This document shows, piece after piece, positions 1 to 64,000 of a DNA stretch of 64,000 nt. Position numbers and translations under genes: made by a program. The notes beneath the pieces are model-generated. The model was not told the DNA's origin. It did not search any database and worked only from the letters and a program-made list of their open reading frames with translations. Location: NCBI RefSeq assembly GCF_004297405.1, contig NZ_SCVC01000012.1, positions 62,001 through 126,000 on the forward strand, in the 5' to 3' direction. Position 1 is the stretch's first letter. Each line of letters opens with the position of its first letter. Origin of the DNA: Reyranella sp. (lineage in GTDB: Bacteria; Pseudomonadota; Alphaproteobacteria; Reyranellales; Reyranellaceae).

Positions 1-78
1 GCGCATGGTCTGCTCCCCGTAATGCATGTCCTAGCCTAGCAGTCTGGATTGCTCGGGTGCATGTGGTTCTTGCATTTC

Positions 79-1257
79 TCAGCTGGAAAGCGAGGCGCTC
101 GTATAGCGGGCGATCACTCTTTCCTCATCCGTCGGGACTACCCATGCAGCTATCCGAGACTGGTCACTGCTGATCTGCCCAGCGCCCAGCCCGTTGCTTT
201 CTTCATTCAGGGCAAGTCCCAGCCAGGCGCAGCCGGCTGCGACTTCCGATCTTGTCGCAGCGTCGTTCTCGCCGATGCCGGCTGTAAAGACGAGGCCGTC
301 GAGGCCGCCCAACGCGGCCGTCAGCGATCCGATTTCACGTACGATGCGATAGACGAAGAGCGCGATGGCGGCCTTTGCCGAGGGCGTCTCCGACTGGCGC
401 AACGTGCGCATGTCCGATGACAGGCCCGAGACGCCGAGCAGGCCGGATTTTCGGTACAACAAATCCTCTATGGCCTGGGCATCCATGCCGCGTTCCTGCA
501 TGAGGTACAGCAGCACGCCCGGATCGAGGGCACCTGTTCGCGTGCCCATCATGAGACCGTCGACGGCTGTAAAGCCCATGGTACTGGCGACGCTACGGCC
601 TTCATGTACTGCGCATAGGCTCGCGCCATTGCCGAGATGGGCGACGATCAGGCGCGACCGCGCCAACGCCGGCTGAATCTCCTGCAATCGCGAGATGACA
701 TAATCGTACGACAGGCCGTGAAAGCCGTATCGTCTGACGCCGGCTGCCGTCAGGTCTCGCGGCAACGCAAATTCCTGGGCCAGTGCCGGCTGCGTCCGGT
801 GAAACGCCGTATCGAAGCAGGCGACTTGGGGAATTTGCGGCGCAGCCTTGGCAATCGCCTCGATCGGCGCGAGGTTGTGCGGCTGATGCAGCGGGGCCAA
901 TGGCACCAGCTTGGCAAGCTTCGCAAGCACATCGGAATTGATACGAACCGGACTGGAGAAATCCGTTCCTCCATGTACGACGCGATGGCCGACTGCCAAC
1001 ACTGGTCGGCCGGCGAGCAGCTCGCGTGCAAGTCGCACGATCTCGAGCGTTGCGCCGTGATGGTCGAGCTCACCCTTGGGCCAGCTTCGTTCGGCGACCG
1101 ACCTGCCCTCGGAATTGGTGGCTTTGAGATGTGCTGCCGAACCGATCCGTTCGATCTGTCCGCGGAAAAGCAGATTTCCGCCGGTTCCTTCTTCATAGAG
1201 GCCGAACTTGATGCTGGAGGAGCCGGCATTGAGTACGGTTATGCAACCCGACGTCAT
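79..1257 (-). CDS. ackA: Acetate kinase
   Basis: Acetate kinase (about 392 aa) interconverts acetyl phosphate + ADP and acetate + ATP in the cytoplasm. Family motifs seen in order are VLNAGSSSIKFGLYE at the N terminus, HRVVHGG, FDTAFH, RYGFHGLS, HLGNGASL, GTRTGALDPG and TAGIGENDA, covering the ASKHA nucleotide- and acetate-binding core, and the length is normal. The frame stays open upstream to 1362, but the ATG at 1257 is chosen because the conserved N terminus begins there and a GAGGA ribosome site lies just upstream in the end of fabI. It is the last gene of a DUF3141-pta-fabI-ackA operon, 7 bp after fabI, so it should use the acetyl phosphate made by the adjacent phosphotransacetylase. 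Operon control is probably from the FNR-type site at 5257. Confidence 0.95.
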   Translation of the reverse strand: MTSGCITVLNAGSSSIKFGLYEEGTGGNLLFRGQIERIGSAAHLKATNSEGRSVAERSWPKGELDHHGATLEIVRLARELLAGRPVLAVGHRVVHGGTDFSSPVRINSDVLAKLAKLVPLAPLHQPHNLAPIEAIAKAAPQIPQVACFDTAFHRTQPALAQEFALPRDLTAAGVRRYGFHGLSYDYVISRLQEIQPALARSRLIVAHLGNGASLCAVHEGRSVASTMGFTAVDGLMMGTRTGALDPGVLLYLMQERGMDAQAIEDLLYRKSGLLGVSGLSSDMRTLRQSETPSAKAAIALFVYRIVREIGSLTAALGGLDGLVFTAGIGENDAATRSEVAAGCAWLGLALNEESNGLGAGQISSDQSRIAAWVVPTDEERVIARYTSASLSS

Positions 1258-1264
1258 CAGATCC

Positions 1265-2044
1265 TCAGGCGATGATATGCGTGCCGCCGTCGACATAGAC
1301 GGTGCCGCCGGTGATGCGATGGGCGAAGGGAGTGGCGAGGTAGGCGCAAGCCCAGCCCACATCCATGATGTCGACCAACTCCCCGAGGGGCGCTCTATGG
1401 GCGGCCTCGTTCAGCATGAGCTCGAAGTCCTTCAGGCCAGAGGCGGCGCGGGTTTTGAGAGGGCCGGGGGATATGGCGTGCACGCGGATGCGTTGTGGCC
1501 CGAGCTCGTAGGCGAGGTAACGGCAGGAAGCCTCCAGAGCCGCCTTGACCGGCCCCATGACGTTGTAGTTCGGCACCACGCGATTGGCGCCCAGATAACT
1601 CATGGCAAACATGGTCCCACCGTCAGCCATCAACGGTGCGGCGAGCCGCGCCATGCGGATGAAGGAATGGCAGGAAACATCCATCGCCCTGGTGAAACCC
1701 TCGGCCGAGCAGTCCAGCAACCCGCCGCGCAGATCGTCGAGCGGAGCGAAGGCGATCGAGTGCACCAGGATGTCGAGCTTGCCCCAGCGTGCCCGCACCT
1801 GATCGAACACTGCCTCGAGCTGCCCGGGCGTGGCGACATCGAGGGCGCCGGTAATGGGGGCATTCAGCTCCTGGGCGAGGGGCTCGACATAGGTCCGGGC
1901 CTTGTCGTTCAGCCATGTTACCGCCAGCTCGGCGCCCGCTTCGCGAAAGGCCTTGGCGCAGCCGTAGGCGATCGATTGGTCATTGGCGATACCGACGACC
2001 AGCGCTTTGTGTCCGGTGAGAACCGGTCGAATGGCATCGTTCAT
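1265..2044 (-). CDS. fabI: Enoyl-[acyl-carrier-protein] reductase paralogue (FabI-like)
   Basis: NADH-dependent enoyl-ACP reductase of the atypical SDR family, 259 aa. The nucleotide-binding start GHKALVVGIANDQSIAYG, the HSIAFAP segment, and the catalytic Tyr150, Tyr160 and Lys167 (Y-x6-K in NYNVMGPVK) are all visible. The start at 2044 is preferred over 2122 because it begins the conserved fold, is preceded by GAGGA, and avoids overlapping pta. It lies between pta and ackA, which is not where a housekeeping fabI normally sits. That suggests a second FabI used in a special condition, possibly as an NADH sink or for lipid or polyester metabolism under low oxygen (inference). Whether it acts on ACP- or CoA-bound substrates cannot be told from the sequence. 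Confidence 0.88.
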   Translation of the reverse strand: MNDAIRPVLTGHKALVVGIANDQSIAYGCAKAFREAGAELAVTWLNDKARTYVEPLAQELNAPITGALDVATPGQLEAVFDQVRARWGKLDILVHSIAFAPLDDLRGGLLDCSAEGFTRAMDVSCHSFIRMARLAAPLMADGGTMFAMSYLGANRVVPNYNVMGPVKAALEASCRYLAYELGPQRIRVHAISPGPLKTRAASGLKDFELMLNEAAHRAPLGELVDIMDVGWACAYLATPFAHRITGGTVYVDGGTHIIA

Positions 2045-2051
2045 GGTGTCC

Positions 2052-3011
2052 TCATGCAATGGCGGCAGCCGGGCTCGCGCGACGGGCGGCGGCCACCAAC
2101 ACGGCGACCGCACATGAGGCAAGGCGCGTCAGTAACGAATCGGCACGGCTGGTCAGGATGATGGGTACGCGCGCACCCAGCACAATGCCGGCGGCATCGG
2201 CTCCGGCGAGGAACGACAGACTCTTGGCCAGCATGTTGCCGGCTTCGAGGTCTGGCACGATGAGGACATTTGCCTTTCCGGCGACGGGCGAGACGATGTG
2301 CTTGATGGCGGCAGCCTCTGGACTGATGGCATTGTCCAACGCCAGCGGGCCATCGAGCATGGCGCCAGTGATCTGGCCCCGGTCGGCCATCTTGCACAGT
2401 GCAGCCGCCTCGATGGTGGATGCGACGCGCGGATTTACGATCTCCATGGCACTCAGGATCGCGACCCGCACCTCTTCAGTCGCGAGGGCATGAGCAAGGT
2501 CGATTGCGTTTTGCACGATGTCGACCTTTTCCTCCAGTGTCGGCGCGATGTTGACGGCAGCATCGGAAATGATCAGCGCCTGGCTGTGATTGGGTACGTC
2601 CATCACGAAGCAGTGGCTGATGCGCCGGGCCGTACGGATGCCTGTCTCGCGTGCCACCACGGCGCCCATCAGCTCGTCCGTGTGGAGGCTACCCTTCATG
2701 AGCCCTTCAGCGCGCCCGGCTCTAACCAGCTCGACCGCCTTGGCGGCTGAATCGTGGCTATGTTGCGATTCGACCAGCTCGAAACCGCCGATCTCCAGGC
2801 CAGCGCGAGCGGCTGCGTCGCGCATGCGTGCCAACGGCCCGACCAGGATCGGTCGCAACAATCCGAGGCGCGCCGCCTCGACCGCGCTTTCCAGAGAGAC
2901 CTCGTCACAAGGGTGAGCGACCGCCGTGGCCATCGACGGATGCTTGGAGGCGACAGCGATCAGGCGATTGTATTTCTCGTGAAGTTTCGGTGCAGCCTCT
3001 GAATTGAGCAT
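2052..3011 (-). CDS. pta: Phosphate acetyl/butyryltransferase
   Basis: PTA_PTB-family phosphotransacylase, about 319 aa, the short single-domain type. It transfers an acyl group (acetyl or butyryl) from CoA to phosphate. C-terminal hallmarks are DGPLALDNA, VPDLEAGNMLAK and PIILTSRADS. The ATG at 3011 lies 1 bp after the stop of the DUF3141 gene and starts the conserved region; a start at 3038 would overlap that gene. fabI begins 7 bp downstream and ackA follows, so acyl phosphate made here can be cashed for ATP by AckA. Acetyl versus butyryl specificity cannot be decided by eye. The partner kinase looks like an acetate kinase, which favours acetyl-CoA. Confidence 0.9.
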   Translation of the reverse strand: MLNSEAAPKLHEKYNRLIAVASKHPSMATAVAHPCDEVSLESAVEAARLGLLRPILVGPLARMRDAAARAGLEIGGFELVESQHSHDSAAKAVELVRAGRAEGLMKGSLHTDELMGAVVARETGIRTARRISHCFVMDVPNHSQALIISDAAVNIAPTLEEKVDIVQNAIDLAHALATEEVRVAILSAMEIVNPRVASTIEAAALCKMADRGQITGAMLDGPLALDNAISPEAAAIKHIVSPVAGKANVLIVPDLEAGNMLAKSLSFLAGADAAGIVLGARVPIILTSRADSLLTRLASCAVAVLVAAARRASPAAAIA

Positions 3012-3012
3012 G

Positions 3013-5178
3013 CTAGGCGACCTTTGGTGTCTGACCATGGGGCAGGCGGAACAATCCCTCTATCCGCCGCAATCGGCGATGTCCTTCGGCGGACAGATCG
3101 CCGCTGGCGCCAAGCACGTCGCTCACGATCTTCCAACCGTCGGATCGAAGCTGCCCGTCGTCAGGCAGAAGGCGGGCAATGGCACGCACCGCGCGCTCCT
3201 CATCAAGCCGCAAGAGCATGTATTGCTCGCGGAACATCGCCTTAACCTCTGCCATGGTGCGGCGGCGATTGACCGGCTGCAGTCGCCGGACGGCCTGCAG
3301 CACGCTGAAGCCGCGCTCGTCGACTGAGCGCTCCGGCAGGCGGACGTGCATGATCGAGCGGATCACGGCTTCGGCGAGCCCGCCGACCTCGAAGCGCTTC
3401 TCGAGCTCCGCGCGCCGGGTTGCGTCAATTGCTTCGAGAGCAAGATCACGCTCTATGCGCCGCTGCGTAGGCGCCGGAGACGCATTCAAGCCGACCATGG
3501 CCTGCAGTATCGGAGACCCGTAACTCGCCAGAAACGCTGCCTCGGTCATGGCGTCGCGGGCGAGTCGGTAATTCTCCCAGTACATTGTGATCCAGCTCGA
3601 AGCCATCTTTTCCATGGTGAGAAGCGGATTGTTCTCCGACACCGGTTTGCGGTCGGCGCGGACCGATTCGGCCAGCGCCTTCACGGGCTGCATCGCGGGA
3701 TTGCGATCGGAAAAGGCGGCGAACCGCACACGGTTGGGATGGAGCTGCCGCATGAGGTCAGCAGTCTGACTGCTCGACATCGATTTGACGACGGGCTGGC
3801 CGAGCACTCGGTAAAGTCCGTGACTGGCTTCGGAGAGGCGCGCGACGGTCGCGAAGCGTTGGTTGTCCTCCTCGCTATTGGCGCCGAGTGCCCTGATCGC
3901 ATCGAGGGTGCGGGCCTCTAGCCGGAAGAGGTACTTGCCGTGGATCAACTCGGGATTGGCGATGTTTTCGCCGACTTCGGTGATGACCGCCTCGTAGAGG
4001 CCGGGTGGCAATAGGTCGATCATCTCGATGCAAGAGGCGAACTCGGCATGTTCTTTTGTGGCGACCTTGCCGGAAACGAAGATGCCGAGATGGCCGATGG
4101 TCTGATGCAGCGTGTAGACGATGGTCTGGCCGTTCGCGACGATCTCGTCCTCATGCGCATACAGGTCGGTAATCCAGCCCAGCGCCTGTTGTGGCGGTGT
4201 GATGTTGTCGCCCCATGAGCACAGCACGATGATCGGCGAGCGGATATTGCGTAGATCGACGCGCACACCGTCAGAAGTGTGAATCTCGCCCGCGGTGAGC
4301 TTGTTGCCGACGAAGAGGTTATCGGCGATCCACTGCATTTCCCCGGCATTGAGCAGCACAGGATTGCCCCACCAGGTCTCGAAGTCGAGGAAGCGCGACG
4401 CCTCGGTATCGACCTTTGAGTAGAGGTTGTAGGGCTTTTCCCAGTAGGTGTTCGCGGGGTTCAGGGATTCGAAGTTGGCAACCAGGTTGGCGCCATCGAA
4501 GATTCCGTTGCCGAGGTCGCCCGATAATGCCGTTAGCCAGGTACCGCCCAGTGTGCCACCGAGATAGCGCATTGGATTGCGACCGCGCACACCGGCCCAA
4601 TAGGACAATGGCGAGCCCGCGAGCATGATCGGGCCGAAGAGCTCAGGCCGTATCGCTGCCGTCATCATGAGTTGCCAGCCAGCCTGGCAATTGCCGATGA
4701 TCACCGGCTTGCTATCGGCCTCGGGATGCAAGCGCGCGACATCCTCGAGGAAGGTGGCTTCGGCTATGCACACGTCCTCGATTGTCTGACCCGGCATCGG
4801 TTCCGGCAGGAATCCGACGAAGTAGCAAGGATGGCCCGCGGCCATCGCCACACCAATTTCACTATCGCTTTTCATGCCGCCGATTCCCGGTCCGTGCCCA
4901 GCGCGTGGGTCGACGACGACGAACGGCGCCTTGGCTTGATCTATAACCGTGCCTTCGGCGGGCAGAATGTGCACCAGCATGTAGTTGACGGGACGGGGGA
5001 GGCTACGGCCGTCACGCACCAGTTCGTAGGGGAAGCTCAGCACGTTCGGCGCGTTCTTGGCGCTTTGCTCCAAGTAGGTGTTGCCACGCTGGCGCAGCGC
5101 ATCGAGCGTCAGGATCGACCGTTGCCATGCGTCGAGCCAGTACTCCTGAAGGAAGTTGAGTTTGGGGGTGTCGACCAT
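3013..5178 (-). CDS. DUF3141 protein, PHA-synthase-like alpha/beta hydrolase
   Basis: A 721-aa cytoplasmic protein of the DUF3141 family, related to the poly(3-hydroxyalkanoate) synthase alpha/beta-hydrolase fold. At residues 162-168 is GNCQAGW, resembling the lipase-like box with a cysteine nucleophile (Cys164) of PHA synthases. A helical domain of more than 300 residues follows the hydrolase core and is longer than in classical PhaC. No signal peptide or membrane helix is seen. The start has a TAGGAG ribosome site upstream. It is first in the operon with pta, fabI and ackA. An FNR/FixK-type box (5257-5270) lies about 80 bp upstream. The family role is not established; a link to acyl-CoA or polyester turnover in oxygen limitation is inference from fold and neighbours. 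Confidence 0.85.
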   Translation of the reverse strand: MVDTPKLNFLQEYWLDAWQRSILTLDALRQRGNTYLEQSAKNAPNVLSFPYELVRDGRSLPRPVNYMLVHILPAEGTVIDQAKAPFVVVDPRAGHGPGIGGMKSDSEIGVAMAAGHPCYFVGFLPEPMPGQTIEDVCIAEATFLEDVARLHPEADSKPVIIGNCQAGWQLMMTAAIRPELFGPIMLAGSPLSYWAGVRGRNPMRYLGGTLGGTWLTALSGDLGNGIFDGANLVANFESLNPANTYWEKPYNLYSKVDTEASRFLDFETWWGNPVLLNAGEMQWIADNLFVGNKLTAGEIHTSDGVRVDLRNIRSPIIVLCSWGDNITPPQQALGWITDLYAHEDEIVANGQTIVYTLHQTIGHLGIFVSGKVATKEHAEFASCIEMIDLLPPGLYEAVITEVGENIANPELIHGKYLFRLEARTLDAIRALGANSEEDNQRFATVARLSEASHGLYRVLGQPVVKSMSSSQTADLMRQLHPNRVRFAAFSDRNPAMQPVKALAESVRADRKPVSENNPLLTMEKMASSWITMYWENYRLARDAMTEAAFLASYGSPILQAMVGLNASPAPTQRRIERDLALEAIDATRRAELEKRFEVGGLAEAVIRSIMHVRLPERSVDERGFSVLQAVRRLQPVNRRRTMAEVKAMFREQYMLLRLDEERAVRAIARLLPDDGQLRSDGWKIVSDVLGASGDLSAEGHRRLRRIEGLFRLPHGQTPKVA

Positions 5179-5256
5179 GCGTCACGCTCCTACGTTCGTG
5201 GCCGCCTGAGCGGTTGCCGAAGGCCGAGAGGGTAGTCCATCTGGCCTCGGGCCGTC

Positions 5257-5270
5257 TTGATCTTGCTCAA
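5257..5270 (-). promoter_or_regulatory. FNR/FixK-type box upstream of DUF3141-pta-fabI-ackA
   Basis: TTGAT-CTTG-CTCAA matches the FNR/FixK consensus TTGAT-N4-ATCAA at 9 of 10 half-site bases. It lies in the 154-bp gap before the DUF3141 gene. Reading on the minus strand, a TACCCT -10-like element at 5229-5234 is placed so that the box centre would be about 41 bp before the transcription start, the class II activator position. The FNR gene at 12589 carries the matching recognition helix. Confidence 0.75.
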
Positions 5271-5332
5271 ACCTCAACCGATCGCCGCAGGTGATTTGCA
5301 CATCCAACGCGGGTTGCCTGCTGGAATGGGCG

Positions 5333-5659
5333 CTAGTGGCGAGCGACCGCCTGGAAGGACTTCACGGCGAGAGCAGCAACCATGCCAGTTAGCGCGATCC
5401 CGCAAAAGCCAATCAACACCGTGAGACAACGCGTGAGAATTCCGGTGGGGACGAGGTCGCCGTAGCCGACCGTCAGTCCGGTGATGAACGCGAAGTAGAC
5501 TCCCTGGCCGATGCCCCAGCCCTCGATGAGTCCTATGATTGAACCGAGTGCTGCCTGCAAAATCAGCAATCCGGACAGCACGGGCCAGCAGATCCCGACG
5601 CCCTCGACGAAGGATCGCCAGTAAGCTCGGCGCAGGGCATTCGCTGGTCGATCGGCCAT
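5333..5659 (-). CDS. Two-helix potassium channel
   Basis: A 108-aa inner-membrane protein of the Ion_trans_2 type. Two hydrophobic helices (about residues 22-45 and 76-98) flank a pore loop with the K+ selectivity filter TVGYGD at residues 63-68, the minimal KcsA-like layout. There is no cytoplasmic RCK or cyclic-nucleotide-binding domain, so any gating domain is missing or supplied elsewhere. It begins 16 bp after the RND pump gene and is probably co-transcribed with it. That arrangement suggests it counteracts membrane-potential or ion changes under the same stress (inference). The filter makes K+ selectivity likely; physiological role unknown. Confidence 0.85.
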   Translation of the reverse strand: MADRPANALRRAYWRSFVEGVGICWPVLSGLLILQAALGSIIGLIEGWGIGQGVYFAFITGLTVGYGDLVPTGILTRCLTVLIGFCGIALTGMVAALAVKSFQAVARH

Positions 5660-5675
5660 GTGTGCCAGCTCTCCG

Positions 5676-8600
5676 TCATCCCGGTTTGCGGCGCAGAGAC
5701 CTCAACAGGCTTGGCACATCCTTCAATGTTTCCCGGGTTTTCTGGAACAGGACATAGAGGCCCGGAATGATGAAGATGCCGAGGAAGCTCGCTGCCAGCA
5801 TGCCTCCGAAAACGGCCGTGCCAACCGCTCGCTGTGTTGCCGCGCCTGCGCCGGTCGCGATCACCAACGGAACGAGACCAACGATGAAGGCGAAGGAAGT
5901 CATCATCACGGCTCGGAAGCGCAATCCTGCCGCTGTCGTTGCTGCGGTCACGGTATCGACCCCCTTGTCGCGTTCGGCCATGGCGAACTCGATGATCAGG
6001 ATTGCGTTCTTGGCCGCCAACGCAATCAGCACGACGATGCCTATCTGGGCGAAAAGATTGTTGTCGAGCCCACTCACCCAGAGCGCCGCCATGGCACCCA
6101 GCAGCCCGGCCGAGACCGACAGGAGCGCGGCCACAGGAATGGTGGTGCTTTCGTAGAGGGCAACAAGGAACAGGTAAGCAAACAGGAGGGCGAGCGCCAG
6201 AATGAAACCGGTCTGGCCTGACGCCGCTTTCTCCTGAAAGGCGGTGCCCGTCCATTGGAAGCCATAGCCGGCCGGAAGCGTCGTCTTCGCCAGGGCTTCC
6301 ATGGCAGCCATCGCCTGACCAGAGGAGTAACCCGGCGCTGGACCGCCATTGATGGTTACCGAGCGCAGATTATTGTAGCGGATGATCTGTGACGGCGCCG
6401 TTACAACGCGGATCTCCGCGACGGCGCGCAACGGAATGAGTTCGCCCGAGGCATTGCGGATGCGTACGCGATAGACATCGCGGGCGATGCGGCGATCGCT
6501 CGCCTCGGCCTGGACCTTGACCTGCCAGGTTCGACCGAACAGGTTGAAATCGTTGGCGTAGTAGCCGCCCATCGCGGTTTGCAGCGCGTCGAACACCTGG
6601 GCGATGTCGATGCCCAACACCTGTGTCCGTTCCCGGTCCAGGTCGAGATAGATCTGGGGGCTCGCGGCACCATAGGTCGTATAGACACCCGCAAGTTCAG
6701 GTACGCTTTGCGCCGCGGTCACGAGGCCGCGCGCAGTCGCCGCCATGTCGGTCGGCGAGGCGCCGGTGCGGCTCACGAGCTGGAACTCGAAGCCAGCCGA
6801 TGTGCTCAGCCCGATGATGGGAGGCAGGTTGAACGGGATGATCGTCGCAGCGGCAATTCGGCGGAAATCCTGGTTGAGCTGCGCGAGGGCCGCGAAGACG
6901 GACATGTCTGGACCCTTGCGCTCGTCGAACGGCTTCATCGCCGCCACGAAGAAGGCGCGGTTGGGCAGGCTCAGACCGTCGAGCATGCTGTAACCACTCA
7001 CCGTGAAAAGGTTCTGCAGCCATGGCTTTGCGCGCACGATCCCTTCGACTTGCTCGACCACGGCGAGGGTCCGACTCGTCGATGCAGCGTCGGGCAGCTG
7101 GATCTCCCCCATGAACGCGCCCTGATCCTCGTTCGGGAGGAATCCGGACGGGACGATGCGTGCGAGGCCGCCAGTGCCGGCGATGAAGGCCAACGCCAGC
7201 AAACCTGCAATCAGTGAACGCCGTGCAAGCGGCGTGACCAACCGGACATAGCCATTCCGGCTGGCATCAATCCCGCCGTGCAGTCGGGCAATCAAACCCT
7301 TTGATTTCTTCCGGTGGCGGAGCACGAGCGAGCAGAGCGCCGGTGACAATGACAGCGCGTTGATGGCCGAGATCACCATGGAGGCGGAAACCGCTACGGC
7401 AAACTGCTGGTAGAGCTGGCCTGTGATGCCCGGGATGAAGGCCGTCGGGATGAATACCGAGAGGAGCACCAACGTGATGGCGATAATGGGCCCCGTTACC
7501 TGCCCCATCGCCTTCTCGGTCGCTTCGGCGGGCGTGAGGTCGGGCTCGGTCTCCAGTATGTGTTCCACGGCCTCGACCACCACGATGGCATCGTCGACCA
7601 CGATGCCGATCGCCAGCACCAGTGCGAGCAGGGAGACCGTGTTGGCGGAGAAGCCCAGTGCGAGCATCACAGCGAAGGTTCCGATGAGGGCGACCGGAAC
7701 CGCGATGATGGGAATGATCGTCGCGCGCAAGTTGCCGAGGAACACGAAGACGACAATGCCAACGAGAATGAAGGCTTCGATAAGTGTGTGGATCACGCTC
7801 TCGATCGTGGCTTCGACGAAGACCGTCGTGTCGTACATGACGTCGTAAGCGACATCGCTCGGCAGCAGGGGATCGAGCTCCTTCAGCGCCTCGCGAACCC
7901 CCTTGGCGGTCGCCAGCGCGTTTGCGCCGGGGAGCAGATAGATCTGGATGCCGGCGGCCGGCTTGCCATTGTAGCGCCCCACCGAATCACTCGACTTGGC
8001 GCCGAGTTCGACCCGCGCCACGTCTTTCAGCCGGACGACGGTGCCCTGCGAGTTGGTGCGGACAACAATGTCCTCGTACTCCTTGACCGTCGACAGTCGG
8101 CCCTTGGTCGTGATGTTGAGTTCGAGCTCCACGGGACCGGCCAGCGGAGCGGCCCCGACGCGCCCCACTGCCGCCTGGATGTTCTGGGATTGAATCGCCT
8201 TCACGACGTCGTCGGTCGCAACTTCGAGGCTGGCCATGCGATCCAGTGAAATCCAGGCGCGCATCGCATAGTCGAGGGGGCCGAAGAGTGTCGCGTCGCC
8301 GACACCGGGCACTCGGCGCAGCATGTCCAGCATCTCGATCGTGGCGTAGTTCGACAGGAACTGGCCGTCTCGGCTGCCCTTGGGCGAGTGTACCGCCACG
8401 AGCTGGAGCAGGGCCGATGACTGCTTCTTCACCGTCACGCCGTTACGCTTCACTTCCTGTGGGAGGCGGGCAGAGGCCTGGTTGACGCGATTGTTCACGT
8501 TCACGGTGTTGAGGTCCGGATCGGACCCGACCGCGAAGCTGACTGTCAGCGTGTAGCTGCCGTCACCTCCCGACACCGACTTCATGTAGATCATGCGCTC

Positions 8601-8822
8601 GACGCCGTTCACTTCGGCTTCGATCACCTGTGCGACAGTCGCCTCGACGACGGCAGCCGAGGCGCCCGGGTAGGTCGTCGTGACCCGCACCTGGGGCGGC
8701 ACGATATCGGGAAACTGTGCAACCGGCAGAGCCGACACGGCGATCAGGCCGGCAATGGTGATCACCGCCGAAATGACGAACGCAAATCGCGGTCGGCGGA
8801 TGAAGATCGAGGAGAGGGCCAT
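5676..8822 (-). CDS. RND (HAE1 family) multidrug efflux pump, inner-membrane subunit
   Basis: Proton-driven RND transporter of 1048 aa, the usual length for AcrB/MexB/MexF-like pumps. The N-terminal helix FIRRPRFAFVISAVITIAG is followed by periplasmic porter domains, the TM4 motif GIVVDDAIVVVEAVEH with the proton-relay Asp pair, and a second repeat with a similar layout. The frame is open to 8939, but the ATG at 8822 starts the canonical N terminus and sits 4 bp after the adaptor gene. It forms a pair with the adaptor upstream. No outer-membrane TolC/OprM-type gene is present nearby, so a housekeeping channel is presumably shared. Substrate is not predictable. Confidence 0.93.
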   Translation of the reverse strand: MALSSIFIRRPRFAFVISAVITIAGLIAVSALPVAQFPDIVPPQVRVTTTYPGASAAVVEATVAQVIEAEVNGVERMIYMKSVSGGDGSYTLTVSFAVGSDPDLNTVNVNNRVNQASARLPQEVKRNGVTVKKQSSALLQLVAVHSPKGSRDGQFLSNYATIEMLDMLRRVPGVGDATLFGPLDYAMRAWISLDRMASLEVATDDVVKAIQSQNIQAAVGRVGAAPLAGPVELELNITTKGRLSTVKEYEDIVVRTNSQGTVVRLKDVARVELGAKSSDSVGRYNGKPAAGIQIYLLPGANALATAKGVREALKELDPLLPSDVAYDVMYDTTVFVEATIESVIHTLIEAFILVGIVVFVFLGNLRATIIPIIAVPVALIGTFAVMLALGFSANTVSLLALVLAIGIVVDDAIVVVEAVEHILETEPDLTPAEATEKAMGQVTGPIIAITLVLLSVFIPTAFIPGITGQLYQQFAVAVSASMVISAINALSLSPALCSLVLRHRKKSKGLIARLHGGIDASRNGYVRLVTPLARRSLIAGLLALAFIAGTGGLARIVPSGFLPNEDQGAFMGEIQLPDAASTSRTLAVVEQVEGIVRAKPWLQNLFTVSGYSMLDGLSLPNRAFFVAAMKPFDERKGPDMSVFAALAQLNQDFRRIAAATIIPFNLPPIIGLSTSAGFEFQLVSRTGASPTDMAATARGLVTAAQSVPELAGVYTTYGAASPQIYLDLDRERTQVLGIDIAQVFDALQTAMGGYYANDFNLFGRTWQVKVQAEASDRRIARDVYRVRIRNASGELIPLRAVAEIRVVTAPSQIIRYNNLRSVTINGGPAPGYSSGQAMAAMEALAKTTLPAGYGFQWTGTAFQEKAASGQTGFILALALLFAYLFLVALYESTTIPVAALLSVSAGLLGAMAALWVSGLDNNLFAQIGIVVLIALAAKNAILIIEFAMAERDKGVDTVTAATTAAGLRFRAVMMTSFAFIVGLVPLVIATGAGAATQRAVGTAVFGGMLAASFLGIFIIPGLYVLFQKTRETLKDVPSLLRSLRRKPG

Positions 8823-8826
8823 CGGA

Positions 8827-9942
8827 CTAGCGCGACTGCTCGGCGGCCGGAGCCAGCTCCGGCGCGACCACCATGCCCGGGCGAACCCTCTGCTGGCCCT
8901 GGACGATGACCTTCTCACCGGCCTTGAGGCCCTCTTCAACGACGATCGCCCCCTCCCGTTCGGGCCCCAGCTTTATACGTCGCTGCTCTGCCTTGTTGTC
9001 GGGACCGACGACGAAGAGGTAATAACCGGACTGGTCGGACGCGACGACCGATTGCGGCACCATCACAACATTGGCAGCCTGCTTCTCCTCGAGGATGACT
9101 CGGACAGTCTGACCATCTGTCAGCCGGCCATCGGTATTGGGGAAGCTGGCCCGAAGAGTCTGGCCGTCCGTCCGGGGGTCAACCTGCACGTCGATGAAGT
9201 CGAGCGTGCCTTCTTCGGGATGAAGAGTGTCGTCTGCGAGCCGAACCTTGGCTTTCATCGCCTCTCCCGACGAGCCACCGCGCCGTGCTTCCAGCAGCTC
9301 GCGCTGGGTCACGGAGAAGAGCACCAGCATCGGCTGCTCGGCGACGACCGTCGCAAGTACGCCGGACTCCGGCCCCACGACGTTACCCGGCGGCACGTTG
9401 GCGCGCCCAATTCTGCCGGCGATCGGTGAGCGCACGTCAGTGTAGGAAAGTTTGATCTTCGCGTCCTTGAGTGCTGCATCAGCCTCGGTAAGCGCGCCTT
9501 TGGCGGCTATAAGCTCCGCGGTTCGTTGATCGAGCGTCTGCTGCGTGCCGACATTGGTCCGAGCGAGTTCCTGCGCGCGCCTGAACTGGACATCGGCATT
9601 GGCAACCGCACCCTCCGCGGCAGCCTTCTGACCCTCGCGTTGCTCGACGGTTGCCTGATAGGGCTCGGGCTCGATCACAAACAGCAACTCGCCTTGCTTG
9701 ACGAGATCACCGTCCTTGAATTTTCGGGCCCCGAGGAAGCCCTGCACGCGCGCCCGAAGGTCGACCTTGTCGAGAGCCTGCGCGCGGCCGATGAACTCGC
9801 GTTGCGCGGCCAGTGGTCGAGCTTCGGCGGGTTGCACGAGAACAGCCAGCGGCACGGAGGCCGGTTGCTGAGCGAACGCGCTACAGCAGACCACAAAGCC
9901 TCCACAGACGAGCGCAAGAAGCGTCGGAACCAGGGCCTTCAT
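8827..9942 (-). CDS. RND efflux periplasmic adaptor (membrane fusion protein)
   Basis: HlyD/AcrA-family adaptor, 371 aa, joining the RND pump to an outer-membrane channel. It has an N-terminal signal peptide ending near AFAQQ, a lipoyl half-motif (VDLRARVQGFL), an alpha-helical hairpin (about residues 95-165), then the second lipoyl half and beta-barrel region (TDVRSPIAGRIGRANVPPG). The ATG at 9942 is chosen because the signal peptide begins there and GGAGAGG precedes it; 9966 is an alternative. A cysteine pair in the signal region (VVCCSAFA) leaves a lipoprotein possible but not clear. It lies 4 bp before the pump gene and 20 bp after a small secreted-protein gene. Confidence 0.92.
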   Translation of the reverse strand: MKALVPTLLALVCGGFVVCCSAFAQQPASVPLAVLVQPAEARPLAAQREFIGRAQALDKVDLRARVQGFLGARKFKDGDLVKQGELLFVIEPEPYQATVEQREGQKAAAEGAVANADVQFRRAQELARTNVGTQQTLDQRTAELIAAKGALTEADAALKDAKIKLSYTDVRSPIAGRIGRANVPPGNVVGPESGVLATVVAEQPMLVLFSVTQRELLEARRGGSSGEAMKAKVRLADDTLHPEEGTLDFIDVQVDPRTDGQTLRASFPNTDGRLTDGQTVRVILEEKQAANVVMVPQSVVASDQSGYYLFVVGPDNKAEQRRIKLGPEREGAIVVEEGLKAGEKVIVQGQQRVRPGMVVAPELAPAAEQSR

Positions 9943-9962
9943 GTGCAGCCTCTCCGTCCTCG

Positions 9963-10415
9963 TCATCGGGCTACGGTCGGCCGATACAGCAGCATTGCGC
10001 CTGGACCAGCCGGCGTTGCCGTAAGTGTCGTTCCTCTTCGTGAATCGCGCCATGTCCTGGGTGATGAACCTTCGACGGCGGCGCCGTGAATGCCATCGAG
10101 AAGGCTGCTCACGAGCGCGAGGTCGGAGGTCGGAAAGAGGACGACGGTCTGGACAAGCTGATCATTGCCGTCGAAGGAAAAAGATGCCGAGGCGGGCACG
10201 CCGACCATCGTGATGCCATCGACGAACAGCGTAGGTGTCACACCGCCGGGCGGGCGGGCACAAACAGGCACATCGGGGCGGCAGGGTGTCGCTCGGCCGG
10301 CACTGGCGGAAGCAATTTGCGAGGAGCTCATGCCCCACTGGGCATACTGCCACCAAGACAGCGCGGGCGCCGCATGGGCGATCATCAACAGCATCGCCAG
10401 GACCAGACTACGCAT
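9963..10415 (-). CDS. Small secreted protein of unknown function
   Basis: A 150-aa protein with a clear signal peptide (MRSLVLAMLLMIAHAAPALS) and a mature N terminus starting WWQYAQWGMSSSQIASAS. The rest is a short, probably periplasmic domain with a hydrophobic mid-section. The start is supported by a perfect AGGAGG ribosome site. I do not recognise the family. It is the first gene of a unit with the RND adaptor and pump (20-bp gap), so it may be an accessory of that pump. The FNR-type box at 10500 lies 85 bp upstream, with a TAGACT -10-like element at 10472-10477 reading this way, so low-oxygen control is plausible. Confidence 0.72.
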   Translation of the reverse strand: MRSLVLAMLLMIAHAAPALSWWQYAQWGMSSSQIASASAGRATPCRPDVPVCARPPGGVTPTLFVDGITMVGVPASASFSFDGNDQLVQTVVLFPTSDLALVSSLLDGIHGAAVEGSSPRTWRDSRRGTTLTATPAGPGAMLLYRPTVAR

Positions 10416-10471
10416 CGGGCCTCCTGCGGGACAGAGCCCGCGCCGAACTGGCGCAGAAGCCCCACAGCCAC

Positions 10472-10541
10472 AGTCTATCCGCGGCTGGAAATGCGATGCT
10501 TGATTTTACTCAAGGCCCTGCTGGCGGTCGGTCGATACAAA
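10472..10541. promoter_or_regulatory. Divergent promoter region with a central FNR-type box (10500-10513)
   Basis: TTGAT-TTTA-CTCAA at 10500-10513 is an FNR/FixK-type site with one mismatch, centred at 10506.5. On the plus strand TACAAA at 10536-10541, and on the minus strand TAGACT at 10472-10477, occupy the -12 to -7 place expected if the box centre is at about -41.5. One dimer could therefore activate both the Tat-exported protein gene (10585, plus) and the secreted protein/RND unit (10415, minus). Box and elements are seen directly; bidirectional activation is inference. Confidence 0.7.
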
Positions 10542-10584
10542 AGTTGACCCGGCCGCGCCGGCTGGGGGTATCGGGGGAGAAGTC

Positions 10585-11226
10585 ATGTCGTACAGTAATC
10601 GTCGATCGATGCTGAAGTTGCTGGGCGGGGCCGCACTCGGGGCGTCCACCCTGTCCACACTCGCCAGGCCCGCATTGGCGCAGGGCGAAGATCTCGTCGT
10701 GCCGAACCGCTACCAGAACTTCAAGCGCGGCACGATCCACAGCATGCATCCGGAAGCGCGCAGCTTCACGATCATCTGGGAGGATCTCGGTCGTGTGAAG
10801 ATGAAGGCGGCGGACCTCGTCACGAACTTCGCGTCGCTTCGGGTCGGCCAGACAGTCGATGTGCAATGGTACGACTATCTCGACTTCCTGATCGCCAAGA
10901 CGACCCCGGCAGTGACCGCGCGCGCGGAGGCGATGCTGAAGCAGGGAGCACGGCTCGAGGGTATTCCCGGTGCGCAGCAGCGGATCCGGCTGTGGCAGAT
11001 GTCGGGCATGTGCACCAAGGTCGACACGGCGGGCAGCGTCGTTTTCCTGATCAACGCCTCGGGTGGCGAGCCTGACAAGCCTGCACCCAACAGCGGCGAG
11101 GTCATTCAGATGCCGCAGATCGTGACCGATGCTGGCAGGGCCGCGCTCGCAACGCTGAAGCCTGGTGACCAGATCACCACGGTGTTCAGCCAGCAGACAG
11201 CGATCAAGGTAACAATCATCCGCTAG
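10585..11226 (+). CDS. Tat-exported periplasmic protein of unknown function
   Basis: A 213-aa protein with a twin-arginine signal (NRRSMLKLLGG, then a hydrophobic stretch and cleavage near ARPALA), so probably exported folded to the periplasm. The mature part has two similar all-beta-looking segments (about residues 45-100 and 140-205), each with a small-barrel rhythm such as TIIWEDLGRVKMKAADLV and GDQITTVFSQQTAIKVTII. A conserved-looking MSGMC (about residues 138-142) could bind metal. Family not recognised. It stands alone, 78 bp downstream of the FNR-type box at 10500, with a hairpin after it (11246-11276). Expression in oxygen limitation is the best-supported statement. Confidence 0.75.
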   Translation: MSYSNRRSMLKLLGGAALGASTLSTLARPALAQGEDLVVPNRYQNFKRGTIHSMHPEARSFTIIWEDLGRVKMKAADLVTNFASLRVGQTVDVQWYDYLDFLIAKTTPAVTARAEAMLKQGARLEGIPGAQQRIRLWQMSGMCTKVDTAGSVVFLINASGGEPDKPAPNSGEVIQMPQIVTDAGRAALATLKPGDQITTVFSQQTAIKVTIIR

Positions 11227-11245
11227 GCTACTCGACCGGATATCG

Positions 11246-11276
11246 ACGCCAGAGGGACAACTCGTACCTCTGGCGT
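11246..11276 (+). terminator. Hairpin after the Tat-exported protein gene
   Basis: A perfect 10-bp stem (ACGCCAGAGG at 11246-11255 with CCTCTGGCGT at 11267-11276) around an 11-nt loop lies 20 bp after the stop codon and before the cax gene. There is no T-run, so it may be a Rho-type or mRNA-stabilising hairpin rather than a classic intrinsic terminator. Confidence 0.55.
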
Positions 11277-11332
11277 GCGCCGGGCAGGACGCTGTCCAAT
11301 CGAGCGGTTCTGTCGCCGAAGGAGGAAGCCCG

Positions 11333-12427
11333 ATGAAGACGCTGCGTAGCGTGTTGGCCGAGGCACCTCTTGCATGGTTGCTGTTCGCGGTGCCGGTGGC
11401 CGCCTGGGCTCATCACGCGCGTCCCGACTCGCCGCTGCTGGTCTTCGCGCTGGCCTGCCTTGCCATCGTACCTCTCGCCGGCCTGCTGGGCGTTGCCACC
11501 GAGAAGCTGGCGGCGCGCACCGGCGAGGGTATTGGGGGCTTCCTTAACGCCACGCTCGGAAACGCTGCTGAGCTGATTATCGCCCTCGTAGCGCTCCGCG
11601 CCGGCATGCTCGACGTCGTCAAGGCGTCGCTGACTGGATCGATCATCGGCAATCTGCTCCTGGTGCTGGGCGCGGCCTTTCTGGCCGGCGGACTGCGCCA
11701 CAAGGTCCAGAGCTTCGCCACTATCGGCGCACGCACGCAGATCGGCATGATGGCGCTCGCAGCAATGGCCATTCTCGTGCCCTCGATTTTCGCCGTCACC
11801 AATGCTGGTGAACTCGCGAGCCGCTCGATCACCTTCAGTGTGGTCGTGTCTGCGATCCTCCTCGTGGTCTATATCTGCAGTATCGTCTTCACCCTCCGTA
11901 CCCATGCGCACCTGTTCCATGGCGAGGAGGGGGCCGGTGAGGTTGAACATCACGGTATTCCCTGGTCGACCTCGCTGGCGGTTGGAGTGATGGCCGCCGT
12001 TACAATCCTGATTGTCTGGATGAGCGAGGTTTTGGTTGAGACGGTCGAACAGGCCTCGCATGCGCTCGGCCTGTCGAGCCTGTTCGTCGGTATCGTCGTC
12101 GTGGCCGTTGTCGGTAATGCCGCTGAGCACAGCACCGCCGTGTTGATGGCGATGCGCAACCGCATGGAGATAGCCGTCAGCATCGCGATTGGCAGCAGTA
12201 CGCAGATCGCACTGTTCGTGGCGCCGCTGCTGGTGCTGGTGAGCCTGTGGATTGCACCCGAGCCACTCAGCCTCGCCTTCGCCGGTGTTGAAGTTTTCCT
12301 GGTGATGGCCGCGACCTTCGTCGCCTCGATCCTGATTGTCGGTGGCAAATCGACCTGGTTCACCGGTGTCCAGCTTCTCGCCATGTACGTGATCATGGCG
12401 GTCACCGTATTTGCGATCCCGGCCTGA
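11333..12427 (+). CDS. cax: Calcium/proton exchanger (CaCA superfamily)
   Basis: A 364-aa inner-membrane antiporter with about 11 hydrophobic helices and the two inverted alpha repeats of CaCA exchangers. GNAAELIIALVALRAG (about residues 76-91) and GNAAEHSTAVLMAMRN (from about residue 261) carry the cation-binding Glu residues. It should export Ca2+ (or another divalent cation) against protons. An SD-like AGGAGG lies just upstream of the ATG. A short acidic/His-containing cytoplasmic loop (FHGEEGAGEVEHHG) separates the repeats, as in other Cax proteins. It lies between the Tat-exported protein and the fnr gene on the same strand; no FNR box precedes it directly. Confidence 0.9.
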   Translation: MKTLRSVLAEAPLAWLLFAVPVAAWAHHARPDSPLLVFALACLAIVPLAGLLGVATEKLAARTGEGIGGFLNATLGNAAELIIALVALRAGMLDVVKASLTGSIIGNLLLVLGAAFLAGGLRHKVQSFATIGARTQIGMMALAAMAILVPSIFAVTNAGELASRSITFSVVVSAILLVVYICSIVFTLRTHAHLFHGEEGAGEVEHHGIPWSTSLAVGVMAAVTILIVWMSEVLVETVEQASHALGLSSLFVGIVVVAVVGNAAEHSTAVLMAMRNRMEIAVSIAIGSSTQIALFVAPLLVLVSLWIAPEPLSLAFAGVEVFLVMAATFVASILIVGGKSTWFTGVQLLAMYVIMAVTVFAIPA

Positions 12428-12588
12428 AGAGGTTCCCCCCGTGAATGCGGCTGCTGCAGAAGGCGGCGTTGGCTCGCTTGGCATTGGCCCGGTTGTTGCT
12501 TTTGACGGGCAAGTCTGGGGGACCCATGCCGCTCATGTCAGGTTTGTAAGTGACGACTGGCGGAAGGCAGGCGTAGGGTATTGGCCTT

Positions 12589-13368
12589 ATGCTTCCAGCG
12601 ACCCCCCGCCAGCCTCGGGGCGTAGCGTTTGTCGGACTGGCATCTTCTACACCACTGCCCTGCGACCGCTGTCCGGGCAGGTCGCTAAATTTATGCAAGC
12701 CATTGGACGAGCCGCGACTACGGCAGCTCCTGGCATTGGGCACAACACGACATTGGAAACGGCACGAGATACTTTTCCGCGCGGGCGATCCAGCCTCTAC
12801 CTTTTTCAAGATTAGAAAAGGGCTTGTCGCAGTTTCCCGCACCTTGGACGATGGCCGTCGACAGATCGTGGCATTGAGGACGGCCGGTGATTGCGTTGGC
12901 TATCTGGACGATGCGGGCCGGTATGCTTTCGAGGGCCAGGCGCTGACGGATATCGAGGCCTGCTCCTTCGATCGACGCAGGTTCGATGCCGTGGCAGCTG
13001 ACAATCCCGACCTGGCAGCGGCCCTCTCTGGCGCCCTGTCGAGCGCGCTGTCACAACTGGGCGAGGCGATGCTGGTCGTCGGAAAGCTCCGCTCGACCGA
13101 GCGGGTTGCGCATTTTTTTGCGGAGATGGCCTCTCTCCACCGGCAGGTGAACCCGGAACGAGGGCCTCTGCTATTGCACATGAATCGAAGCGAGATCGCC
13201 GACTATCTCGGCCTCACCGTCGAGACCGTCAGTCGGTCTATCGGTAAGCTCAAGAAGCGTTCAGTCATCGGCCTTATCGAAAGCGATGAGGTGATCGTCC
13301 TCGACGATGCAATGCTGCGTGAGATCGGCAAGGTGAGCGGCGAGCCGCGATCGAGTGCCGTTGGCTAG
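12589..13368 (+). CDS. fnrN: FNR-type oxygen-sensing Crp-family regulator (FnrN-like)
   Basis: A 259-aa Crp/Fnr transcription factor. N-terminal cysteines Cys25, Cys28 and Cys36 (C-x2-C-x7-C) plus Cys102 in the effector domain fit ligation of an oxygen-labile [4Fe-4S] cluster. A cNMP-binding-type beta-barrel, a long dimerisation helix (about residues 135-165) and a C-terminal winged helix follow. The recognition helix reads TVETVSRSIGKL; Glu212, Ser215 and Arg216 form the E-xx-SR signature that reads TTGAT half-sites. Three such sites lie in the window near genes on either side of it. No box is visible in its own upstream gap (12428-12588), so autoregulation is not evident. The symbol is by resemblance. 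Confidence 0.9.
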   Translation: MLPATPRQPRGVAFVGLASSTPLPCDRCPGRSLNLCKPLDEPRLRQLLALGTTRHWKRHEILFRAGDPASTFFKIRKGLVAVSRTLDDGRRQIVALRTAGDCVGYLDDAGRYAFEGQALTDIEACSFDRRRFDAVAADNPDLAAALSGALSSALSQLGEAMLVVGKLRSTERVAHFFAEMASLHRQVNPERGPLLLHMNRSEIADYLGLTVETVSRSIGKLKKRSVIGLIESDEVIVLDDAMLREIGKVSGEPRSSAVG

Positions 13369-13400
13369 AGCGAGGACACCCCCCCCAAACGGCGTCCCGC

Positions 13401-13414
13401 TTGACTTTGATCAA
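13401..13414 (+). promoter_or_regulatory. FNR-type box upstream of ppk2
   Basis: TTGAC-TTTG-ATCAA differs from TTGAT-N4-ATCAA by one base. It lies 33 bp after the fnr stop and about 110 bp before ppk2. A CATACT -10-like element at 13436-13441 puts the box centre near -40 to -41, the class II activator position. Confidence 0.72.
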
Positions 13415-13521
13415 GGCTCAAACGTGGCCACAAACCATACTGGCCCTTGCATACTGACCGGAGCACCGAACGCGGCCGATCTCCCCCGCGTGCATAAGCT
13501 TTCCGGATCGGAGGGGCAGCG

Positions 13522-14319
13522 ATGGACAAGCCGGCCAAGGAAAAGCTGAAGCGCAAGGTCTACGAAAAGCAGCTCGGCAAGCTTCAGGTCGAACTCTGCC
13601 ATCTCCAGGACTGGGTCAAGCTCACAGGTGAGCGCATCATCATCGTGCTCGAAGGGCGCGATGCTGCCGGGAAGGGAGGACTGATCAAGGCGATGACGGC
13701 ACGCGTCAGTCCCCGTGTATTCCGTGTGGTCGCCCTGCCGGCGCCTACGGATCGGGACAAGACGCAGATGTACATCCAGCGCTACATGCAGCACTTCCCG
13801 GCCGGCGGCGAAATCGTGATCTTCGACCGGAGCTGGTACAACAGGGCTGGCGTCGAGCCGGTGATGGGCTTCTGCACGCAGGAGCAGCACGAGCGGTTCC
13901 TGGAACTCTGTCCCATTGTTGAGCGCTTCATTCAGGGAAGCGGGATCCGATTGCTGAAGCTCTGGCTGGAAGTCGGCCAGAAGGAGCAGGAGAAACGCTT
14001 CATGGCCCGGATCGACGATCCGGTGCGGCAATGGAAGCTGAGCCCCATGGACCTTGGTTCCTACAAACGCTGGTACGACTATTCCGAGGCGCGCGACCTC
14101 ATGCTGCAGCGTACCGACACGGACGACGCTCCGTGGCACGTCGTGCACACTGACGACAAGCGTCGCGGCCGGTTGAACGCGATTTCGCACATTCTGGGGC
14201 GCATCCCATACAAGCGCATCGACAAGGCCAAGGTGAAGCTGCCGGAGCGCTCGGAGAAAAGGAGATACGACGACCAGGCCACGCTACAGGGCCGTCGCTT
14301 CGTCGAGGAGATCTTCTGA
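13522..14319 (+). CDS. ppk2: Polyphosphate kinase 2 family protein
   Basis: A 265-aa PPK2 kinase that transfers phosphate between polyphosphate and nucleotides in the cytoplasm. It shows the Walker A loop GRDAAGKGG (residues 45-53), the lid-region PAPTDRDKTQMYIQRY, and Walker B DRSWYNRAGVE (from residue 102). The single-domain length matches class I PPK2, which usually make ATP or GTP from polyP. A GGAGGGG ribosome site lies 5 bp or so before the ATG. The FNR-type box at 13401 suggests induction in oxygen limitation, where polyP could back up ATP supply together with the Pta-AckA route (inference). An unknown 145-aa gene follows 20 bp downstream. Confidence 0.92.
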   Translation: MDKPAKEKLKRKVYEKQLGKLQVELCHLQDWVKLTGERIIIVLEGRDAAGKGGLIKAMTARVSPRVFRVVALPAPTDRDKTQMYIQRYMQHFPAGGEIVIFDRSWYNRAGVEPVMGFCTQEQHERFLELCPIVERFIQGSGIRLLKLWLEVGQKEQEKRFMARIDDPVRQWKLSPMDLGSYKRWYDYSEARDLMLQRTDTDDAPWHVVHTDDKRRGRLNAISHILGRIPYKRIDKAKVKLPERSEKRRYDDQATLQGRRFVEEIF

Positions 14320-14339
14320 GAACAAAGGAGACACGTGCC

Positions 14340-14777
14340 ATGTCAACGTTGCTGAGCGTAAAGGAACTGCAAGCGAAGATCGCCCTGGCGGAAGGTGCCA
14401 AGGCATCCGCGGCGATGAAGCGCCTGGAGGCAGAGGAACGCGAGAAGGCCGAGTTGCTGGAACGGCTCGGCAAACCTTCCGGCCTCAGCGACGACGAGGT
14501 GATGGAGAAAGCATCGATCATCATCAACCGCGCGGTCGAAAACGGCCTCATGTCGGTACAGGTGTTCCGCTTTCCTCATACGGTTTGCTCCGACAATGGC
14601 CGCGCCATCAACCAGGGCGAAGCCGGATGGGAGACGACACTCACCGGCATCCCGAGGGAAATCTTCGAGTTCTGGAAGCGCCAACTCCAGCCGCGCGGCT
14701 ATCACATACGCTACGAGGTCATCGACTATCCGGGGGGCATGCCGGGCGACATCGGTATTTTCCTGAGCTGGGGCTGA
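14340..14777 (+). CDS. Conserved-looking hypothetical protein downstream of ppk2
   Basis: A 145-aa soluble protein with no signal peptide. Residues 5-50 are charged and alanine-rich and form a likely coiled coil (AKIALAEGAKASAAMKRLEA). The C-terminal about 90 residues look globular, with a hydrophobic strand pattern ending PGDIGIFLSWG. The start has AAGGAGA upstream and lies 20 bp after ppk2, so the two are probably co-transcribed from the FNR-type promoter. Family not recognised. A partner or regulator of PPK2 is possible from position only. Confidence 0.78.
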   Translation: MSTLLSVKELQAKIALAEGAKASAAMKRLEAEEREKAELLERLGKPSGLSDDEVMEKASIIINRAVENGLMSVQVFRFPHTVCSDNGRAINQGEAGWETTLTGIPREIFEFWKRQLQPRGYHIRYEVIDYPGGMPGDIGIFLSWG

Positions 14778-15044
14778 AAAGTACGACAATCGCCACGTAT
14801 GCGTCGGCTCACCTCAACAGCCACCTGTTTGCAAACGCGCAGGTCAGCGCCGTCGAACACGACGGCGATGCAGGCGTCACATGGTTCCTTGAAGCAAAGG
14901 TCGCGCACTGGCGCTGGAGCGACGGTTGAACCGCCGCCTTCAGATCGACTGATTTCTCATACCCTGACGCATACCGAGCCTCCAGATGATCACTGTGAAG
15001 CCCGCCGCAAGTAGCGTCCGGAAAATGTCCATTTCCAAAGGAAA

Positions 15045-15119
15045 TGGTGGGCGCTGTAGGGATTGAACCTACGACCCCACCCGTGTGAAGGGTGTGCTCT
15101 CCCGCTGAGCTAAGCGCCC
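15045..15119 (-). tRNA. tRNA-Val (anticodon CAC)
   Basis: On the minus strand a 75-nt cloverleaf is visible: acceptor GGGCGCT paired with AGCGCCC, D arm TAGCTCAGCGGGAGAGC, anticodon stem around loop TTCACAC giving anticodon CAC (reads GUG, valine), T arm with GGTTCGAACC, and an encoded CCA end. The gap before it (14778-15044) holds no gene I can support. Confidence 0.96.
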
Positions 15120-15155
15120 GGGAAGGGGGGCGTATAGGGCCTGTCGGCCGAATCG

Positions 15156-15863
15156 TCAACGGGCCACTGTCGCGAGTTTACCCAGTGTAGCGGGCAGGGC
15201 ATCGAAGCGGTCGATAACGGCATCGGCGCCGAGTTCGCTGGCCGGACGGGTCGTATAACCCCAGCTCACCAGCACGGCCGGTAGACCTGCACCGCGCGCG
15301 GCCTCGGCATCGTGGATCGAATCGCCGATCATCACGGCCCGTGTCGGATCGCAACCCATGCGTTCGAGCAGCATCAGGATGTGCCGCGGATCGGGCTTGC
15401 GGACGGGGAAACTGTCGGCGCCTGCCACATCGCTGATCGGCGGCATCAGCTTCAAATGTTCCAGGATCATGCGCGAAGGCTTCTCGAACTTGTTGGTGCA
15501 GACACCCTGCTTCAGTCCCAATCGGGCGAAGTGGGCCACGACCTCGGAGACGCCCGCGAAGGCCGTGGTGTGACTGACCGGGTCGGCTTCGTAGTAGCGC
15601 ACGAATTCGCGCGTCACGGCGCTCAGCGCCGACTCGTCCAGCACCTTGCCGTGCTTGGCGAAGGCCTTGCCCATCGTGACCTTGCTGCCCTGGCCCATGA
15701 ACACCCGTACATCCTCGTCCGAAACCGGCGGCAGGCCGTGGTCGGACAGCACGTGGCTGACGGCCACTTCCATGTCCTTGGCGCTGTCGATCAGGGTGCC
15801 GTCGAGGTCGTAGAGAACGGTGTCGAAACGGGTGGCGATGAGCTTGTCGATGTCGGTATCCAT
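15156..15863 (-). CDS. gph: Phosphoglycolate phosphatase (HAD family)
   Basis: A 235-aa HAD-superfamily hydrolase that removes phosphate from 2-phosphoglycolate. Motif I is LYDLDGTLIDS (nucleophile and acid-base Asp), motif II a Thr in GVCTNKFEKPS, and motifs III/IV the Lys in FPVRKPDP followed by MIGDSIHDAEAARGAG. A helical cap lies between motifs I and II. The frame remains open far upstream, but the ATG at 15863 fits the family length and leaves a 60-bp divergent gap to glmU. The exact substrate within the HAD family is by resemblance only. Confidence 0.87.
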   Translation of the reverse strand: MDTDIDKLIATRFDTVLYDLDGTLIDSAKDMEVAVSHVLSDHGLPPVSDEDVRVFMGQGSKVTMGKAFAKHGKVLDESALSAVTREFVRYYEADPVSHTTAFAGVSEVVAHFARLGLKQGVCTNKFEKPSRMILEHLKLMPPISDVAGADSFPVRKPDPRHILMLLERMGCDPTRAVMIGDSIHDAEAARGAGLPAVLVSWGYTTRPASELGADAVIDRFDALPATLGKLATVAR

Positions 15864-15923
15864 GCGAACACCTCTAGCACATCCGCCTTGCCCGGCTGCC
15901 AGCCTCATGGCATCCGACGGAAC

Positions 15924-17282
15924 ATGAAATCGTCCATCGCCGTGGTCGTGCTGGCAGCCGGGGCCGGCACGCGCATGAAGTCGAGCTTGCCGAAGGTCCT
16001 GCATCCGCTGGCCAACCGGCCGATGATTCAGCACGTGCTGGACAATGCCGCAGCCCTGAAGCCCACACGCATCGTGGGTGTCATCGCGCCCGGTGCCAAG
16101 GACGTGGCGGCGGCCTTCGCGCCATATCCCACCGTCGTGCAGAAGAAGCCACTGGGCACCGGCCATGCAGCCAAAGCCGCTCTCGGCGCGCTGCGTGGTC
16201 ATACCGGCCCGGTCCTGGTGGTGTTCGGCGACGCGCCGCTGGTGACTGCGGCGTCGTTGCAGCGCCTGGTCACTACCTGCGCCAAAGAGCGCGCGGCCGT
16301 AGGCGTGCTGGGCTTCGTCGCCCACGATCCCTCGCCCTATGGCCGGCTGATCGTGCAGCGGGGCATCCTGGAGAAGATTGTCGAGAGCAAGGATGCCGAC
16401 GAGATCGAGAAGACCGTCGATTTCTGCAATTCCGGCGTGATGTGCCTCGACGGCCGCCTGATCGCTGGCCTGCTTGGCGGTATCAAGAACAACAACGTGA
16501 AGCGCGAATTCTACCTCACTGACGCCGTCGCCCTGGCCCGTGCTGCCGGCCACAAGGCCATCGCGGTCGAGGGCGATGAGGCCGAGTTCCAGGGCATCAA
16601 TTCGCGTGCCGAGCTGGCGGTCGCCGAACGCGCCCTCCAGCAGCGCCTACGAGCCGCTGCAATGGTGGCAGGCGTCACCATGATTGATCCTGACACTGTC
16701 TGGCTGTCGGCCGACACCAGGTTTGCTGCCGACGTCACCATCGGTCCCAGTGTCCGCTTCGGACCGGGCGTCGAGATCGCGGCCGAGGTCGAAATCAAGG
16801 CCTTCTGCGATATCGAGGGTGTCCGCATAGGGCGTGGCGCCAGCATTGGTCCCTTCGCACGGATCCGACCGGGCTCCGATGTCGCCGAGAATGTCCATAT
16901 CGGCAACTTCGTCGAGCTCAAGGCCACGCGCATGGGCCGCGGCGCCAAGGCCAATCACTTGGCCTACCTAGGCGATGCCGACATTGGTGCCGCGAGCAAT
17001 ATCGGAGCAGGCACCATCGCCGTGAACTACGACGGCTTCGGCAAATGGCGCACGGTGGTTGCGGACGATGTCTTTGTCGGTTCCAACAGCTCCCTGGTGG
17101 CGCCGGTCCACATCGGCAAAGGAGCCAACGTGACGGCCGGCAGCGTCGTGACCGAGGATGTCCCGGCTGGCGCCCTGGCCTTCGGGCGGGCGCGGCAGGT
17201 GACAAAGAAGGGGCGAGCGGCGCCACTTCGTGCGAAACTCAAGGCCCGCGCGGCGGCGGCCAAACGCGGTAAGAAAAAATAG
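15924..17282 (+). CDS. glmU: Bifunctional N-acetylglucosamine-1-phosphate uridyltransferase / glucosamine-1-phosphate acetyltransferase
   Basis: GlmU, 452 aa, makes UDP-N-acetylglucosamine for peptidoglycan and lipopolysaccharide in two steps. The N-terminal uridyltransferase domain has LAAGAGTRMKSSLPK (residues 10-24) and the metal-site context VVFGDAPLVT. The C-terminal acetyltransferase is a left-handed beta-helix of hexapeptide repeats (for example GPSVRFGPGVEIAAEVEIKA) with YLGDADIG and the NYDGFGKWRT region. The basic tail is rich in Lys, Arg and Ala. The frame is open upstream to 15312 opposite gph, but the ATG at 15924 begins the domain. glmS follows 26 bp downstream, giving a hexosamine pair. 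Confidence 0.96.
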   Translation: MKSSIAVVVLAAGAGTRMKSSLPKVLHPLANRPMIQHVLDNAAALKPTRIVGVIAPGAKDVAAAFAPYPTVVQKKPLGTGHAAKAALGALRGHTGPVLVVFGDAPLVTAASLQRLVTTCAKERAAVGVLGFVAHDPSPYGRLIVQRGILEKIVESKDADEIEKTVDFCNSGVMCLDGRLIAGLLGGIKNNNVKREFYLTDAVALARAAGHKAIAVEGDEAEFQGINSRAELAVAERALQQRLRAAAMVAGVTMIDPDTVWLSADTRFAADVTIGPSVRFGPGVEIAAEVEIKAFCDIEGVRIGRGASIGPFARIRPGSDVAENVHIGNFVELKATRMGRGAKANHLAYLGDADIGAASNIGAGTIAVNYDGFGKWRTVVADDVFVGSNSSLVAPVHIGKGANVTAGSVVTEDVPAGALAFGRARQVTKKGRAAPLRAKLKARAAAAKRGKKK

Positions 17283-17308
17283 CCACCCCTCAGCCCGGAT
17301 CCCCTCCC

Positions 17309-19132
17309 ATGTGCGGCATTATCGGCATCATCGGCAAAGCGCCCGTCACGCCTCTGCTCGTCGACGCGCTGAAGCGGCTCGAATATCGCGGTTATGACTC
17401 GGCGGGCGTCGCCACGCTGGTGAACGGCCACATCGACCGCCGCCGCGCCGAGGGCAAGCTGGTGAACCTCGAGACCCGGCTGGCGGCGGAGCCACTGCCC
17501 GGCACGATCGGCATCGGTCACACGCGCTGGGCCACGCACGGCAAGCCGTCGGAGCGCAATGCCCATCCCATCGCCACCGACCGCGTCGCCGTGGTGCACA
17601 ACGGGATCATCGAGAACTTCCAGGAGCTGAAGGGTGAACTCGTCGCCGAGGGCCGGCACTTCGACAGCGACACCGATACCGAAGTCGTCGCCCAGCTCAT
17701 CACCTCCTATCTCGAGAAGCAGATGTCGCCGGAGCAGGCGATGGGCAAGGCCATGGAGCGGCTGCGCGGCGCCTTCGCGCTCGCCATCCTGTTCAGCGGC
17801 CGCCACGACATCCTGATGGGTGCCCGCCGCGGCAGCTCGCTGGCGGTGGGCTATGGCGACGGCGAGATGTATGTCGGCACCGACGCGCTGGCGTTGGCGC
17901 CGTTCACGCGCCAGGTCAGCTACCTCGAGGACGACGACTGGGTCGTGCTGCGCGCCGACGGATGCACCGTCTATCAGGGCGGTTGGGAAGTGAAACGCGA
18001 GATCCGCCAGAGCGGCATCTCTGGGGCGATGATCGGCAAGGGCAACCATCGCCACTTCATGCTGAAGGAGATCCACGAACAGCCGGCGGTGATCGGCGAC
18101 ACCCTACAGACCTACCTCGATCCAGCCACGCGCTCCGTCACCCTGCCGGCCCTGCCGTTTGACTGGACCAAGGTGAGCCGCATCACCATGACGGCCTGCG
18201 GCACGGCCTATTATGCCTGCATGGTCGCCAAATACTGGTTCGAGGGGCTGGCCAGGCTGCCGGTCGAGGTCGAGGTTGCCTCGGAGCTGCGCTATCGCGA
18301 GCCGCCGCTGCCCGAGGGCGGCGTCTGCATTGCCGTCTCGCAGTCGGGCGAGACCGTCGATACCTTGGCCGCCATCCGGTATGCCAAAGCAAATAAGCAG
18401 ACGATCCTCTCCGTGGTGAACGTGCCAGAAAGCGCCATTGCCCGGGAATCGCATCTCGTGCTGCCGACGCTTGCCGGACCCGAGATCAGCGTCGCCTCGA
18501 CCAAGGCCACGACGACCCAGCTCACGGTGCTGCTCTGCCTCGCGATCGCTGCCGGTCGGGCGCGGGGCACGCTTTCGGCCGAAACCGAAGCGCGGTTGGC
18601 ATTGGCGCTGATCGAACTGCCGGCGCATATCAACCAGGCCCTGAACCTGGAAGATGAATATCGGCGTGTCGCGGAGACGGTCCTCGCCGAGGCGCGCGAC
18701 GTGCTCTATCTCGGCCGCGGCTCGTCCTTCCCGATTGCACTCGAAGGGGCGCTGAAGCTGAAGGAGATCTCCTACATCCATGCCGAGGGTTATGCGGCCG
18801 GCGAGATGAAGCATGGTCCGATCGCGCTGATCGACGAGACGGTGCCGGTGGTCGTGGTGGCTCCTACGGACTCGATCTTCGACAAAACCGCGTCGAACTT
18901 CGAGCAGGCCAAGGCGCGCGGCGGCAAGCTGGTGCTGTTGAGCGATGCGGCAGGCGTGGGCCGCCTCGGCAATCAGGCTGTGGTCGCGGTGACTTTGCCT
19001 ACGGTAGACCCCGTGGTGGCGCCGATCCTCTACACGGTCCCGGTGCAGTTGCTGGCCTACTATACGGCGGTCGCCAAGGGCACCGACGTCGACCAGCCCC
19101 GTAATCTCGCCAAGAGCGTCACGGTCGAGTGA
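17309..19132 (+). CDS. glmS: Glutamine--fructose-6-phosphate aminotransferase (isomerising)
   Basis: GlmS, 607 aa, converts fructose-6-phosphate and glutamine to glucosamine-6-phosphate, the first step toward UDP-GlcNAc. After Met removal, Cys2 of MCGIIGIIGK is the glutaminase nucleophile; RGYDSAGVA, HTRWATHG and HNGIIENF are the other glutaminase motifs. Two SIS sugar-isomerase domains follow (MTACGTAYYACMVAKYW, SQSGETVDTLAAIRYAK, LGRGSSFPIALEGALKLKE), and the family C terminus PRNLAKSVTVE is intact. Its position right after glmU supports joint expression. No glmS ribozyme is seen in the 26-bp gap. A hairpin terminator follows. Confidence 0.97.
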   Translation: MCGIIGIIGKAPVTPLLVDALKRLEYRGYDSAGVATLVNGHIDRRRAEGKLVNLETRLAAEPLPGTIGIGHTRWATHGKPSERNAHPIATDRVAVVHNGIIENFQELKGELVAEGRHFDSDTDTEVVAQLITSYLEKQMSPEQAMGKAMERLRGAFALAILFSGRHDILMGARRGSSLAVGYGDGEMYVGTDALALAPFTRQVSYLEDDDWVVLRADGCTVYQGGWEVKREIRQSGISGAMIGKGNHRHFMLKEIHEQPAVIGDTLQTYLDPATRSVTLPALPFDWTKVSRITMTACGTAYYACMVAKYWFEGLARLPVEVEVASELRYREPPLPEGGVCIAVSQSGETVDTLAAIRYAKANKQTILSVVNVPESAIARESHLVLPTLAGPEISVASTKATTTQLTVLLCLAIAAGRARGTLSAETEARLALALIELPAHINQALNLEDEYRRVAETVLAEARDVLYLGRGSSFPIALEGALKLKEISYIHAEGYAAGEMKHGPIALIDETVPVVVVAPTDSIFDKTASNFEQAKARGGKLVLLSDAAGVGRLGNQAVVAVTLPTVDPVVAPILYTVPVQLLAYYTAVAKGTDVDQPRNLAKSVTVE

Positions 19133-19135
19133 TCT

Positions 19136-19164
19136 TCACCTCCCCCGCGGAGCAGGGGAGGTGA
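19136..19164. terminator. Bidirectional hairpin between glmS and the EF-hand gene
   Basis: TCACCTCCCC (19136-19145) pairs perfectly with GGGGAGGTGA (19155-19164) around a 9-nt loop, a few bases after the glmS stop and 16 bp before the stop of the convergent EF-hand gene. There is no long T-run in either direction, but the position between convergent stops supports a shared terminator. Confidence 0.65.
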
Positions 19165-19180
19165 CTGTAGATCAGGAGTG

Positions 19181-20287
19181 TTAGCGCGTGCCTTGCGGCA
19201 GACCCGGCGCCAGGCCTGGCGCGGGAGCGGGGGCCGGAGCGGGCTGACCGCCGCGCGGCTGCGCCGGACGCGGCTGTGCCGGTTGGGCCGGCTGGAGCGT
19301 CTGGATGAGCGCGCGAACCTTGGCAGCTTCGGCGTCCTGTGCCTTCTTGAACTCGTCTTCGCTCAGGAAGCGGTCCTTGTTGCCGTCGATCTCCAGGAAC
19401 TGCTTCAGCGCATAGGCCGTGAGCTCGACGCGGTCGAGCTGGCCGTCCTTGTTGGTGTCGATCTCGGCGAACTTGCGCAGCGCGATCTGCTTGCGCAGGT
19501 CGAAGGGCAGCAGGTTCTTGGCCTGCGGGCCATCGGCCGGGCCGGCCATCACCAGATATTCCGCCTGGTTGATCTTGCCGTCGTTGTTCTTGTCGAGCTG
19601 ATCGGCCGAGCGCATCTGCATGTCGATGAATTCGTTCAGCGTCATCAGACCCTGGCGACGACGCGCCTCGGCCTGCTGGCGCTCCTGGGCATCACGCTGC
19701 AGCGAGCGCTGCACGATCAGGCGAACCTCCGGCTCGGTGACCTTGTTGTCGCGATCGGTGTCGTAGTTGTTGAACTCGGAGTGAACCAGTGCTTCGGCCT
19801 CACCACGCTCGACGAAGCCGTCGCGGTTGGTGTCGAGGTTCTGGAACTCGGCCCGTGCCCGCGCCTTACGCTCCTCGAGGGGCGGTAGGTTCGGTACATC
19901 GGGAGTCAGCGGCGGTTCGGTGACCTTGAGGAACTCCTCGAGCGACAGCTTGTTGTCCTTGTTACCGTCGAGCTGCTCGAACGACTTCATGCGGTACTTC
20001 AGAAAGTCCGCGCGCGTGATTTCGCCCTTCTTGTTGACGTCGATCTCAACAAACCAATGCGGCAGCGGAATCGCAGGCGGCGTTGCAGCCTGTGCCGGTG
20101 GTGCCGCCGGAGCGCCTGCCGCTGGAGGAGTGGCAGCAGGAGGAGTCGCGGCAGCCGGCGGCTTGTTCGCAGGCCACCCTTGTGTGGGCGGCGTCTGCGG
20201 CTGCGGCGGTGTCTGCTGAGCGACAGCGGGAGCGGCGAGGCAGGTGGCAGTAAGAAGGAAAAGCGACGGACGGAAAAGACGATGCAT
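19181..20287 (-). CDS. Secreted multi-EF-hand calcium-binding protein
   Basis: A 368-aa exported protein with a signal peptide (MHRLFRPSLFLLTATCLA, cleavage near AVAQQ) and a Pro/Ala-rich spacer (about residues 24-75). At least seven EF-hand-like 12-residue loops follow, among them DGNKDNKLSLEE, DTNRDGFVERGE, DTDRDNKVTEPE, DKNNDGKINQAE, DTNKDGQLDRVE and DGNKDRFLSEDE. The tail is Pro/Gly/Ala-rich and may be disordered. The first loop (DVNKKGEITRAD) has a Lys-Lys insertion and Asp at position 12 and may bind weakly. Likely a periplasmic or extracellular Ca2+ buffer or sensor; partner unknown. A second, shorter EF-hand protein lies at 30207. Confidence 0.85.
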   Translation of the reverse strand: MHRLFRPSLFLLTATCLAAPAVAQQTPPQPQTPPTQGWPANKPPAAATPPAATPPAAGAPAAPPAQAATPPAIPLPHWFVEIDVNKKGEITRADFLKYRMKSFEQLDGNKDNKLSLEEFLKVTEPPLTPDVPNLPPLEERKARARAEFQNLDTNRDGFVERGEAEALVHSEFNNYDTDRDNKVTEPEVRLIVQRSLQRDAQERQQAEARRRQGLMTLNEFIDMQMRSADQLDKNNDGKINQAEYLVMAGPADGPQAKNLLPFDLRKQIALRKFAEIDTNKDGQLDRVELTAYALKQFLEIDGNKDRFLSEDEFKKAQDAEAAKVRALIQTLQPAQPAQPRPAQPRGGQPAPAPAPAPGLAPGLPQGTR

Positions 20288-20548
20288 CGGCGGTAGGCCC
20301 GCTTTGGGAGGGGAGGTTTCGTATCGGTTGCAATGCGTTCGCTGTCAATGTCCGCAGAGCGACGGTATCCTGCGGCGCAATCACGCCCAAAGCATGGCGT
20401 CATGCCATTTGAGTTGCGTCCCACATTGGGATACGCCATCGTAATTCATCGAGATGACTCCGAAGAAGGGTCGCAAGTACTTGGGAGGCAAGGGTAATTT
20501 CGGCGTGTTGGCGCACGGTTTGTGCCGACTGTCGAAACCGGCACAATC

Positions 20549-21337
20549 ATGGCAGCACCGTCCTCATCTCGCGGCTCGGCGCTTTTGAGCGTCCGTGACG
20601 TCTCCGTCCGCTTCGGGGGAATCATCGCCCTCGATGGCGTCAGCTTCGATGTCTTTCCCGGCCAGATCGCCGGTCTGATCGGCCCCAATGGCGCGGGCAA
20701 GACGACGCTCTTCAATTGCCTCAGCCGCCTCTACACGCCCAACGGTGGCGACGTACTGTTCGAGGGCCAGTCGATCCTCAAGCGTCCGCGTCATGACATT
20801 CCCCATGTCGGCATCGGCCGCACGTTCCAGAACGTGGCTCTCTTCGACAAGATGACCGTTCTCGACAACGTGAAGGTCGGCTGCCACTCCGTCAGCTCCA
20901 CCTCGTTCTTCGAGAACGCGCTGCGCCTGCCCAAGGTCAAGGGCGAGGAGGATCGCATCACCAAGCGAGCCATGGAACTGATCGAGTTCATGGACCTCGT
21001 GCCCTTCACGAATGCAATGGCTGGCCCGCTGCCTTTCCCCATCCGCAAGCGTGTCGAACTGGCGCGTGCGCTGGCCTCCAGCCCCAAGCTGTTGCTGTTG
21101 GACGAGCCGGCGGCCGGCCTGAACCACGACGAGATCGAGGTGTTGAAGGGGCAGATCAAGCGGGTGCGCGAAACCCAGCATGTCACCGTGCTGCTGGTCG
21201 AGCATCACATGAGCCTTGTCATGTCGGTGTCGGACAAGGTGGTCGCCATCGACTTTGGCAAGAAGATCGCCGACGGCACGCCGGCGGAAGTGCAGCGCGA
21301 TCCCGAAGTGATCCGCGCCTATCTGGGGACTGCGTAA
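20549..21337 (+). CDS. livG: Branched-chain/hydrophobic amino-acid ABC transporter ATP-binding protein LivG
   Basis: LivG-type ATPase, about 262 aa from the ATG at 20549; a GTG at 20522 would add nine residues and cannot be excluded. It shows Walker A GPNGAGKTT, the LivG-type insertion region RTFQNVALFDKMTVLDNV, a degenerate signature FPIRKRVELARALAS and Walker B LLLLDEPAAGLN followed by VLLVEHHMSLVM. It energises import through LivH/LivM. First gene of a livGFHM operon, with livF starting directly at the next base (TAAATG). The 261-bp gap upstream separates it from the divergent EF-hand gene and contains no clear operator. Confidence 0.93.
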   Translation: MAAPSSSRGSALLSVRDVSVRFGGIIALDGVSFDVFPGQIAGLIGPNGAGKTTLFNCLSRLYTPNGGDVLFEGQSILKRPRHDIPHVGIGRTFQNVALFDKMTVLDNVKVGCHSVSSTSFFENALRLPKVKGEEDRITKRAMELIEFMDLVPFTNAMAGPLPFPIRKRVELARALASSPKLLLLDEPAAGLNHDEIEVLKGQIKRVRETQHVTVLLVEHHMSLVMSVSDKVVAIDFGKKIADGTPAEVQRDPEVIRAYLGTA

Positions 21338-22051
21338 ATGGCGGCACTGCTCGAAGTCAGCGGGCTGAAGGCTTTCTACGGCCAGACCCAGTCTCTCTAC
21401 GATGTCGGGTTCGAAATCCCGACCGGTGGCATCACGACGTTGTTGGGGGCGAACGGAGCCGGGAAGACCACGACGCTCCGCGCCATCTGCAACATGGTGC
21501 GTACCGACGGCACCGTCCGCTTCGACGGCAAGAATATCCGCGGGATGGCGACCGAGGAGATCGTGCGCCGGCGGATCGCCCATGTGCCCGAGGGCCGCGG
21601 CACCTTCACCACGCTCACGGTCGACGAGAACTTGCGGATTGCCGCCTACACGCGACGCGACAAGCAGGGTGTAAGGGACGAGCTCGATCGCGTCTTCACC
21701 TATTTTCCGCGCCTGAAAGAACGCATCCAGCAGCAGGCCGGCACGCTTTCGGGCGGCGAGCAGCAGATGCTGGCGATTGCCCGCGCGCTGATGCTGAAGC
21801 CCCGGTTGATGCTGCTCGACGAGCCGTCATTCGGCTTGGCACCGCTGATCGTGCAGGAGATTTTCCGCATCCTGAAGCGCATCAACGAAGAGGAGAAGGT
21901 GAGCATCCTCCTGGTCGAGCAGAATGCCGCCCTGGCTCTGGACCTCGCCACCCACGCCTACGTTCTCGAGACCGGCCGGGTCGTGATGTCCGGTCCGTCC
22001 GCCGTCGTGAAGAACGACGAGAACGTCCGTAAGTCCTATCTCGGCTACTGA
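21338..22051 (+). CDS. livF: Branched-chain/hydrophobic amino-acid ABC transporter ATP-binding protein LivF
   Basis: LivF-type ATPase, 237 aa. Walker A is GANGAGKTTTLRAI, the signature LSGGEQQMLAIARAL, Walker B LMLLDEPSFGLA, and the H-loop region reads ILLVEQNAALALDLA where LivF proteins keep Gln. It pairs with LivG as a heterodimeric motor. The start codon abuts the livG stop, so translational coupling is likely; livH begins 10 bp after its stop. Confidence 0.95.
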   Translation: MAALLEVSGLKAFYGQTQSLYDVGFEIPTGGITTLLGANGAGKTTTLRAICNMVRTDGTVRFDGKNIRGMATEEIVRRRIAHVPEGRGTFTTLTVDENLRIAAYTRRDKQGVRDELDRVFTYFPRLKERIQQQAGTLSGGEQQMLAIARALMLKPRLMLLDEPSFGLAPLIVQEIFRILKRINEEEKVSILLVEQNAALALDLATHAYVLETGRVVMSGPSAVVKNDENVRKSYLGY

Positions 22052-22061
22052 GGCGCAGACC

Positions 22062-22967
22062 ATGGAACAGTTCCTCCAGCAGATTGCCTCGGGCCTGGCC
22101 AACGGCGCCATCTATGCCTGCGTCGCTCTGGCGTTGGTGATGATCTACGTGTCGACGGACCACATCAATTTCGCCCAAGGCGAGATGGCGATGTTCTCGA
22201 CCTACTTGAGCTGGCAGCTCATGACCTGGGGCTTGAGCTTCTGGGCGGCCTTCATCGTGGCCGTGGCGCTCTCCTTCGTGATGGGCGTGGTGATCGAGCG
22301 ATTGATCCTGCGACCGCTGCATAACGCGCCGGTGCTGTCGATCATCGTGGTGTTCATCGGCCTGCTGGCGATCTTCAATTCGGTCGCGGGTGCCATCTGG
22401 AGCTACCTGATCAAGGAATTTCCCTCGCCATTCCCGAAATCGAGCTTCGGCATCGCCGGCGTGATCGGGCCGCATCAGTTGGGCGTCGTGGTGGTGACGC
22501 TGGTCGTGCTGGGCCTCCTGTTCGTCTTCTTCCGCTACACGCCGCTCGGCTTGGCGATGCGGGCGGCCGCGCAAAACCCTCAGATGGCGCGGCTGGTCGG
22601 CGTGCGCGTCGACTGGATGCTGGCGCTGGGCTGGGGACTCGCATCTTCGATCGGCGCTGTCGCGGGCATCATGGTGGCGCACATCGTCTACCTCGATCCC
22701 AACATGATGGCGGGTATCCTGCTCTATGCCTTCGCCAGCGCTCTGGTCGGCGGCATCTCGAACCCGGCCGGCGCCGTAGCAGGCGGCTTCATTGTGGGCG
22801 TGCTCGAGAACATGGTGGCCTATGCCGGTAACCAGATCGAGAAGGCGACCGGCATCTACATCATCGGCAACGGCGAAAAACTCACCGTGGCCCTGATCAT
22901 CGTGATCTTCGTGCTGACCGTGAAACCCGCCGGCCTGTTTGGCCGCGTCGTCGTGAAGAGAGTCTGA
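22062..22967 (+). CDS. livH: Branched-chain/hydrophobic amino-acid ABC transporter permease LivH
   Basis: A 301-aa inner-membrane permease of the BPD_transp_2 family with about eight hydrophobic helices. Characteristic stretches are LANGAIYACVALALVMIY at the N terminus, RPLHNAPVLSIIVVFIGL, and the cytoplasmic coupling region RAAAQNPQMARLVGV, where the ATPase docks. GGISNPAGAVAGGFIVG and the end LTVKPAGLFGR match LivH. It forms the channel with LivM, whose gene starts 3 bp after this stop. Confidence 0.94.
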   Translation: MEQFLQQIASGLANGAIYACVALALVMIYVSTDHINFAQGEMAMFSTYLSWQLMTWGLSFWAAFIVAVALSFVMGVVIERLILRPLHNAPVLSIIVVFIGLLAIFNSVAGAIWSYLIKEFPSPFPKSSFGIAGVIGPHQLGVVVVTLVVLGLLFVFFRYTPLGLAMRAAAQNPQMARLVGVRVDWMLALGWGLASSIGAVAGIMVAHIVYLDPNMMAGILLYAFASALVGGISNPAGAVAGGFIVGVLENMVAYAGNQIEKATGIYIIGNGEKLTVALIIVIFVLTVKPAGLFGRVVVKRV

Positions 22968-22970
22968 GAC

Positions 22971-23975
22971 ATGGCCAGCACGTCGAAAAAGTGGGTCCTC
23001 GGCATCGTCGTCTTGGCGTTCGTCGTACCGCTTCTGAAGCCGATCTTTCCCGACGCGATCTCGGACTATCGGCTGTTCCTGGTCAGCACCATGATCATTG
23101 CCTCGATCGCGGTGTTGGGGCTGAACCTGCTGACGGGATTCAACGGCCAGTTTTCGCTGGGCCACGGCGCCTTCTACGCAGTGGGCGCTTACACCGCCGC
23201 CGTCCTGATGGATCAATTGAGCGTGCCCTATTGGGCGACGATCCCGGCGGCGGCGATCGTCTGTTTCATCGTGGGTTACCTGTTCGGCCTGCCGGCGCTA
23301 AAGCTTGAGGGCCACTACCTCGCGTTGGCGACCTTTGCGCTCGCTTTGGCGGTGCCGCAGATCCTGAAATACAAGTGGCTCGAAGGCTTGACCGGCGGCG
23401 TGCAGGGCATCGTGCTCAACAAGCCCGAGGTGCCGTTCGGCTTGCCGCTGTCGGAAGACCAATGGCTCTACTACTTCTGCCTGGTCGTGATGGTCATCCT
23501 CTTCTGGGCGGCGGCCAACATGCTGAACAGCCGGAGCGGCCGCGCCATGATGGCGATCCGCGACCAGTATATGGCGGCCGATACGATGGGTATCGATACT
23601 GCCCTCTACAAGACGGTCACCTTCGGCATCAGCGCGGCCTATACTGGCATCGCCGGTGCGCTCTCGGCCTCGGCCATCGCTTTCGTCGCGCCCGACAGCT
23701 TCAACATCTTCCTGTCGATCAAGTTCCTGATCGGCCTGGTCGTGGGTGGCATCGGCTCGCTGACCGGCTCAGTGATCGGCGGCATTTTCTACGTGCTGGT
23801 CGACAACTCGGCGCAGGCATTGTCGCAGTTCGTGAAGAACGACCTCGGCCTGCCGTTCGACCTCTCGGCCTATACCGTGTTCGGTGTTCTGCTGATCGCC
23901 ATTATTTACCTGATGCCGATGGGAATTGCCGGCGGTCTTTTCATGGCATGGCGCAAGATCAGGGGCGCCCGGTAG
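22971..23975 (+). CDS. livM: Branched-chain/hydrophobic amino-acid ABC transporter permease LivM
   Basis: A 334-aa inner-membrane permease partner of LivH. It contains the LivM motif GLNLLTGFNGQFSLGHGAFY near residues 45-65, about ten hydrophobic helices, the coupling helix MAIRDQYMAADTMGID and GGIGSLTGSVIGG near the C terminus. The usual ATPase fusion seen in some LivM proteins is absent. Last gene of livGFHM. A hairpin (24001-24019) and the first of four binding-protein genes follow. Confidence 0.94.
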   Translation: MASTSKKWVLGIVVLAFVVPLLKPIFPDAISDYRLFLVSTMIIASIAVLGLNLLTGFNGQFSLGHGAFYAVGAYTAAVLMDQLSVPYWATIPAAAIVCFIVGYLFGLPALKLEGHYLALATFALALAVPQILKYKWLEGLTGGVQGIVLNKPEVPFGLPLSEDQWLYYFCLVVMVILFWAAANMLNSRSGRAMMAIRDQYMAADTMGIDTALYKTVTFGISAAYTGIAGALSASAIAFVAPDSFNIFLSIKFLIGLVVGGIGSLTGSVIGGIFYVLVDNSAQALSQFVKNDLGLPFDLSAYTVFGVLLIAIIYLMPMGIAGGLFMAWRKIRGAR

Positions 23976-24000
23976 AATCAAAGCGCGCTGTTCAACTTCT

Positions 24001-24019
24001 CCGTTCGCGTGGCGAACGG
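24001..24019 (+). terminator. Hairpin between livM and the binding-protein array
   Basis: CCGTTCGC (24001-24008) pairs with GCGAACGG (24012-24019) around a 3-nt loop, 26 bp after livM. No T-run follows, so this could be an attenuating or processing hairpin that lets the binding-protein genes be expressed at a different level from the channel genes. Confidence 0.4.
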
Positions 24020-24111
24020 CATAAGAGTCGCACGTCAGCAAAGCCTCTTTAATTCGCCAATATTTCAGGCGAACATCTTCCCTACCTATGAAGAAAAGGG
24101 AGGATCCAAAC

Positions 24112-25332
24112 GTGAAGACGAGTAGACGTGGTTTTGTAGGCGGTGCGTCCGCGCTGGCAGTGTTCTCTGGTACGACTGCCGCGTTCAGTCAGAAGAAGTA
24201 TTCCGACGGCGCGAGCGATACGGAAATCAAGATCGGCCATACCGGTCCCTATAGTGGACCGGCTTCCTCCTACGGCCAGATCGGCAAGACGCTCGAAGCC
24301 TATTGGAAGAGCGTCAATGATGCCGGCGGCGTCAAAGGCCGCAAGATCAAGTTCCTGACGCTCGACGACGGCTATAATCCGGCGAAGATCGTGGAACTGA
24401 CCCGACAGCTCGTCGAGCAGGAGAAGGTGCTGTGCCTTTTCAATACGCTGGGCACGGCCAACAACACTGCCATCCACAGGTACATGAACCAAAAGAAGGT
24501 GCCGCAGCTCTATGTGGCGACCGGTGCATCGAAGTGGGGCAAGCCCAAGGAGTTCCCGTGGACGATGGGCTTCCAGCCCGACTACCACACCGAGGGCGTT
24601 GTCTACGCCAAGCACATCCTGGCGAATGTGAAGGATCCGAAGATCGGCGTGCTGATGCAGAACGACGATTACGGCAAGGATTACTGGGAAGGCTTCAAGG
24701 AAGGCCTTGGCAAGGAGAGCGGCAAGGTCGTCAAGCACGTGACCTTTGAGGTTACCGATCCCACGGTCGACAGCCAGATCATCCAGCTCAAGGACTCCGG
24801 CGCCAACGTCTTCTTCAATATCGCCACGCCCAAGGCGGCCGCGCAGGCGATCCGCAAGGCGGCCGACATCGGTTGGAAGCCGGTACAGTATCTCAACAAT
24901 GTGTCGGCGTCGGTCGGCTCGGTGATGAAGCCCGCCGGATTGGAAAACAGCCAGGGCATCATCACGGCGCAGTATCTCAAGGACCCGACCGACAAGCAGT
25001 GGGAGAACACCGACGACTTCAAGGCGTGGGTCGCCTGGATGGACAAGTGGATGCCGGGCGCCAACAAGGCCGATGCCAATCACGTGTTCGGCTTCGCGGT
25101 CGCCAGCCTGATGCACGAGACCCTGAAGAAGTGCGGTGACGAGTTGACGCGCGAGAACGTCATGCGCCAGGCGGCCAACTTCCAGAAGTACAAGCTGCCG
25201 CTGCTTCTGCCGGGCATCACCATCAACACCAGCCCGACGGATTTCTATCCGATCCAGTCGGTGCAGCTGGCCCGCTTCAAGGGCGAGAGCTGGGATCTGT
25301 TCGGCGACGTCATGTCGGCCGAAGGGTCCTGA
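24112..25332 (+). CDS. Tat-exported hydrophobic amino-acid-type ABC substrate-binding protein, copy 1
   Basis: A 406-aa periplasmic binding protein of the Leu/Ile/Val type (Peripla_BP_6). The signal is twin-arginine: TSRRGFVGGASALAVFSG. The mature part starts with EIKIGHTGPYSGPAS and shows the two-lobed fold, including the shared PWTMGFQPDYHTEGVVY and VLMQNDDYGKDYWEGF stretches. The GTG at 24112 is preferred over the ATG at 24088, since AGGGAGG sits just before it and three of the four copies then have exactly 406 residues. It follows livGFHM and is the first of four paralogues. Substrate unknown. Confidence 0.9.
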   Translation: MKTSRRGFVGGASALAVFSGTTAAFSQKKYSDGASDTEIKIGHTGPYSGPASSYGQIGKTLEAYWKSVNDAGGVKGRKIKFLTLDDGYNPAKIVELTRQLVEQEKVLCLFNTLGTANNTAIHRYMNQKKVPQLYVATGASKWGKPKEFPWTMGFQPDYHTEGVVYAKHILANVKDPKIGVLMQNDDYGKDYWEGFKEGLGKESGKVVKHVTFEVTDPTVDSQIIQLKDSGANVFFNIATPKAAAQAIRKAADIGWKPVQYLNNVSASVGSVMKPAGLENSQGIITAQYLKDPTDKQWENTDDFKAWVAWMDKWMPGANKADANHVFGFAVASLMHETLKKCGDELTRENVMRQAANFQKYKLPLLLPGITINTSPTDFYPIQSVQLARFKGESWDLFGDVMSAEGS

Positions 25333-25354
25333 GACTTTCCGATATCCACGCCGG

Positions 25355-25386
25355 GAAGGCCGCCGCAAGGCGGCCTTCTCTTTTTT
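25355..25386 (+). terminator. Rho-independent terminator after binding protein 1
   Basis: A perfect 10-bp stem (GAAGGCCGCC at 25355-25364 with GGCGGCCTTC at 25369-25378), a GCAA tetraloop and a run of six T at 25381-25386 form a textbook intrinsic terminator 22 bp after the stop codon. It separates copy 1 from copy 2. Confidence 0.92.
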
Positions 25387-25438
25387 GCCCTATTTCACAG
25401 GCAAGCACGCGCCCCGTTTGACATTGGGGAACAAGCGT

Positions 25439-26656
25439 ATGCGTAGGCGTGATTTCGTGGGCGGCGCGGGTGTATCGGCCGCCGCATTGCTTCTGGCCGC
25501 AGAAGTGGCCGGCCAGAAGAAATACGATGACGGCGCCAGCGATACCGAAATCAAGATCGGCCACACCGGCCCGTATAGTGGCCCGGCTTCTTCTCTCGGC
25601 ATCATCGGCAAGTGCATCGAGGCCTATTGGAAGAGCGTCAACGAGGCCGGCGGCATCAACGGCCGCAAGATCCGATTCATCTCTCTCGACGACGGCTATT
25701 CGCCGGCCAAGACCGTTGAACTGGTGCGCCAACTCGTCGAGCAGGAGAGGGTGTTCTGCCTGTTTGACACGCTCGGAACGCCGAGCAACACGGCGATCCA
25801 CAAATATCTCAATCAGAAGAAGGTGCCGCAGCTCTACGTCGCCTCGGCCGCCTCGAAGTGGGGCAAGCCCAAGGAGTTCCCCTGGACCATGGGCTTTCAG
25901 CCCGACTACCACACCGAAGGCGCGATCTATGCGCGTCATATCCTGGCCAACGTCGAGGAACCGCGCATCGCCGTCCTGATGCAGAACGACGACTACGGCA
26001 AAGACTACTGGGAAGGCTTCAGGCAGGGCCTCGGCGCCAATGCGGCAGGTAAGGTCGTGAAGCATGTGACCTACGAAGTCGCCGATCCGACGGTCGACAG
26101 CCAGATGATCCAGCTCGCGGCTTCCGGCGCCAATGTCTTCTTCAACGTGACCACGCCCAAGGCGGCGGCCCAGGCGATCCGCAAGGCAGCCGATCTCGGC
26201 TGGAAGCCCGCACATTATCTCAACATCGTCTCCGCGTCGGTGGGGACGGTGATGAAGCCTGCTGGATTGGAGAACGGACAGGGCACCATCACCGCCCAAT
26301 ACCTCAAGGACCCGACTGACCCGCAGTGGGCCGACGATCCCGAGATGAAGGCGTGGCGTGCCTGGATGAGCAGGTGGATGCCGGGTGCCGTCCAGGCAGA
26401 CGCCAACTACGTCTTCGCTTATGCGGTCACGTCGGTGATGCACGAGACGCTGAAGAAGTGCGGCGACGAGCTCACACGCGAGAACCTGATGCGTCAGGCC
26501 GCCAGCCACCAGAGGCTGCACGTGCCGTTGCTGCTGCCTGGTATCACCGTGAACACGAGCCCGACCGATTTCTACCCCGTTCAATCGATGCGGCTCGCCC
26601 GCTTCAAGGGCGAGAGCTGGTATCTGTTCGGCGATATCGTGTCGGCCGAAGGTTAG
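25439..26656 (+). CDS. Tat-exported hydrophobic amino-acid-type ABC substrate-binding protein, copy 2
   Basis: A 405-aa paralogue of copy 1. The signal is MRRRDFVGGAGVSAAALLLA, twin-arginine but with a different hydrophobic region. EIKIGHTGPYSGPASS and VLMQNDDYGKDYWEGF are kept; the middle and C-terminal lobes have more substitutions, which may shift specificity. The ATG at 25439 is chosen over 25385 because the Arg-Arg signal starts there. It begins after the terminator of copy 1, so it may have its own promoter. Its TAG stop overlaps the TAA stop of the convergent GST gene within TTAG (26653-26656). Confidence 0.89.
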   Translation: MRRRDFVGGAGVSAAALLLAAEVAGQKKYDDGASDTEIKIGHTGPYSGPASSLGIIGKCIEAYWKSVNEAGGINGRKIRFISLDDGYSPAKTVELVRQLVEQERVFCLFDTLGTPSNTAIHKYLNQKKVPQLYVASAASKWGKPKEFPWTMGFQPDYHTEGAIYARHILANVEEPRIAVLMQNDDYGKDYWEGFRQGLGANAAGKVVKHVTYEVADPTVDSQMIQLAASGANVFFNVTTPKAAAQAIRKAADLGWKPAHYLNIVSASVGTVMKPAGLENGQGTITAQYLKDPTDPQWADDPEMKAWRAWMSRWMPGAVQADANYVFAYAVTSVMHETLKKCGDELTRENLMRQAASHQRLHVPLLLPGITVNTSPTDFYPVQSMRLARFKGESWYLFGDIVSAEG

Positions 26657-27360
26657 CGAGGTGCCGCGGGAATGGTGAGACCGCGCTGGACCGCTGGCCT
26701 TTCGAGGCAGCGATCCAGCCAGGCTGGCACCTTCTTCAGCGAATCGAACGCCACCAGATCGCGCGCCTCGTAGAAGGTGATGAGGTTACGCACCCAGCCG
26801 AGCGTCGCGATATCGGCGATGCCGTACTCCTTGCCTGTCAACCATTCACGGCCGTCGAGCCGCGTTTCGAGCACGTCGAGCAGTCGCTTCGACTCGCCGA
26901 CATAGCGCTCGAGCGGGCGCTTGTCGGCGAAGTCCTTGCCGGCGAATTTGTTGAAGAAGCCAACCTGTCCGAACATCGGGCCGATCGCTGCCATCTGAAA
27001 AAAGACCCACTGGATCGTCTCCCATCGCCCATGTTGGGTCGCCGGGATGAAACGGCCGGTCTTGTCGGCGAGGTAGAGCAGGATCGCCCCAGACTCGAAC
27101 AGCGCGATCGGCCGGCCTTCCGGCCCATTGGGATCGATGATTGCCGGAATCTTGCCGTTGGGATTGAGCGCAAGAAATTCCGGGGTCTGGTTCTCGTTCT
27201 TCATGATGTCGATTCGGTGCGGCTCGTAGGCCAAGCCGAGTTCCTCCAGCATGATCGACACTTTCACACCGTTGGGTGTAGGCAGCGAATAGAGCTGGAT
27301 GCGATCTGGATGCGCAGTCGGCCAGCGCGTCGCGATCGGAAAAGCGGACAGATCGGCCAT
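26653..27360 (-). CDS. Glutathione S-transferase (YfcG/YghU-like, nu class)
   Basis: A 235-aa cytoplasmic GST. The N-terminal thioredoxin-like domain carries LYSLPTPNGVKVSIMLEEL; the T-P-N-G-x-K segment is typical of YfcG/YghU-type enzymes, which reduce disulfides or organic hydroperoxides with glutathione. NPNGKIPAIIDPNGPEGRP and ESGAILLYLADKTGRF form the glutathione site, and an all-helical C-terminal domain follows. It is inserted on the minus strand within the binding-protein array, between copies 2 and 3, and its stop overlaps that of copy 2. Length is somewhat below that of YghU, closer to YfcG. Natural substrate unknown. Confidence 0.9.
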   Translation of the reverse strand: MADLSAFPIATRWPTAHPDRIQLYSLPTPNGVKVSIMLEELGLAYEPHRIDIMKNENQTPEFLALNPNGKIPAIIDPNGPEGRPIALFESGAILLYLADKTGRFIPATQHGRWETIQWVFFQMAAIGPMFGQVGFFNKFAGKDFADKRPLERYVGESKRLLDVLETRLDGREWLTGKEYGIADIATLGWVRNLITFYEARDLVAFDSLKKVPAWLDRCLERPAVQRGLTIPAAPR

Positions 27361-27523
27361 AAGAAACTCCGTGAAAAACTGTCCCTCATTAGTCGACGCC
27401 CTAAGCGGAGGCTATCGGGCCGTGGTGGCGCAGCATTGCAGAGGTTGTGAAAGTGTTGGCTCTTTTCAAGCCACGTTTTTGGGCAGAGGCTTCCTTCATA
27501 AATTTCAAATGAAGGAGGAAGCG

Positions 27524-28744
27524 TTGATTACCAGTAGGCGTGGTTTCATTGGTGGCGTTTCAACAGCAGCGTTGCTTTCCGGAACAACATCGGCGTCGGC
27601 GCAGAAAAAGTACGACGACGGCGCGAACGACAAGGAAATCAAGATCGGGCATTTCTGCCCCTATAGCGGGCCTGCCTCGGCGTACGGCGTGATCGGCAAA
27701 GGACACGAGGCCTATTGGAAGGCCGTCAACGATGCCGGTGGCATCAACGGCCGCATGGTCCGCTTCGTCACACGCGACGACGGTTACAATCCGGCGAAGT
27801 CGGTCGAGGTGACGCGCGAACTGGTCGAGCAGGAGAAGGTGCTGTGCCTCTTCAATACGCTCGGCACGCCGACCAATACGGCGATCCACAAATACGTGAA
27901 CCAGAAGAAGGTGCCGCATCTCTACGTGTCGACCGGCGCCACGAAGTGGGGCAATCCGAAGGACTTCCCCTGGTCGATGGGCTTCCAGCCCGACTACCGC
28001 ACCGAAGGCGTGATCTATGCCAAGCATGCGCTGGCGAACGTCAAGGATCCCAAGTTCGGCGTGCTGATGCAGAACGACGATTTCGGCAAGGACTATTGGG
28101 ACGGCATCAAGGAAGGGCTGGGCAAGGACGTTGTCAAAGGTGTGAAGCTCGTCACCTATGAGGTGACGGACCCGACCGTGGAGTCGCAGATCATCCAGCT
28201 CAAGGACTCCGGCGCCAACGTTCTTCTGAATATCTCGACGCCGAAATTCGCGGCCCAGTCGATTCGCGCGATGGTCAACATCGGCTGGAAGCCGGCGCAC
28301 TATCTCACCAATGTCTCGGTCTCGGTCGCTTCGGTGATGAAGCCGGCGGGTTTCGAGAACAGTCAGGGCATCCTGTCCTCATCCTACATCATGGACCCGA
28401 CTGACAAGCAGTGGGCAGACCACGAGGACATCAAGGCCTGGCGCGCGTGGATGACCAAATACATGCCCAATGCCGACCAGGGCGATGTGAACTACGCCTT
28501 CGCCTACGCCGTCAGCTCCCTCATGAAGGAGACCTTGAAGAAGTGCGGCGATGACCTGACGCGCGCCAACGTCATGCGCCAGGCTGCGAACTTCAAGAAC
28601 CAGCGCATCCCGATGGTGTTGCCGGGCATCACCATCAACACCAGCCCGACGGATTACTATCCGATCCAGGCGATCCAGCTTGCGCGCTTCAAGGGCGAGA
28701 GCTGGGAGTTGTTCGGCGAGGTGCTTCACGCCGAGAGCAGCTGA
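27524..28744 (+). CDS. Tat-exported hydrophobic amino-acid-type ABC substrate-binding protein, copy 3
   Basis: A 406-aa paralogue with the signal TSRRGFIGGVSTAALLSG. The start is taken as TTG at 27524, preceded by AAGGAGG at a good distance; an ATG at 27509 overlaps that ribosome site. The ligand-pocket opening reads HFCPYSGPASAYG instead of HTGPYSGPASSYG, and PWSMGFQPDYRTEG replaces PWTMGFQPDYHTEG. These are the clearest substitutions in the otherwise conserved pocket regions and hint at a different ligand. The 163-bp gap before it holds its own promoter region, divergent from the GST. Confidence 0.89.
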   Translation: MITSRRGFIGGVSTAALLSGTTSASAQKKYDDGANDKEIKIGHFCPYSGPASAYGVIGKGHEAYWKAVNDAGGINGRMVRFVTRDDGYNPAKSVEVTRELVEQEKVLCLFNTLGTPTNTAIHKYVNQKKVPHLYVSTGATKWGNPKDFPWSMGFQPDYRTEGVIYAKHALANVKDPKFGVLMQNDDFGKDYWDGIKEGLGKDVVKGVKLVTYEVTDPTVESQIIQLKDSGANVLLNISTPKFAAQSIRAMVNIGWKPAHYLTNVSVSVASVMKPAGFENSQGILSSSYIMDPTDKQWADHEDIKAWRAWMTKYMPNADQGDVNYAFAYAVSSLMKETLKKCGDDLTRANVMRQAANFKNQRIPMVLPGITINTSPTDYYPIQAIQLARFKGESWELFGEVLHAESS

Positions 28745-28767
28745 CGCTCCTCCCGTTGAAGGCAGCA

Positions 28768-28795
28768 AAGGCCGCCGGTAGCCGCCGGCGGCCTT
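28768..28795 (+). terminator. Hairpin after binding protein 3
   Basis: AAGGCCGCCGG (28768-28778) pairs with CCGGCGGCCTT (28785-28795) around a 6-nt loop, 23 bp after the stop. The stem sequence resembles that of the terminator after copy 1, but only a weak T-rich tract (ACTTATT) follows. Confidence 0.7.
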
Positions 28796-28930
28796 ACTTA
28801 TTCCGCAATGCAGTATCTGCGGGCGCTCCGCCTCGCAATATTTTCACTTTTCAGGCCTCCGGTTTAGCGCGACGATATTCCGCATAACGAACAAGTCAGG
28901 GAGTTGAAGCGTTTAACCAAGGAGGCAACG

Positions 28931-30151
28931 TTGAAGACCAATAGGCGTACTTTCATCGGCGGAGCATCAACCGCCGCTATTCTGTCCGCGTCAGGCGTAG
29001 CGTTTGCCCAAAAGAAGTACGACGAGGGAGCGACCGACAAAGAGATCAAGATCGGTCACACCAATCCCTATAGCGGACCGGCCTCGGCCTACGGCGTGAT
29101 CGGCAAGACGATCGAAGCCTACTGGAAGAGCGTGAATGAGGCCGGCGGCATCAACGGCCGCATGGTCAAGTTCATCACCCGCGACGACGGTTACAATCCC
29201 GCAAAGACCGTCGAGATGATCCGCGAACTGGTCGAGCAGGAGAAAGTGCTCTGCACCTTCAATACGCTCGGCACGCCGACCAACACGGCGATCCACAAAT
29301 ACATGAACCAGAAAAAGGTGCCGATGCTGTTCGTCGCCACCGGTGCATCGAAGTGGGGCAAGCCCAAGGAGTTCCCGTGGACGATGGGCTTCCAGCCCGA
29401 CTATCACACCGAGGGTGTGATCTACGCCAAGCACATTCTGGCGAATGTGAAGGATCCGAAGATCGGCGTGCTGATGCAGAACGACGATTACGGCAAGGAC
29501 TATTGGGAAGGCTTCAAGGACGGGCTCGGCAAGGATGCCAACAAGGTGTCCAAGCATGTCACCTACGAGGTGACGGACCCGACGGTCGACAGCCAGGTAA
29601 TCCAACTCAAGGACTCTGGCGCCAACGTCTTCTTCAATATCGCCACGCCGAAGTTTGCGGCGCAGGCAATCCGCAAGGCGGCTGATATCGGCTGGAAGCC
29701 GGCGCAGTATCTCAACAACGTGTCGGCTTCGGTCGCGTCGACCATGAAGCCGGCAGGTTTCGAGAATAGCCAGGGCATCCTCACCGCTGCCTATGCGATG
29801 GACCCCACCGACAAGCAGTGGGACGACAACGCCGAGATGAAGACGTGGCGGGCATGGATGGCCAAGTCCAACCCACAGGGCAACCTGACCGACGCTTCGA
29901 ACGTCTTTGCCTATGCCGTCTCGTTCCTGATGCACGAGACACTGAAGAAGTGCGGCGACAACCTGACACGTGAGAACCTCATGCGTCAGGCCGCCAATCA
30001 CCAGAAGCTCCGGGTGCCGCTGCTGCTGCCGGGGATCACCGTCAGCACGAGCCCGACAGACTTCTATCCGATCCAGGCCGTCCAGCTTCAGCGCTTCCAG
30101 GGCGAGACCTGGCACCTGTTCGGCGACGTCATGCACGCCGAAAGCACCTGA
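28931..30151 (+). CDS. Tat-exported hydrophobic amino-acid-type ABC substrate-binding protein, copy 4
   Basis: A 406-aa paralogue with the signal TNRRTFIGGASTAAILSASG. The start is TTG at 28931 with AAGGAGG just before it; an in-frame ATG at 28904 lies upstream of that site. It shares long stretches with copy 1 (KWGKPKEFPWTMGFQPDYHT, KDPKIGVLMQNDDYGKDYWE) and the pocket opening HTNPYSGPASAYG. It ends the array and converges on a second EF-hand gene across a strong shared hairpin. Confidence 0.9.
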   Translation: MKTNRRTFIGGASTAAILSASGVAFAQKKYDEGATDKEIKIGHTNPYSGPASAYGVIGKTIEAYWKSVNEAGGINGRMVKFITRDDGYNPAKTVEMIRELVEQEKVLCTFNTLGTPTNTAIHKYMNQKKVPMLFVATGASKWGKPKEFPWTMGFQPDYHTEGVIYAKHILANVKDPKIGVLMQNDDYGKDYWEGFKDGLGKDANKVSKHVTYEVTDPTVDSQVIQLKDSGANVFFNIATPKFAAQAIRKAADIGWKPAQYLNNVSASVASTMKPAGFENSQGILTAAYAMDPTDKQWDDNAEMKTWRAWMAKSNPQGNLTDASNVFAYAVSFLMHETLKKCGDNLTRENLMRQAANHQKLRVPLLLPGITVSTSPTDFYPIQAVQLQRFQGETWHLFGDVMHAEST

Positions 30152-30160
30152 TCCAGTATT

Positions 30161-30204
30161 CCCTCCGCTCCTGACTGCCGATGATTGGGCGCAGGAGCGG
30201 AGGG
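30161..30204. terminator. Long bidirectional hairpin between binding protein 4 and the EF-hand gene
   Basis: CCCTCCGCTCCTG (30161-30173) pairs perfectly over 13 bp with CAGGAGCGGAGGG (30192-30204); the loop is 18 nt. It fills the 55-bp gap between the convergent stops at 30151 and 30207 and should end transcription from both sides. Confidence 0.8.
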
Positions 30205-30206
30205 GC

Positions 30207-30638
30207 TTACTTGCGCTGCAGCGCCTGGCGGCATTCGGCGGTGTCGATGCGGCCGTTCTTGTCGAGATCGCAACGAACGAAGTTGCTCTCGCCCTGGGCC
30301 ATAAACTCCACGAGGGTCACGACACCATCCTTGTCTGCGTCGAGGCGCTGAAAGTAGCTCGACTGGCGGCTGGCCTGGCGATCGCTTGGCAGGACGCTGT
30401 TGCCGGCAGCCGGGGTGCGGGCAAAGAGTTCGTCCTGGCTCAGCTTGCCGTCGCCATTGGCATCCAGCCGCTTGAAGCGTGCCTCCTGGCTCGTCTTCCA
30501 TTCCTCGCGGTCGACGGCGCCATCCTTGTTTGTGTCGTAACGCATGACGCCGCTGGCGTTGTTGCGTGGCTGCTGCTGGGCGAGGGCAGGGGCGGCCAGG
30601 GTGAGGAGGGCTGCAGCGAGCAGGGTCAGCTTAGGCAT
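30207..30638 (-). CDS. Small secreted EF-hand protein
   Basis: A 143-aa exported protein. The signal peptide is MPKLTLLAAALLTLAAPALA, with cleavage before QQQPRNN. Four EF-hand loops follow: DTNKDGAVDREE, DANGDGKLSQDE, DADKDGVVTLVE and DLDKNGRIDTAE, each with Asp/Asn at the metal positions. The ATG at 30638 starts the signal peptide; 30674 is an upstream alternative. Likely a periplasmic Ca2+-binding protein. It and the seven-loop protein at 19181 bracket the liv/binding-protein region. Confidence 0.85.
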   Translation of the reverse strand: MPKLTLLAAALLTLAAPALAQQQPRNNASGVMRYDTNKDGAVDREEWKTSQEARFKRLDANGDGKLSQDELFARTPAAGNSVLPSDRQASRQSSYFQRLDADKDGVVTLVEFMAQGESNFVRCDLDKNGRIDTAECRQALQRK

Positions 30639-30778
30639 ATATCCTATCCTTAAGGTTGTATCGGAGACATTCAATACAATCTCAAGTCTCCTTACCGCGC
30701 CTTCTGAGCCCCGATATAGTCTGGCCCGCGACCGAATTGTGGCCGCGTTGAGGTTTTGTTCTCCTCTGGGGATATCCC

Positions 30779-32173
30779 ATGGCCTACGACTACGATCTCT
30801 TCGTCATTGGTGCCGGTTCGGGCGGCGTGCGGGCTTCGCGCATTGCGGCAGGCTACGGCGCACGCGTCGGTATCTGCGAGGATTATCGGGTCGGCGGCAC
30901 CTGCGTGATCCGCGGCTGCGTGCCGAAGAAGCTCCTGGTCTACGGATCGAAGTTCGCGCACGAGTTCGAGGACGCCGAGGCCTTCGGCTGGACGGTGCCG
31001 GCGCCCACCCATTCCTGGCCGACCTTGCGTGACAATGTGAACAAGGAAGTGGACCGCCTGAATGCGGTCTACTTGCGCCTGCTCGACGGCGCTGGCGTGA
31101 AGCTGCACATGGGCCGCGGCCGCCTGATGGATCGCCACACGATTCAGGTCGGCGACCAGACCATCACCGCTGACAAGATCCTGATTGCCACCGGCGGTCA
31201 TCCGGTGATCCCGCCCATTCCCGGCCGTGAGCACGCCATCACCTCGAACGAGGCGTTTCATCTCAAGGAATTCCCCAAGCGCATCACCATCGTCGGCGCC
31301 GGCTACATCGCCGTGGAATTCGCGGGCATCTTCAACGGGCTGGGTGCCAAGGTCGATCTGGTGCTGCGGCGCGATCGGGTGCTGCGTGGCTTCGATGAAG
31401 AATGCCGCACCTTCGTGCATGAGGCGTTGGGCGACAGCGGCATTCGGCTCCGCACCGAGATGGAGATCGGCCGCATCGTGGCGAAGGGCAAGGACGGGAC
31501 GAGCGGCCCCTTCGAGATCCATACGCCCCATGGCGGCATGTTCGAAACCGACTGCGTGATGTACGCGACCGGCCGCGCGCCCAACACGTCGGGCATCGGA
31601 CTCGAGAAGGTCGGCGTACAGCTCGACAAGGCCGGCGCCATCGCCGTCGACGAATGGTCGAAGACGACGGCGGAGAACATCTGGGCCGTGGGCGATGTCA
31701 CCGACCGCATCAACCTGACGCCCGTCGCCATCATGGAAGGCCACTGCTTCGCCGACACCGAGTTCGGCAAGAAGCCGCGCAAGCCCGACCATCGCGACGT
31801 GCCGTCGGCCGTCTTCTGCCAGCCCGAACTCGCGAACGTCGGTCTGACCGAGGAGCAGGCCAAGCTGCAGCTGGGCGAGCTGCGGGTCTACACGGCCGCC
31901 TTCCGGCCGATGAAGTACACGATCTCCGGCCGGCACCAGCGGACCTTCATGAAGCTGATCGTCGAGGCGGCCACCGACAAGGTCGTCGGCGTCCATATGG
32001 TCGGCGACGACGCTGCCGAACTCATCCAGGGCCTGGCCGTGGCCGTGAAGGCCGGGGCTACCAAAGCCCAGTTCGATGCCACCGTCGGCATTCACCCCAC
32101 GGCAGGTGAGGAGTTTGTCACCATGCGCACGGCACGGGCCGATTCGGCCCCCAAGAGAGCGGCCGCAGAGTGA
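30779..32173 (+). CDS. gor: Glutathione-disulfide reductase
   Basis: A 464-aa class I pyridine-nucleotide disulfide oxidoreductase that reduces glutathione disulfide with NADPH in the cytoplasm. It shows the FAD-binding start DLFVIGAGSGGVRASRIAA, the redox-active pair GGTCVIRGCVPKK, the NAD(P)-binding fold ITIVGAGYIAVEFAGIF, an FAD motif near AVGDVTDRINLTPVA and the C-terminal dimer motif with catalytic His-Glu (IHPTAGEEFVT). The RRDRVLRGFDEE segment after the second fold gives Arg residues that favour NADPH. It serves the two nearby glutathione transferases. A small hairpin follows. Confidence 0.95.
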   Translation: MAYDYDLFVIGAGSGGVRASRIAAGYGARVGICEDYRVGGTCVIRGCVPKKLLVYGSKFAHEFEDAEAFGWTVPAPTHSWPTLRDNVNKEVDRLNAVYLRLLDGAGVKLHMGRGRLMDRHTIQVGDQTITADKILIATGGHPVIPPIPGREHAITSNEAFHLKEFPKRITIVGAGYIAVEFAGIFNGLGAKVDLVLRRDRVLRGFDEECRTFVHEALGDSGIRLRTEMEIGRIVAKGKDGTSGPFEIHTPHGGMFETDCVMYATGRAPNTSGIGLEKVGVQLDKAGAIAVDEWSKTTAENIWAVGDVTDRINLTPVAIMEGHCFADTEFGKKPRKPDHRDVPSAVFCQPELANVGLTEEQAKLQLGELRVYTAAFRPMKYTISGRHQRTFMKLIVEAATDKVVGVHMVGDDAAELIQGLAVAVKAGATKAQFDATVGIHPTAGEEFVTMRTARADSAPKRAAAE

Positions 32174-32177
32174 TTTT

Positions 32178-32193
32178 TGGGCTCTCTAGCCCA
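32178..32193 (+). terminator. Weak hairpin after gor
   Basis: TGGGCT (32178-32183) pairs with AGCCCA (32188-32193) around a CTCT loop, directly after the gor stop, with a short T-rich tract (TCTTTTA) a few bases on. It may be a weak terminator. Confidence 0.4.
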
Positions 32194-32279
32194 TCTGGTC
32201 TTTTATCCACAGCGCGTATAGGTTCACCACCCCCGAAGCGGCCCCCTTTGTTCCTGGCCGCCGGGTTCAGGAGGAGTCG

Positions 32280-33716
32280 ATGACCGCGATTCAGGGCCCG
32301 TCCAAGGTGGCCGCGAAAGCGCAGTCCCGCAGTTCGAGCGCCGCCGACTGGTCATTGACCAGCTGGCGCAGCCGGCCGGCCTTGCAGATGCCGGTCTATC
32401 CCGATGCCGCCGTCCTGGCGAATGCCGAGGCGCGTCTGCGCCGCTATCCGCCGCTGGTCTTTGCCGGTGAGGCGCGCAAGCTCAAGGGCGCGCTGGCCAA
32501 GGTCGCCAACGGTGAGGCCTTCCTGCTGCAGGGCGGGGACTGTGCCGAGAGCTTTGTCGACTTCACCGCCAACAACATCCGCGACACGTTCCGCGTGCTG
32601 CTGCAGATGGCCGTCGTGTTGACCTATGGCGCCGGCGTGCCCGTCGTGAAGGTTGGCCGCATGGCCGGCCAGTTCGCCAAGCCGCGCTCGTCCAATGTCG
32701 AGAAGATCGGCGACGTCGAGCTGCCGTCCTATCGCGGCGACAACGTCAACGGCTTCGAGTTCACGGCCGCCGCACGCCTGCCCGACCCGGAGCGCATGGT
32801 GCAGGCCTATAACCAGTCGGCCGCGACCTTGAACCTGCTGCGCGCCTTCGCCCAGGGCGGCTATGCCGACCTGCACGAGGTCAATCGCTGGAATCTCGAC
32901 TTCGTGCACAACTCGCCGTCGTCGGAGCGCTACCACGATCTCGCGGCGCGTCTCGACGAGACCTTGAACTTCATGGCTGCCTGCGGCCTCACCTCGGCGA
33001 CGACGCCGCAGATCGCCGAGACCGACTTCTTCACCAGCCATGAGGCACTGCTGTTGCAGTACGAGGAGGCGCTGACCCGCGTCGATTCGACTTCGGGCGA
33101 CTGGTATGACTGCTCGGCCCATATGCTGTGGATCGGCGATCGCACGCGTCAACCCGACGGCGCGCATGTCGAATTCATGCGTGGCGTTCGCAATCCGATC
33201 GGCTTCAAGGCCGGGCCGACGATGCCGACCGACGACCTGCTACGTCTGATCGATGCGTTGAACCCGAGCAACGAGGCCGGCCGTATCGTCATCATCGCGC
33301 GTATGGGCGCCGACAAGGTGGGCGACAAGCTGCCGGCCCTGGTGCGCACGTTGAAGCGCGAAGGGCGCACCGTCGTGTGGTCGTGCGATCCCATGCACGG
33401 CAATACGGTTACCGCTTCGAATGGCAGGAAGACCCGCCATTTCGATGCCATCCTGAACGAGGTGAAGGCCTTCTTCGCCGTGCACCGCGCCGAGGGAACG
33501 CATCCGGGCGGCGTGCACTTCGAGATGACCGGCCAGGAAGTGACGGAGTGCATCGGCGGTTCGACCGACATCACGGTCGATAACCTGAACGAGCGCTACG
33601 AGACGCAGTGTGATCCGAGACTCAACGCCAGTCAGGCACTGGAGCTCGCGTTCCTGTTGGCCGAGCAGCTCAAGGCCGAGCGCCTGTCGGTCGCCAGGGC
33701 ACGCCCCGCCGTCTGA
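32280..33716 (+). CDS. aroG: 3-deoxy-7-phosphoheptulonate synthase, class II
   Basis: A 478-aa type II DAHP synthase, the first enzyme of the shikimate pathway (phosphoenolpyruvate + erythrose-4-phosphate). Family stretches are [15 protein letters not shown] near the N terminus, [48 protein letters not shown] and [12 protein letters not shown], with metal ligands in the Cys of GGDCAES, the His of DPMHGN and the Glu of VHFEMTGQ. An AGGAGG lies 5 bp or so before the ATG. It appears to be a single-gene unit between gor and pncB. Type II enzymes are common in alphaproteobacteria. Confidence 0.94.
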
Positions 33717-33756
33717 TCAAAGAAGAAACGCAGCGTAGGCGAGCCGGGGGAAGTCT

Positions 33757-34908
33757 ATGACGACGCAGCCGACTAACGGCGAGATCGAGCGCTATACCGA
33801 TCACTACTTCAATCGCACGAAGCAAGTGATCGGCCGATTCGGCGACGCCCGCGTGACCTACGCCATCTTCATGCGCCGGCCGGTGGTGTTTGCACCGCGG
33901 CTGGCGCTGGAGTGGCTGGAGGAGACAGGCCGGGAGCGCAACACCAAGGTCGAACTCGACCTGCGCTACAACGAGGGCAAGTGGGTCGGCGCCGGTGAGC
34001 CGATGATGTACATCACCGGCTCCTTCTTTCATCTCGTCGATCTCGAGACGATCTTCCTACAGAAGCTGGGGCCGTCGTGTGTCGCGGCCTACAACGCTTG
34101 GACGATGTGCGCCGACCTGCCGAAGGCCGCCTTCCTTGCCATGGACGCGCGCCACTGCGCAGGGCGCGAGATGGCCGAGATGATGGCCTATGCCGCTTCA
34201 GTCGGGTCCGCCCGCGCCAAGCGCAAGGTTGGCGCCATCGGCTTCATTGGTAATGCCACGCACGCGACCGCGCATTTCTTCGGCCGCGAGCAGGGGCTCG
34301 GCACCATGCCGCATGCGCTGATCGGCTATGCCGGTTCGACCCTGCGGGCGGCCGAGATGTTCGCCGAAACCTTCCCGGATGAGCCGATGACCGTGCTGGT
34401 CGATTACTTCGCGCGCGAAGTTTCGGACTCGCTGGATGTCTGCCGCCGCTTCCCGGAGTTGGCGGCCAAGGGAATGCTCTCGTTCCGCCTCGACACGACC
34501 GGCGGCCGCTATATCGAGGGGCTGGACCCGGCGTCGTCCTATGCCGTGCTGGAGCGCTTCTCGCCCGAATCGATCCGTGGCTACAGGAGCGAGGAAGAGC
34601 TGCGTTACCTCGTTGGCACGGGCGTTTCTGCCGCCGCGATTTTCCATCTGCGCGCCGAGCTCGACCGCGCGGGCTTCAATGCGGTGAAGATTGTCGCCTC
34701 TTCGGGATTCGGGCCGGCCAAGTGCCGCGTCATGGCCGAAGCCAAGGCGCCGATCAATGTCGTGGGTACGGGCTCGTTCCTGCCGTCCAACTGGACCGAG
34801 ACCTACGCGACCGCCGACATCGTCGAGTACAACGGCGAGAAGCGTGTGAAGATCGGCCGCGAATTCCTGCATCGCGTCCGTCCCAACGGCAGCACCAAGC
34901 CGCTCTAG
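33757..34908 (+). CDS. pncB: Nicotinate phosphoribosyltransferase family protein
   Basis: A 383-aa protein of the nicotinate phosphoribosyltransferase family, which joins nicotinic acid and PRPP in NAD salvage. Recognisable are the N-terminal TDHYFNRTKQVIGRFGDARV, the mid-protein IGFIGNATHATAHFFGREQG near the substrate pocket, and a C-terminal PRTase barrel with RLDTTGG and KIVASSGFG, where phosphate-binding Gly-rich loops lie. It is of the short family type. A GGGGGAAG ribosome site precedes the ATG. A GST follows 16 bp downstream. Assignment is at family level; nicotinate is the default substrate. Confidence 0.83.
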   Translation: MTTQPTNGEIERYTDHYFNRTKQVIGRFGDARVTYAIFMRRPVVFAPRLALEWLEETGRERNTKVELDLRYNEGKWVGAGEPMMYITGSFFHLVDLETIFLQKLGPSCVAAYNAWTMCADLPKAAFLAMDARHCAGREMAEMMAYAASVGSARAKRKVGAIGFIGNATHATAHFFGREQGLGTMPHALIGYAGSTLRAAEMFAETFPDEPMTVLVDYFAREVSDSLDVCRRFPELAAKGMLSFRLDTTGGRYIEGLDPASSYAVLERFSPESIRGYRSEEELRYLVGTGVSAAAIFHLRAELDRAGFNAVKIVASSGFGPAKCRVMAEAKAPINVVGTGSFLPSNWTETYATADIVEYNGEKRVKIGREFLHRVRPNGSTKPL

Positions 34909-34924
34909 TTTTCGGGAGATCAGT

Positions 34925-35554
34925 ATGCTCAAGCTTTACTATGCGCCGGGCGCCTGCTCGACGGCGTCGCACATTGGCCTCGAGGAAAGCGGCACCGCCT
35001 ACGAATCGCAGGCGCTGAGCTTCGCGAAGAGCGAGCAGAAGACCCCGGAATATCTCAAGGTGAACCCGCGTGGCCGCGTGCCGGCGCTGGTGGTGGACCA
35101 GGGCGCGATCGTCGAGAACACAGCGATCCTCGATTACGTCGCGGCCAAGTATGCGCCGCAACTCATGCCGAAGGACCCCGTCCAGCGGGCGCGGGCGATC
35201 TCGCTGATGGCCTGGTTCTCTAACGCCGTGCATCCGAACTTCACGCATATCGGCCGGCCTGAGCGTTTCGCCACCGATACAGCCGTGTTCGATCACCTGA
35301 AGGCGGTGGGGCGGGAGAATTTCCACGCCAACCTCAAGGAGATCGACGGGCTGCTGGCCGGCAAGACCTGGATCCTGGGCGAGGACTTCTCGGTGGTCGA
35401 CGGCTATGCGCTCGTCTTCTACGGCTGGGGCAAGCGCATCGGCCTCCCCATCGGTGAACTCAAGAACTACACGGCCTGGAAGGATCGCATGCTGGCGCGC
35501 CCGGCCGTGAAGCGCGTCCTGGAGCGTGAGCAGAGCGTCCTGTTGGCGGCCTGA
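34925..35554 (+). CDS. Glutathione S-transferase (beta-like)
   Basis: A 209-aa GST. The N terminus MLKLYYAPGACSTASHIGLE has the A-P-G-A-C-S arrangement of bacterial beta-class enzymes, in which the cysteine can bond to glutathione. NPRGRVPALVVDQGAIVENT supplies the cis-Pro and the E-N-T glutathione contacts. The C-terminal helical domain includes WILGEDFSVVDGYALVFYGW. GGGAGAT lies just before the ATG and pncB ends 16 bp upstream, suggesting co-transcription. The substrate is unknown. Confidence 0.9.
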   Translation: MLKLYYAPGACSTASHIGLEESGTAYESQALSFAKSEQKTPEYLKVNPRGRVPALVVDQGAIVENTAILDYVAAKYAPQLMPKDPVQRARAISLMAWFSNAVHPNFTHIGRPERFATDTAVFDHLKAVGRENFHANLKEIDGLLAGKTWILGEDFSVVDGYALVFYGWGKRIGLPIGELKNYTAWKDRMLARPAVKRVLEREQSVLLAA

Positions 35555-35610
35555 ACACCGTCGACCATGAAGTTGCTTGCTGCCGGAAACATGACCGCCT
35601 ATAACGCGGT

Positions 35611-35625
35611 TGCGAATCATTCGCA
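35611..35625 (+). promoter_or_regulatory. Fur-like 7-1-7 palindrome upstream of the ECF sigma gene
   Basis: TGCGAAT-C-ATTCGCA is a perfect 7-1-7 inverted repeat 21 bp before the sigma-factor start. The spacing and the T-G-x-x-A-A-T core match the classic Fur site TGATAAT-N-ATTATCA at 5 of 7 positions per arm. It would shut off the sigma gene when iron is plentiful. A near copy lies upstream of hemA at 42726. Confidence 0.7.
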
Positions 35626-35646
35626 TATTGGGAGTGGACGGACGGC

Positions 35647-36150
35647 GTGGCCCCGGCGGACCAGATGCTTGCGCTCTACCTGGAGCATCGCAGAGCCCTG
35701 GTGAACTACGCCAACGGCATCGTTCGTGACCGGGCAGGGGCCGAAGACGTCGTCCAGGAGGCCTACCTTCGTCTGAGCGCGGCCAGTCAGGAAATCACTC
35801 ATCCTGTAGGCTACCTCTACCGCATCGTGCGCAATCTGGCGCTCGACTGGGCGCGCCGCTCTACGACCGAGCGACCTGACGCCATGGCCCCAAGTACCCT
35901 GGAGGCCGTGCCGCACGAGGCTCCGTCGGCCGAGCATGTGCTGTTGTTCCGTGACGAATTGCGTCTCCTGCAGGAAGCGCTGGCAGAGCTGCCGGAGCGC
36001 ACCCAGACCGCCTTCCGGATGTACAGGTTGGAAGGACAAACATTGCAGCAGATTGCAAATCATCTCGGCGTTTCCGTTGTGCGTGCCCATCAGCTTGTAA
36101 AAGAGGCGATCGTCCACGCCGCCCATCGGCTCGATCGTTCCGAGCATTGA
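35647..36150 (+). CDS. fecI: ECF RNA polymerase sigma factor, FecI/PvdS-like
   Basis: A 167-aa extracytoplasmic-function sigma factor. Region 2 includes AEDVVQEAYLRLSAA and region 4 LPERTQTAFRMYRLEGQTLQ followed by a helix-turn-helix (IANHLGVSVVRAHQLVKEA). There is no region 3, as in ECF factors. The start is taken as GTG at 35647, with ATG at 35665 as an alternative. It is followed by fecR and a TonB-dependent receptor, the cell-surface-signalling arrangement. A Fur-like palindrome sits directly upstream, and promoters CCTTAAA-N15-CCGTCT before the next two genes are its probable targets. Confidence 0.9.
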   Translation: MAPADQMLALYLEHRRALVNYANGIVRDRAGAEDVVQEAYLRLSAASQEITHPVGYLYRIVRNLALDWARRSTTERPDAMAPSTLEAVPHEAPSAEHVLLFRDELRLLQEALAELPERTQTAFRMYRLEGQTLQQIANHLGVSVVRAHQLVKEAIVHAAHRLDRSEH

Positions 36151-36164
36151 TTTTTTTGAGCGAG

Positions 36165-36193
36165 CCTTAAAAGTCGGCGACGGAAACCGTCTG
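36165..36193 (+). promoter_or_regulatory. Predicted ECF-sigma promoter of fecR
   Basis: CCTTAAA (36165-36171), 15 bases, then CCGTCTG (36187-36193). The same two blocks at the same spacing recur before the receptor gene. The TAAA...CGT pattern resembles the iron-starvation promoters of PvdS/FecI-type sigma factors. The predicted transcription start would be about 20 bases before fecR. Confidence 0.7.
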
Positions 36194-36218
36194 TTCGTGT
36201 GAGGCAAAAGAGAGATCG

Positions 36219-37181
36219 GTGGACCCAGCAGCGGACGACGGAGACTTGTTGCGCGAGGAGGCTGCGGACTGGCTGCTGCGACTGCAGGCGTCGCCGGGCG
36301 ATGCGGCCGTGCGTGCCGGCGTCGACGCTTGGCTTGCCGCAAACGAAGCCCATCGCCGGGCCTATCGCAGCGTCGAGCGCGTCTGGCGCGTATCGGCTGG
36401 CCTTCCTGCGGTTGCCCCTGCGGAGATTTCCGCGATTCCTACACAGCGCGCCGGGCGCATGCGTCGCGCCATGGCCTTGGCCGGTATCGCCTTGGCGGCT
36501 TGCCTGGCGCTGTACTTCTTTCCCGCACTGCAGCTTCGTCTGCAGGCCGACCACCTGACAGGCGTCGCGGAGTTGCGCACGCTGACTCTGGATGATGGCA
36601 GCATCGTCTATCTCGACGCCGAGAGCGCCATTGCCGTCCGATACGATGCAGGACGGCGAGAGATTGCGCTGCTGGCTGGCCAGGCGTTTTTCGAGGTCGT
36701 GCCGGCAAAGGATCGGCCGTTCATCGTCACGGCCGGCGAGGTGAGCGTGACCGTCACCGGTACGGCCTTCGACGTGCGTTCGTCGGACGATAGCGTGACC
36801 GTCGGCGTGCAATCGGGGACCGTCGAGGTCCGGCTCGATCGCGGCACCCGACTGGCAGCGACGCTGACGCGTGGCGAGCGGCTCAGGGTGAGCGGTGAGG
36901 GTAGGCAGGTCGCGAAGTCGGAGATCGCGCCGGAAGACGTCGCTTCGTGGCGTGAGCGCCGCCTGATCGTCGATGGCGCGACACTAAGCGAGGTCGTCGC
37001 GGAACTGGACCGGCATCATCCTGGCCTCATCGTGCTTCGTGATCGCTCGCTCGGCGACCGTCGCATCACGGGAGTCTTCGATCTGCGTCATCCCGTCGAG
37101 GCATTGCAGGCGGTGGCGCACACGCAGCAGGCGTCTGTCGTCGAGATCACGCCCTACCTGCTGATCGTCTCGGCGCGATAA
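36219..37181 (+). CDS. fecR: FecR-family anti-sigma/signal-transducing membrane protein
   Basis: A 320-aa inner-membrane protein. The N-terminal cytoplasmic DUF4880-type domain (LLREEAADWLLRLQASPGDA and HRRAYRSVERVWR) should bind the sigma factor. One transmembrane helix (MALAGIALAACLALYFFPAL) is at about residues 87-105. The periplasmic FecR domain (TLDDGSIVYLDAESAIAV, FEVVPAKDRPFIVTAGEVSV) follows, then a C-terminal STN-like subdomain (ITGVFDLRHPVEALQAVA) that contacts the receptor. The start is GTG at 36219. It transmits receptor occupancy to the ECF sigma factor encoded just upstream. Confidence 0.9.
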   Translation: MDPAADDGDLLREEAADWLLRLQASPGDAAVRAGVDAWLAANEAHRRAYRSVERVWRVSAGLPAVAPAEISAIPTQRAGRMRRAMALAGIALAACLALYFFPALQLRLQADHLTGVAELRTLTLDDGSIVYLDAESAIAVRYDAGRREIALLAGQAFFEVVPAKDRPFIVTAGEVSVTVTGTAFDVRSSDDSVTVGVQSGTVEVRLDRGTRLAATLTRGERLRVSGEGRQVAKSEIAPEDVASWRERRLIVDGATLSEVVAELDRHHPGLIVLRDRSLGDRRITGVFDLRHPVEALQAVAHTQQASVVEITPYLLIVSAR

Positions 37182-37197
37182 AATTTTGCCGATCGTC

Positions 37198-37226
37198 CCT
37201 TAAATCCAACTTCCCTCGGCCGTCTT
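37198..37226 (+). promoter_or_regulatory. Predicted ECF-sigma promoter of the TonB-dependent receptor
   Basis: CCTTAAA (37198-37204), 15 bases, then CCGTCTT (37220-37226), identical in blocks and spacing to the element before fecR. The start codon lies about 50 bases downstream. Confidence 0.72.
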
Positions 37227-37276
37227 CTCAGCGACTACCGTGACCCGCCGGCACGGACTATCCGGGGGATTCTTTC

Positions 37277-39682
37277 GTGTTCAAAGGCTTGTTCGTTGCC
37301 GCGATCGCGGTGGTATTGCTGAATGGAACGGTAGCGAAGGCGCAGTCCGATCGCGTATCGAATTTCGACATCACCGCGCAATCGCTTGGACAAGCTTTGA
37401 CGGCATTCGGTCGGCAATCCGGTACACAGATCGCGGTCGACACCGCATCGATCGCCGGCAAGACCAGTAGTGGCATCAATGGCGCGATGACGGCGGAGCA
37501 GGCGCTGCGGCAGCTCCTTGCCGGCACGGGATTGACCTTCCAGTTCACGTCGGCAAATGCCGTGACGGTTTCGGGGGTGCCGGGAGCGGGCTCGGGTGTC
37601 CTGCAGATCGATCCCGTGCAAGTGCAGGGCGCACATGTGCCGCAGCAGGCGATGATCGATAACATCCCGCCCCCTTACGCAGGCGGCCAGGTCGCGACGG
37701 GTGGTCAGCTCGGCTTGCTCGGCAATCGCGATGTCATGGATACGCCGTTCAACCAGACGAGCTACACGGCCAAGAAGGCGCAGGATCAACAAGCCCAGAC
37801 CGTTCGAGACGTACTGATCGACGATCCTTCGGCGCGGATGACCTACGCCGACGGCACGGCCGCCGACGATACGGTCTACATCCGCGGCTTCACCGTTCCG
37901 GCCGACACGTTCTCCTATGGCGGTCTCTACGGCATGTTGCCGACTTTCTCGGTCATGGCGGAGCTGGCGGAACGCATCGAGATCCTGAAGGGTCCCAGTG
38001 CCATGGTGAACGGCATGCCGCCGGCGACGGCAATCGGCGGCACGGTCAACATCGTCCCCAAGCGTGCACCAGACCACGACCTTACCCAGGTGACGGCCGC
38101 CTATACGTCGAACAGCCAGTTTAGCGGTCACGCCGACATTGGCCGCCGCTTCGGTTCGGACAAGCAGTTCGGCGTGCGTTTCAACGGCGTCTATCGCGGT
38201 GGCCAGACGCCGGTGGAATGGATGGCCGACACGCGGGCGTTGGCGCTGTTCGGCCTCGACTATCGCGGTGAACGAGTGCGTCTGTCGGCTGATCTTGGTT
38301 ACCAGTACCAGTACATCAGCGGCGCCCTGCCATATCTCGGCCTCTCGCCAGGCATCCCACTTCCTTGGGCTCCCAAGGCCAACTCGAACCCGGGCGAGCC
38401 CTGGAACTTCAGCGAGCGCAAGGACCTGTTCGGTGTCGTGAGAGGCGAGTTCGACCTGACCGAGCGCATCACGGCCTATGCTGCCTTTGGTGCACACGAC
38501 AACAGGCGCGCGGCCCTATCCGGTGGCGCCCGGCTGACTGTCACCAACTTCAACGGCAACGTTACCTCGTCGCCCTACAACCAGAGCGTCTACACGCAGT
38601 ATCTCACCGGCGAGGTCGGGCTGCGGGGACGTGCCGAGACCGGCCCGATCGGGCACGAGTTCGCGCTGTCAGCGACCGGGTTCCGGCGCGAGGACGGGCT
38701 CGGTGTCGTGAACGGCACGCCCTTCGCCTCCAACATCTACAATCCCACCGTCATCGCGCGACCCAATCTCGCGCAACCTCAATCCAACAAGGTGTCGTCG
38801 CTGGAGCAGAGCAGCTTCGCCATCGCCGATACGCTGACCGCCGCCGAGAAGCGCATCCAGCTCACCGTCGGCGCGCGCCTGCAGCGCGTGCAGGCCACCA
38901 ACTTCGTCGCGGCCTCGGGCGCGGTGGTCAACAGCTACGACCAAAGCGCGCTGACGCCTGCCGTCGCCCTGGTCTTCAAGCCCTGGGAGAACGTCTCGAT
39001 CTACGGCAATTTCATCCAGGGCCTGCAGCAGGGCATCGTCGTCCCGGCCAATTTCACCAACGCTGGCACGATCTTCCCACCCTACAAGTCGACGCAATTC
39101 GAGGCCGGCGTGAAGGTCGACTGGGGCAAGCTGACCACGACTGCGAGTGTCTTCCAGATCAACCAGCCGAGCGTGATCACGGACGTCGCCACCAACTCGC
39201 AAGTCTTGGCCGGGGAACAGCGCAACCAGGGGCTGGAGTTCAACTTCTTCGGCGAAGCGACGGAGGGCGTGCGCATCGTCGGTGGTGCGATGTTCCTGAG
39301 CGCCGTTCTCGCCAAGACCCAGGGTGGCCTCACGGATGGCTGGATCGCGCCGCTGACGCCCGGCGTCCAACTCAATCTCGGCACCGAAGTGGATATTCCG
39401 TTCGTGCCCGGGCTGACCTTGACCGGCCGCGCCATTTACACCGGCGCCCAGTACATCGACACGACCTATCCGCGGCGCATGCTGCCCGAATGGACGCGCT
39501 TCGACCTGGGGATGCGCTACACCTTCGACAATTTCAGAAGCCCGACCGCGAAGCCGATCACCATCCGCTTCAATGTCGACAACGTTCTCGACACGACCTA
39601 TTGGGCGGGTGGGGGCGGTGCGACCTCCTTGCTCCTGGGGGCACCGCGGACCTTCCGTCTCTCGACCTCGTTCGACTTCTGA
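37277..39682 (+). CDS. TonB-dependent siderophore receptor with STN signalling domain
   Basis: An 801-aa outer-membrane receptor. The order is a signal peptide ending near AKAQS, an STN (secretin/TonB short) domain at about residues 30-110 (FDITAQSLGQALTAFGRQSG), a plug at about 160-290 (IRGFTVPADTFSYGGLYG, RIEILKGPSAMVNGMPP, GGTVNIVPKRAP), then a 22-strand barrel ending RLSTSFDF with a terminal aromatic residue. The start codon is GTG. The STN domain marks it as a transducer for the upstream FecR/ECF pair, so binding of its ferric ligand should induce the locus. The plug resembles ferric-siderophore receptors (FpvA/FhuE-like); the actual ligand is unknown. Confidence 0.92.
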   Translation: MFKGLFVAAIAVVLLNGTVAKAQSDRVSNFDITAQSLGQALTAFGRQSGTQIAVDTASIAGKTSSGINGAMTAEQALRQLLAGTGLTFQFTSANAVTVSGVPGAGSGVLQIDPVQVQGAHVPQQAMIDNIPPPYAGGQVATGGQLGLLGNRDVMDTPFNQTSYTAKKAQDQQAQTVRDVLIDDPSARMTYADGTAADDTVYIRGFTVPADTFSYGGLYGMLPTFSVMAELAERIEILKGPSAMVNGMPPATAIGGTVNIVPKRAPDHDLTQVTAAYTSNSQFSGHADIGRRFGSDKQFGVRFNGVYRGGQTPVEWMADTRALALFGLDYRGERVRLSADLGYQYQYISGALPYLGLSPGIPLPWAPKANSNPGEPWNFSERKDLFGVVRGEFDLTERITAYAAFGAHDNRRAALSGGARLTVTNFNGNVTSSPYNQSVYTQYLTGEVGLRGRAETGPIGHEFALSATGFRREDGLGVVNGTPFASNIYNPTVIARPNLAQPQSNKVSSLEQSSFAIADTLTAAEKRIQLTVGARLQRVQATNFVAASGAVVNSYDQSALTPAVALVFKPWENVSIYGNFIQGLQQGIVVPANFTNAGTIFPPYKSTQFEAGVKVDWGKLTTTASVFQINQPSVITDVATNSQVLAGEQRNQGLEFNFFGEATEGVRIVGGAMFLSAVLAKTQGGLTDGWIAPLTPGVQLNLGTEVDIPFVPGLTLTGRAIYTGAQYIDTTYPRRMLPEWTRFDLGMRYTFDNFRSPTAKPITIRFNVDNVLDTTYWAGGGGATSLLLGAPRTFRLSTSFDF

Positions 39683-39708
39683 TCGCGCGGGGCGATAAAG
39701 CCCGCAGC

Positions 39709-40116
39709 TCAGCCGACGACGAAACTCTGATACATGAACTGCAGGTCCTGGCTTTCCTGCGGGGTGATCTCGCCGTCGAGGACACGCGCTTCCCAGTTCC
39801 TGAGTTTGCGCTTGATGTCGGCCGGTGTGCGTGGGCTCAGCAGCACCATGAAGAATTGCTCATGGGGCGAGAGATCACGTTCGCGCCGATAGCCGAAGGG
39901 GCCGGCGCTGACGGCACGCGGCGGCGGTTCCGACGGTAGGGCGGGTGTGGAAGCCGAGCGGGGAAGCACCGCCGTGTCGATCACCTGATCCCACGTGAGA
40001 CCCGCCTCGCGCACCATGGCCGAAGCAAGTTTTGCGGCTGCCAGCGCCTCTTCGGCGTGGCTGCTGTCCAGGATCTCCAGAACCTTGACCAAGGTGTTAC
40101 GATTAAAGGTCGACAC
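39709..40116 (-). CDS. Hypothetical protein with DUF2786-like N terminus
   Basis: A 135-aa soluble protein, GTG start at 40116. Residues 8-45 (KVLEILDSSHAEEALAAAKL followed by ASAMVREAGL) resemble the short helical segment seen in DUF2786-type proteins. A Pro/Ser-rich linker (about 53-70) follows, then a C-terminal helical part (RDLSPHEQFFMVLLSPRTPA, IKRKLRNWEARVLDGEIT). No transmembrane segment or signal is visible. It is convergent with the receptor gene (26-bp gap) and divergent from the MFS gene. Function not known. Confidence 0.7.
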   Translation of the reverse strand: MSTFNRNTLVKVLEILDSSHAEEALAAAKLASAMVREAGLTWDQVIDTAVLPRSASTPALPSEPPPRAVSAGPFGYRRERDLSPHEQFFMVLLSPRTPADIKRKLRNWEARVLDGEITPQESQDLQFMYQSFVVG

Positions 40117-40187
40117 GAAAATATGTGCCTTTGACTAATGAATGAGCAACGTGCACTAAGTGCCTACAAGATATAGATGGATTTGCC

Positions 40188-41429
40188 TTGGATCAAGCCA
40201 AGAGCCCACCGCCTTCTCCCGACGCTTCTTCGGCCTTTCCCGTCTACCTCGCCGGCCTCGGCACCTGGTTCGTGCCGCTCGGCATCCAGATGGTGCTGTT
40301 CCCGTGGCTGGTCGCGGTGGTGCTGCGCATGGACGCCTTTGCCGTCGGTGTCGCGCAGGCGGCCGTCATGGCGCCCTCGCTGCTGTTCCTGCCGCTGGGT
40401 GGCTTGGTCGCCGACCGCGGTAACCCGCGTCGCTTGCTGCTGCTCTATCACATGCTCTATGCAGCACCTCCGCTGGCGCTGGCGGCGCTGCTGTGGTCGG
40501 GCGGGCAGGGCGCGCTCAGCTATCCGCTGCTGATCGCCTACGGTATTGCCGCTGGCGCGATCGGCGCGTTCGCCATCCCGACACGCGATGCGTTGCTGCC
40601 GGTGGTCGCGACGAAAGGGGCGTTGCCGCGCGCGGTGGCGCTGGCCACGGCGCTCCAGTTCGGCGGTCAGCTCCTAGGCATCGGCTTCGCCTCGTCAGCC
40701 GACCGCTTCGGCGCCGTGCCTCTCCTGTTGCTGCATGCTGGCATGGTGTTGGTGGGCTGCCTTGCCGTGAGGAAGCTGCCTGATCCACCCCCGCATCCGC
40801 CAGGCGCCCACGCCGGCTTCTGGCGCAGTGTCGGTGAGGGCGTATCGGCGGCGGCCAAGTCGGACCAGATCTGGCCGGTGCTCCTGCTGAACTTCGGCGT
40901 CGGCGTCTTCTATGTCGGGCCATTCATGGCCGTGCTGCCGCTGGTCGTGCGCGACAACTATCACGGCGGCGCGCTCGAACTTTCCTATGTCAACTTGGCC
41001 TTCTGGGCGGCGACCATCGTGGCCAGCATGGCGCTGGTCGGCCTGGCGCGACGCTTCACCTTGCGCGGCCGGTTGATCGGCGTCGCGGTGATGGTCGGGG
41101 CAGGGGTGCTGTTCGCCATGGCGACGCTGCCGCCGTTCCCGGTGTTCGTGGCGCTGAACTTCGTCTGGGGCATCGGCGCCGGCATCACCATGACGCAGAG
41201 CCGTACGGTGGTGCAGATCGTGGCGCCGGCGACGCATCGGGCCCGCCTGATGTCGCTTTTCCAGCTAGGCTTGAGCGGTGGCGGCCCGATCGGCGCTTTC
41301 CTGACGGGAACGATCTGTTCGATGTGGGGCCTGAAGACGGCGATGCTGCTGCCGGCCGTGGCCATGCTCCTGCTGATCGGTGTCGTGCTGGTCCGCTCGC
41401 GCCTCTGGACGATGCGGACGGTGGAGTAG
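40188..41429 (+). CDS. MFS transporter (MFS_3/EntS-like)
   Basis: A 413-aa major-facilitator protein with 12 hydrophobic helices. The loop 2-3 motif LGGLVADRGNPRRLLL matches the MFS signature, and the overall pattern resembles EntS-like exporters. The start is taken as TTG at 40188, since no in-frame ATG lies before the first helix (FPVYLAGLGTWFVPLGIQMV). It follows the iron-uptake locus, so siderophore export is possible but not shown; no siderophore biosynthesis genes are in the window. Its stop lies 3 bp from the stop of the convergent hemA gene. Confidence 0.85.
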   Translation: MDQAKSPPPSPDASSAFPVYLAGLGTWFVPLGIQMVLFPWLVAVVLRMDAFAVGVAQAAVMAPSLLFLPLGGLVADRGNPRRLLLLYHMLYAAPPLALAALLWSGGQGALSYPLLIAYGIAAGAIGAFAIPTRDALLPVVATKGALPRAVALATALQFGGQLLGIGFASSADRFGAVPLLLLHAGMVLVGCLAVRKLPDPPPHPPGAHAGFWRSVGEGVSAAAKSDQIWPVLLLNFGVGVFYVGPFMAVLPLVVRDNYHGGALELSYVNLAFWAATIVASMALVGLARRFTLRGRLIGVAVMVGAGVLFAMATLPPFPVFVALNFVWGIGAGITMTQSRTVVQIVAPATHRARLMSLFQLGLSGGGPIGAFLTGTICSMWGLKTAMLLPAVAMLLLIGVVLVRSRLWTMRTVE

Positions 41430-41432
41430 TCG

Positions 41433-42656
41433 CTACTCCGCTGCTGCCTTCGAGGCGAGGCCCAGCGTCTGCCAGACATCCTGGAGAGCGTCGACCAGCC
41501 GTGCCATATCCTCGTCACCGTGCAACGGCGTCGGGGTGAGGCGCAGCCGTTCGGTGCCGCGCGGCACCGTCGGGTAATTGATCGGCTGCACGTAGATCGC
41601 ATGGCGCTCCATCAGCAGGTCGCTTGCCTGCTTGCAGAGCCCAGCGTCGCCCACGAACACCGGCACGATGTGCGTGACCGAGGGCATTACCGGCAGGCCG
41701 GCGGCGGCAAGGCGGCGCTTCAGGGTCGCGGCGCGTTCCTGGTGGCGCACGCGCAACTCCGGTTGGTTGCGCACGAGGCGCACGCTGGCGAGCGCCGCCG
41801 CGGCGATGGCCGGCGGCAGCGACGTCGTAAAGATGAAGCCCGAGCCACAGGAGCGCACGAAGTCGACCGTGGCCTCGGTCGAGGCGATGTAACCACCCAC
41901 GACGCCAAAGGCTTTGGCGAGCGTCGCCTGCACGATATCGACCTTGTCGAGCGCACCGTCGCGTTCGGCGACACCGCCGCCGCTGTCGCCGTACATGCCC
42001 ACGGCATGGACTTCATCGAGATAGGTGAGGGCGCCGTAGCGATGGGCGACGTCGCAGATCTCGTTGATCGGCGAAATGTCGCCATCCATCGAGTAGACCG
42101 ACTCGAAAGCCACGATCTTGGGCGTCGCGGGATCGGCCGCGGCCAGCAACTCCTCGAGGTGGCGTACGTCGTTGTGGCGGAAGATCTTGCGCACGGCGCC
42201 CGAGTGGCGGATGCCCGCGATCATCGAGGCGTGGTTGAAGGCGTCGGAGTAGAGCTCACAGCCGGGCAGCATGGCGCCGAGCGTTTGCAGGGTCGTCTCG
42301 TTGGCGACATAGCCCGAGGTGAAAACGAGGGCCGCCTGCTTGTTGTGGAGGGCGGCCAGCTCGCGCTCGAGCGCGGCGTGTAGCGTGTTGGTGCCGGAGA
42401 TGTTGCGCGTACCACCAGCGCCTGATCCCTGGGCGCCAATCGCGGCCTGCATCGCCTCCACGACGGCGGGATGCTGGCCCATGGCGAGATAGTCGTTGCT
42501 GCACCAGACGGTGACGTCGCGTGGCGGCTGGCCTTCGCGATGTAGACGCGCCCGCGGGAAGGCGCCCACGATCCGCTCCAGCTCGGCGAAGACACGATAT
42601 CGTCCTTCGTCGCGCAGGCGTCCGAGATGGCCGGTGAAGAATGCCTCGTAATCCAT
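41433..42656 (-). CDS. hemA: 5-aminolevulinate synthase
   Basis: A 407-aa PLP enzyme that condenses glycine and succinyl-CoA to 5-aminolevulinate, the C4 route to haem used by alphaproteobacteria. It shows [20 protein letters not shown] at the N terminus, [26 protein letters not shown], the cofactor-binding [10 protein letters not shown], the PLP-lysine segment [14 protein letters not shown] and [13 protein letters not shown]. The ATG at 42656 matches the family start; a GTG at 42698 would add 14 residues. The upstream 90 bases hold a Fur-like palindrome and a pair of 10-bp direct repeats, consistent with iron control of haem synthesis. Confidence 0.95.
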
Positions 42657-42664
42657 CGAGGCCG

Positions 42665-42708
42665 ATTTTAGTCGTGTTGCCGCTTCTAAAGCAGACACAT
42701 TTTAGTCG
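42665..42708 (-). repeat. Direct repeat pair flanking an Irr-like half-site upstream of hemA
   Basis: The 10-mer CGACTAAAAT (minus strand) occurs twice, at 42699-42708 and 42665-42674. Between them GCTTTAGAAGC (42682-42692) is a short inverted repeat containing TTTAGAA, which resembles an Irr/ICE half-site. Only one half-site is seen, so Irr binding is uncertain. The repeats lie in the hemA 5' region. Confidence 0.45.
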
Positions 42709-42725
42709 CGGACAATGCCTCCAGT

Positions 42726-42740
42726 TGCGAATCGCTCGCA
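42726..42740 (-). promoter_or_regulatory. Degenerate Fur-like palindrome upstream of hemA
   Basis: TGCGAAT-C-GCTCGCA on the plus strand differs at two bases from the perfect palindrome before the ECF sigma gene (35611). It lies 70 bp upstream of the hemA start. Shared sequence with the iron-locus site suggests the same regulator. Confidence 0.55.
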
Positions 42741-42744
42741 GCAA

Positions 42745-43068
42745 CTACACTAACAGAGGCACCAGCAACGCGGCGCTCAGGAGCAGAGAGACGGAGAGAA
42801 GAGGGAGGATTCCCAGCCAGCGCGTCTGGTCGCGGAGGCGGTCCCAATAGCGCAAGGTTGGAACGGCAGCCCACAAGGCGAAGAGCAGTCCCACGGTCCA
42901 GAACAACAAAGCCAACGGCTGGGCGGTGTTGATCTGGTCTTCAGTCGCTGTGGCGATGCCGAGCCCGATGATGCCCGGCGCGATCGACGCTGCGAACAGG
43001 GCCACAGCCCAGATCGCGCGGTTGCGGATGCGGCGGGCGGTCCCGAATGGTGGCTCGGCTACAGCCAA
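42745..43068 (-). CDS. Small three-helix membrane protein, paralogue B
   Basis: About 107 aa from a TTG at 43068, which overlaps the stop of paralogue A and suggests coupled translation. An ATG at 43158 is possible but would overlap A by 100 bp, and no clear ribosome site helps. After RRIRNRAIWAVALF come three hydrophobic helices; the most conserved segment is LLFWTVGLLFALWAAVPTLR, nearly matching FAALFWAVGLLFALWAAIPT in paralogue A. Positions of helices and the RRIR start are the same in both. Family not recognised. Confidence 0.6.
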   Translation of the reverse strand: MAVAEPPFGTARRIRNRAIWAVALFAASIAPGIIGLGIATATEDQINTAQPLALLFWTVGLLFALWAAVPTLRYWDRLRDQTRWLGILPLLSVSLLLSAALLVPLLV

Positions 43069-43406
43069 AGAACGAGCAAGGCCACTGCCTGTGGCAAACA
43101 GATGAAGAGCAGCGGTGTAATCCCCAGTGAGCGTACCTCTGGGGCTAGCTCGCTCCATTGGCGCATGGTTGGAATAGCGGCCCACAGGGCGAAGAGCAGT
43201 CCGACCGCCCAAAACAGAGCGGCAAATCCCAGCGCAGTGTCGATGGGTCTGTCGCCCACCATGCCGATCGTCGCGTAGACGATCGGCACGACGGCGATGG
43301 CAAAAGAGACGAGGGCCCAGATAACACCAGTGCGGATGCGGCGGCCCGTGCTGGAGAGCAACGTTCCGCCGGAGGTCGCTCCGCCGTTATCTGGGCCGGA
43401 AGCCAT
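43059..43406 (-). CDS. Small three-helix membrane protein, paralogue A
   Basis: A 115-aa inner-membrane protein starting MASGPDNGG at 43406, 1 bp after the aminotransferase stop with AAGGG upstream, so probably co-transcribed with it. A short polar N terminus (20 residues) precedes RRIRTGVIWALVSFAIAVV and two more helices, including ALFWAVGLLFALWAAIPTMR. It is a tandem duplicate of paralogue B downstream. Function unknown; the aminotransferase neighbour gives only a weak hint. Confidence 0.72.
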   Translation of the reverse strand: MASGPDNGGATSGGTLLSSTGRRIRTGVIWALVSFAIAVVPIVYATIGMVGDRPIDTALGFAALFWAVGLLFALWAAIPTMRQWSELAPEVRSLGITPLLFICLPQAVALLVLWL

Positions 43407-43407
43407 C

Positions 43408-44820
43408 TCAGCCCTTGAAGTGGCCTTCCGACTTGAGCTCGGCCAGCGTCTCATCGAAGGCCTGATGCAGGCGGCCGAACAGGTCGGCGAGCTCGGTCTC
43501 GTTGATCACCAGCGGCGGGCAGATCGCGACACGGTCGCCCATGTTGCGGATGAACAGGCCGCGCGCGACGGCATGATTGTAGACCTTGGTGCCAGCAGCA
43601 CCGACAGCGCCGATCTCGAACGACGCCTTCGTCTTCTTGTCGGCGACGATCTCGATCGCGCCCATCATGCCGACGCTCATCGCCTCACCAACCAGCGGGT
43701 GGTCGGCGAACGACTGGACGTGCTTCTGGAAGGCCGGGCTCAGGCGCTTGGCGTGGCCGAACAGGTCGGTCTCCTCGTAGATCTTCTGAGCCTCCAGCGC
43801 GACGGCGGCGGCGACGGGATGACCTGAGTAGGTGAAGCCGTGGCCCCAGGTGCCGATCTTGTCGCTCTCGCTCATCAGCGCCTGGTAGACGGCTTCGTTG
43901 ATCATCACCGCCGAGATCGGCAGGAACGACGCGGAAAGCGCCTTGGCGCAGGTCAGGATGTCCGGCTTGATGTTCATCGTCTGGCTGCCCCAGACGTTGC
44001 CGGTACGACCGAAGCCGCAGATCACCTCGTCGGCGATGAACAGCATGTCGTACTTCTTGCAGACCGCCTGGATCTTCTCGTAGTAGCCCTTGGGCGGGAC
44101 GATCACGCCACCGGCGCCCATCACCGGCTCGGCGATCATCGCCGCGACCTCGTCGGCGCCACCTTCCTTGATGATGAGCTGCTCGAGTTCTTCGGCGCAG
44201 CGCGTCGCGAACTGCTCCTCGGTCTCACCGTCCTTGGCGAAGCGGTAGTAGTGCGGGCAGCTCGTGTGCACGATGCCCTGGATCGGCAGGTCGAAGGAAC
44301 GGTGGTTGGTCGGCAGGCCGGTGAGGCTACCTGAGGCCACGGTGATGCCGTGATAGCCCTTGAGGCGGCCGACGATCTTCTTCTTCTTCGGACGGCCGAG
44401 CGCGTTGTTCATGTACCACACCATCTTCACGACGGTGTCGTTGGCTTCGGAGCCGGAGTTGGCGAAGAACACCTTCGACATCGGCACCGGCGCCATCGAC
44501 TTCAGCTTCTCCGCGAGGTTGATCGCGGGCTCGTGACTGCGCTGGTTGAAGGCGTGATAGAAAGGCAGCTGCTTCATCTGCTCGTAGGCGACCGTCGCCA
44601 GCCGCTCGTTGCTGAAGCCCAGCGCTGCCGACCAGAGGCCGGCCATACCCTCGATGTACTCCTTGCCGTCGTCGTCCATGACGTAGACGCCGCGGCCGCG
44701 CACGATGGTCAGCGGACCCGTCGTCTCGTGCTTCTTGAAATTCGTGTAGGGGTGCAGGTGATGTGCGATATCCCGCGAAGCATTGGAATTGCCGCGGAAG
44801 CTGCGAGAAACGTCGTTCAT
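43408..44820 (-). CDS. Class III aminotransferase (omega-amino acid/diamine:pyruvate type)
   Basis: A 470-aa PLP-dependent aminotransferase, fold type I class III. It shows GMAGLWSAALGFSNERLA, the cofactor loop FFANSGSEANDTVVKM, GRLKGYHGITVASGSLTG, the DEVICGFGRTG motif with the cofactor Asp, and the PLP Lys in LTCAKALSASFLPISAV. It resembles putrescine, taurine or beta-alanine:pyruvate aminotransferases (SpuC-like). It is divergent from the Dpp-type importer, which could bring its substrate, and upstream of two small membrane proteins on its own strand. Exact donor amine unknown. Confidence 0.9.
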   Translation of the reverse strand: MNDVSRSFRGNSNASRDIAHHLHPYTNFKKHETTGPLTIVRGRGVYVMDDDGKEYIEGMAGLWSAALGFSNERLATVAYEQMKQLPFYHAFNQRSHEPAINLAEKLKSMAPVPMSKVFFANSGSEANDTVVKMVWYMNNALGRPKKKKIVGRLKGYHGITVASGSLTGLPTNHRSFDLPIQGIVHTSCPHYYRFAKDGETEEQFATRCAEELEQLIIKEGGADEVAAMIAEPVMGAGGVIVPPKGYYEKIQAVCKKYDMLFIADEVICGFGRTGNVWGSQTMNIKPDILTCAKALSASFLPISAVMINEAVYQALMSESDKIGTWGHGFTYSGHPVAAAVALEAQKIYEETDLFGHAKRLSPAFQKHVQSFADHPLVGEAMSVGMMGAIEIVADKKTKASFEIGAVGAAGTKVYNHAVARGLFIRNMGDRVAICPPLVINETELADLFGRLHQAFDETLAELKSEGHFKG

Positions 44821-45023
44821 GGCCGTACCCCTAGTACTGTGAATCCGGCCACGATAGCCCGGCTGAGGCCTAAGTTCACTCTATCTGGACATGCAAATTT
44901 TTTGTGCAATTGACGCGGTCTCACGGCAGGTGCAACGTTACTGAGATATGCGTCCACGCATGGGATGGCGGCCGGGGAGGTTTGCTTATGCGGCGGCGGC
45001 GATCACCGAGGGGGTAAGTTCCG

Positions 45024-46640
45024 ATGTACTTCAATCTGCGACATACAGTGGCGCTGACGGCGCTCGTCTGCGCGAGTGCGGCGTTTGCGCCGATGGCCAA
45101 CGCCAAGACCTTCAAATGGGCCAACTCGGGCGATGTCAGCTCGATGGATCCATATGCCCGGCAGGAAACCTTCCTGCTGACCTTCACGGCGAACATCTAC
45201 GACCCGCTGGTCCGCCGTAACAAGGAACTGAAGCTCGAGCCGGCGCTCGCCACCAAGTGGGGACAGACCAGCCCGACGAGCTGGTTCTTCGACCTGCGCG
45301 AAGGCGTGAAGTTCAGCGACGGTACGCCGTTCACCGCCGACGACGTGATCTTCTCGATCAACCGCGCCAACGGGCCGGGCTCGAACGTCAACGGCAACTT
45401 CTCCTCGATGAAGGAGATCAAGAAGATCAACGACCATCGCGTCGAAGTGACGACGAGCGTTCCCGATCCGTTGCTCGCGGACAAGTGGGCGTCGATCAGC
45501 ATCATGTCCAAGGCCTGGGCGGAAAAGAACAACGCCGTCCAGCCGGCCGACATGATCAAGAACGAAGAGAACTTCGCGACCCGCAATGCCATGGGCACCG
45601 GCCCCTTCATGCTGAAGGAGCGCCGTGCGGGTGAGAAGACGATCCTCGTCGCCAATCCCACCTGGTGGGACAAGCCGGAGCACAACCTCACCGAGGTGAT
45701 CTTCACGCCGGTGCCGAACGCTGCGACCCGCATCGCCGCGCTGAAGGCGGGCGATATCGACATGACCTACGAGGTGCCGCCGGCCGATACCGACAACCTC
45801 AAGAAGGACGCCAACATCAAGGTCCTCGAAGGGCCGGAAACCCGCATCGTCTTCCTGGGCTTCGACCAGGAGCGCGACGAGCTGGTCGAGTCCAACGTCA
45901 AGGGCAAGAACCCGTTCAAGGACAAGAAGGTCCGTGAGGCGATCCATCGCTCGATCGACGTCGACGCGATCAAGCGTACCGTGATGCGCGGCCAGTCGTT
46001 CCCGACCAACCTGATGGTGGCGCCGGGCATCAACGGCTACACCAAGGAGCTCGACAAGCGTCCGGCGCTGCTGAAGCCCGAGGAAGCCAAGAAGATGCTG
46101 GCCGATGCCGGCTATCCCAACGGCTTCGAGGTCGGCATGGATTGCCCGAACGACCGCTACGTCAACGACGAGAAGATCTGCCAGGCGGTCGTCTCGATGC
46201 TGGCGAAGATCGGCGTGAAGGTGAACCTGCGCGCCCAGACGCGTAATCTCTACTTCGCCAAGATCCTGCGCAGCACGGCGGACGGCAAGCCGAGCAACAC
46301 CAGCTTCTACATGCTGGGCTGGTCGCCGGCGACCACCTACGACGTGCACAACGTCTTCGAGCAGATCATCCAGACGCCGGATGTGAAGGCCAAGAAGGGC
46401 CTCTATAATGCCGGCGGCTACTCCAGCAAGAAGTTCGACGAACTCTCGAATGCCGTCGAAGTGGAGACCGACAAGGCCAAGCGCGACGCCATGATCCGCG
46501 AAGCCACGAAGATCTACGTCGACGACTTCGCCTACGTCCCGCTGCACCAGCAGGCGCTGGTCTGGGCGTCGCGCAAGAACATCGATCTCGTGCAGCCCGC
46601 GGATAACAGCTTTCCGCTGCGGTACGTGAACATCAAGTAG
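45024..46640 (+). CDS. Peptide/opine-type ABC transporter substrate-binding protein (SBP family 5)
   Basis: A 538-aa periplasmic binding protein with a signal peptide ending near PMANA. The mature start KTFKWANSGDVSSMDPYARQ and the segments PTSWFFDLREGVKFSDGTPF and DVIFSINRA are typical of SBP_bac_5 (DppA/OppA-like). GAGGGGG precedes the ATG. It heads a complete importer: SBP, two permeases, two ATPases, then an M20 amidohydrolase. A strong hairpin terminator lies between it and the first permease gene. The ligand could be a peptide or an N-acylated compound, given the downstream amidohydrolase (inference). Confidence 0.93.
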   Translation: MYFNLRHTVALTALVCASAAFAPMANAKTFKWANSGDVSSMDPYARQETFLLTFTANIYDPLVRRNKELKLEPALATKWGQTSPTSWFFDLREGVKFSDGTPFTADDVIFSINRANGPGSNVNGNFSSMKEIKKINDHRVEVTTSVPDPLLADKWASISIMSKAWAEKNNAVQPADMIKNEENFATRNAMGTGPFMLKERRAGEKTILVANPTWWDKPEHNLTEVIFTPVPNAATRIAALKAGDIDMTYEVPPADTDNLKKDANIKVLEGPETRIVFLGFDQERDELVESNVKGKNPFKDKKVREAIHRSIDVDAIKRTVMRGQSFPTNLMVAPGINGYTKELDKRPALLKPEEAKKMLADAGYPNGFEVGMDCPNDRYVNDEKICQAVVSMLAKIGVKVNLRAQTRNLYFAKILRSTADGKPSNTSFYMLGWSPATTYDVHNVFEQIIQTPDVKAKKGLYNAGGYSSKKFDELSNAVEVETDKAKRDAMIREATKIYVDDFAYVPLHQQALVWASRKNIDLVQPADNSFPLRYVNIK

Positions 46641-46686
46641 CAGGGAGCGCGCACCTGTCACGGGTAGCGCAATCTCGTCGAATGGA

Positions 46687-46729
46687 TGAAGTCGCGCTGG
46701 GGATACACCCCCGGCGCGCCTTCATTTTT
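46687..46729 (+). terminator. Intra-operon terminator/attenuator after the binding-protein gene
   Basis: TGAAG (46687-46691) pairs with CTTCA (46720-46724); after one mismatch CGCGCTGGGG (46693-46702) pairs with CCCCGGCGCG (46709-46718) with one G-U, leaving a 6-nt loop; TTTTT follows (46725-46729). This is a strong intrinsic terminator in the 155-bp gap between the binding-protein and permease genes. Confidence 0.88.
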
Positions 46730-46795
46730 GGCCTTATTCCTGCTAGGGGTGATCCCACACGCAGGGGCGCTGGCGCCTAATAATAAAGACAACGT

Positions 46796-47785
46796 ATGCT
46801 TGCCTTCATTCTGAGACGACTCTTGCAATCGATCGCAGTGCTGCTGACGGTCGGGCTGGTCGCCTTTTCTCTGTTTCGTTACGTCGGCGATCCGATCAAC
46901 GCGATGGTCGGTCAGGATACGCCGGCCCAGGAACGCGAGGCGCTGCGCGAGAAGCTCGGCCTCAATGATTCGCCGCCCGTCCAGTTCGTGCGCTTCATCG
47001 CCAATGCCGCGCAGGGCAAGTTCGGCCTGAGCTACCGTACCTCCGAACCGGTCGGTAGCATGATCGTCGAGCGAATGCCGGCAACGCTCGAACTCTCTTT
47101 CTGCGCTGCGCTCTTCGCTCTGCTCGTGGGCGTCCCGATGGGCGTCTATACCGGCCTCTATCCCAATCACTGGTCGAGCCGGTTGTTCCAGGCCGTATCC
47201 CTGATCGGCATCTCCTTACCCACCTTCCTGATCGGCATCCTGCTGATTCTGGTCTTTGCCGTCTGGCTCCACTGGCTGCCGTCGTTCGGGCGAGGGGAGA
47301 CGGTGCAGATCGGCTGGTGGACGACCAACTTCCTGACGGTGAAGGGCCTGCAGGCGCTGATCCTGCCGTCGATCACGCTCGGCCTGTTCCAGCTCACCCT
47401 GCTGATGCGTCTGGTGCGCTCGGAGATGCTGGAGGTGATGCGCACCGACTACATCAAGTTCGCGCGCGCCCGCGGCCTTTCCAATCGTGCCGTCAACTTC
47501 GGCCACGCGCTGAAGAACACGCTGGTGCCGGTGATCACCGTGACGGGCCTGCAGCTCGGTGCGCTGATCGCCTTCGCCATTGTCACCGAGACGGTGTTCG
47601 CGTGGCCGGGCGTGGGGCAGCTCTTCATCCAGTCCGTTCAGTTCTCCGATATCCCGGTAATGGCGGCCTATCTGATGCTGATCGGCCTGCTATTCGTGCT
47701 GATCAACCTCACCGTCGATCTTCTCTACTTCGCCGTCGACCCGCGCCTGCGCGCGCAGGGCACGGCGCGCGCCGCGGGGCACTGA
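46796..47785 (+). CDS. dppB: Dipeptide-type ABC transporter permease (DppB-like)
   Basis: A 329-aa inner-membrane permease. The N-terminal MLAFILRRLLQSIAVLL helix, a periplasmic loop (VGQDTPAQEREALREKLGLN) and about five further helices match DppB/OppB. The coupling (EAA-like) loop is RTDYIKFARARGLSNRAVNF, and TETVFAWPGVGQLFIQSV is a family hallmark. It pairs with DppC, whose gene starts 1 bp after this stop. It follows the terminator at 46687, so its expression probably depends on read-through or a local promoter. Confidence 0.94.
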   Translation: MLAFILRRLLQSIAVLLTVGLVAFSLFRYVGDPINAMVGQDTPAQEREALREKLGLNDSPPVQFVRFIANAAQGKFGLSYRTSEPVGSMIVERMPATLELSFCAALFALLVGVPMGVYTGLYPNHWSSRLFQAVSLIGISLPTFLIGILLILVFAVWLHWLPSFGRGETVQIGWWTTNFLTVKGLQALILPSITLGLFQLTLLMRLVRSEMLEVMRTDYIKFARARGLSNRAVNFGHALKNTLVPVITVTGLQLGALIAFAIVTETVFAWPGVGQLFIQSVQFSDIPVMAAYLMLIGLLFVLINLTVDLLYFAVDPRLRAQGTARAAGH

Positions 47786-47786
47786 T

Positions 47787-48722
47787 ATGGCGGACTCATC
47801 GGCACCGGCCGGCTGGCTGCATCGCATGACCGACAGCGATGTGTGGTGGAGCTTCAAGTCTTCGCCGCTGACCGTGACTGCTGCTGTCGCCACCATCCTG
47901 ATCGTTGCTATCGCCTTCCTGTCCCCGATTCTGGCGCCCCATACGCCCTTCGATCCGGCAACCTTGAGCCTCAGCGACGGGCTGAAGCCGCCGGTACTGA
48001 TCTCGTCCGATGGCGACTGGACCTTTCCGCTCGGCACGGACGATCAGGGCAGGGACATCCTTTCGTCGATCATGTACGGCACGCGGTTGTCCCTGGTCGT
48101 GGGCATTGCCTCGGTGGTCGTCGCCATGACCCTCGGCATTACGCTCGGCCTGCTCAGCGGCTATCTCGGTGGTGCCGTCGATGCGGTGATCATGCGCATT
48201 GCCGACGTGCAGCTCACCTTTCCGGCCATTCTGGTGGCATTGCTGATCGACGGTGTCGTGCGCACCGTGATCTCGGTGCAGCGCCACGACGAGATCGCGT
48301 TGTTCGTCATCGTCGGCGCCATCGGGCTCTCCTTCTGGGTCCAGTACGCCCGCACCGTGCGCGGCTCGGTACTGGTCGAGAAGAACAAGGAATATGTGCA
48401 GGCAGCGAGGGTGATCGGCCTGTCGCCGCTGGTGATCATGGTGCGTCACGTGCTGCCCAACGTCACCGGGCCGGTCCTCGTCATCGCCACCATCAATCTC
48501 GGCCTCGCCATCATCACCGAGGCGACGCTCTCGTTCCTGGGCGTCGGACTGCCCTCGACCGAGCCGTCGCTCGGCACCTTGATCCGGCTTGGCAACGAGG
48601 TGCTGCAGTCGGGCGACTGGTGGATCACCGTGTTCCCCGGCGTCACGCTCGCGGCGCTCGTGCTCGCGGTCAACCTCCTGGGCGACTGGCTGCGCGACGC
48701 CCTCAATCCCAAACTGCGCTGA
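47787..48722 (+). CDS. dppC: Dipeptide-type ABC transporter permease (DppC-like)
   Basis: A 311-aa permease with an N-terminal membrane anchor, the family motif FPLGTDDQGRDILSSIMYG, and the coupling loop KNKEYVQAARVIGLSPLVIM followed by VRHVLPNVTGPV. ATLSFLGVGLPSTEPSLGTL near the C terminus is typical of DppC/OppC. Its gene is 1 bp after dppB and 13 bp before the first ATPase gene. Confidence 0.94.
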   Translation: MADSSAPAGWLHRMTDSDVWWSFKSSPLTVTAAVATILIVAIAFLSPILAPHTPFDPATLSLSDGLKPPVLISSDGDWTFPLGTDDQGRDILSSIMYGTRLSLVVGIASVVVAMTLGITLGLLSGYLGGAVDAVIMRIADVQLTFPAILVALLIDGVVRTVISVQRHDEIALFVIVGAIGLSFWVQYARTVRGSVLVEKNKEYVQAARVIGLSPLVIMVRHVLPNVTGPVLVIATINLGLAIITEATLSFLGVGLPSTEPSLGTLIRLGNEVLQSGDWWITVFPGVTLAALVLAVNLLGDWLRDALNPKLR

Positions 48723-48735
48723 GGTTGGACGCGAG

Positions 48736-49750
48736 ATGGCCGCCGCATCGAACAATCCGCCACTTCTGGAAGTCCGCAATCTCCGCGTCGAGTTCCCGAC
48801 GCGCCGCGGCACTCTTCTGGCCGTCGATGACGTGTCGTTCGACATCGCGCCGGGTGAAGTGCTGGGCGTGGTGGGTGAGTCAGGGGCGGGCAAGTCGCTG
48901 ACCGGCAACGCCATCATCGGCCTGCTTGAACCGCCGGGCCGCATCGCCGGCGGCGAGATCAGGCTCGAAGGCCGGCGCATCGACAATCTGCCCTACGAGG
49001 AGATGCGCAAGATCCGCGGCGCCCGCATCGGCGCCATCTTTCAGGATCCACTGACCAGCCTCAATCCGCTCTATTCGGTAGGCCGTCAGCTCATCGAGAC
49101 GATCCAGACGCATCTCGGTCTGTCCAACTCCGCCGCCCGAACCCGTGCGATCGACCTCCTGAAGGAGGTTGGCATTCCGGGTGCGGAGATGCGTATCGAT
49201 CACTATCCGCACCAGTTCTCCGGCGGCATGCGCCAGAGGGTGGTGATTGCCCTCGCCTTGTGCGCGGGCCCGCGGCTGATCGTGGCTGACGAGCCGACGA
49301 CAGCGCTCGACGTTTCCATCCAGGCGCAGATCATCGCGCTCCTGAAGCGCCTCTGCCGCGAGCATCAGACGGCGGTGATGCTGGTGACGCACGATATGGG
49401 CGTGATCGCCGAGACCGCCGATCGCGTGGCGGTGATGTATGCCGGCCGCGTTGCCGAAATCGGTCCGGTGCGCGACGTGGTGAAGCACGCGCAGCACCCC
49501 TACACCAAGGGGCTGATGGGTTCGATCCCGAGCCTCGGCGTGCGCCACGAGCGGCTGACACAGATCGACGGCGCCATGCCGCGCCTCACCGAGATTCCCA
49601 AAGGTTGCGCCTTCAACCCGCGCTGTACCGTTCATGGCGCACGCTGCCTCATCGAACGGCCGGAGCTGATGACGGCTGGATCGAGCCGAGCGGCCTGCTG
49701 GCGGCACGATGCCGGCGGGGTTGGCCAACCCGTCTCGAAGGAGATGGTCG

Positions 49751-49758
<8 letters not shown>
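48736..49758 (+). CDS. dppD: Dipeptide-type ABC transporter ATP-binding protein (DppD-like)
   Basis: A 340-aa ATPase. Walker A is [14 protein letters not shown], signature [15 protein letters not shown], Walker [15 protein letters not shown], and the H-loop lies in [13 protein letters not shown]. The C-terminal oligopeptide-transporter domain has [14 protein letters not shown], the Cys-rich part that binds an iron-sulphur cluster in related DppD proteins. The ATG at 48736 starts the conserved domain; the frame is open further upstream within dppC. It overlaps dppF by 8 bp. Confidence 0.94.
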
Positions 49759-50779
<1,021 letters not shown>

Positions 50780-50886
50780 CGTTCCCGTCTTCTTGCACGA
50801 CGGGGTGTGCGCGGGCGCATGCCCAGGAAGCTTGACCCCCTGCCGTGCTCGCTTACGATCCAGCGAACTCATTTCGGAGATTGTAA

Positions 50887-52080
<1,194 letters not shown>

Positions 52081-52107
52081 CGTCTAGCGTCCAACCGGCT
52101 CTGCGTT

Positions 52108-52965
52108 TTGTCTGTTGTAGCTCACCCTTATGCCGGCGCGCGCGTCGGCCTCGCCACCATTCACGCCAAGGAGCAGGCCGCTGCGCCTGCTTTCCGACGT
52201 GTGCTGGACGCCGAGGTTTTGGTCGCGCCGGATCTCGACACCGACAAGCTCGGCACCTTCTCGGGTGAGGTGCCGCGGCCCGATGCGTTGGTCGAGACCT
52301 GCGCCATCAAGGCCGAGATGGTCTTCAAGACCATGGATGTCGATTGCGCCCTGGCGAGCGAGGGCAGCTACGGACCGATCGAGCGCGTGCCGTTGACGTC
52401 GTGCGGCGTCGAGATCATGGCCTTCGTCGATCGCAAACGCGGGCTTCGTCTTGTCGAGACCCTGGCTACCCACCGGACCAACTGGCGGCTGCAGCGATTC
52501 CCGGCAGGTGACCCGGCGGTTCCGGGCATCCTGAAAGCGATGGGCTTCCCGCGTTACGGCGTGTTCGTGATCTGCTCCAGCGACATGGACCATCCGATCA
52601 AGGGCCTCGAGACAGAAGCCGATGTGCTGGCAGCGATGGATCGCGAGGCGCGCCGCTCCACCGATGGTCTTGCGGTGCTTCTCGCCGACATGCGGGCGCA
52701 TCGCAATCCGACGCGGATGCAGGTGCTGCGGGCACTATCGTGGAAACTTGCCAAGCGCCTGCAGCGGCTCTGCCCCAAGTGCAAGGTGCCGGGCTTTGGC
52801 TCCATCCAGTCGCGCCGCGGCTTGCCCTGCGAGGCCTGCAGCGCACCGACTCATTGGATCGACTTCGAGATCGACGGCTGCTCCGTCTGTGGTCACGCCG
52901 AGGCGCGACCCCGCAAGGACGGGCGCACGACCGCGCCAAAGCTTTCCTGCAAGGCCTGCCGATAG
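52108..52965 (+). CDS. DUF6671-type protein with C-terminal zinc ribbons
   Basis: A 285-aa cytoplasmic protein, TTG start at 52108 (no in-frame ATG near the conserved start). It opens PYAGARVGLATIHAKEQAAA, continues PDLDTDKLGTFSGEVPRPDA and CALASEGSYGPIERVP, and ends in cysteine pairs CPKCK, CEAC, CSVCG and CKAC, enough for two zinc sites. This matches my memory of the DUF6671 family, whose function is not known. The last third, with its zinc ribbons, suggests binding to nucleic acid or protein. It lies 27 bp after the M20 gene, perhaps by chance. Confidence 0.78.
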   Translation: MSVVAHPYAGARVGLATIHAKEQAAAPAFRRVLDAEVLVAPDLDTDKLGTFSGEVPRPDALVETCAIKAEMVFKTMDVDCALASEGSYGPIERVPLTSCGVEIMAFVDRKRGLRLVETLATHRTNWRLQRFPAGDPAVPGILKAMGFPRYGVFVICSSDMDHPIKGLETEADVLAAMDREARRSTDGLAVLLADMRAHRNPTRMQVLRALSWKLAKRLQRLCPKCKVPGFGSIQSRRGLPCEACSAPTHWIDFEIDGCSVCGHAEARPRKDGRTTAPKLSCKACR

Positions 52966-52999
52966 CCCTAGCGCTGCTCCATCACAGCGGAATGCGCTG

Positions 53000-53131
53000 T
53001 CACTGGGTCAGCACTGTGAACTGCAGGATGGCCGAACAAGTCAGGTACCCCCATATGCCAACGAATGCTATCAGCATGACCTGAGCTGCCACGTCGGGCG
53101 TGCGGTCGTCGTATCCGCTATGGTTGTCCAT
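53000..53131 (-). CDS. 43-aa single-helix membrane protein
   Basis: A 43-aa reading frame starting MDNHSGYDDRTPDVAAQVML at 53131, with GGAGGGG at a good distance before the ATG. It has a polar N terminus and one hydrophobic helix (about residues 16-40) ending LQFTVLTQ. The strong ribosome site and the clean polar-then-hydrophobic layout support a real small protein. It lies between the DUF6671 gene and the SDR gene. Function unknown; a spurious frame cannot be excluded. Confidence 0.5.
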   Translation of the reverse strand: MDNHSGYDDRTPDVAAQVMLIAFVGIWGYLTCSAILQFTVLTQ

Positions 53132-53266
53132 CGGGTGTCCCCTCCAGCGACGGAAACGGGACAAGCTTGCCGCTGCGAGATGGCAGTGGGCAAGTGCAAC
53201 CAGCCTAAAAGTTGAATCCAAAGCGTGACCTTGGCGGCAAGCTTCTGGGCACCCTTCCGGAGAACC

Positions 53267-54031
53267 TTAGAACGTGGCGCGGCCGCCGGAGATGTCGAAG
53301 GTGGCGCCCGTCGAAAAGCTGCAGGCCGGGGAGGCGAGCCACAACGCCATCTCGGCGATTTCGCGCGGCGCCACGAAACGGTTCATCGGTACATTGGCGA
53401 TCAGGCGGGCGCGATAGGCGTCGGTCAGTTCACCGAAGATCGCCGTCTCCGATGCCGACGGCGCGATGGCGTTGACCAGGACGCCACGGGTCGCGAGTTC
53501 CTTGCCCATCGACTTCGTGAGCCCGATCACCGCTGCCTTCGACGCGACATAGCCCGCGACGTACGGATTGCCGTCCTTGCCTGCAACCGAAGCGATGTTG
53601 ACGATGCGGCCATAGCCTGCCGCGACCATGTCCGGCACGGCCGCCTGACAGCAACGGAACGTGCCGTTGAGATTGACGTCGAGCACCCGCTGCCACGTTT
53701 CTTCTGGATAGTCGGCGAAGGCGGCACTCGGGCCCAGGATACCGGCGCTGCTGATCAGGATGGCCGGTGTGCCGAGCGCTTGCTTCGTTTCAATCCAGGC
53801 CGAGCGTACGGCCTTTGTATCGGTAACGTCCGCGACGATTGCGGCGGAGGTCGAGCCGATCTTCTCTCTGGCACGGTCTAGGCCGTCGGGATCGCGATCC
53901 CACAGGGCCACGCGCACACCTTCCTCGGTCAATCGCTCGGCGATGGCGAACCCCAGGCCCGACGCTGCGCCCGTGACGACAGCTACTTGCCCGGACAACG
54001 ACCGGGACGGAGCGAGAGCAGATGCGGTCAT
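53267..54031 (-). CDS. Short-chain dehydrogenase/reductase
   Basis: A 254-aa classical SDR. The coenzyme motif is TGAASGLG (residues 20-27), the structural motif ISSAG, and the catalytic Ser (NIASVAG) and Tyr-Lys (GYVASKAAV) are present. DRDPDG after the second strand has an acidic residue where NAD is usually preferred over NADP. The ATG at 54031 is 5 bp after the VOC gene. Last gene of the LacI-Bug-VOC-SDR operon; probably oxidises a hydroxy compound of that pathway. Specific substrate unknown. Confidence 0.9.
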   Translation of the reverse strand: MTASALAPSRSLSGQVAVVTGAASGLGFAIAERLTEEGVRVALWDRDPDGLDRAREKIGSTSAAIVADVTDTKAVRSAWIETKQALGTPAILISSAGILGPSAAFADYPEETWQRVLDVNLNGTFRCCQAAVPDMVAAGYGRIVNIASVAGKDGNPYVAGYVASKAAVIGLTKSMGKELATRGVLVNAIAPSASETAIFGELTDAYRARLIANVPMNRFVAPREIAEMALWLASPACSFSTGATFDISGGRATF

Positions 54032-54036
54032 GGCGA

Positions 54037-54558
54037 TCAAAGCCTGCGGATCGCGTTGCTGCCATCCCAGCTCTCGGCCTCGCGGGCGATCTTCTCGAAG
54101 AACTTGCCTTTGTTGCCCGATATCTCCGACAGCTCGATCACCGTCCCCGGATGGCCGGTGCTTTCGAAGTAGAGGAAGCGCCCGCGCGCGCCGATCTGGC
54201 CGCGATGGCCGATGCGCCAGCCCGCGGCGAGGCATTTGGCCAACGTACCGTCGAAGTCGGTGGTCCAGTAGGCGACATGCTGCAGGCCCTCGTGACCCGC
54301 CTGCAGGAAGTCGCGATACATTGACGGCGCGTCGTTGCGCTGCTGGATCAATTCGATCTGCAATGGCCCCGAGTTTGCGAGAGCAATCGAGATGTCGGGC
54401 TGTGAGGGCTGGCCCTTGTATTCGAAGGCTTCGATCGGCGGCTTCTCGATATAGAACCACGGACCGACGCCCATGGTCTCAGACCAGTATTTCATGGCCT
54501 TTTCGATGTCGCGGACGACATAGCCGTTCTGGCGGACAGGCCCGAGCAGCCGGCTCAT
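54037..54558 (-). CDS. VOC (glyoxalase/dioxygenase superfamily) protein
   Basis: A 173-aa VOC-fold metalloenzyme. The start MSRLLGPVRQNGYVVRDIEK and later GHEGLQHVAYWTTDFDGTLA and YFESTGHPGTVIELSEIS show the paired beta-alpha-beta repeats, with His and Glu residues (VAYW, HPGTVIE) where a metal would bind. Members include glyoxalases and ring-cleaving dioxygenases; this one cannot be assigned. Its ATG overlaps the stop of the Bug protein gene in ATGA (54555-54558), and SDR follows, so it is part of a small catabolic operon. Confidence 0.85.
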   Translation of the reverse strand: MSRLLGPVRQNGYVVRDIEKAMKYWSETMGVGPWFYIEKPPIEAFEYKGQPSQPDISIALANSGPLQIELIQQRNDAPSMYRDFLQAGHEGLQHVAYWTTDFDGTLAKCLAAGWRIGHRGQIGARGRFLYFESTGHPGTVIELSEISGNKGKFFEKIAREAESWDGSNAIRRL

Positions 54559-55529
54559 TGGCGGATCCCCGCGTCGCGCGCCAGCTTGGTGAGGGCGGCG
54601 ACATCGCGGCCGGTCTGCGCCTTGAGGTCGGCCGGGCTGATGGTCGAGGCCGTCATGCCGAACTCGGTCCAGCGTTCCTTGATGTCGGGCATTGCCAACA
54701 CCTTCATCAGTTCGGCGTGCAGGCGGTCGACGATCGGCTTGGGCGTCTTGGCCGGCACCATCAGGTCGTAACGCCACACGAAGTCGAACGGCACACCCTG
54801 CTCGGCATAGCCCGGCACGTCGGGGAAGTTGATGGAGCGGCGGGCGCAGGAGGCCACGACCTTCACCTTGCCCGACTTGGCCATCGGCACCACCGACTGC
54901 ACGTCGGCATAGCCCAGCTTGATGTGGCCTGCGGCGATGTCGTTCAGCACCAGCGCCGCGCCCTTGTAGGGCACGTGCGTCATCTGCACGCCGGTGGCGG
55001 CACGCACCATCTCGGCACACATGTGGCCGGTCGAGCCGTTGCCCCAGGTGCCGTAGTTCAGCTCGCCGGGCTTGGCCTTGGCCATGGCGATCACGTCGCG
55101 CAGATCCTTGGCCGGGAAGTCGGGGTGGGCGACCAGCACGACGGACGCGGAGCCGACATCGCCCAGATGTTCGAAGCCGTTCACTGGATCGTAGGGCAGG
55201 TCGGGCAGCACCGCCGGATTGACGACGACGGTGCTGGCCGAGCCCAGGACCAGTGTGTAGCCGTCGGGTGCCGACTTGGCCGCTGCCTCCATGGCGATGA
55301 CGCCCGAGGCGCCGGGCTTGTTGTCGACGATGATCGTCTGGCCGAGGGCAGTCCCGAGCTTTTCGGCCAGCGAGCGTGCCACCAGGTCGGTGCCGCCGCC
55401 CGCGGCGAAGGGCACGATCATCTTGATGGGCTTGGCGCTCGGCCAGTTGGCGTCGGCGCTTTGACCGAACGCCGGCACGGCAAAGCCCGCGGCCAGGGCA
55501 AACGCCATTGTTCTGCGGAGCATATTCAT
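54555..55529 (-). CDS. Bug-family tripartite-tricarboxylate-type substrate-binding protein
   Basis: A 324-aa periplasmic binding protein of the TctC/Bug family. The signal peptide ends near VPAFGQS; then KPIKMIVPFAAGGGTDLVAR, LGQTIIVDNKPGASGVIAME and DLPYDPVNGFEHLG are typical Bug segments. GAGGGGAAGGA precedes the ATG at 55529. No TctA/TctB membrane genes are nearby, as is common for orphan Bug proteins. It probably binds a carboxylate used by the VOC and SDR enzymes encoded downstream, under control of the LacI regulator upstream. Confidence 0.93.
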   Translation of the reverse strand: MNMLRRTMAFALAAGFAVPAFGQSADANWPSAKPIKMIVPFAAGGGTDLVARSLAEKLGTALGQTIIVDNKPGASGVIAMEAAAKSAPDGYTLVLGSASTVVVNPAVLPDLPYDPVNGFEHLGDVGSASVVLVAHPDFPAKDLRDVIAMAKAKPGELNYGTWGNGSTGHMCAEMVRAATGVQMTHVPYKGAALVLNDIAAGHIKLGYADVQSVVPMAKSGKVKVVASCARRSINFPDVPGYAEQGVPFDFVWRYDLMVPAKTPKPIVDRLHAELMKVLAMPDIKERWTEFGMTASTISPADLKAQTGRDVAALTKLARDAGIRQ

Positions 55530-55552
55530 CGTTTCCTTCCCCTCGGTGTATT

Positions 55553-56581
55553 TCAGCTTTTGGCAGGTGCGGCGCAGGACTCGCGCAGCACGAGATCGAC
55601 CGGCAGCAGCGCGCGTGCTGCGGCGCCTGCGTCGCCGCCACGCAGGCGTTGCAGCAGCAACTCGGCGGCGGCTCGGCCGACATCTTCCAGGCTCCAGCGC
55701 AGCGCCGTGATGGCGGGCGCATGGACGGCCGCGAGATCGGTATCGCCGACTGACAGGACGGAGAGATCGCGCGGCAGGGAGAGATTGAGGTCGCGGGCGG
55801 CCCGCAGTGCGCCCGCCAGTATGCGCGTGCCGAGGGCGATCAGGGCCGTTGGCCGATCGGCGGCACCCAACAGCGCCAGCGCATCGCCATGGGCGAAATC
55901 CATCGACGTTTCCTGCGCCGAGACGATCGCGCCTATGGGATCGAGTCCGGCCTCGGCGAAGGCAGCCTGAAAGCCCGCAATGCGTTCGCGGCCCGGCCGC
56001 ATCCGCGTGCCAGGGGTGAGCAGGGCAATACGGCGATGGCCAAGGCCGATCAGATATCGGGTCGCAGCCTGCGCGCCGCCGCGATGATCGACCAGCACCG
56101 CAGGCCAATCGTCACCGTCCGCATCTGGCACGTCGCGGTCGAGGATGACGACGGCCGCGCCGCCGGCAACGAGACCGCGCCAGGTTTCGTCGTTGGCATC
56201 GCTGCCAGGGGCGACGAGGACGCCATCGAGGCGGCGGCCGCGGAACTCTGCGGCGGCGGCGCGTTCACGCGCCGGCTCGTTGGCGGTATTGGCGACGACC
56301 AGCAGATAGCCGGCATCGCGCAACCGCGCCTCCGCTGCCTGGACGATGCTGGCGTAGAGCGGGTTGGCCACGTCGGACACCAGGCAGCCGATCATGCCGC
56401 TGGAGCGCGTCCGCAGGCTGCGGGCGAGGAAATCGGGTTCATAGCCGAGCTGTTCGGCAGCAGCCGTTACGTCGCGCGCAATGCGTGCGCTGACATGCTT
56501 GCCGCCGTTCAATGCCCGCGAGGCCGAGCCCAGGGAAACCCCGGCAGCCTGCGCCACGTCGCGGATCGTTATTCGACCCAT
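55553..56581 (-). CDS. LacI-family transcriptional regulator
   Basis: A 342-aa LacI/GalR-type repressor. The N-terminal helix-turn-helix begins MGRITIRDVAQAAGVSLGSA followed by SRALNG, and the hinge helix is in FLARSLRTRSS. A periplasmic-binding-protein-like effector domain (about residues 60-340) follows, ending in a dimer region. It is the first gene of its operon: Bug, VOC and SDR genes follow at short or overlapping spacing. Two palindromes containing GGAAACG...TTTCC (56584-56596 and 56649-56664) lie upstream of its start, so autoregulation is likely. The inducer is unknown, probably the Bug ligand or a product. Confidence 0.93.
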   Translation of the reverse strand: MGRITIRDVAQAAGVSLGSASRALNGGKHVSARIARDVTAAAEQLGYEPDFLARSLRTRSSGMIGCLVSDVANPLYASIVQAAEARLRDAGYLLVVANTANEPARERAAAAEFRGRRLDGVLVAPGSDANDETWRGLVAGGAAVVILDRDVPDADGDDWPAVLVDHRGGAQAATRYLIGLGHRRIALLTPGTRMRPGRERIAGFQAAFAEAGLDPIGAIVSAQETSMDFAHGDALALLGAADRPTALIALGTRILAGALRAARDLNLSLPRDLSVLSVGDTDLAAVHAPAITALRWSLEDVGRAAAELLLQRLRGGDAGAAARALLPVDLVLRESCAAPAKS

Positions 56582-56583
56582 CT

Positions 56584-56596
56584 GGAAACGATTTCC
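56584..56596 (-). promoter_or_regulatory. Secondary LacI-type operator overlapping the ribosome site
   Basis: GGAAA-CGA-TTTCC, three bases upstream of the LacI gene start, has the same arms as the main operator with one extra central base. It overlaps the presumed ribosome-binding region. Confidence 0.55.
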
Positions 56597-56648
56597 TACC
56601 CGTTCTTTAGATGAATATTGACCTCGACATCGGGAATGGCAAGAAAAA

Positions 56649-56664
56649 TTGGAAACGTTTCCAA
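56649..56664 (-). promoter_or_regulatory. LacI-type operator
   Basis: TTGGAAACGTTTCCAA is a perfect 16-bp palindrome with the central CG typical of LacI/GalR sites. It lies 67 bp upstream of the LacI gene start, in the gap after the desuccinylase gene. With the second site at 56584 it brackets the probable promoter. Confidence 0.82.
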
Positions 56665-56724
56665 AAATGAAAACGATCCCACCTAGCTGGAGGAGGGTGC
56701 CGCGCGGTTTCCGGAGGCGGCCGT

Positions 56725-57759
56725 TTAACCTGCGATATCCGTCGCGAGGTGGAAGAGGCAATCGCCGCGTTCGCAGCGCGCCGGCACGCGCTTGCAAAGT
56801 ACGAGGCCTGCGCGCTTGAATGGCACGATTTCGGGTTCACGCCATGGCGTATGGTGGAAGTGGATACGTGCGGCGGGTTGGCCTGCTTTCACCTCATCGC
56901 CCAGTTCGACCAGGGGCTCGAACAACCCGCCGTCGGTCGCGTAGACGTAATAGTCATCGCCGCCGATCTCGGTGAGCCGCGTGGCCGACGGCGCAGGGAC
57001 AGAGCCTTGCAGCAGGCCAACATGGGCCAGCACGCGCCGCATGCCGCTTTCGGCGACCTTGAGGGAACCCGGCGTCACCAGACCGCCGCCGCCCAGCTCC
57101 GTGCCCATCGCGATCACACCCGCGCGATACGCGGCCGAGGTGAAGGTGCGGCCACCGCCCTGGGGCGCGGCAGAGATGTAGCTCACCGGAGCCCCGAAGG
57201 CCTTCAGCAGGCCGGTGACCTTCTCCATGCGCACGGCATCCTGATGGCGCGGTGCCAGCGCGCTCGGGATGTAGGTGAGGGAGCTGCCGCCGGAGTGGAA
57301 GTCGAAGGCGTAATCGAAGCCCGGCAACAGGGCATGCTCGATCCAATAGGCGATCTGTTGCGTGATCGTGCCTTCGGCATCGCCGGGGAAGGAGCGGTTC
57401 AAGTTACCCTCGTCGATCGGCGAGGTGCGTCGGCCTTCCATCGCGGCAGGAAAGTTCGCGGAGGGCAGGATCACCAGCCGGCCCTTGATATCCTTGGGTT
57501 CGATGCTGCGGATCAGGTTGCCGAGTCCGATCTGGCCTTCCCATTCATCGCCGTGGTTGCCGGCCTGCATCAACACGTTCGGGCCGTCCCCGTTCTTGAT
57601 GCGCACGATGGGGATCGGAATCCAGCCATAGGCGGAACGATGCACCGAATGCGGCACGCGCACGAAGCCCGTGGCCTTTCCCTCTCCATTGAGGTCGATG
57701 TCGGCGGTTAGCCTGCTGAGCGCGGTGAATTCGGCAGATTTCAACGTTGCATCGGTCAT
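56725..57759 (-). CDS. Succinylglutamate desuccinylase/aspartoacylase-family deacylase
   Basis: A 344-aa zinc-dependent deacylase. The zinc site is in NVLMQAGNHGDEWEGQ (His and Glu of H-x-x-E) with a later His in FDFHSGG; SFPGDAEGTITQQIA and TELGGGGLVTPGSLK are other family stretches, and a C-terminal beta-rich part (FEPLVELGDEVKAGQPAARI) resembles a lipoyl-like domain seen in this group. Its ATG overlaps the permease stop as TGATG (57757-57761). It ends the second peptide-type importer operon, so it should deacylate an imported N-acyl compound. The exact substrate is not known. Confidence 0.88.
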   Translation of the reverse strand: MTDATLKSAEFTALSRLTADIDLNGEGKATGFVRVPHSVHRSAYGWIPIPIVRIKNGDGPNVLMQAGNHGDEWEGQIGLGNLIRSIEPKDIKGRLVILPSANFPAAMEGRRTSPIDEGNLNRSFPGDAEGTITQQIAYWIEHALLPGFDYAFDFHSGGSSLTYIPSALAPRHQDAVRMEKVTGLLKAFGAPVSYISAAPQGGGRTFTSAAYRAGVIAMGTELGGGGLVTPGSLKVAESGMRRVLAHVGLLQGSVPAPSATRLTEIGGDDYYVYATDGGLFEPLVELGDEVKAGQPAARIHFHHTPWREPEIVPFKRAGLVLCKRVPARCERGDCLFHLATDIAG

Positions 57760-58643
57760 CAGCGTCTCTCGCTTCGGGGATCGAGGGCATCCTGCAGACC
57801 GTCCCCCAGGAAATTGAAGGCGATCACGGTCAGGAAAATGAGAAGGCCGGGCCACAGCGCCAGCACCGGCGCTTCCTGTAAAAGTTCCTGCGCGCCGGTC
57901 AGCATGTTGCCCCAGCTCGCGGCCGGCGGCTGGATGCCGAGGCCGAGGAAGGACAGGGTCGATTCCAGCAGGATCAAGGTGCCCATCGAGATCGTCGTGG
58001 CGACGATCAGGGACCCCGCCGTGTTGGGCAGGATGTGGCGCAGCATGATTCGAACGGGTTGCGCGCCCAGTGCCTTCGCCGCCCGCGTGAAGTCGCGCGC
58101 CTTGAGAGACAGTGTCTCGGCGCGCACCAGCCGGGCGACCGTGGTCCAGCCGGTGAGCGCGATGATCACCACGATGCGATAGAGCGAGAAGGCTTCCGAT
58201 TGTGCCAGCTCGGCCGGCACGCCGAGCTTTCGCGGATCGACGGCGGCCACGACGATCAGCAGCGGCAGCAGCGGCAAGGCGATCACGCCGTCGGTGAAGC
58301 GCATCAGGAAGGCGTCGAGCCGACCGCCGAGGTAGCCGGCCGCCACGCCGATCAGGGCGCCGAGCAGGCCCGAGAGAAGGGCGCCCGCAAGGCCGACCAG
58401 CAGCGACACCCGGCCGCCATCGAGCAGGCGCTGGAAGAGATCGCGGCCGACATCGTCGGTGCCCAGCCAGTACGCGGCCGAGGGCGGCTCGAAACGGCGG
58501 AAGAGGTCGGTCTGCGTGGGATCGACGCCACGAAGCTCCGCGATCAACGGGGCGGCGAGCGACAGCACCATGATGACGATCAGGAAGATCAGCGAGGCGC
58601 GTGCCAGATGATGGCGCCGCAATCGGCTCCAGCCGCGGGTCAT
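57759..58643 (-). CDS. Peptide-type ABC transporter permease (DppC/OppC-like)
   Basis: A 294-aa inner-membrane permease. The N-terminal anchor helix ARASLIFLIVIMVLSLAA is followed by AAYWLGTDDVGRDLFQRLL, the coupling loop KARDFTRAAKALGAQPVRIM and STLSFLGLGIQPPAASWGNM. The ATG at 58643 overlaps the preceding permease stop (ATGA, 58640-58643). It works with the DppB-like permease and the SBP encoded upstream; ATPase genes are missing from this operon. Confidence 0.93.
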   Translation of the reverse strand: MTRGWSRLRRHHLARASLIFLIVIMVLSLAAPLIAELRGVDPTQTDLFRRFEPPSAAYWLGTDDVGRDLFQRLLDGGRVSLLVGLAGALLSGLLGALIGVAAGYLGGRLDAFLMRFTDGVIALPLLPLLIVVAAVDPRKLGVPAELAQSEAFSLYRIVVIIALTGWTTVARLVRAETLSLKARDFTRAAKALGAQPVRIMLRHILPNTAGSLIVATTISMGTLILLESTLSFLGLGIQPPAASWGNMLTGAQELLQEAPVLALWPGLLIFLTVIAFNFLGDGLQDALDPRSERR

Positions 58644-59620
58644 GGCTGGTCCGCCGCCAGCGAGACGCGCGGATCGACCCAGGCATAGCCGAGATCGGCC
58701 AGCAGATTGCCGGCGATGGTTGCCGCCGTCGCCAGCAGCAGGCCGACGAGGGCGAGGTTGTAGTCGTTTTCGAGGATGGCCTGATAGATCGCCTTGCCCA
58801 TGCCCGGCCAGGCGAACATGGTCTCGGTGATCACCGCGCCGGAGAAGAGCCCGCCGAACGACAGGGCCAGGATCGTGAGGACAGGGGCCAGCGCGTTGGC
58901 GAAGGCATGCCGCCACAGAACGGTCCGTTCCGGGGCGCCCTTGGCGCGTGCCGTGCGGACATAGTCCTGGCGCAGCGCTTCGATCATCGCGCCGCGCATG
59001 AAACGCGTGTACGGCCCGAGCTGGATCAGGGTCAGCGTCACCACCGGCAGCACGAGATGGCGAAGTTGCTCGGCAAGCGCGATGTTCCAGGGCGTGCCGG
59101 GCCGCGGATACGCCATGCCACCGGCTGGCAGCCAGCCCAGGAAGACCGCAAACAAGGTGATCAGCAGCAGCGCCAGCCAGAAAGGTGGCGTCGAGATACC
59201 GGCGAAGCAGAAGAGATTGATCAGGTAATCGGCGCGGCTGCGGGGATGGGCGGCGGCCCAGATGCCGAGGGGCAGGGCGATCGCCACCGACAGCACGAAG
59301 GCTGAACCCGCCAGAAGCAGGGTGTTGAGGAGGCGCGGCCAGAGGATGGTGAGCACCGGTTGGCCGAAGGAACGCGAGTAGCCGAAGTTGCCCTGCACCG
59401 CTTCGCCTGCCCAGGTGAGGTAGCGTTCGAGCAGCGGCTTATCGAGCCCGTAGGCGGCGCGCAGCCGGGCCGCGTCCTCGCTCCTCATGTTGGGGTCGCC
59501 CGAGATCATCAGATCGATCGGATCGCCCGGCATCAGCCCGATCAGCAGGAAGACAACCAGGCTCATCACGGCGAGCGTGATGATCGTCTGGACGGCTCGC
59601 GAAGCGAAGTAGCGGCTCAC
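58640..59620 (-). CDS. Peptide-type ABC transporter permease (DppB/OppB-like)
   Basis: A 326-aa inner-membrane permease. The GTG at 59620 is preferred: it forms a GTGA overlap with the SBP stop (59617-59620) and is preceded by GGGAAGG; a GTG at 59638 would add six residues. Family segments are SRYFASRAVQTIITLAVMSL, IGLMPGDPIDLM, the coupling loop RQDYVRTARAKGAPERTVLW and TETMFAWPGMGKAIYQAIL. Confidence 0.92.
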   Translation of the reverse strand: MSRYFASRAVQTIITLAVMSLVVFLLIGLMPGDPIDLMISGDPNMRSEDAARLRAAYGLDKPLLERYLTWAGEAVQGNFGYSRSFGQPVLTILWPRLLNTLLLAGSAFVLSVAIALPLGIWAAAHPRSRADYLINLFCFAGISTPPFWLALLLITLFAVFLGWLPAGGMAYPRPGTPWNIALAEQLRHLVLPVVTLTLIQLGPYTRFMRGAMIEALRQDYVRTARAKGAPERTVLWRHAFANALAPVLTILALSFGGLFSGAVITETMFAWPGMGKAIYQAILENDYNLALVGLLLATAATIAGNLLADLGYAWVDPRVSLAADQP

Positions 59621-61269
59621 TGGCCTTCCCACCGCCACTGCTCGATCCAGAGCGTCGAGCTGTTCAGTGTGCCGGTGGGAGTGACACCCTTTAGCGCCTT
59701 GGGGATCACGAAGGGATCGACGCGGAAGAATAGCGGCAGGGACGGCAGATCGTCGGCTGCGAGCTTCTGAATTTCGGCGAAGAAAGCGCGGCGCTTATCG
59801 ACGTCGAGTTCGCGTTCGGCATCGTCGAGCGCCTTGTCCATCTGCGGGTTGGCGTAGCCCGGATAGTTCTGGCCACTCCAGCCATTCTCGGCCGTGGGGA
59901 TCTCCTTGGAATGCAGGGTCGAGCGTGGCACGCCGCCGGGGCGCTGCACCCAGGCATACATGCCGAGCGCGTTGTAGTTCCTCCGGTTCATCACCTCGAA
60001 AAAGAGGCGCGGCGGGTCGGCCTTGATGCGGACCTCGATGCCGACCTGCCGGAGCTGGCTCTGGATGACCTGCGCCACGAGCTCGCGCACGCGATTGCCC
60101 GCGGTCGTTCCAAGCTCGATCGACAGCCGCTCACCCGCTGCGTTCTGGCGCACGTTGTTGCGGATGGTCGAGAAGCCTGCCTCGTCGAGCAGCTTCTTCG
60201 CGGCAGCCGGGTCATAGTTGTATTGCCGCGCCATCGGGCTGAACATCGGGTCGAGGTCGCTGATGCCGCCATGCGCGATCGGCTGCTTGCCGTCGAACAG
60301 CTTCTCCGAAATGGCCTTGCGATCGATGGCGAGCAGCATCGCCTGTCGCACGCGCTTGTCGGCCAGCAGCTTGTTGTCGAGGTTGACGTCGATGTGTTCC
60401 CAGATCAGTGCCGGCTTGTAGATGACGTTGTACTTGGCGCCGTGGCGCTTCTCGAAGGCGATCGCCTGATCGAGCGAGAGGCCAAGCTCGCCCAGCACAT
60501 AGTCGACGCCACCCGAGAGAAGATTGGCTTCCAGTGCCGCCGTGTTCTCGATGATCTTGACGACGATCCGTTTGAAATGCGGTTTCTCGCCCGTCCAGGT
60601 CGGGTTCTGCTCCAGGGTGACCCTGCTGCCGGGCACGATCTCGACGATGCGGTAGGGACCGAAGGCCAAGCCCGGATTGGTCGATTGCGTGTCGTAGGCG
60701 GTCTTGTTGCGGTACTCGGCCGGGTTCGCCTCGAAGATCGGCTTCTCGATGTGCGCCGGCAGCAGAAGCAACGCGCTGCTGTTGTAGTCGAAGGTCACTC
60801 GATCAATCGTCATGGTGAAACGGCGATCGTCTTTGACATCGAGCTTCAGGACCCGCTTGTAGCCCTCCGAGGAGGCGACGCCTGACAGCGGATGTTTGCC
60901 GACCTCGAGAGTGAAGGCGACGTCCTTGGTCGTCACCGGCACGCCGTCACCCCAGCGCAAGTCGCGCAGCTCGATGTCGATCTCCATGCCCTTCTTGCCG
61001 TCGGGCAGGTCGATCACCCGCGCCTTGCCATTCTCGACCGTCGGCAGCTCGGTGCAGGCAAGGCAGACGAGCTTCCAGTCCGCGTCGAAGGCCGTGAGCG
61101 GACGGGCCGTCATGTTGGCAATCAGCGATTTGGCCAGCATCGAGCTGATGACCGGATTCCAGGTCCCCGGCATCTGAGTCAGGGCCAGAACCAGCTCATC
61201 CTTGGCGTGAGCAGGAGCTGCGGCAAGGACGGCGAAAGCCAGGAGACTGGCAAGGAAACGGCGGATCAT
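59617..61269 (-). CDS. Peptide-type ABC transporter substrate-binding protein (SBP family 5)
   Basis: A 550-aa periplasmic binding protein. The signal peptide MIRRFLASLLAFAVLAAAPA ends near AHA; the mature start is KDELVLALTQMPGTWNPVIS. SBP_bac_5 features include DIELRDLRWGDGVPVTTKDV, KRVRQAMLLAIDRKAISEKL and AAAKKLLDEAGF. First gene of the operon with two permeases and a deacylase. No ATP-binding genes are adjacent. Ligand unknown; the deacylase suggests an N-acylated amino acid or similar. Confidence 0.92.
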   Translation of the reverse strand: MIRRFLASLLAFAVLAAAPAHAKDELVLALTQMPGTWNPVISSMLAKSLIANMTARPLTAFDADWKLVCLACTELPTVENGKARVIDLPDGKKGMEIDIELRDLRWGDGVPVTTKDVAFTLEVGKHPLSGVASSEGYKRVLKLDVKDDRRFTMTIDRVTFDYNSSALLLLPAHIEKPIFEANPAEYRNKTAYDTQSTNPGLAFGPYRIVEIVPGSRVTLEQNPTWTGEKPHFKRIVVKIIENTAALEANLLSGGVDYVLGELGLSLDQAIAFEKRHGAKYNVIYKPALIWEHIDVNLDNKLLADKRVRQAMLLAIDRKAISEKLFDGKQPIAHGGISDLDPMFSPMARQYNYDPAAAKKLLDEAGFSTIRNNVRQNAAGERLSIELGTTAGNRVRELVAQVIQSQLRQVGIEVRIKADPPRLFFEVMNRRNYNALGMYAWVQRPGGVPRSTLHSKEIPTAENGWSGQNYPGYANPQMDKALDDAERELDVDKRRAFFAEIQKLAADDLPSLPLFFRVDPFVIPKALKGVTPTGTLNSSTLWIEQWRWEGQ

Positions 61270-61311
61270 GTCCGCCGCACCGTAGCAAAAGAGTTTATCA
61301 GCGTCCCTTTT

Positions 61312-62094
61312 TCACCGTCCGAGTGTCGGACGTGGCGCGGGCGGGCGGCCGCCATGGCTGGCCGACCACTGCTCTGGCGCTTCGAGGAAGGCGCGGGTCT
61401 CGGTGAGGCCCTTCTCGTCGAAGTATTTGTGCTTCTGCGCGGCTTCCAGCGCGTCCCACCAGGTGGCAAGCGCATGCAGCTTCACGCCGGTGGAAGACAG
61501 CATCTCGATGCTCTGCGGAAATATGCCGTAGTGGAAGATCACGAAGCAGTCAGAGACCTTGGCCTCGGCTTTCCGAAGTGCCTCGATGAAGACCAGCTTG
61601 CTCCCGCCGTCGGTGGCGAGATCCTCGACCAGCAGGACACGCTTGCCCGGCTTCAGCTCGCCCTCGATCTGCGCCATGCGCCCAAAGCCCTTGGGCTGCT
61701 TGCGCACATAGATCATTGGCTTCTTAGCCAGTGCAGCCAGGAAGGCTGCGAAAGGGATGCCAGCGGTCTCACCGCCGGCCACCACGTCGATCTTGCTCCA
61801 GCCGATCGACTTTTCGATCGCCTTCAGCGCGTGCGTCATAATCTTGGCGCGGGCCTCCGGGAAGGAGATGATCTTGCGACAGTCGATGTAGACCGGGCTC
61901 GCCCGTCCTGACGTGAAGATGTACGGGTTGTCGGGTCGGCAGTGGATCGCCTCGATCTCCAGAAGGAGACGCGCGGTGTCCCGGGCTTCCGCCGTACCGC
62001 TGGTGCGGTCCGGAATAGCCTTACCGTTCAAGTCCTTGGCCGCCTTGTCCGCAGGTGCAGTTCCAGGCGATGATGCTTTCTTCTTCGTCGCCAT
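61312..62094 (-). CDS. pyrE: Orotate phosphoribosyltransferase
   Basis: A 260-aa PRTase that makes OMP from orotate and PRPP in pyrimidine synthesis. It shows NPYIFTSGRASPVYIDCRKI, KIDVVAGGETAGIPFAAFLA, MIYVRKQPKGFG and the PRPP loop RVLLVEDLATDGGSKL. The N-terminal about 35 residues (MATKKKASSPGTAPADKAAK) are a Lys/Ala-rich extension before the core and are probably disordered. The ATG at 62094 is chosen, although the frame is open to 62166. It lies 101 bp after the TRIC-type gene on the same strand. Confidence 0.93.
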   Translation of the reverse strand: MATKKKASSPGTAPADKAAKDLNGKAIPDRTSGTAEARDTARLLLEIEAIHCRPDNPYIFTSGRASPVYIDCRKIISFPEARAKIMTHALKAIEKSIGWSKIDVVAGGETAGIPFAAFLAALAKKPMIYVRKQPKGFGRMAQIEGELKPGKRVLLVEDLATDGGSKLVFIEALRKAEAKVSDCFVIFHYGIFPQSIEMLSSTGVKLHALATWWDALEAAQKHKYFDEKGLTETRAFLEAPEQWSASHGGRPPAPRPTLGR

Positions 62095-62195
62095 GCTGCT
62101 TTTCCCCCACGCCGCTTGCGACAAAATGACGGGCGGTTGTTTAGCGTCCCTCCACAAGACCGGCAAGGGCGCGGCGAAGATTCAGAGATCAGAAT

Positions 62196-62825
62196 CTAGT
62201 CGGTTTTGTCGGAAGACCGCTTTTTGGCCATCGCGATGGGCAAATGCCAGCCCCGATAGATCGACATCAGGCGCAGGAAGAGGCAAAGCCCTGCGCCGGC
62301 AAGGGTTACTGGCAGGCTGGGGAGGCCTAGCCATGTGCCGAGTGCAACCGTACCCGCGCCGGCGAGGGCTGCCACGGCGTAGAGCTCCGACCGTAGCACG
62401 GTTGGCACCTGCAGGGTGAGCAGGTCGCGCGCCACACCACCGCCTACACAGGTCACGACCCCCAGGGCCGCCGCCATGACCGGGTTCAGCCCATAGGCCA
62501 GCGCTTTCTGGGTGCCGGTCACGGCAAAGAGGCAAAGGCCCGCAGCGTCGAAGAGCATGACCGGGGTGCGGAGCCGGTCGATCCAGTCCGAAGCAAAGAA
62601 GCCTAGCAAGCCGGCTGCGAGGGCTGCGGCGAGGTAGGGCCAGTTGGCGATGGCGGCCGGCGGTATGGCGCCGATCAGAAGGTCGCGTGCGATGCCGCCC
62701 GCGACCGCCGCGGCCCAGGCAACGACGAGGACGCCGAACAGGTCGAGGCGCTTGTGGACCCCCCGCGTTGCACCGCTGATGGCGAACACGAAGGTTGCGG
62801 CGAGGTCCATCGCGGTGAAGAGCAT
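62196..62825 (-). CDS. TRIC/UPF0126-family membrane protein (YicG-like)
   Basis: A 209-aa inner-membrane protein with about seven helices. The two TRIC repeats are visible: FAISGATRGVHKRLDLFGVL with GGIARDLLIG, and FAVTGTQKALAYGLNPVMAA with GGGVARDLLT. Bacterial TRIC homologues are trimeric cation or related channels (YicG family). The ATG at 62825 starts the first helix. It is divergent from the DUF1345 gene across 53 bp. Physiological role unknown. Confidence 0.88.
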   Translation of the reverse strand: MLFTAMDLAATFVFAISGATRGVHKRLDLFGVLVVAWAAAVAGGIARDLLIGAIPPAAIANWPYLAAALAAGLLGFFASDWIDRLRTPVMLFDAAGLCLFAVTGTQKALAYGLNPVMAAALGVVTCVGGGVARDLLTLQVPTVLRSELYAVAALAGAGTVALGTWLGLPSLPVTLAGAGLCLFLRLMSIYRGWHLPIAMAKKRSSDKTD

Positions 62826-62878
62826 CGCAGCGACATTACAACGATTACCCTTCACTGCCGAGATGGCAGAGTGGGGGC

Positions 62879-63529
62879 ATGAAAGTCCGAGCGCCTCGCT
62901 TCCTCCATGCCCATCCCAGGTTGCTGCTGTCCTTCGTGGCGGGGCTCGCATTGTTTCTGTTGTTGCCTCACGGCATGCGGATCGAAACGAGATGCCTCCT
63001 CGGTTGGGACCTGATGGCGTTGCTTTACATCGGCACCACCCTGCAGATGATCGAAACGTCGACGGTCACGACCTGCAGGACGCGCGCCGAACTCTATGAC
63101 GAGGGCGACTGGGTGATCATCCTGGTCGTGGTCGTGAGCGGGGCGGCGAGCTTCGCTGCGATCTTCGCCGAGTTAGCCTTGCTCAAGACACCGCACGGCT
63201 CGCTCTGGCTGGCGTTGCTGATCTCTGGTGGCACCGTGGCGCTGTCATGGTCGTTCACGCACATGGTGTTCGCGCTGCACTACGCCAACATCTACTACCG
63301 GCCGGACGATGATGGTCCCGGCGGACTTCGCTTTCCGGGTGACCGGCCGCCGGATTACCGCGACTTTCTTTACTACTCGTTCGTCATCGGCTGCGCGGCC
63401 CAGACCGGCGACGTCGAGACCGAGTCGCGCACGATGCGTCGGCTGAGCCTCATCCATGGCATCGTCGCCTTCGCTTTCAACACGGCGATCCTGGCGCTCA
63501 CCATCAATGTCGGCGCGAGCCTGATCTAG
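62879..63529 (+). CDS. DUF1345 membrane protein
   Basis: A 216-aa inner-membrane protein with four or five helices. HPRLLLSFVAGLALFLLLPH, RCLLGWDLMALLYIGTTLQM and the loop HMVFALHYANIYYRPDDDGP are typical of DUF1345. A C-terminal YSFVIGCAAQTGDVETESRT segment lies before the last helix. Function unknown. Its TAG stop overlaps the TAG stop of the convergent acyl-CoA synthetase gene within CTAG (63526-63529). Confidence 0.87.
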   Translation: MKVRAPRFLHAHPRLLLSFVAGLALFLLLPHGMRIETRCLLGWDLMALLYIGTTLQMIETSTVTTCRTRAELYDEGDWVIILVVVVSGAASFAAIFAELALLKTPHGSLWLALLISGGTVALSWSFTHMVFALHYANIYYRPDDDGPGGLRFPGDRPPDYRDFLYYSFVIGCAAQTGDVETESRTMRRLSLIHGIVAFAFNTAILALTINVGASLI

Positions 63530-64000
63530 CGACGTGGAGACAATCGGAAGTCGCGGCCGTCTTTAAGCCAGGCCAGCCGCTCATCCCGCAGCAAGGTCCG
63601 TCGCGCCTTGCCGGAATCGTCGCGCAGGCTCGCGGTGGCGATCTCGTAACTCTCGGGGTGCTTGTTGCGGCTGAGCAGGTCCGACAGCACCGCGTTCATG
63701 CCATCGATGACGTCCCGCGGATCGGCATCTTCCTTGATCTCGATGATGGCGTGGAGGCGGTTGCCGAGTTCGGCGTCGGGCAGGCCGACGACGATGCTGG
63801 AACGCACATCCGGATGCGCCACCACGGCCGCTTCAACCTCCGCCGGATAGATGTTTGCGCCGCCGCGCAGGATCATGTCGCTCAGGCGGTCGCCGAGATA
63901 GAGGTAGCCATCGGCATCGAATCGTCCGACGTCACCGATCGATTCCCAGCCATCCTCCCGTCGCTTCGGATTCGCGCCGAGATAATGGTAGGTGCTGCCG
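63526..64000 (-). CDS. Acyl-CoA synthetase (AMP-binding), C-terminal part, cut by window edge
   Basis: Partial gene; the 5' part lies beyond position 64000. The visible 157 residues are the end of an ANL-family adenylating enzyme. GRFDADGYLYLGDRLSDMIL contains the A8 hinge region with the catalytic Asp, followed by GGANIYPAEVEAAVVAHPDV and the C-terminal small domain. The usual catalytic Lys motif near the end is replaced by DDSGKARRTLLRDE, with a Lys in DSGKARR in roughly the right place. Substrate unknown. Confidence 0.85.
   Translation of the reverse strand, partial: GSTYHYLGANPKRREDGWESIGDVGRFDADGYLYLGDRLSDMILRGGANIYPAEVEAAVVAHPDVRSSIVVGLPDAELGNRLHAIIEIKEDADPRDVIDGMNAVLSDLLSRNKHPESYEIATASLRDDSGKARRTLLRDERLAWLKDGRDFRLSPRR

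Follow-up and report, generated by a model that had tools for sequence, protein, structure and literature searches.

Matched candidate promoters before the anti-sigma and siderophore receptor genes of a FecI-type locus in Reyranella

Introduction

Which genes does an iron-sensing sigma factor of the FecI type transcribe, and by what sequence would it find them? The locus considered here lies in a stretch of 64,000 nucleotides of Reyranella sp. (contig NZ_SCVC01000012.1, positions 62,001 to 126,000), hereafter called the window. It comprises fecI, fecR and the gene of a TonB-dependent receptor, in this order and all on the + strand. A sequence-only reading of the window had noticed that the same two blocks, CCTTAAA and CCGTCT, stand 15 bases apart both before fecR and before the receptor gene, and had taken the two sites for promoters. 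Here, we compared this locus with other FecI-type loci of the genus and of the class. The comparison indicates that the two sites are very probably the switches by which a single iron-sensing sigma factor turns on its anti-sigma gene and a siderophore receptor gene. A predicted two-promoter layout of this kind, with a sequence largely private to each locus, is found again in most of the related loci that were compared.

Methods

The sigma protein of the locus was searched against 41 genomes of the genus, its own included, at a cut-off of 1e-10, and it gave matches in 17 of them. The 65 rows correspond to 64 places, one sigma gene being spread over two rows, and 60 of the 64 places were taken, with the four weakest rows left out. 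Three more stretches of the own genome, which hold FecR without FecI or repeat L106, were left uncounted. fecI is followed by fecR in 60 of 60 loci, and 57 of these, from 15 genomes, also reach the receptor gene. A second set was drawn from 289 genomes of the class (L114-L139) and from contigs of named genomes (L140-L188), the weaker L189-L219 being left out; most of its named loci belong to Pseudomonas or to Alphaproteobacteria other than Reyranella, and a few are additional Reyranella loci. fecI and fecR are adjacent in 72 of its 75 loci, and 58 remain after 14 near-duplicates were dropped.

Promoters were scored with a register-fixed model of the form (-35 5-mer)-N16-CGTC. The fecR and receptor promoters of a locus were each chosen on their own, by a model trained on the other loci (orthologues of the locus included), and a promoter was called at 6 bits or more. 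Selection with a bonus for pair similarity is circular; it is not taken as evidence for matching and was superseded by this leave-one-locus-out choice. A reduced model was made from 82 promoters of other loci, without this locus and eight of its closest relatives. The model-free pair test takes the best common 7-N(13-18)-6 block between two gaps and compares gaps of the same locus with gaps of different loci. The relation between the sigma factors and their promoters was analysed segment by segment over 91 non-redundant sigmas, drawn from 101 loci whose promoter was usable, with a correction for the remainder of the protein. An earlier mutual-information run over 47 loci was noisy and has been superseded by these larger covariation analyses.

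Results

The locus is an ordinary Reyranella cell-surface-signalling set, which consists of a FecI-type sigma factor, FecR and a FemA-like receptor (Table 1). The sigma factor has sigma-70 regions 2 and 4, and its gene is followed by those of FecR and of a TonB-dependent receptor, as expected of a FecI-type ECF sigma factor. Its score against the E. coli FecI equivalog NF041727, 55.6 bits, is below the cut-off of 260, and it is a relative of E. coli FecI rather than FecI itself. The solved relatives of FecR are two putative anti-sigma chains (4m0n and 4m0h) and chain R of 6ovk, and a membrane segment can be placed, by eye only, at about residues 84-104. The receptor passes TIGR01783 with 302.5 bits (cut-off 223.5), and its STN, plug and barrel parts are those of a TonB-dependent transducer. 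Among solved structures, it is closest to the mycobactin receptor FemA (8s34, E 6.2e-162, residues 25-801), with BauA next, and its signalling part matches HasR weakly. FemA belongs to Pseudomonas aeruginosa, where it works with FemI and FemR. After the receptor gene there is a frame of 135 amino acids on the - strand (39709-40116), which has no Pfam or NCBIfam match, and then an MFS transporter gene on the + strand (40188-41429) with a weak match to EntS.

Table 1 Features of the FecI-type locus, in positions of the window.
Feature	Position	Strand	Remarks
Fur-type 7-1-7 palindrome TGCGAATCATTCGCA	35611-35625		exact, upstream of the sigma gene; would be the iron gate of fecI
fecI-type ECF sigma gene	35647-36150	+	167 aa from GTG at 35647 (start provisional); Pfam Sigma70_r2, r4, r4_2
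Terminator-like hairpin (uncertain), end of fecI	36129-36145	+	seven-T run at 36151-36157, after the stop codon
fecR promoter (predicted), CCTTAAA-N15-CCGTCT	36165-36192	+	exact match; core TTAAA-N16-CGTC
fecR, anti-sigma / sigma regulator	36219-37181	+	320 aa; DUF4880 and FecR domain, both above cut-off
A/T tract, presumably UP-element-like	37179-37187	+	ends 10 nt before the receptor -35
Receptor-gene promoter (predicted), CCTTAAA-N15-CCGTCT	37198-37225	+	exact match
TonB-dependent siderophore receptor/transducer, FemA-like	37277-39682	+	801 aa; N-terminal STN signalling domain, plug, barrel

The genome of this strain carries 13 FecI-type loci, as found by one search. Three of its 16 FecR-domain matches have no counterpart among the 13 FecI-type matches, namely L111 (G000:C44:309783-310058), L112 (G000:C15:24942-25166) and L022 (G000:C20:306281-306541, in a frame of 1014 amino acids), and no FecI-type gene was seen near L111 and L112 in the surrounding stretches that were read.

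Both blocks and the 15-base spacing agree exactly between the two sites. The site before fecR reads CCTTAAA-AGTCGGCGACGGAAA-CCGTCT and the site before the receptor gene reads CCTTAAA-TCCAACTTCCCTCGG-CCGTCT, so that the spacers have the same length and different sequences. The sites stand directly before the two genes, as had been claimed, with 14 bases between the fecI stop codon and the first site, and 16 bases between the fecR stop codon and the second. The span originally given for the pair, 36165-37226, is right at its start and has to be corrected at its end, since the second site stops at 37225. The pattern is expected 0.00 times by chance in the window (100 dinucleotide shuffles). The genome scan that had been proposed as a check found two exact sites in 6,464,269 bases, both at this locus, and the pattern read backward, used as a control, has none. 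Among 61 genomes (its own and 60 relatives), the exact pattern occurs in five, all of the same genus; each of the other four has one site, which starts CCTTAAAAGTCG as does the fecR site here. Two copies 1 kb apart could have arisen by local duplication, or could be a chance match devoid of function, an explanation that we find scarcely credible given the unrelated spacers, the chance expectation and the recurrence of the blocks in relatives.

Scored with the reduced model, the fecR and receptor sites rank 2nd and 4th of the 127,940 positions of the window, where ranks 1 and 3 fall at 22982 and 26992. With up to two mismatches, the genome has 31 sites compared with 72 for the backward control, and there is therefore no sign of a wider regulon for CCTTAAA-N15-CCGTCT. 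The sole copy with one mismatch, L220 (G000:C6:90686-90713), is probably a chance match. It overlaps the end of a fadD-like frame, and a dienelactone-hydrolase-like frame starts 28 nt on (both names by eye).

The iron-starvation box of PvdS is TAAAT-N16/17-CGT, and the two sites had been likened to promoters of this kind. That likeness stands as a loose relationship only, in which an A-rich -35 and the CGT of the -10 are shared while the -35 bases partly differ. Set against this box, the receptor site holds TTAAAT and CGT, and the fecR site TTAAAA and CGT. The core is better described as TTAAA-N16-CGTC, of the FecI class.

The pairing of the two sites recurs in other loci. In the model-free test (54 loci), the gap between fecI and fecR and the gap between fecR and the receptor gene have a best common block of 23.3 when they come from the same locus and of 19.4 when they come from different loci (z 13.1, 0 of 2000 permutations). 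The stretch upstream of fecI shows no pairing with either gap in this test (z 1.0 and 1.1). Three of the four coding-DNA controls are null as well (z -0.2, -0.6 and 0.3), and the fourth, the fecR coding sequence with the first gap, is not null (z 3.8). When the promoters were chosen separately by leave-one-locus-out models, both were called in 47 of the 57 Reyranella loci; the ten loci that miss one or both calls include L064, L067 and L106 of the 13 in the own genome. At L104 (G025:C38), where the sigma gene is split over two frames, both promoters of this type are still present. The fecR and receptor promoters of one locus share the same -35 5-mer in 32 of 47 cases, compared with 11% between loci and 7% if the sigmas are less than 60% identical. 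Within-locus concordance is high for the -35 (z 10.7) and the -10 (z 7.1) and absent from the mid-spacer (z -0.2), although the spacer edges are also concordant (z 3.2). The second set repeats this result, with both promoters called in 36 of 58 loci, identical -35 5-mers in 20 of these 36 (again compared with 11%) and z values of 7.9, 5.1 and 1.3 for the -35, the -10 and the spacer, respectively. The claim that the sites are promoters is thus borne out indirectly, at the level of sequence, by separately chosen fecR and receptor promoters that match within loci and by mid-spacers that do not.

A score of at least 9 is reached by 46 of 57 fecR regions and by 46 of 57 receptor regions with the leave-one-locus-out models. 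Scored with the reduced model, the control stretches of the 57 loci reach it in 0 cases upstream of fecI, in 4 within fecR and in 2 within the receptor gene, and they reach 6 bits in 7, 6 and 7 cases, respectively; upstream of fecI in the second set, at least 6 bits are found in 8 of 58. A spacer of N16 is favoured, being found in 54 of 94 called fecR sites (115 loci) and in 49 of 101 receptor sites (113 loci), with a model that was itself trained at N16. The Reyranella model, this locus included, finds GGAAAAT-N15-TGTC in the fecR-fecA gap of E. coli with 12.3 bits, the next position having 0.4. The accessible part of a review describes the promoter in front of fecA as a FecI target that was studied experimentally (PMC9249621). 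The sites have the form of FecI-dependent promoters, with an A-rich -35, a CGT-type -10 and a favoured spacing, and this form fits the E. coli fecA region too. As a separate observation, the A+T content peaks at -20 to -12 before the receptor -35 elements (92 promoters, both sets), in the manner of an UP element, and a weaker peak precedes the fecR promoters (85 sites).

It could be argued that the receptor site alone is active, and that the fecR site is a decoy or a relic, fecR being reached by read-through from fecI. In E. coli, unlike here, fecI and fecR overlap. According to the same review, they are co-transcribed from a Fur-controlled promoter without autoregulation, only fecA being sigma-driven (PMC9249621). 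As for the hairpin at the end of fecI, shuffled sequences would give 1.2 and 1 was found, so that it does not exceed chance. A terminator conserved between fecI and fecR was considered and rejected; by eye, a hairpin is present in L054 and absent from eight other relatives compared. Read-through past the hairpin is therefore possible. The fecR site nevertheless stays in step with the receptor site across loci. Where at least 45 nt lie between the fecI stop and the beginning of fecR homology, the fecR promoter is called (6 bits) in 46 of 54 Reyranella loci and in 41 of 50 loci of the second set. Where the gap is shorter, 0 of 8 second-set loci have such a call. Three Reyranella loci with a gap of 4 nt (L075, L078 and L087) have it in 3 of 3 cases, inside the 3' coding end of fecI. 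We regard a silent fecR site as unlikely, and fecR here is predicted to have its own matched promoter.

The 10-residue segment of the sigma factor whose identity best predicts -35 similarity is 137-146 of the 161-residue frame, which corresponds to 143-152 of the 167-residue protein. This segment, S143-K152 (SVVRAHQLVK), is the recognition helix of region 4.2, and its partial r of 0.245 is reached by 0 of 300 permutations. Spacer similarity has no comparable peak along the sigma factor, the largest value being 0.078. Among 1727 pairs of one residue and one base, the strongest joins residue 149 to the first base of the -35 5-mer, and the third strongest joins residue 145 to the second base. Arg at position 149 goes with G in 14 of 20 cases, Gln with T in 20.5 of 24, Lys with T in 7.5 of 8 and Glu with C in 6.5 of 7. 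Gln at position 148 goes with G as the third base in 6.5 of 7 cases, and His at this position also goes with G in 12 of 78. Aligned with sigma-E of E. coli K-12, residue 149 lies opposite S172 and residue 148 opposite R171, both of which touch -35 bases in the sigma-E complex, as stated in the portion of that report available to us (PMC6713349). Residues 95 and 126, outside the helix, also give z 9.8 and 8.8 with the second base of the -35, and pairs of sigma residues with spacer bases reach z 4.9; shared ancestry therefore contributes to the signal. The -10 element covaries best with sigma residues 126-135, which belong to region 4, whereas region 2 would be expected.

The sequence-only reading had also proposed that the pair gives a specific recognition sequence for this sigma factor, and the covariation of the -35 with the recognition helix, together with the match in the E. 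coli fecR-fecA gap, lends indirect weight to that proposal. The same two results bear on the possibility that the sites are operators of another DNA-binding regulator. Paired sites before both genes could bind such a regulator, and the likeness found is one of sequence. An operator is very unlikely, when one considers that the -35 element varies together with the recognition helix of the sigma factor, that the same model matches the E. coli gap, and that N16 is favoured between the A-rich -35 and the CGT (with the model trained at N16). We conclude, with a probability of roughly 0.85, that the two sites would serve as -35/-10 promoters for RNA polymerase carrying the FecI-type sigma factor encoded upstream.

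fecI itself is without a sigma-type promoter of this kind and has the Fur-type palindrome instead. A palindrome TGCGAATnATTCGCA (at least 11 of 14 positions), which we take to be the Fur box, precedes the sigma gene in 57 of 57 Reyranella loci. It is found in 0 of 57 control stretches, in 0 of 54 fecI-fecR gaps and in 4 of 57 receptor gaps. Loci of the second set have it before the sigma gene in 29 of 58 cases, compared with 1 of 58 controls. fecI thus has the box palindrome before it that would mark a Fur-regulated gene. Elsewhere in the window, a second Fur-like palindrome TGCGAATCGCTCGCA (42726-42740), with 2 mismatches, stands 27 nt before a 5-aminolevulinate-synthase-like gene (41433-42698, - strand; named by eye).

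The promoters are largely, and not completely, private to their loci. In the seven genomes with three or more usable loci, 29.3 of the 39 fecR promoters (with ties divided) have the receptor promoter of the same locus as their best match in the genome, compared with 7.0 by chance and 7.7 for the spacer control. In the own genome, the partner is the best match for only 6.0 of 10 fecR promoters. Among the -35 elements called in this genome are CTTAAA (this locus), GTTAAG, GTTAAA, GGAAAA, CTGAAA and GTAGAA. TTAAA is also used by L068, which is therefore a near neighbour of this locus. Compared with the other FecI-type loci of its genome, 13 in all, this locus has a combination of -35 and -10 that is largely its own, and cross-talk should therefore be limited. 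The sigma modules of P. aeruginosa are described as insulated in the accessible part of one report (PMC4362757).

Discussion

The locus resembles FecI-FecR-FecA of E. coli in gene order and in domains, and also in having a presumably Fur-controlled sigma gene and a presumably sigma-driven receptor promoter, as far as the available text on E. coli goes (PMC9249621). In the predicted promoter of the anti-sigma gene it is closer to HasI-HasS-HasR of Serratia marcescens, where the sigma factor drives the anti-sigma gene and not itself; the accessible part of the review sets sigma-driven anti-sigma genes apart as the HasI/HasS case, and contrasts this haem/haemophore system with other iron sigma factors (PMC9249621). 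The present locus appears to have the same feedback layout, with a sigma-type promoter before the anti-sigma gene and none before the sigma gene, although its receptor is of the siderophore type and many paralogues show the same layout. A report on Stenotrophomonas maltophilia (S. maltophilia) describes the hemI promoter as free of autoregulation, in line with a fecI that lacks the motif here, and the three genes as one operon, which fits less well (PMC12772443). Results from Sinorhizobium meliloti (S. meliloti) also fit less simply. In the text available, transcription starts were mapped before fecR and before the receptor gene with no motif recognised there, and overexpression of FecI altered neither gene (PMC6180224). 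We count these results against the promoter reading.

The following mechanism can be proposed. When iron is low, a Fur-type repressor would leave the palindrome upstream of fecI, and fecI would be transcribed from a housekeeping promoter. Its product would be held by FecR in the inner membrane. A ferric siderophore bound to the FemA-like receptor would cause the STN domain to signal to FecR, and FecI would be released or activated. FecI would then read TTAAA by its region-4.2 recognition helix, and CGTC at the -10, and would transcribe both fecR and the receptor gene from the matched promoters. Induction of the anti-sigma gene together with the receptor would constitute a negative feedback and a fast off-switch, and the sigma gene would not be self-amplifying because fecI lacks the motif. 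Transcription starts, dependence on the sigma factor, Fur binding and the siderophore signal are all steps that we infer. What the sequences themselves show is that the two sites match, that such matching recurs in other loci and does not extend upstream of fecI, that the palindrome is present, and that promoters and sigma factors covary. The whole picture is built on sequence comparison, and it is the general pattern that lifts the finding, the locus itself being ordinary.

It seems reasonably likely that this general pattern holds in Reyranella and in many Proteobacteria: a common Fur gate, private pairs of anti-sigma and receptor promoters, a feedback that is common and not a HasI/HasS exception, and a -35 that is read by a few residues of the helix in a learnable code (at 149, R for G, Q or K for T and E for C). 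Among the papers listed by the literature searches, we saw none that describes private pairs of fecR and receptor promoters in FecI paralogues. With 13 FecI-type loci in one genome, how cross-talk is avoided is a real question. The loci provide dozens of natural pairs of sigma factor and promoter, each with two promoters and with the spacer as an internal control, and such pairs make the recognition code between sigma region 4 and the -35 directly testable. This code may predict the targets of uncharacterised FecI factors from sequence, and the pattern would change the view of which gene is subject to feedback in such systems.
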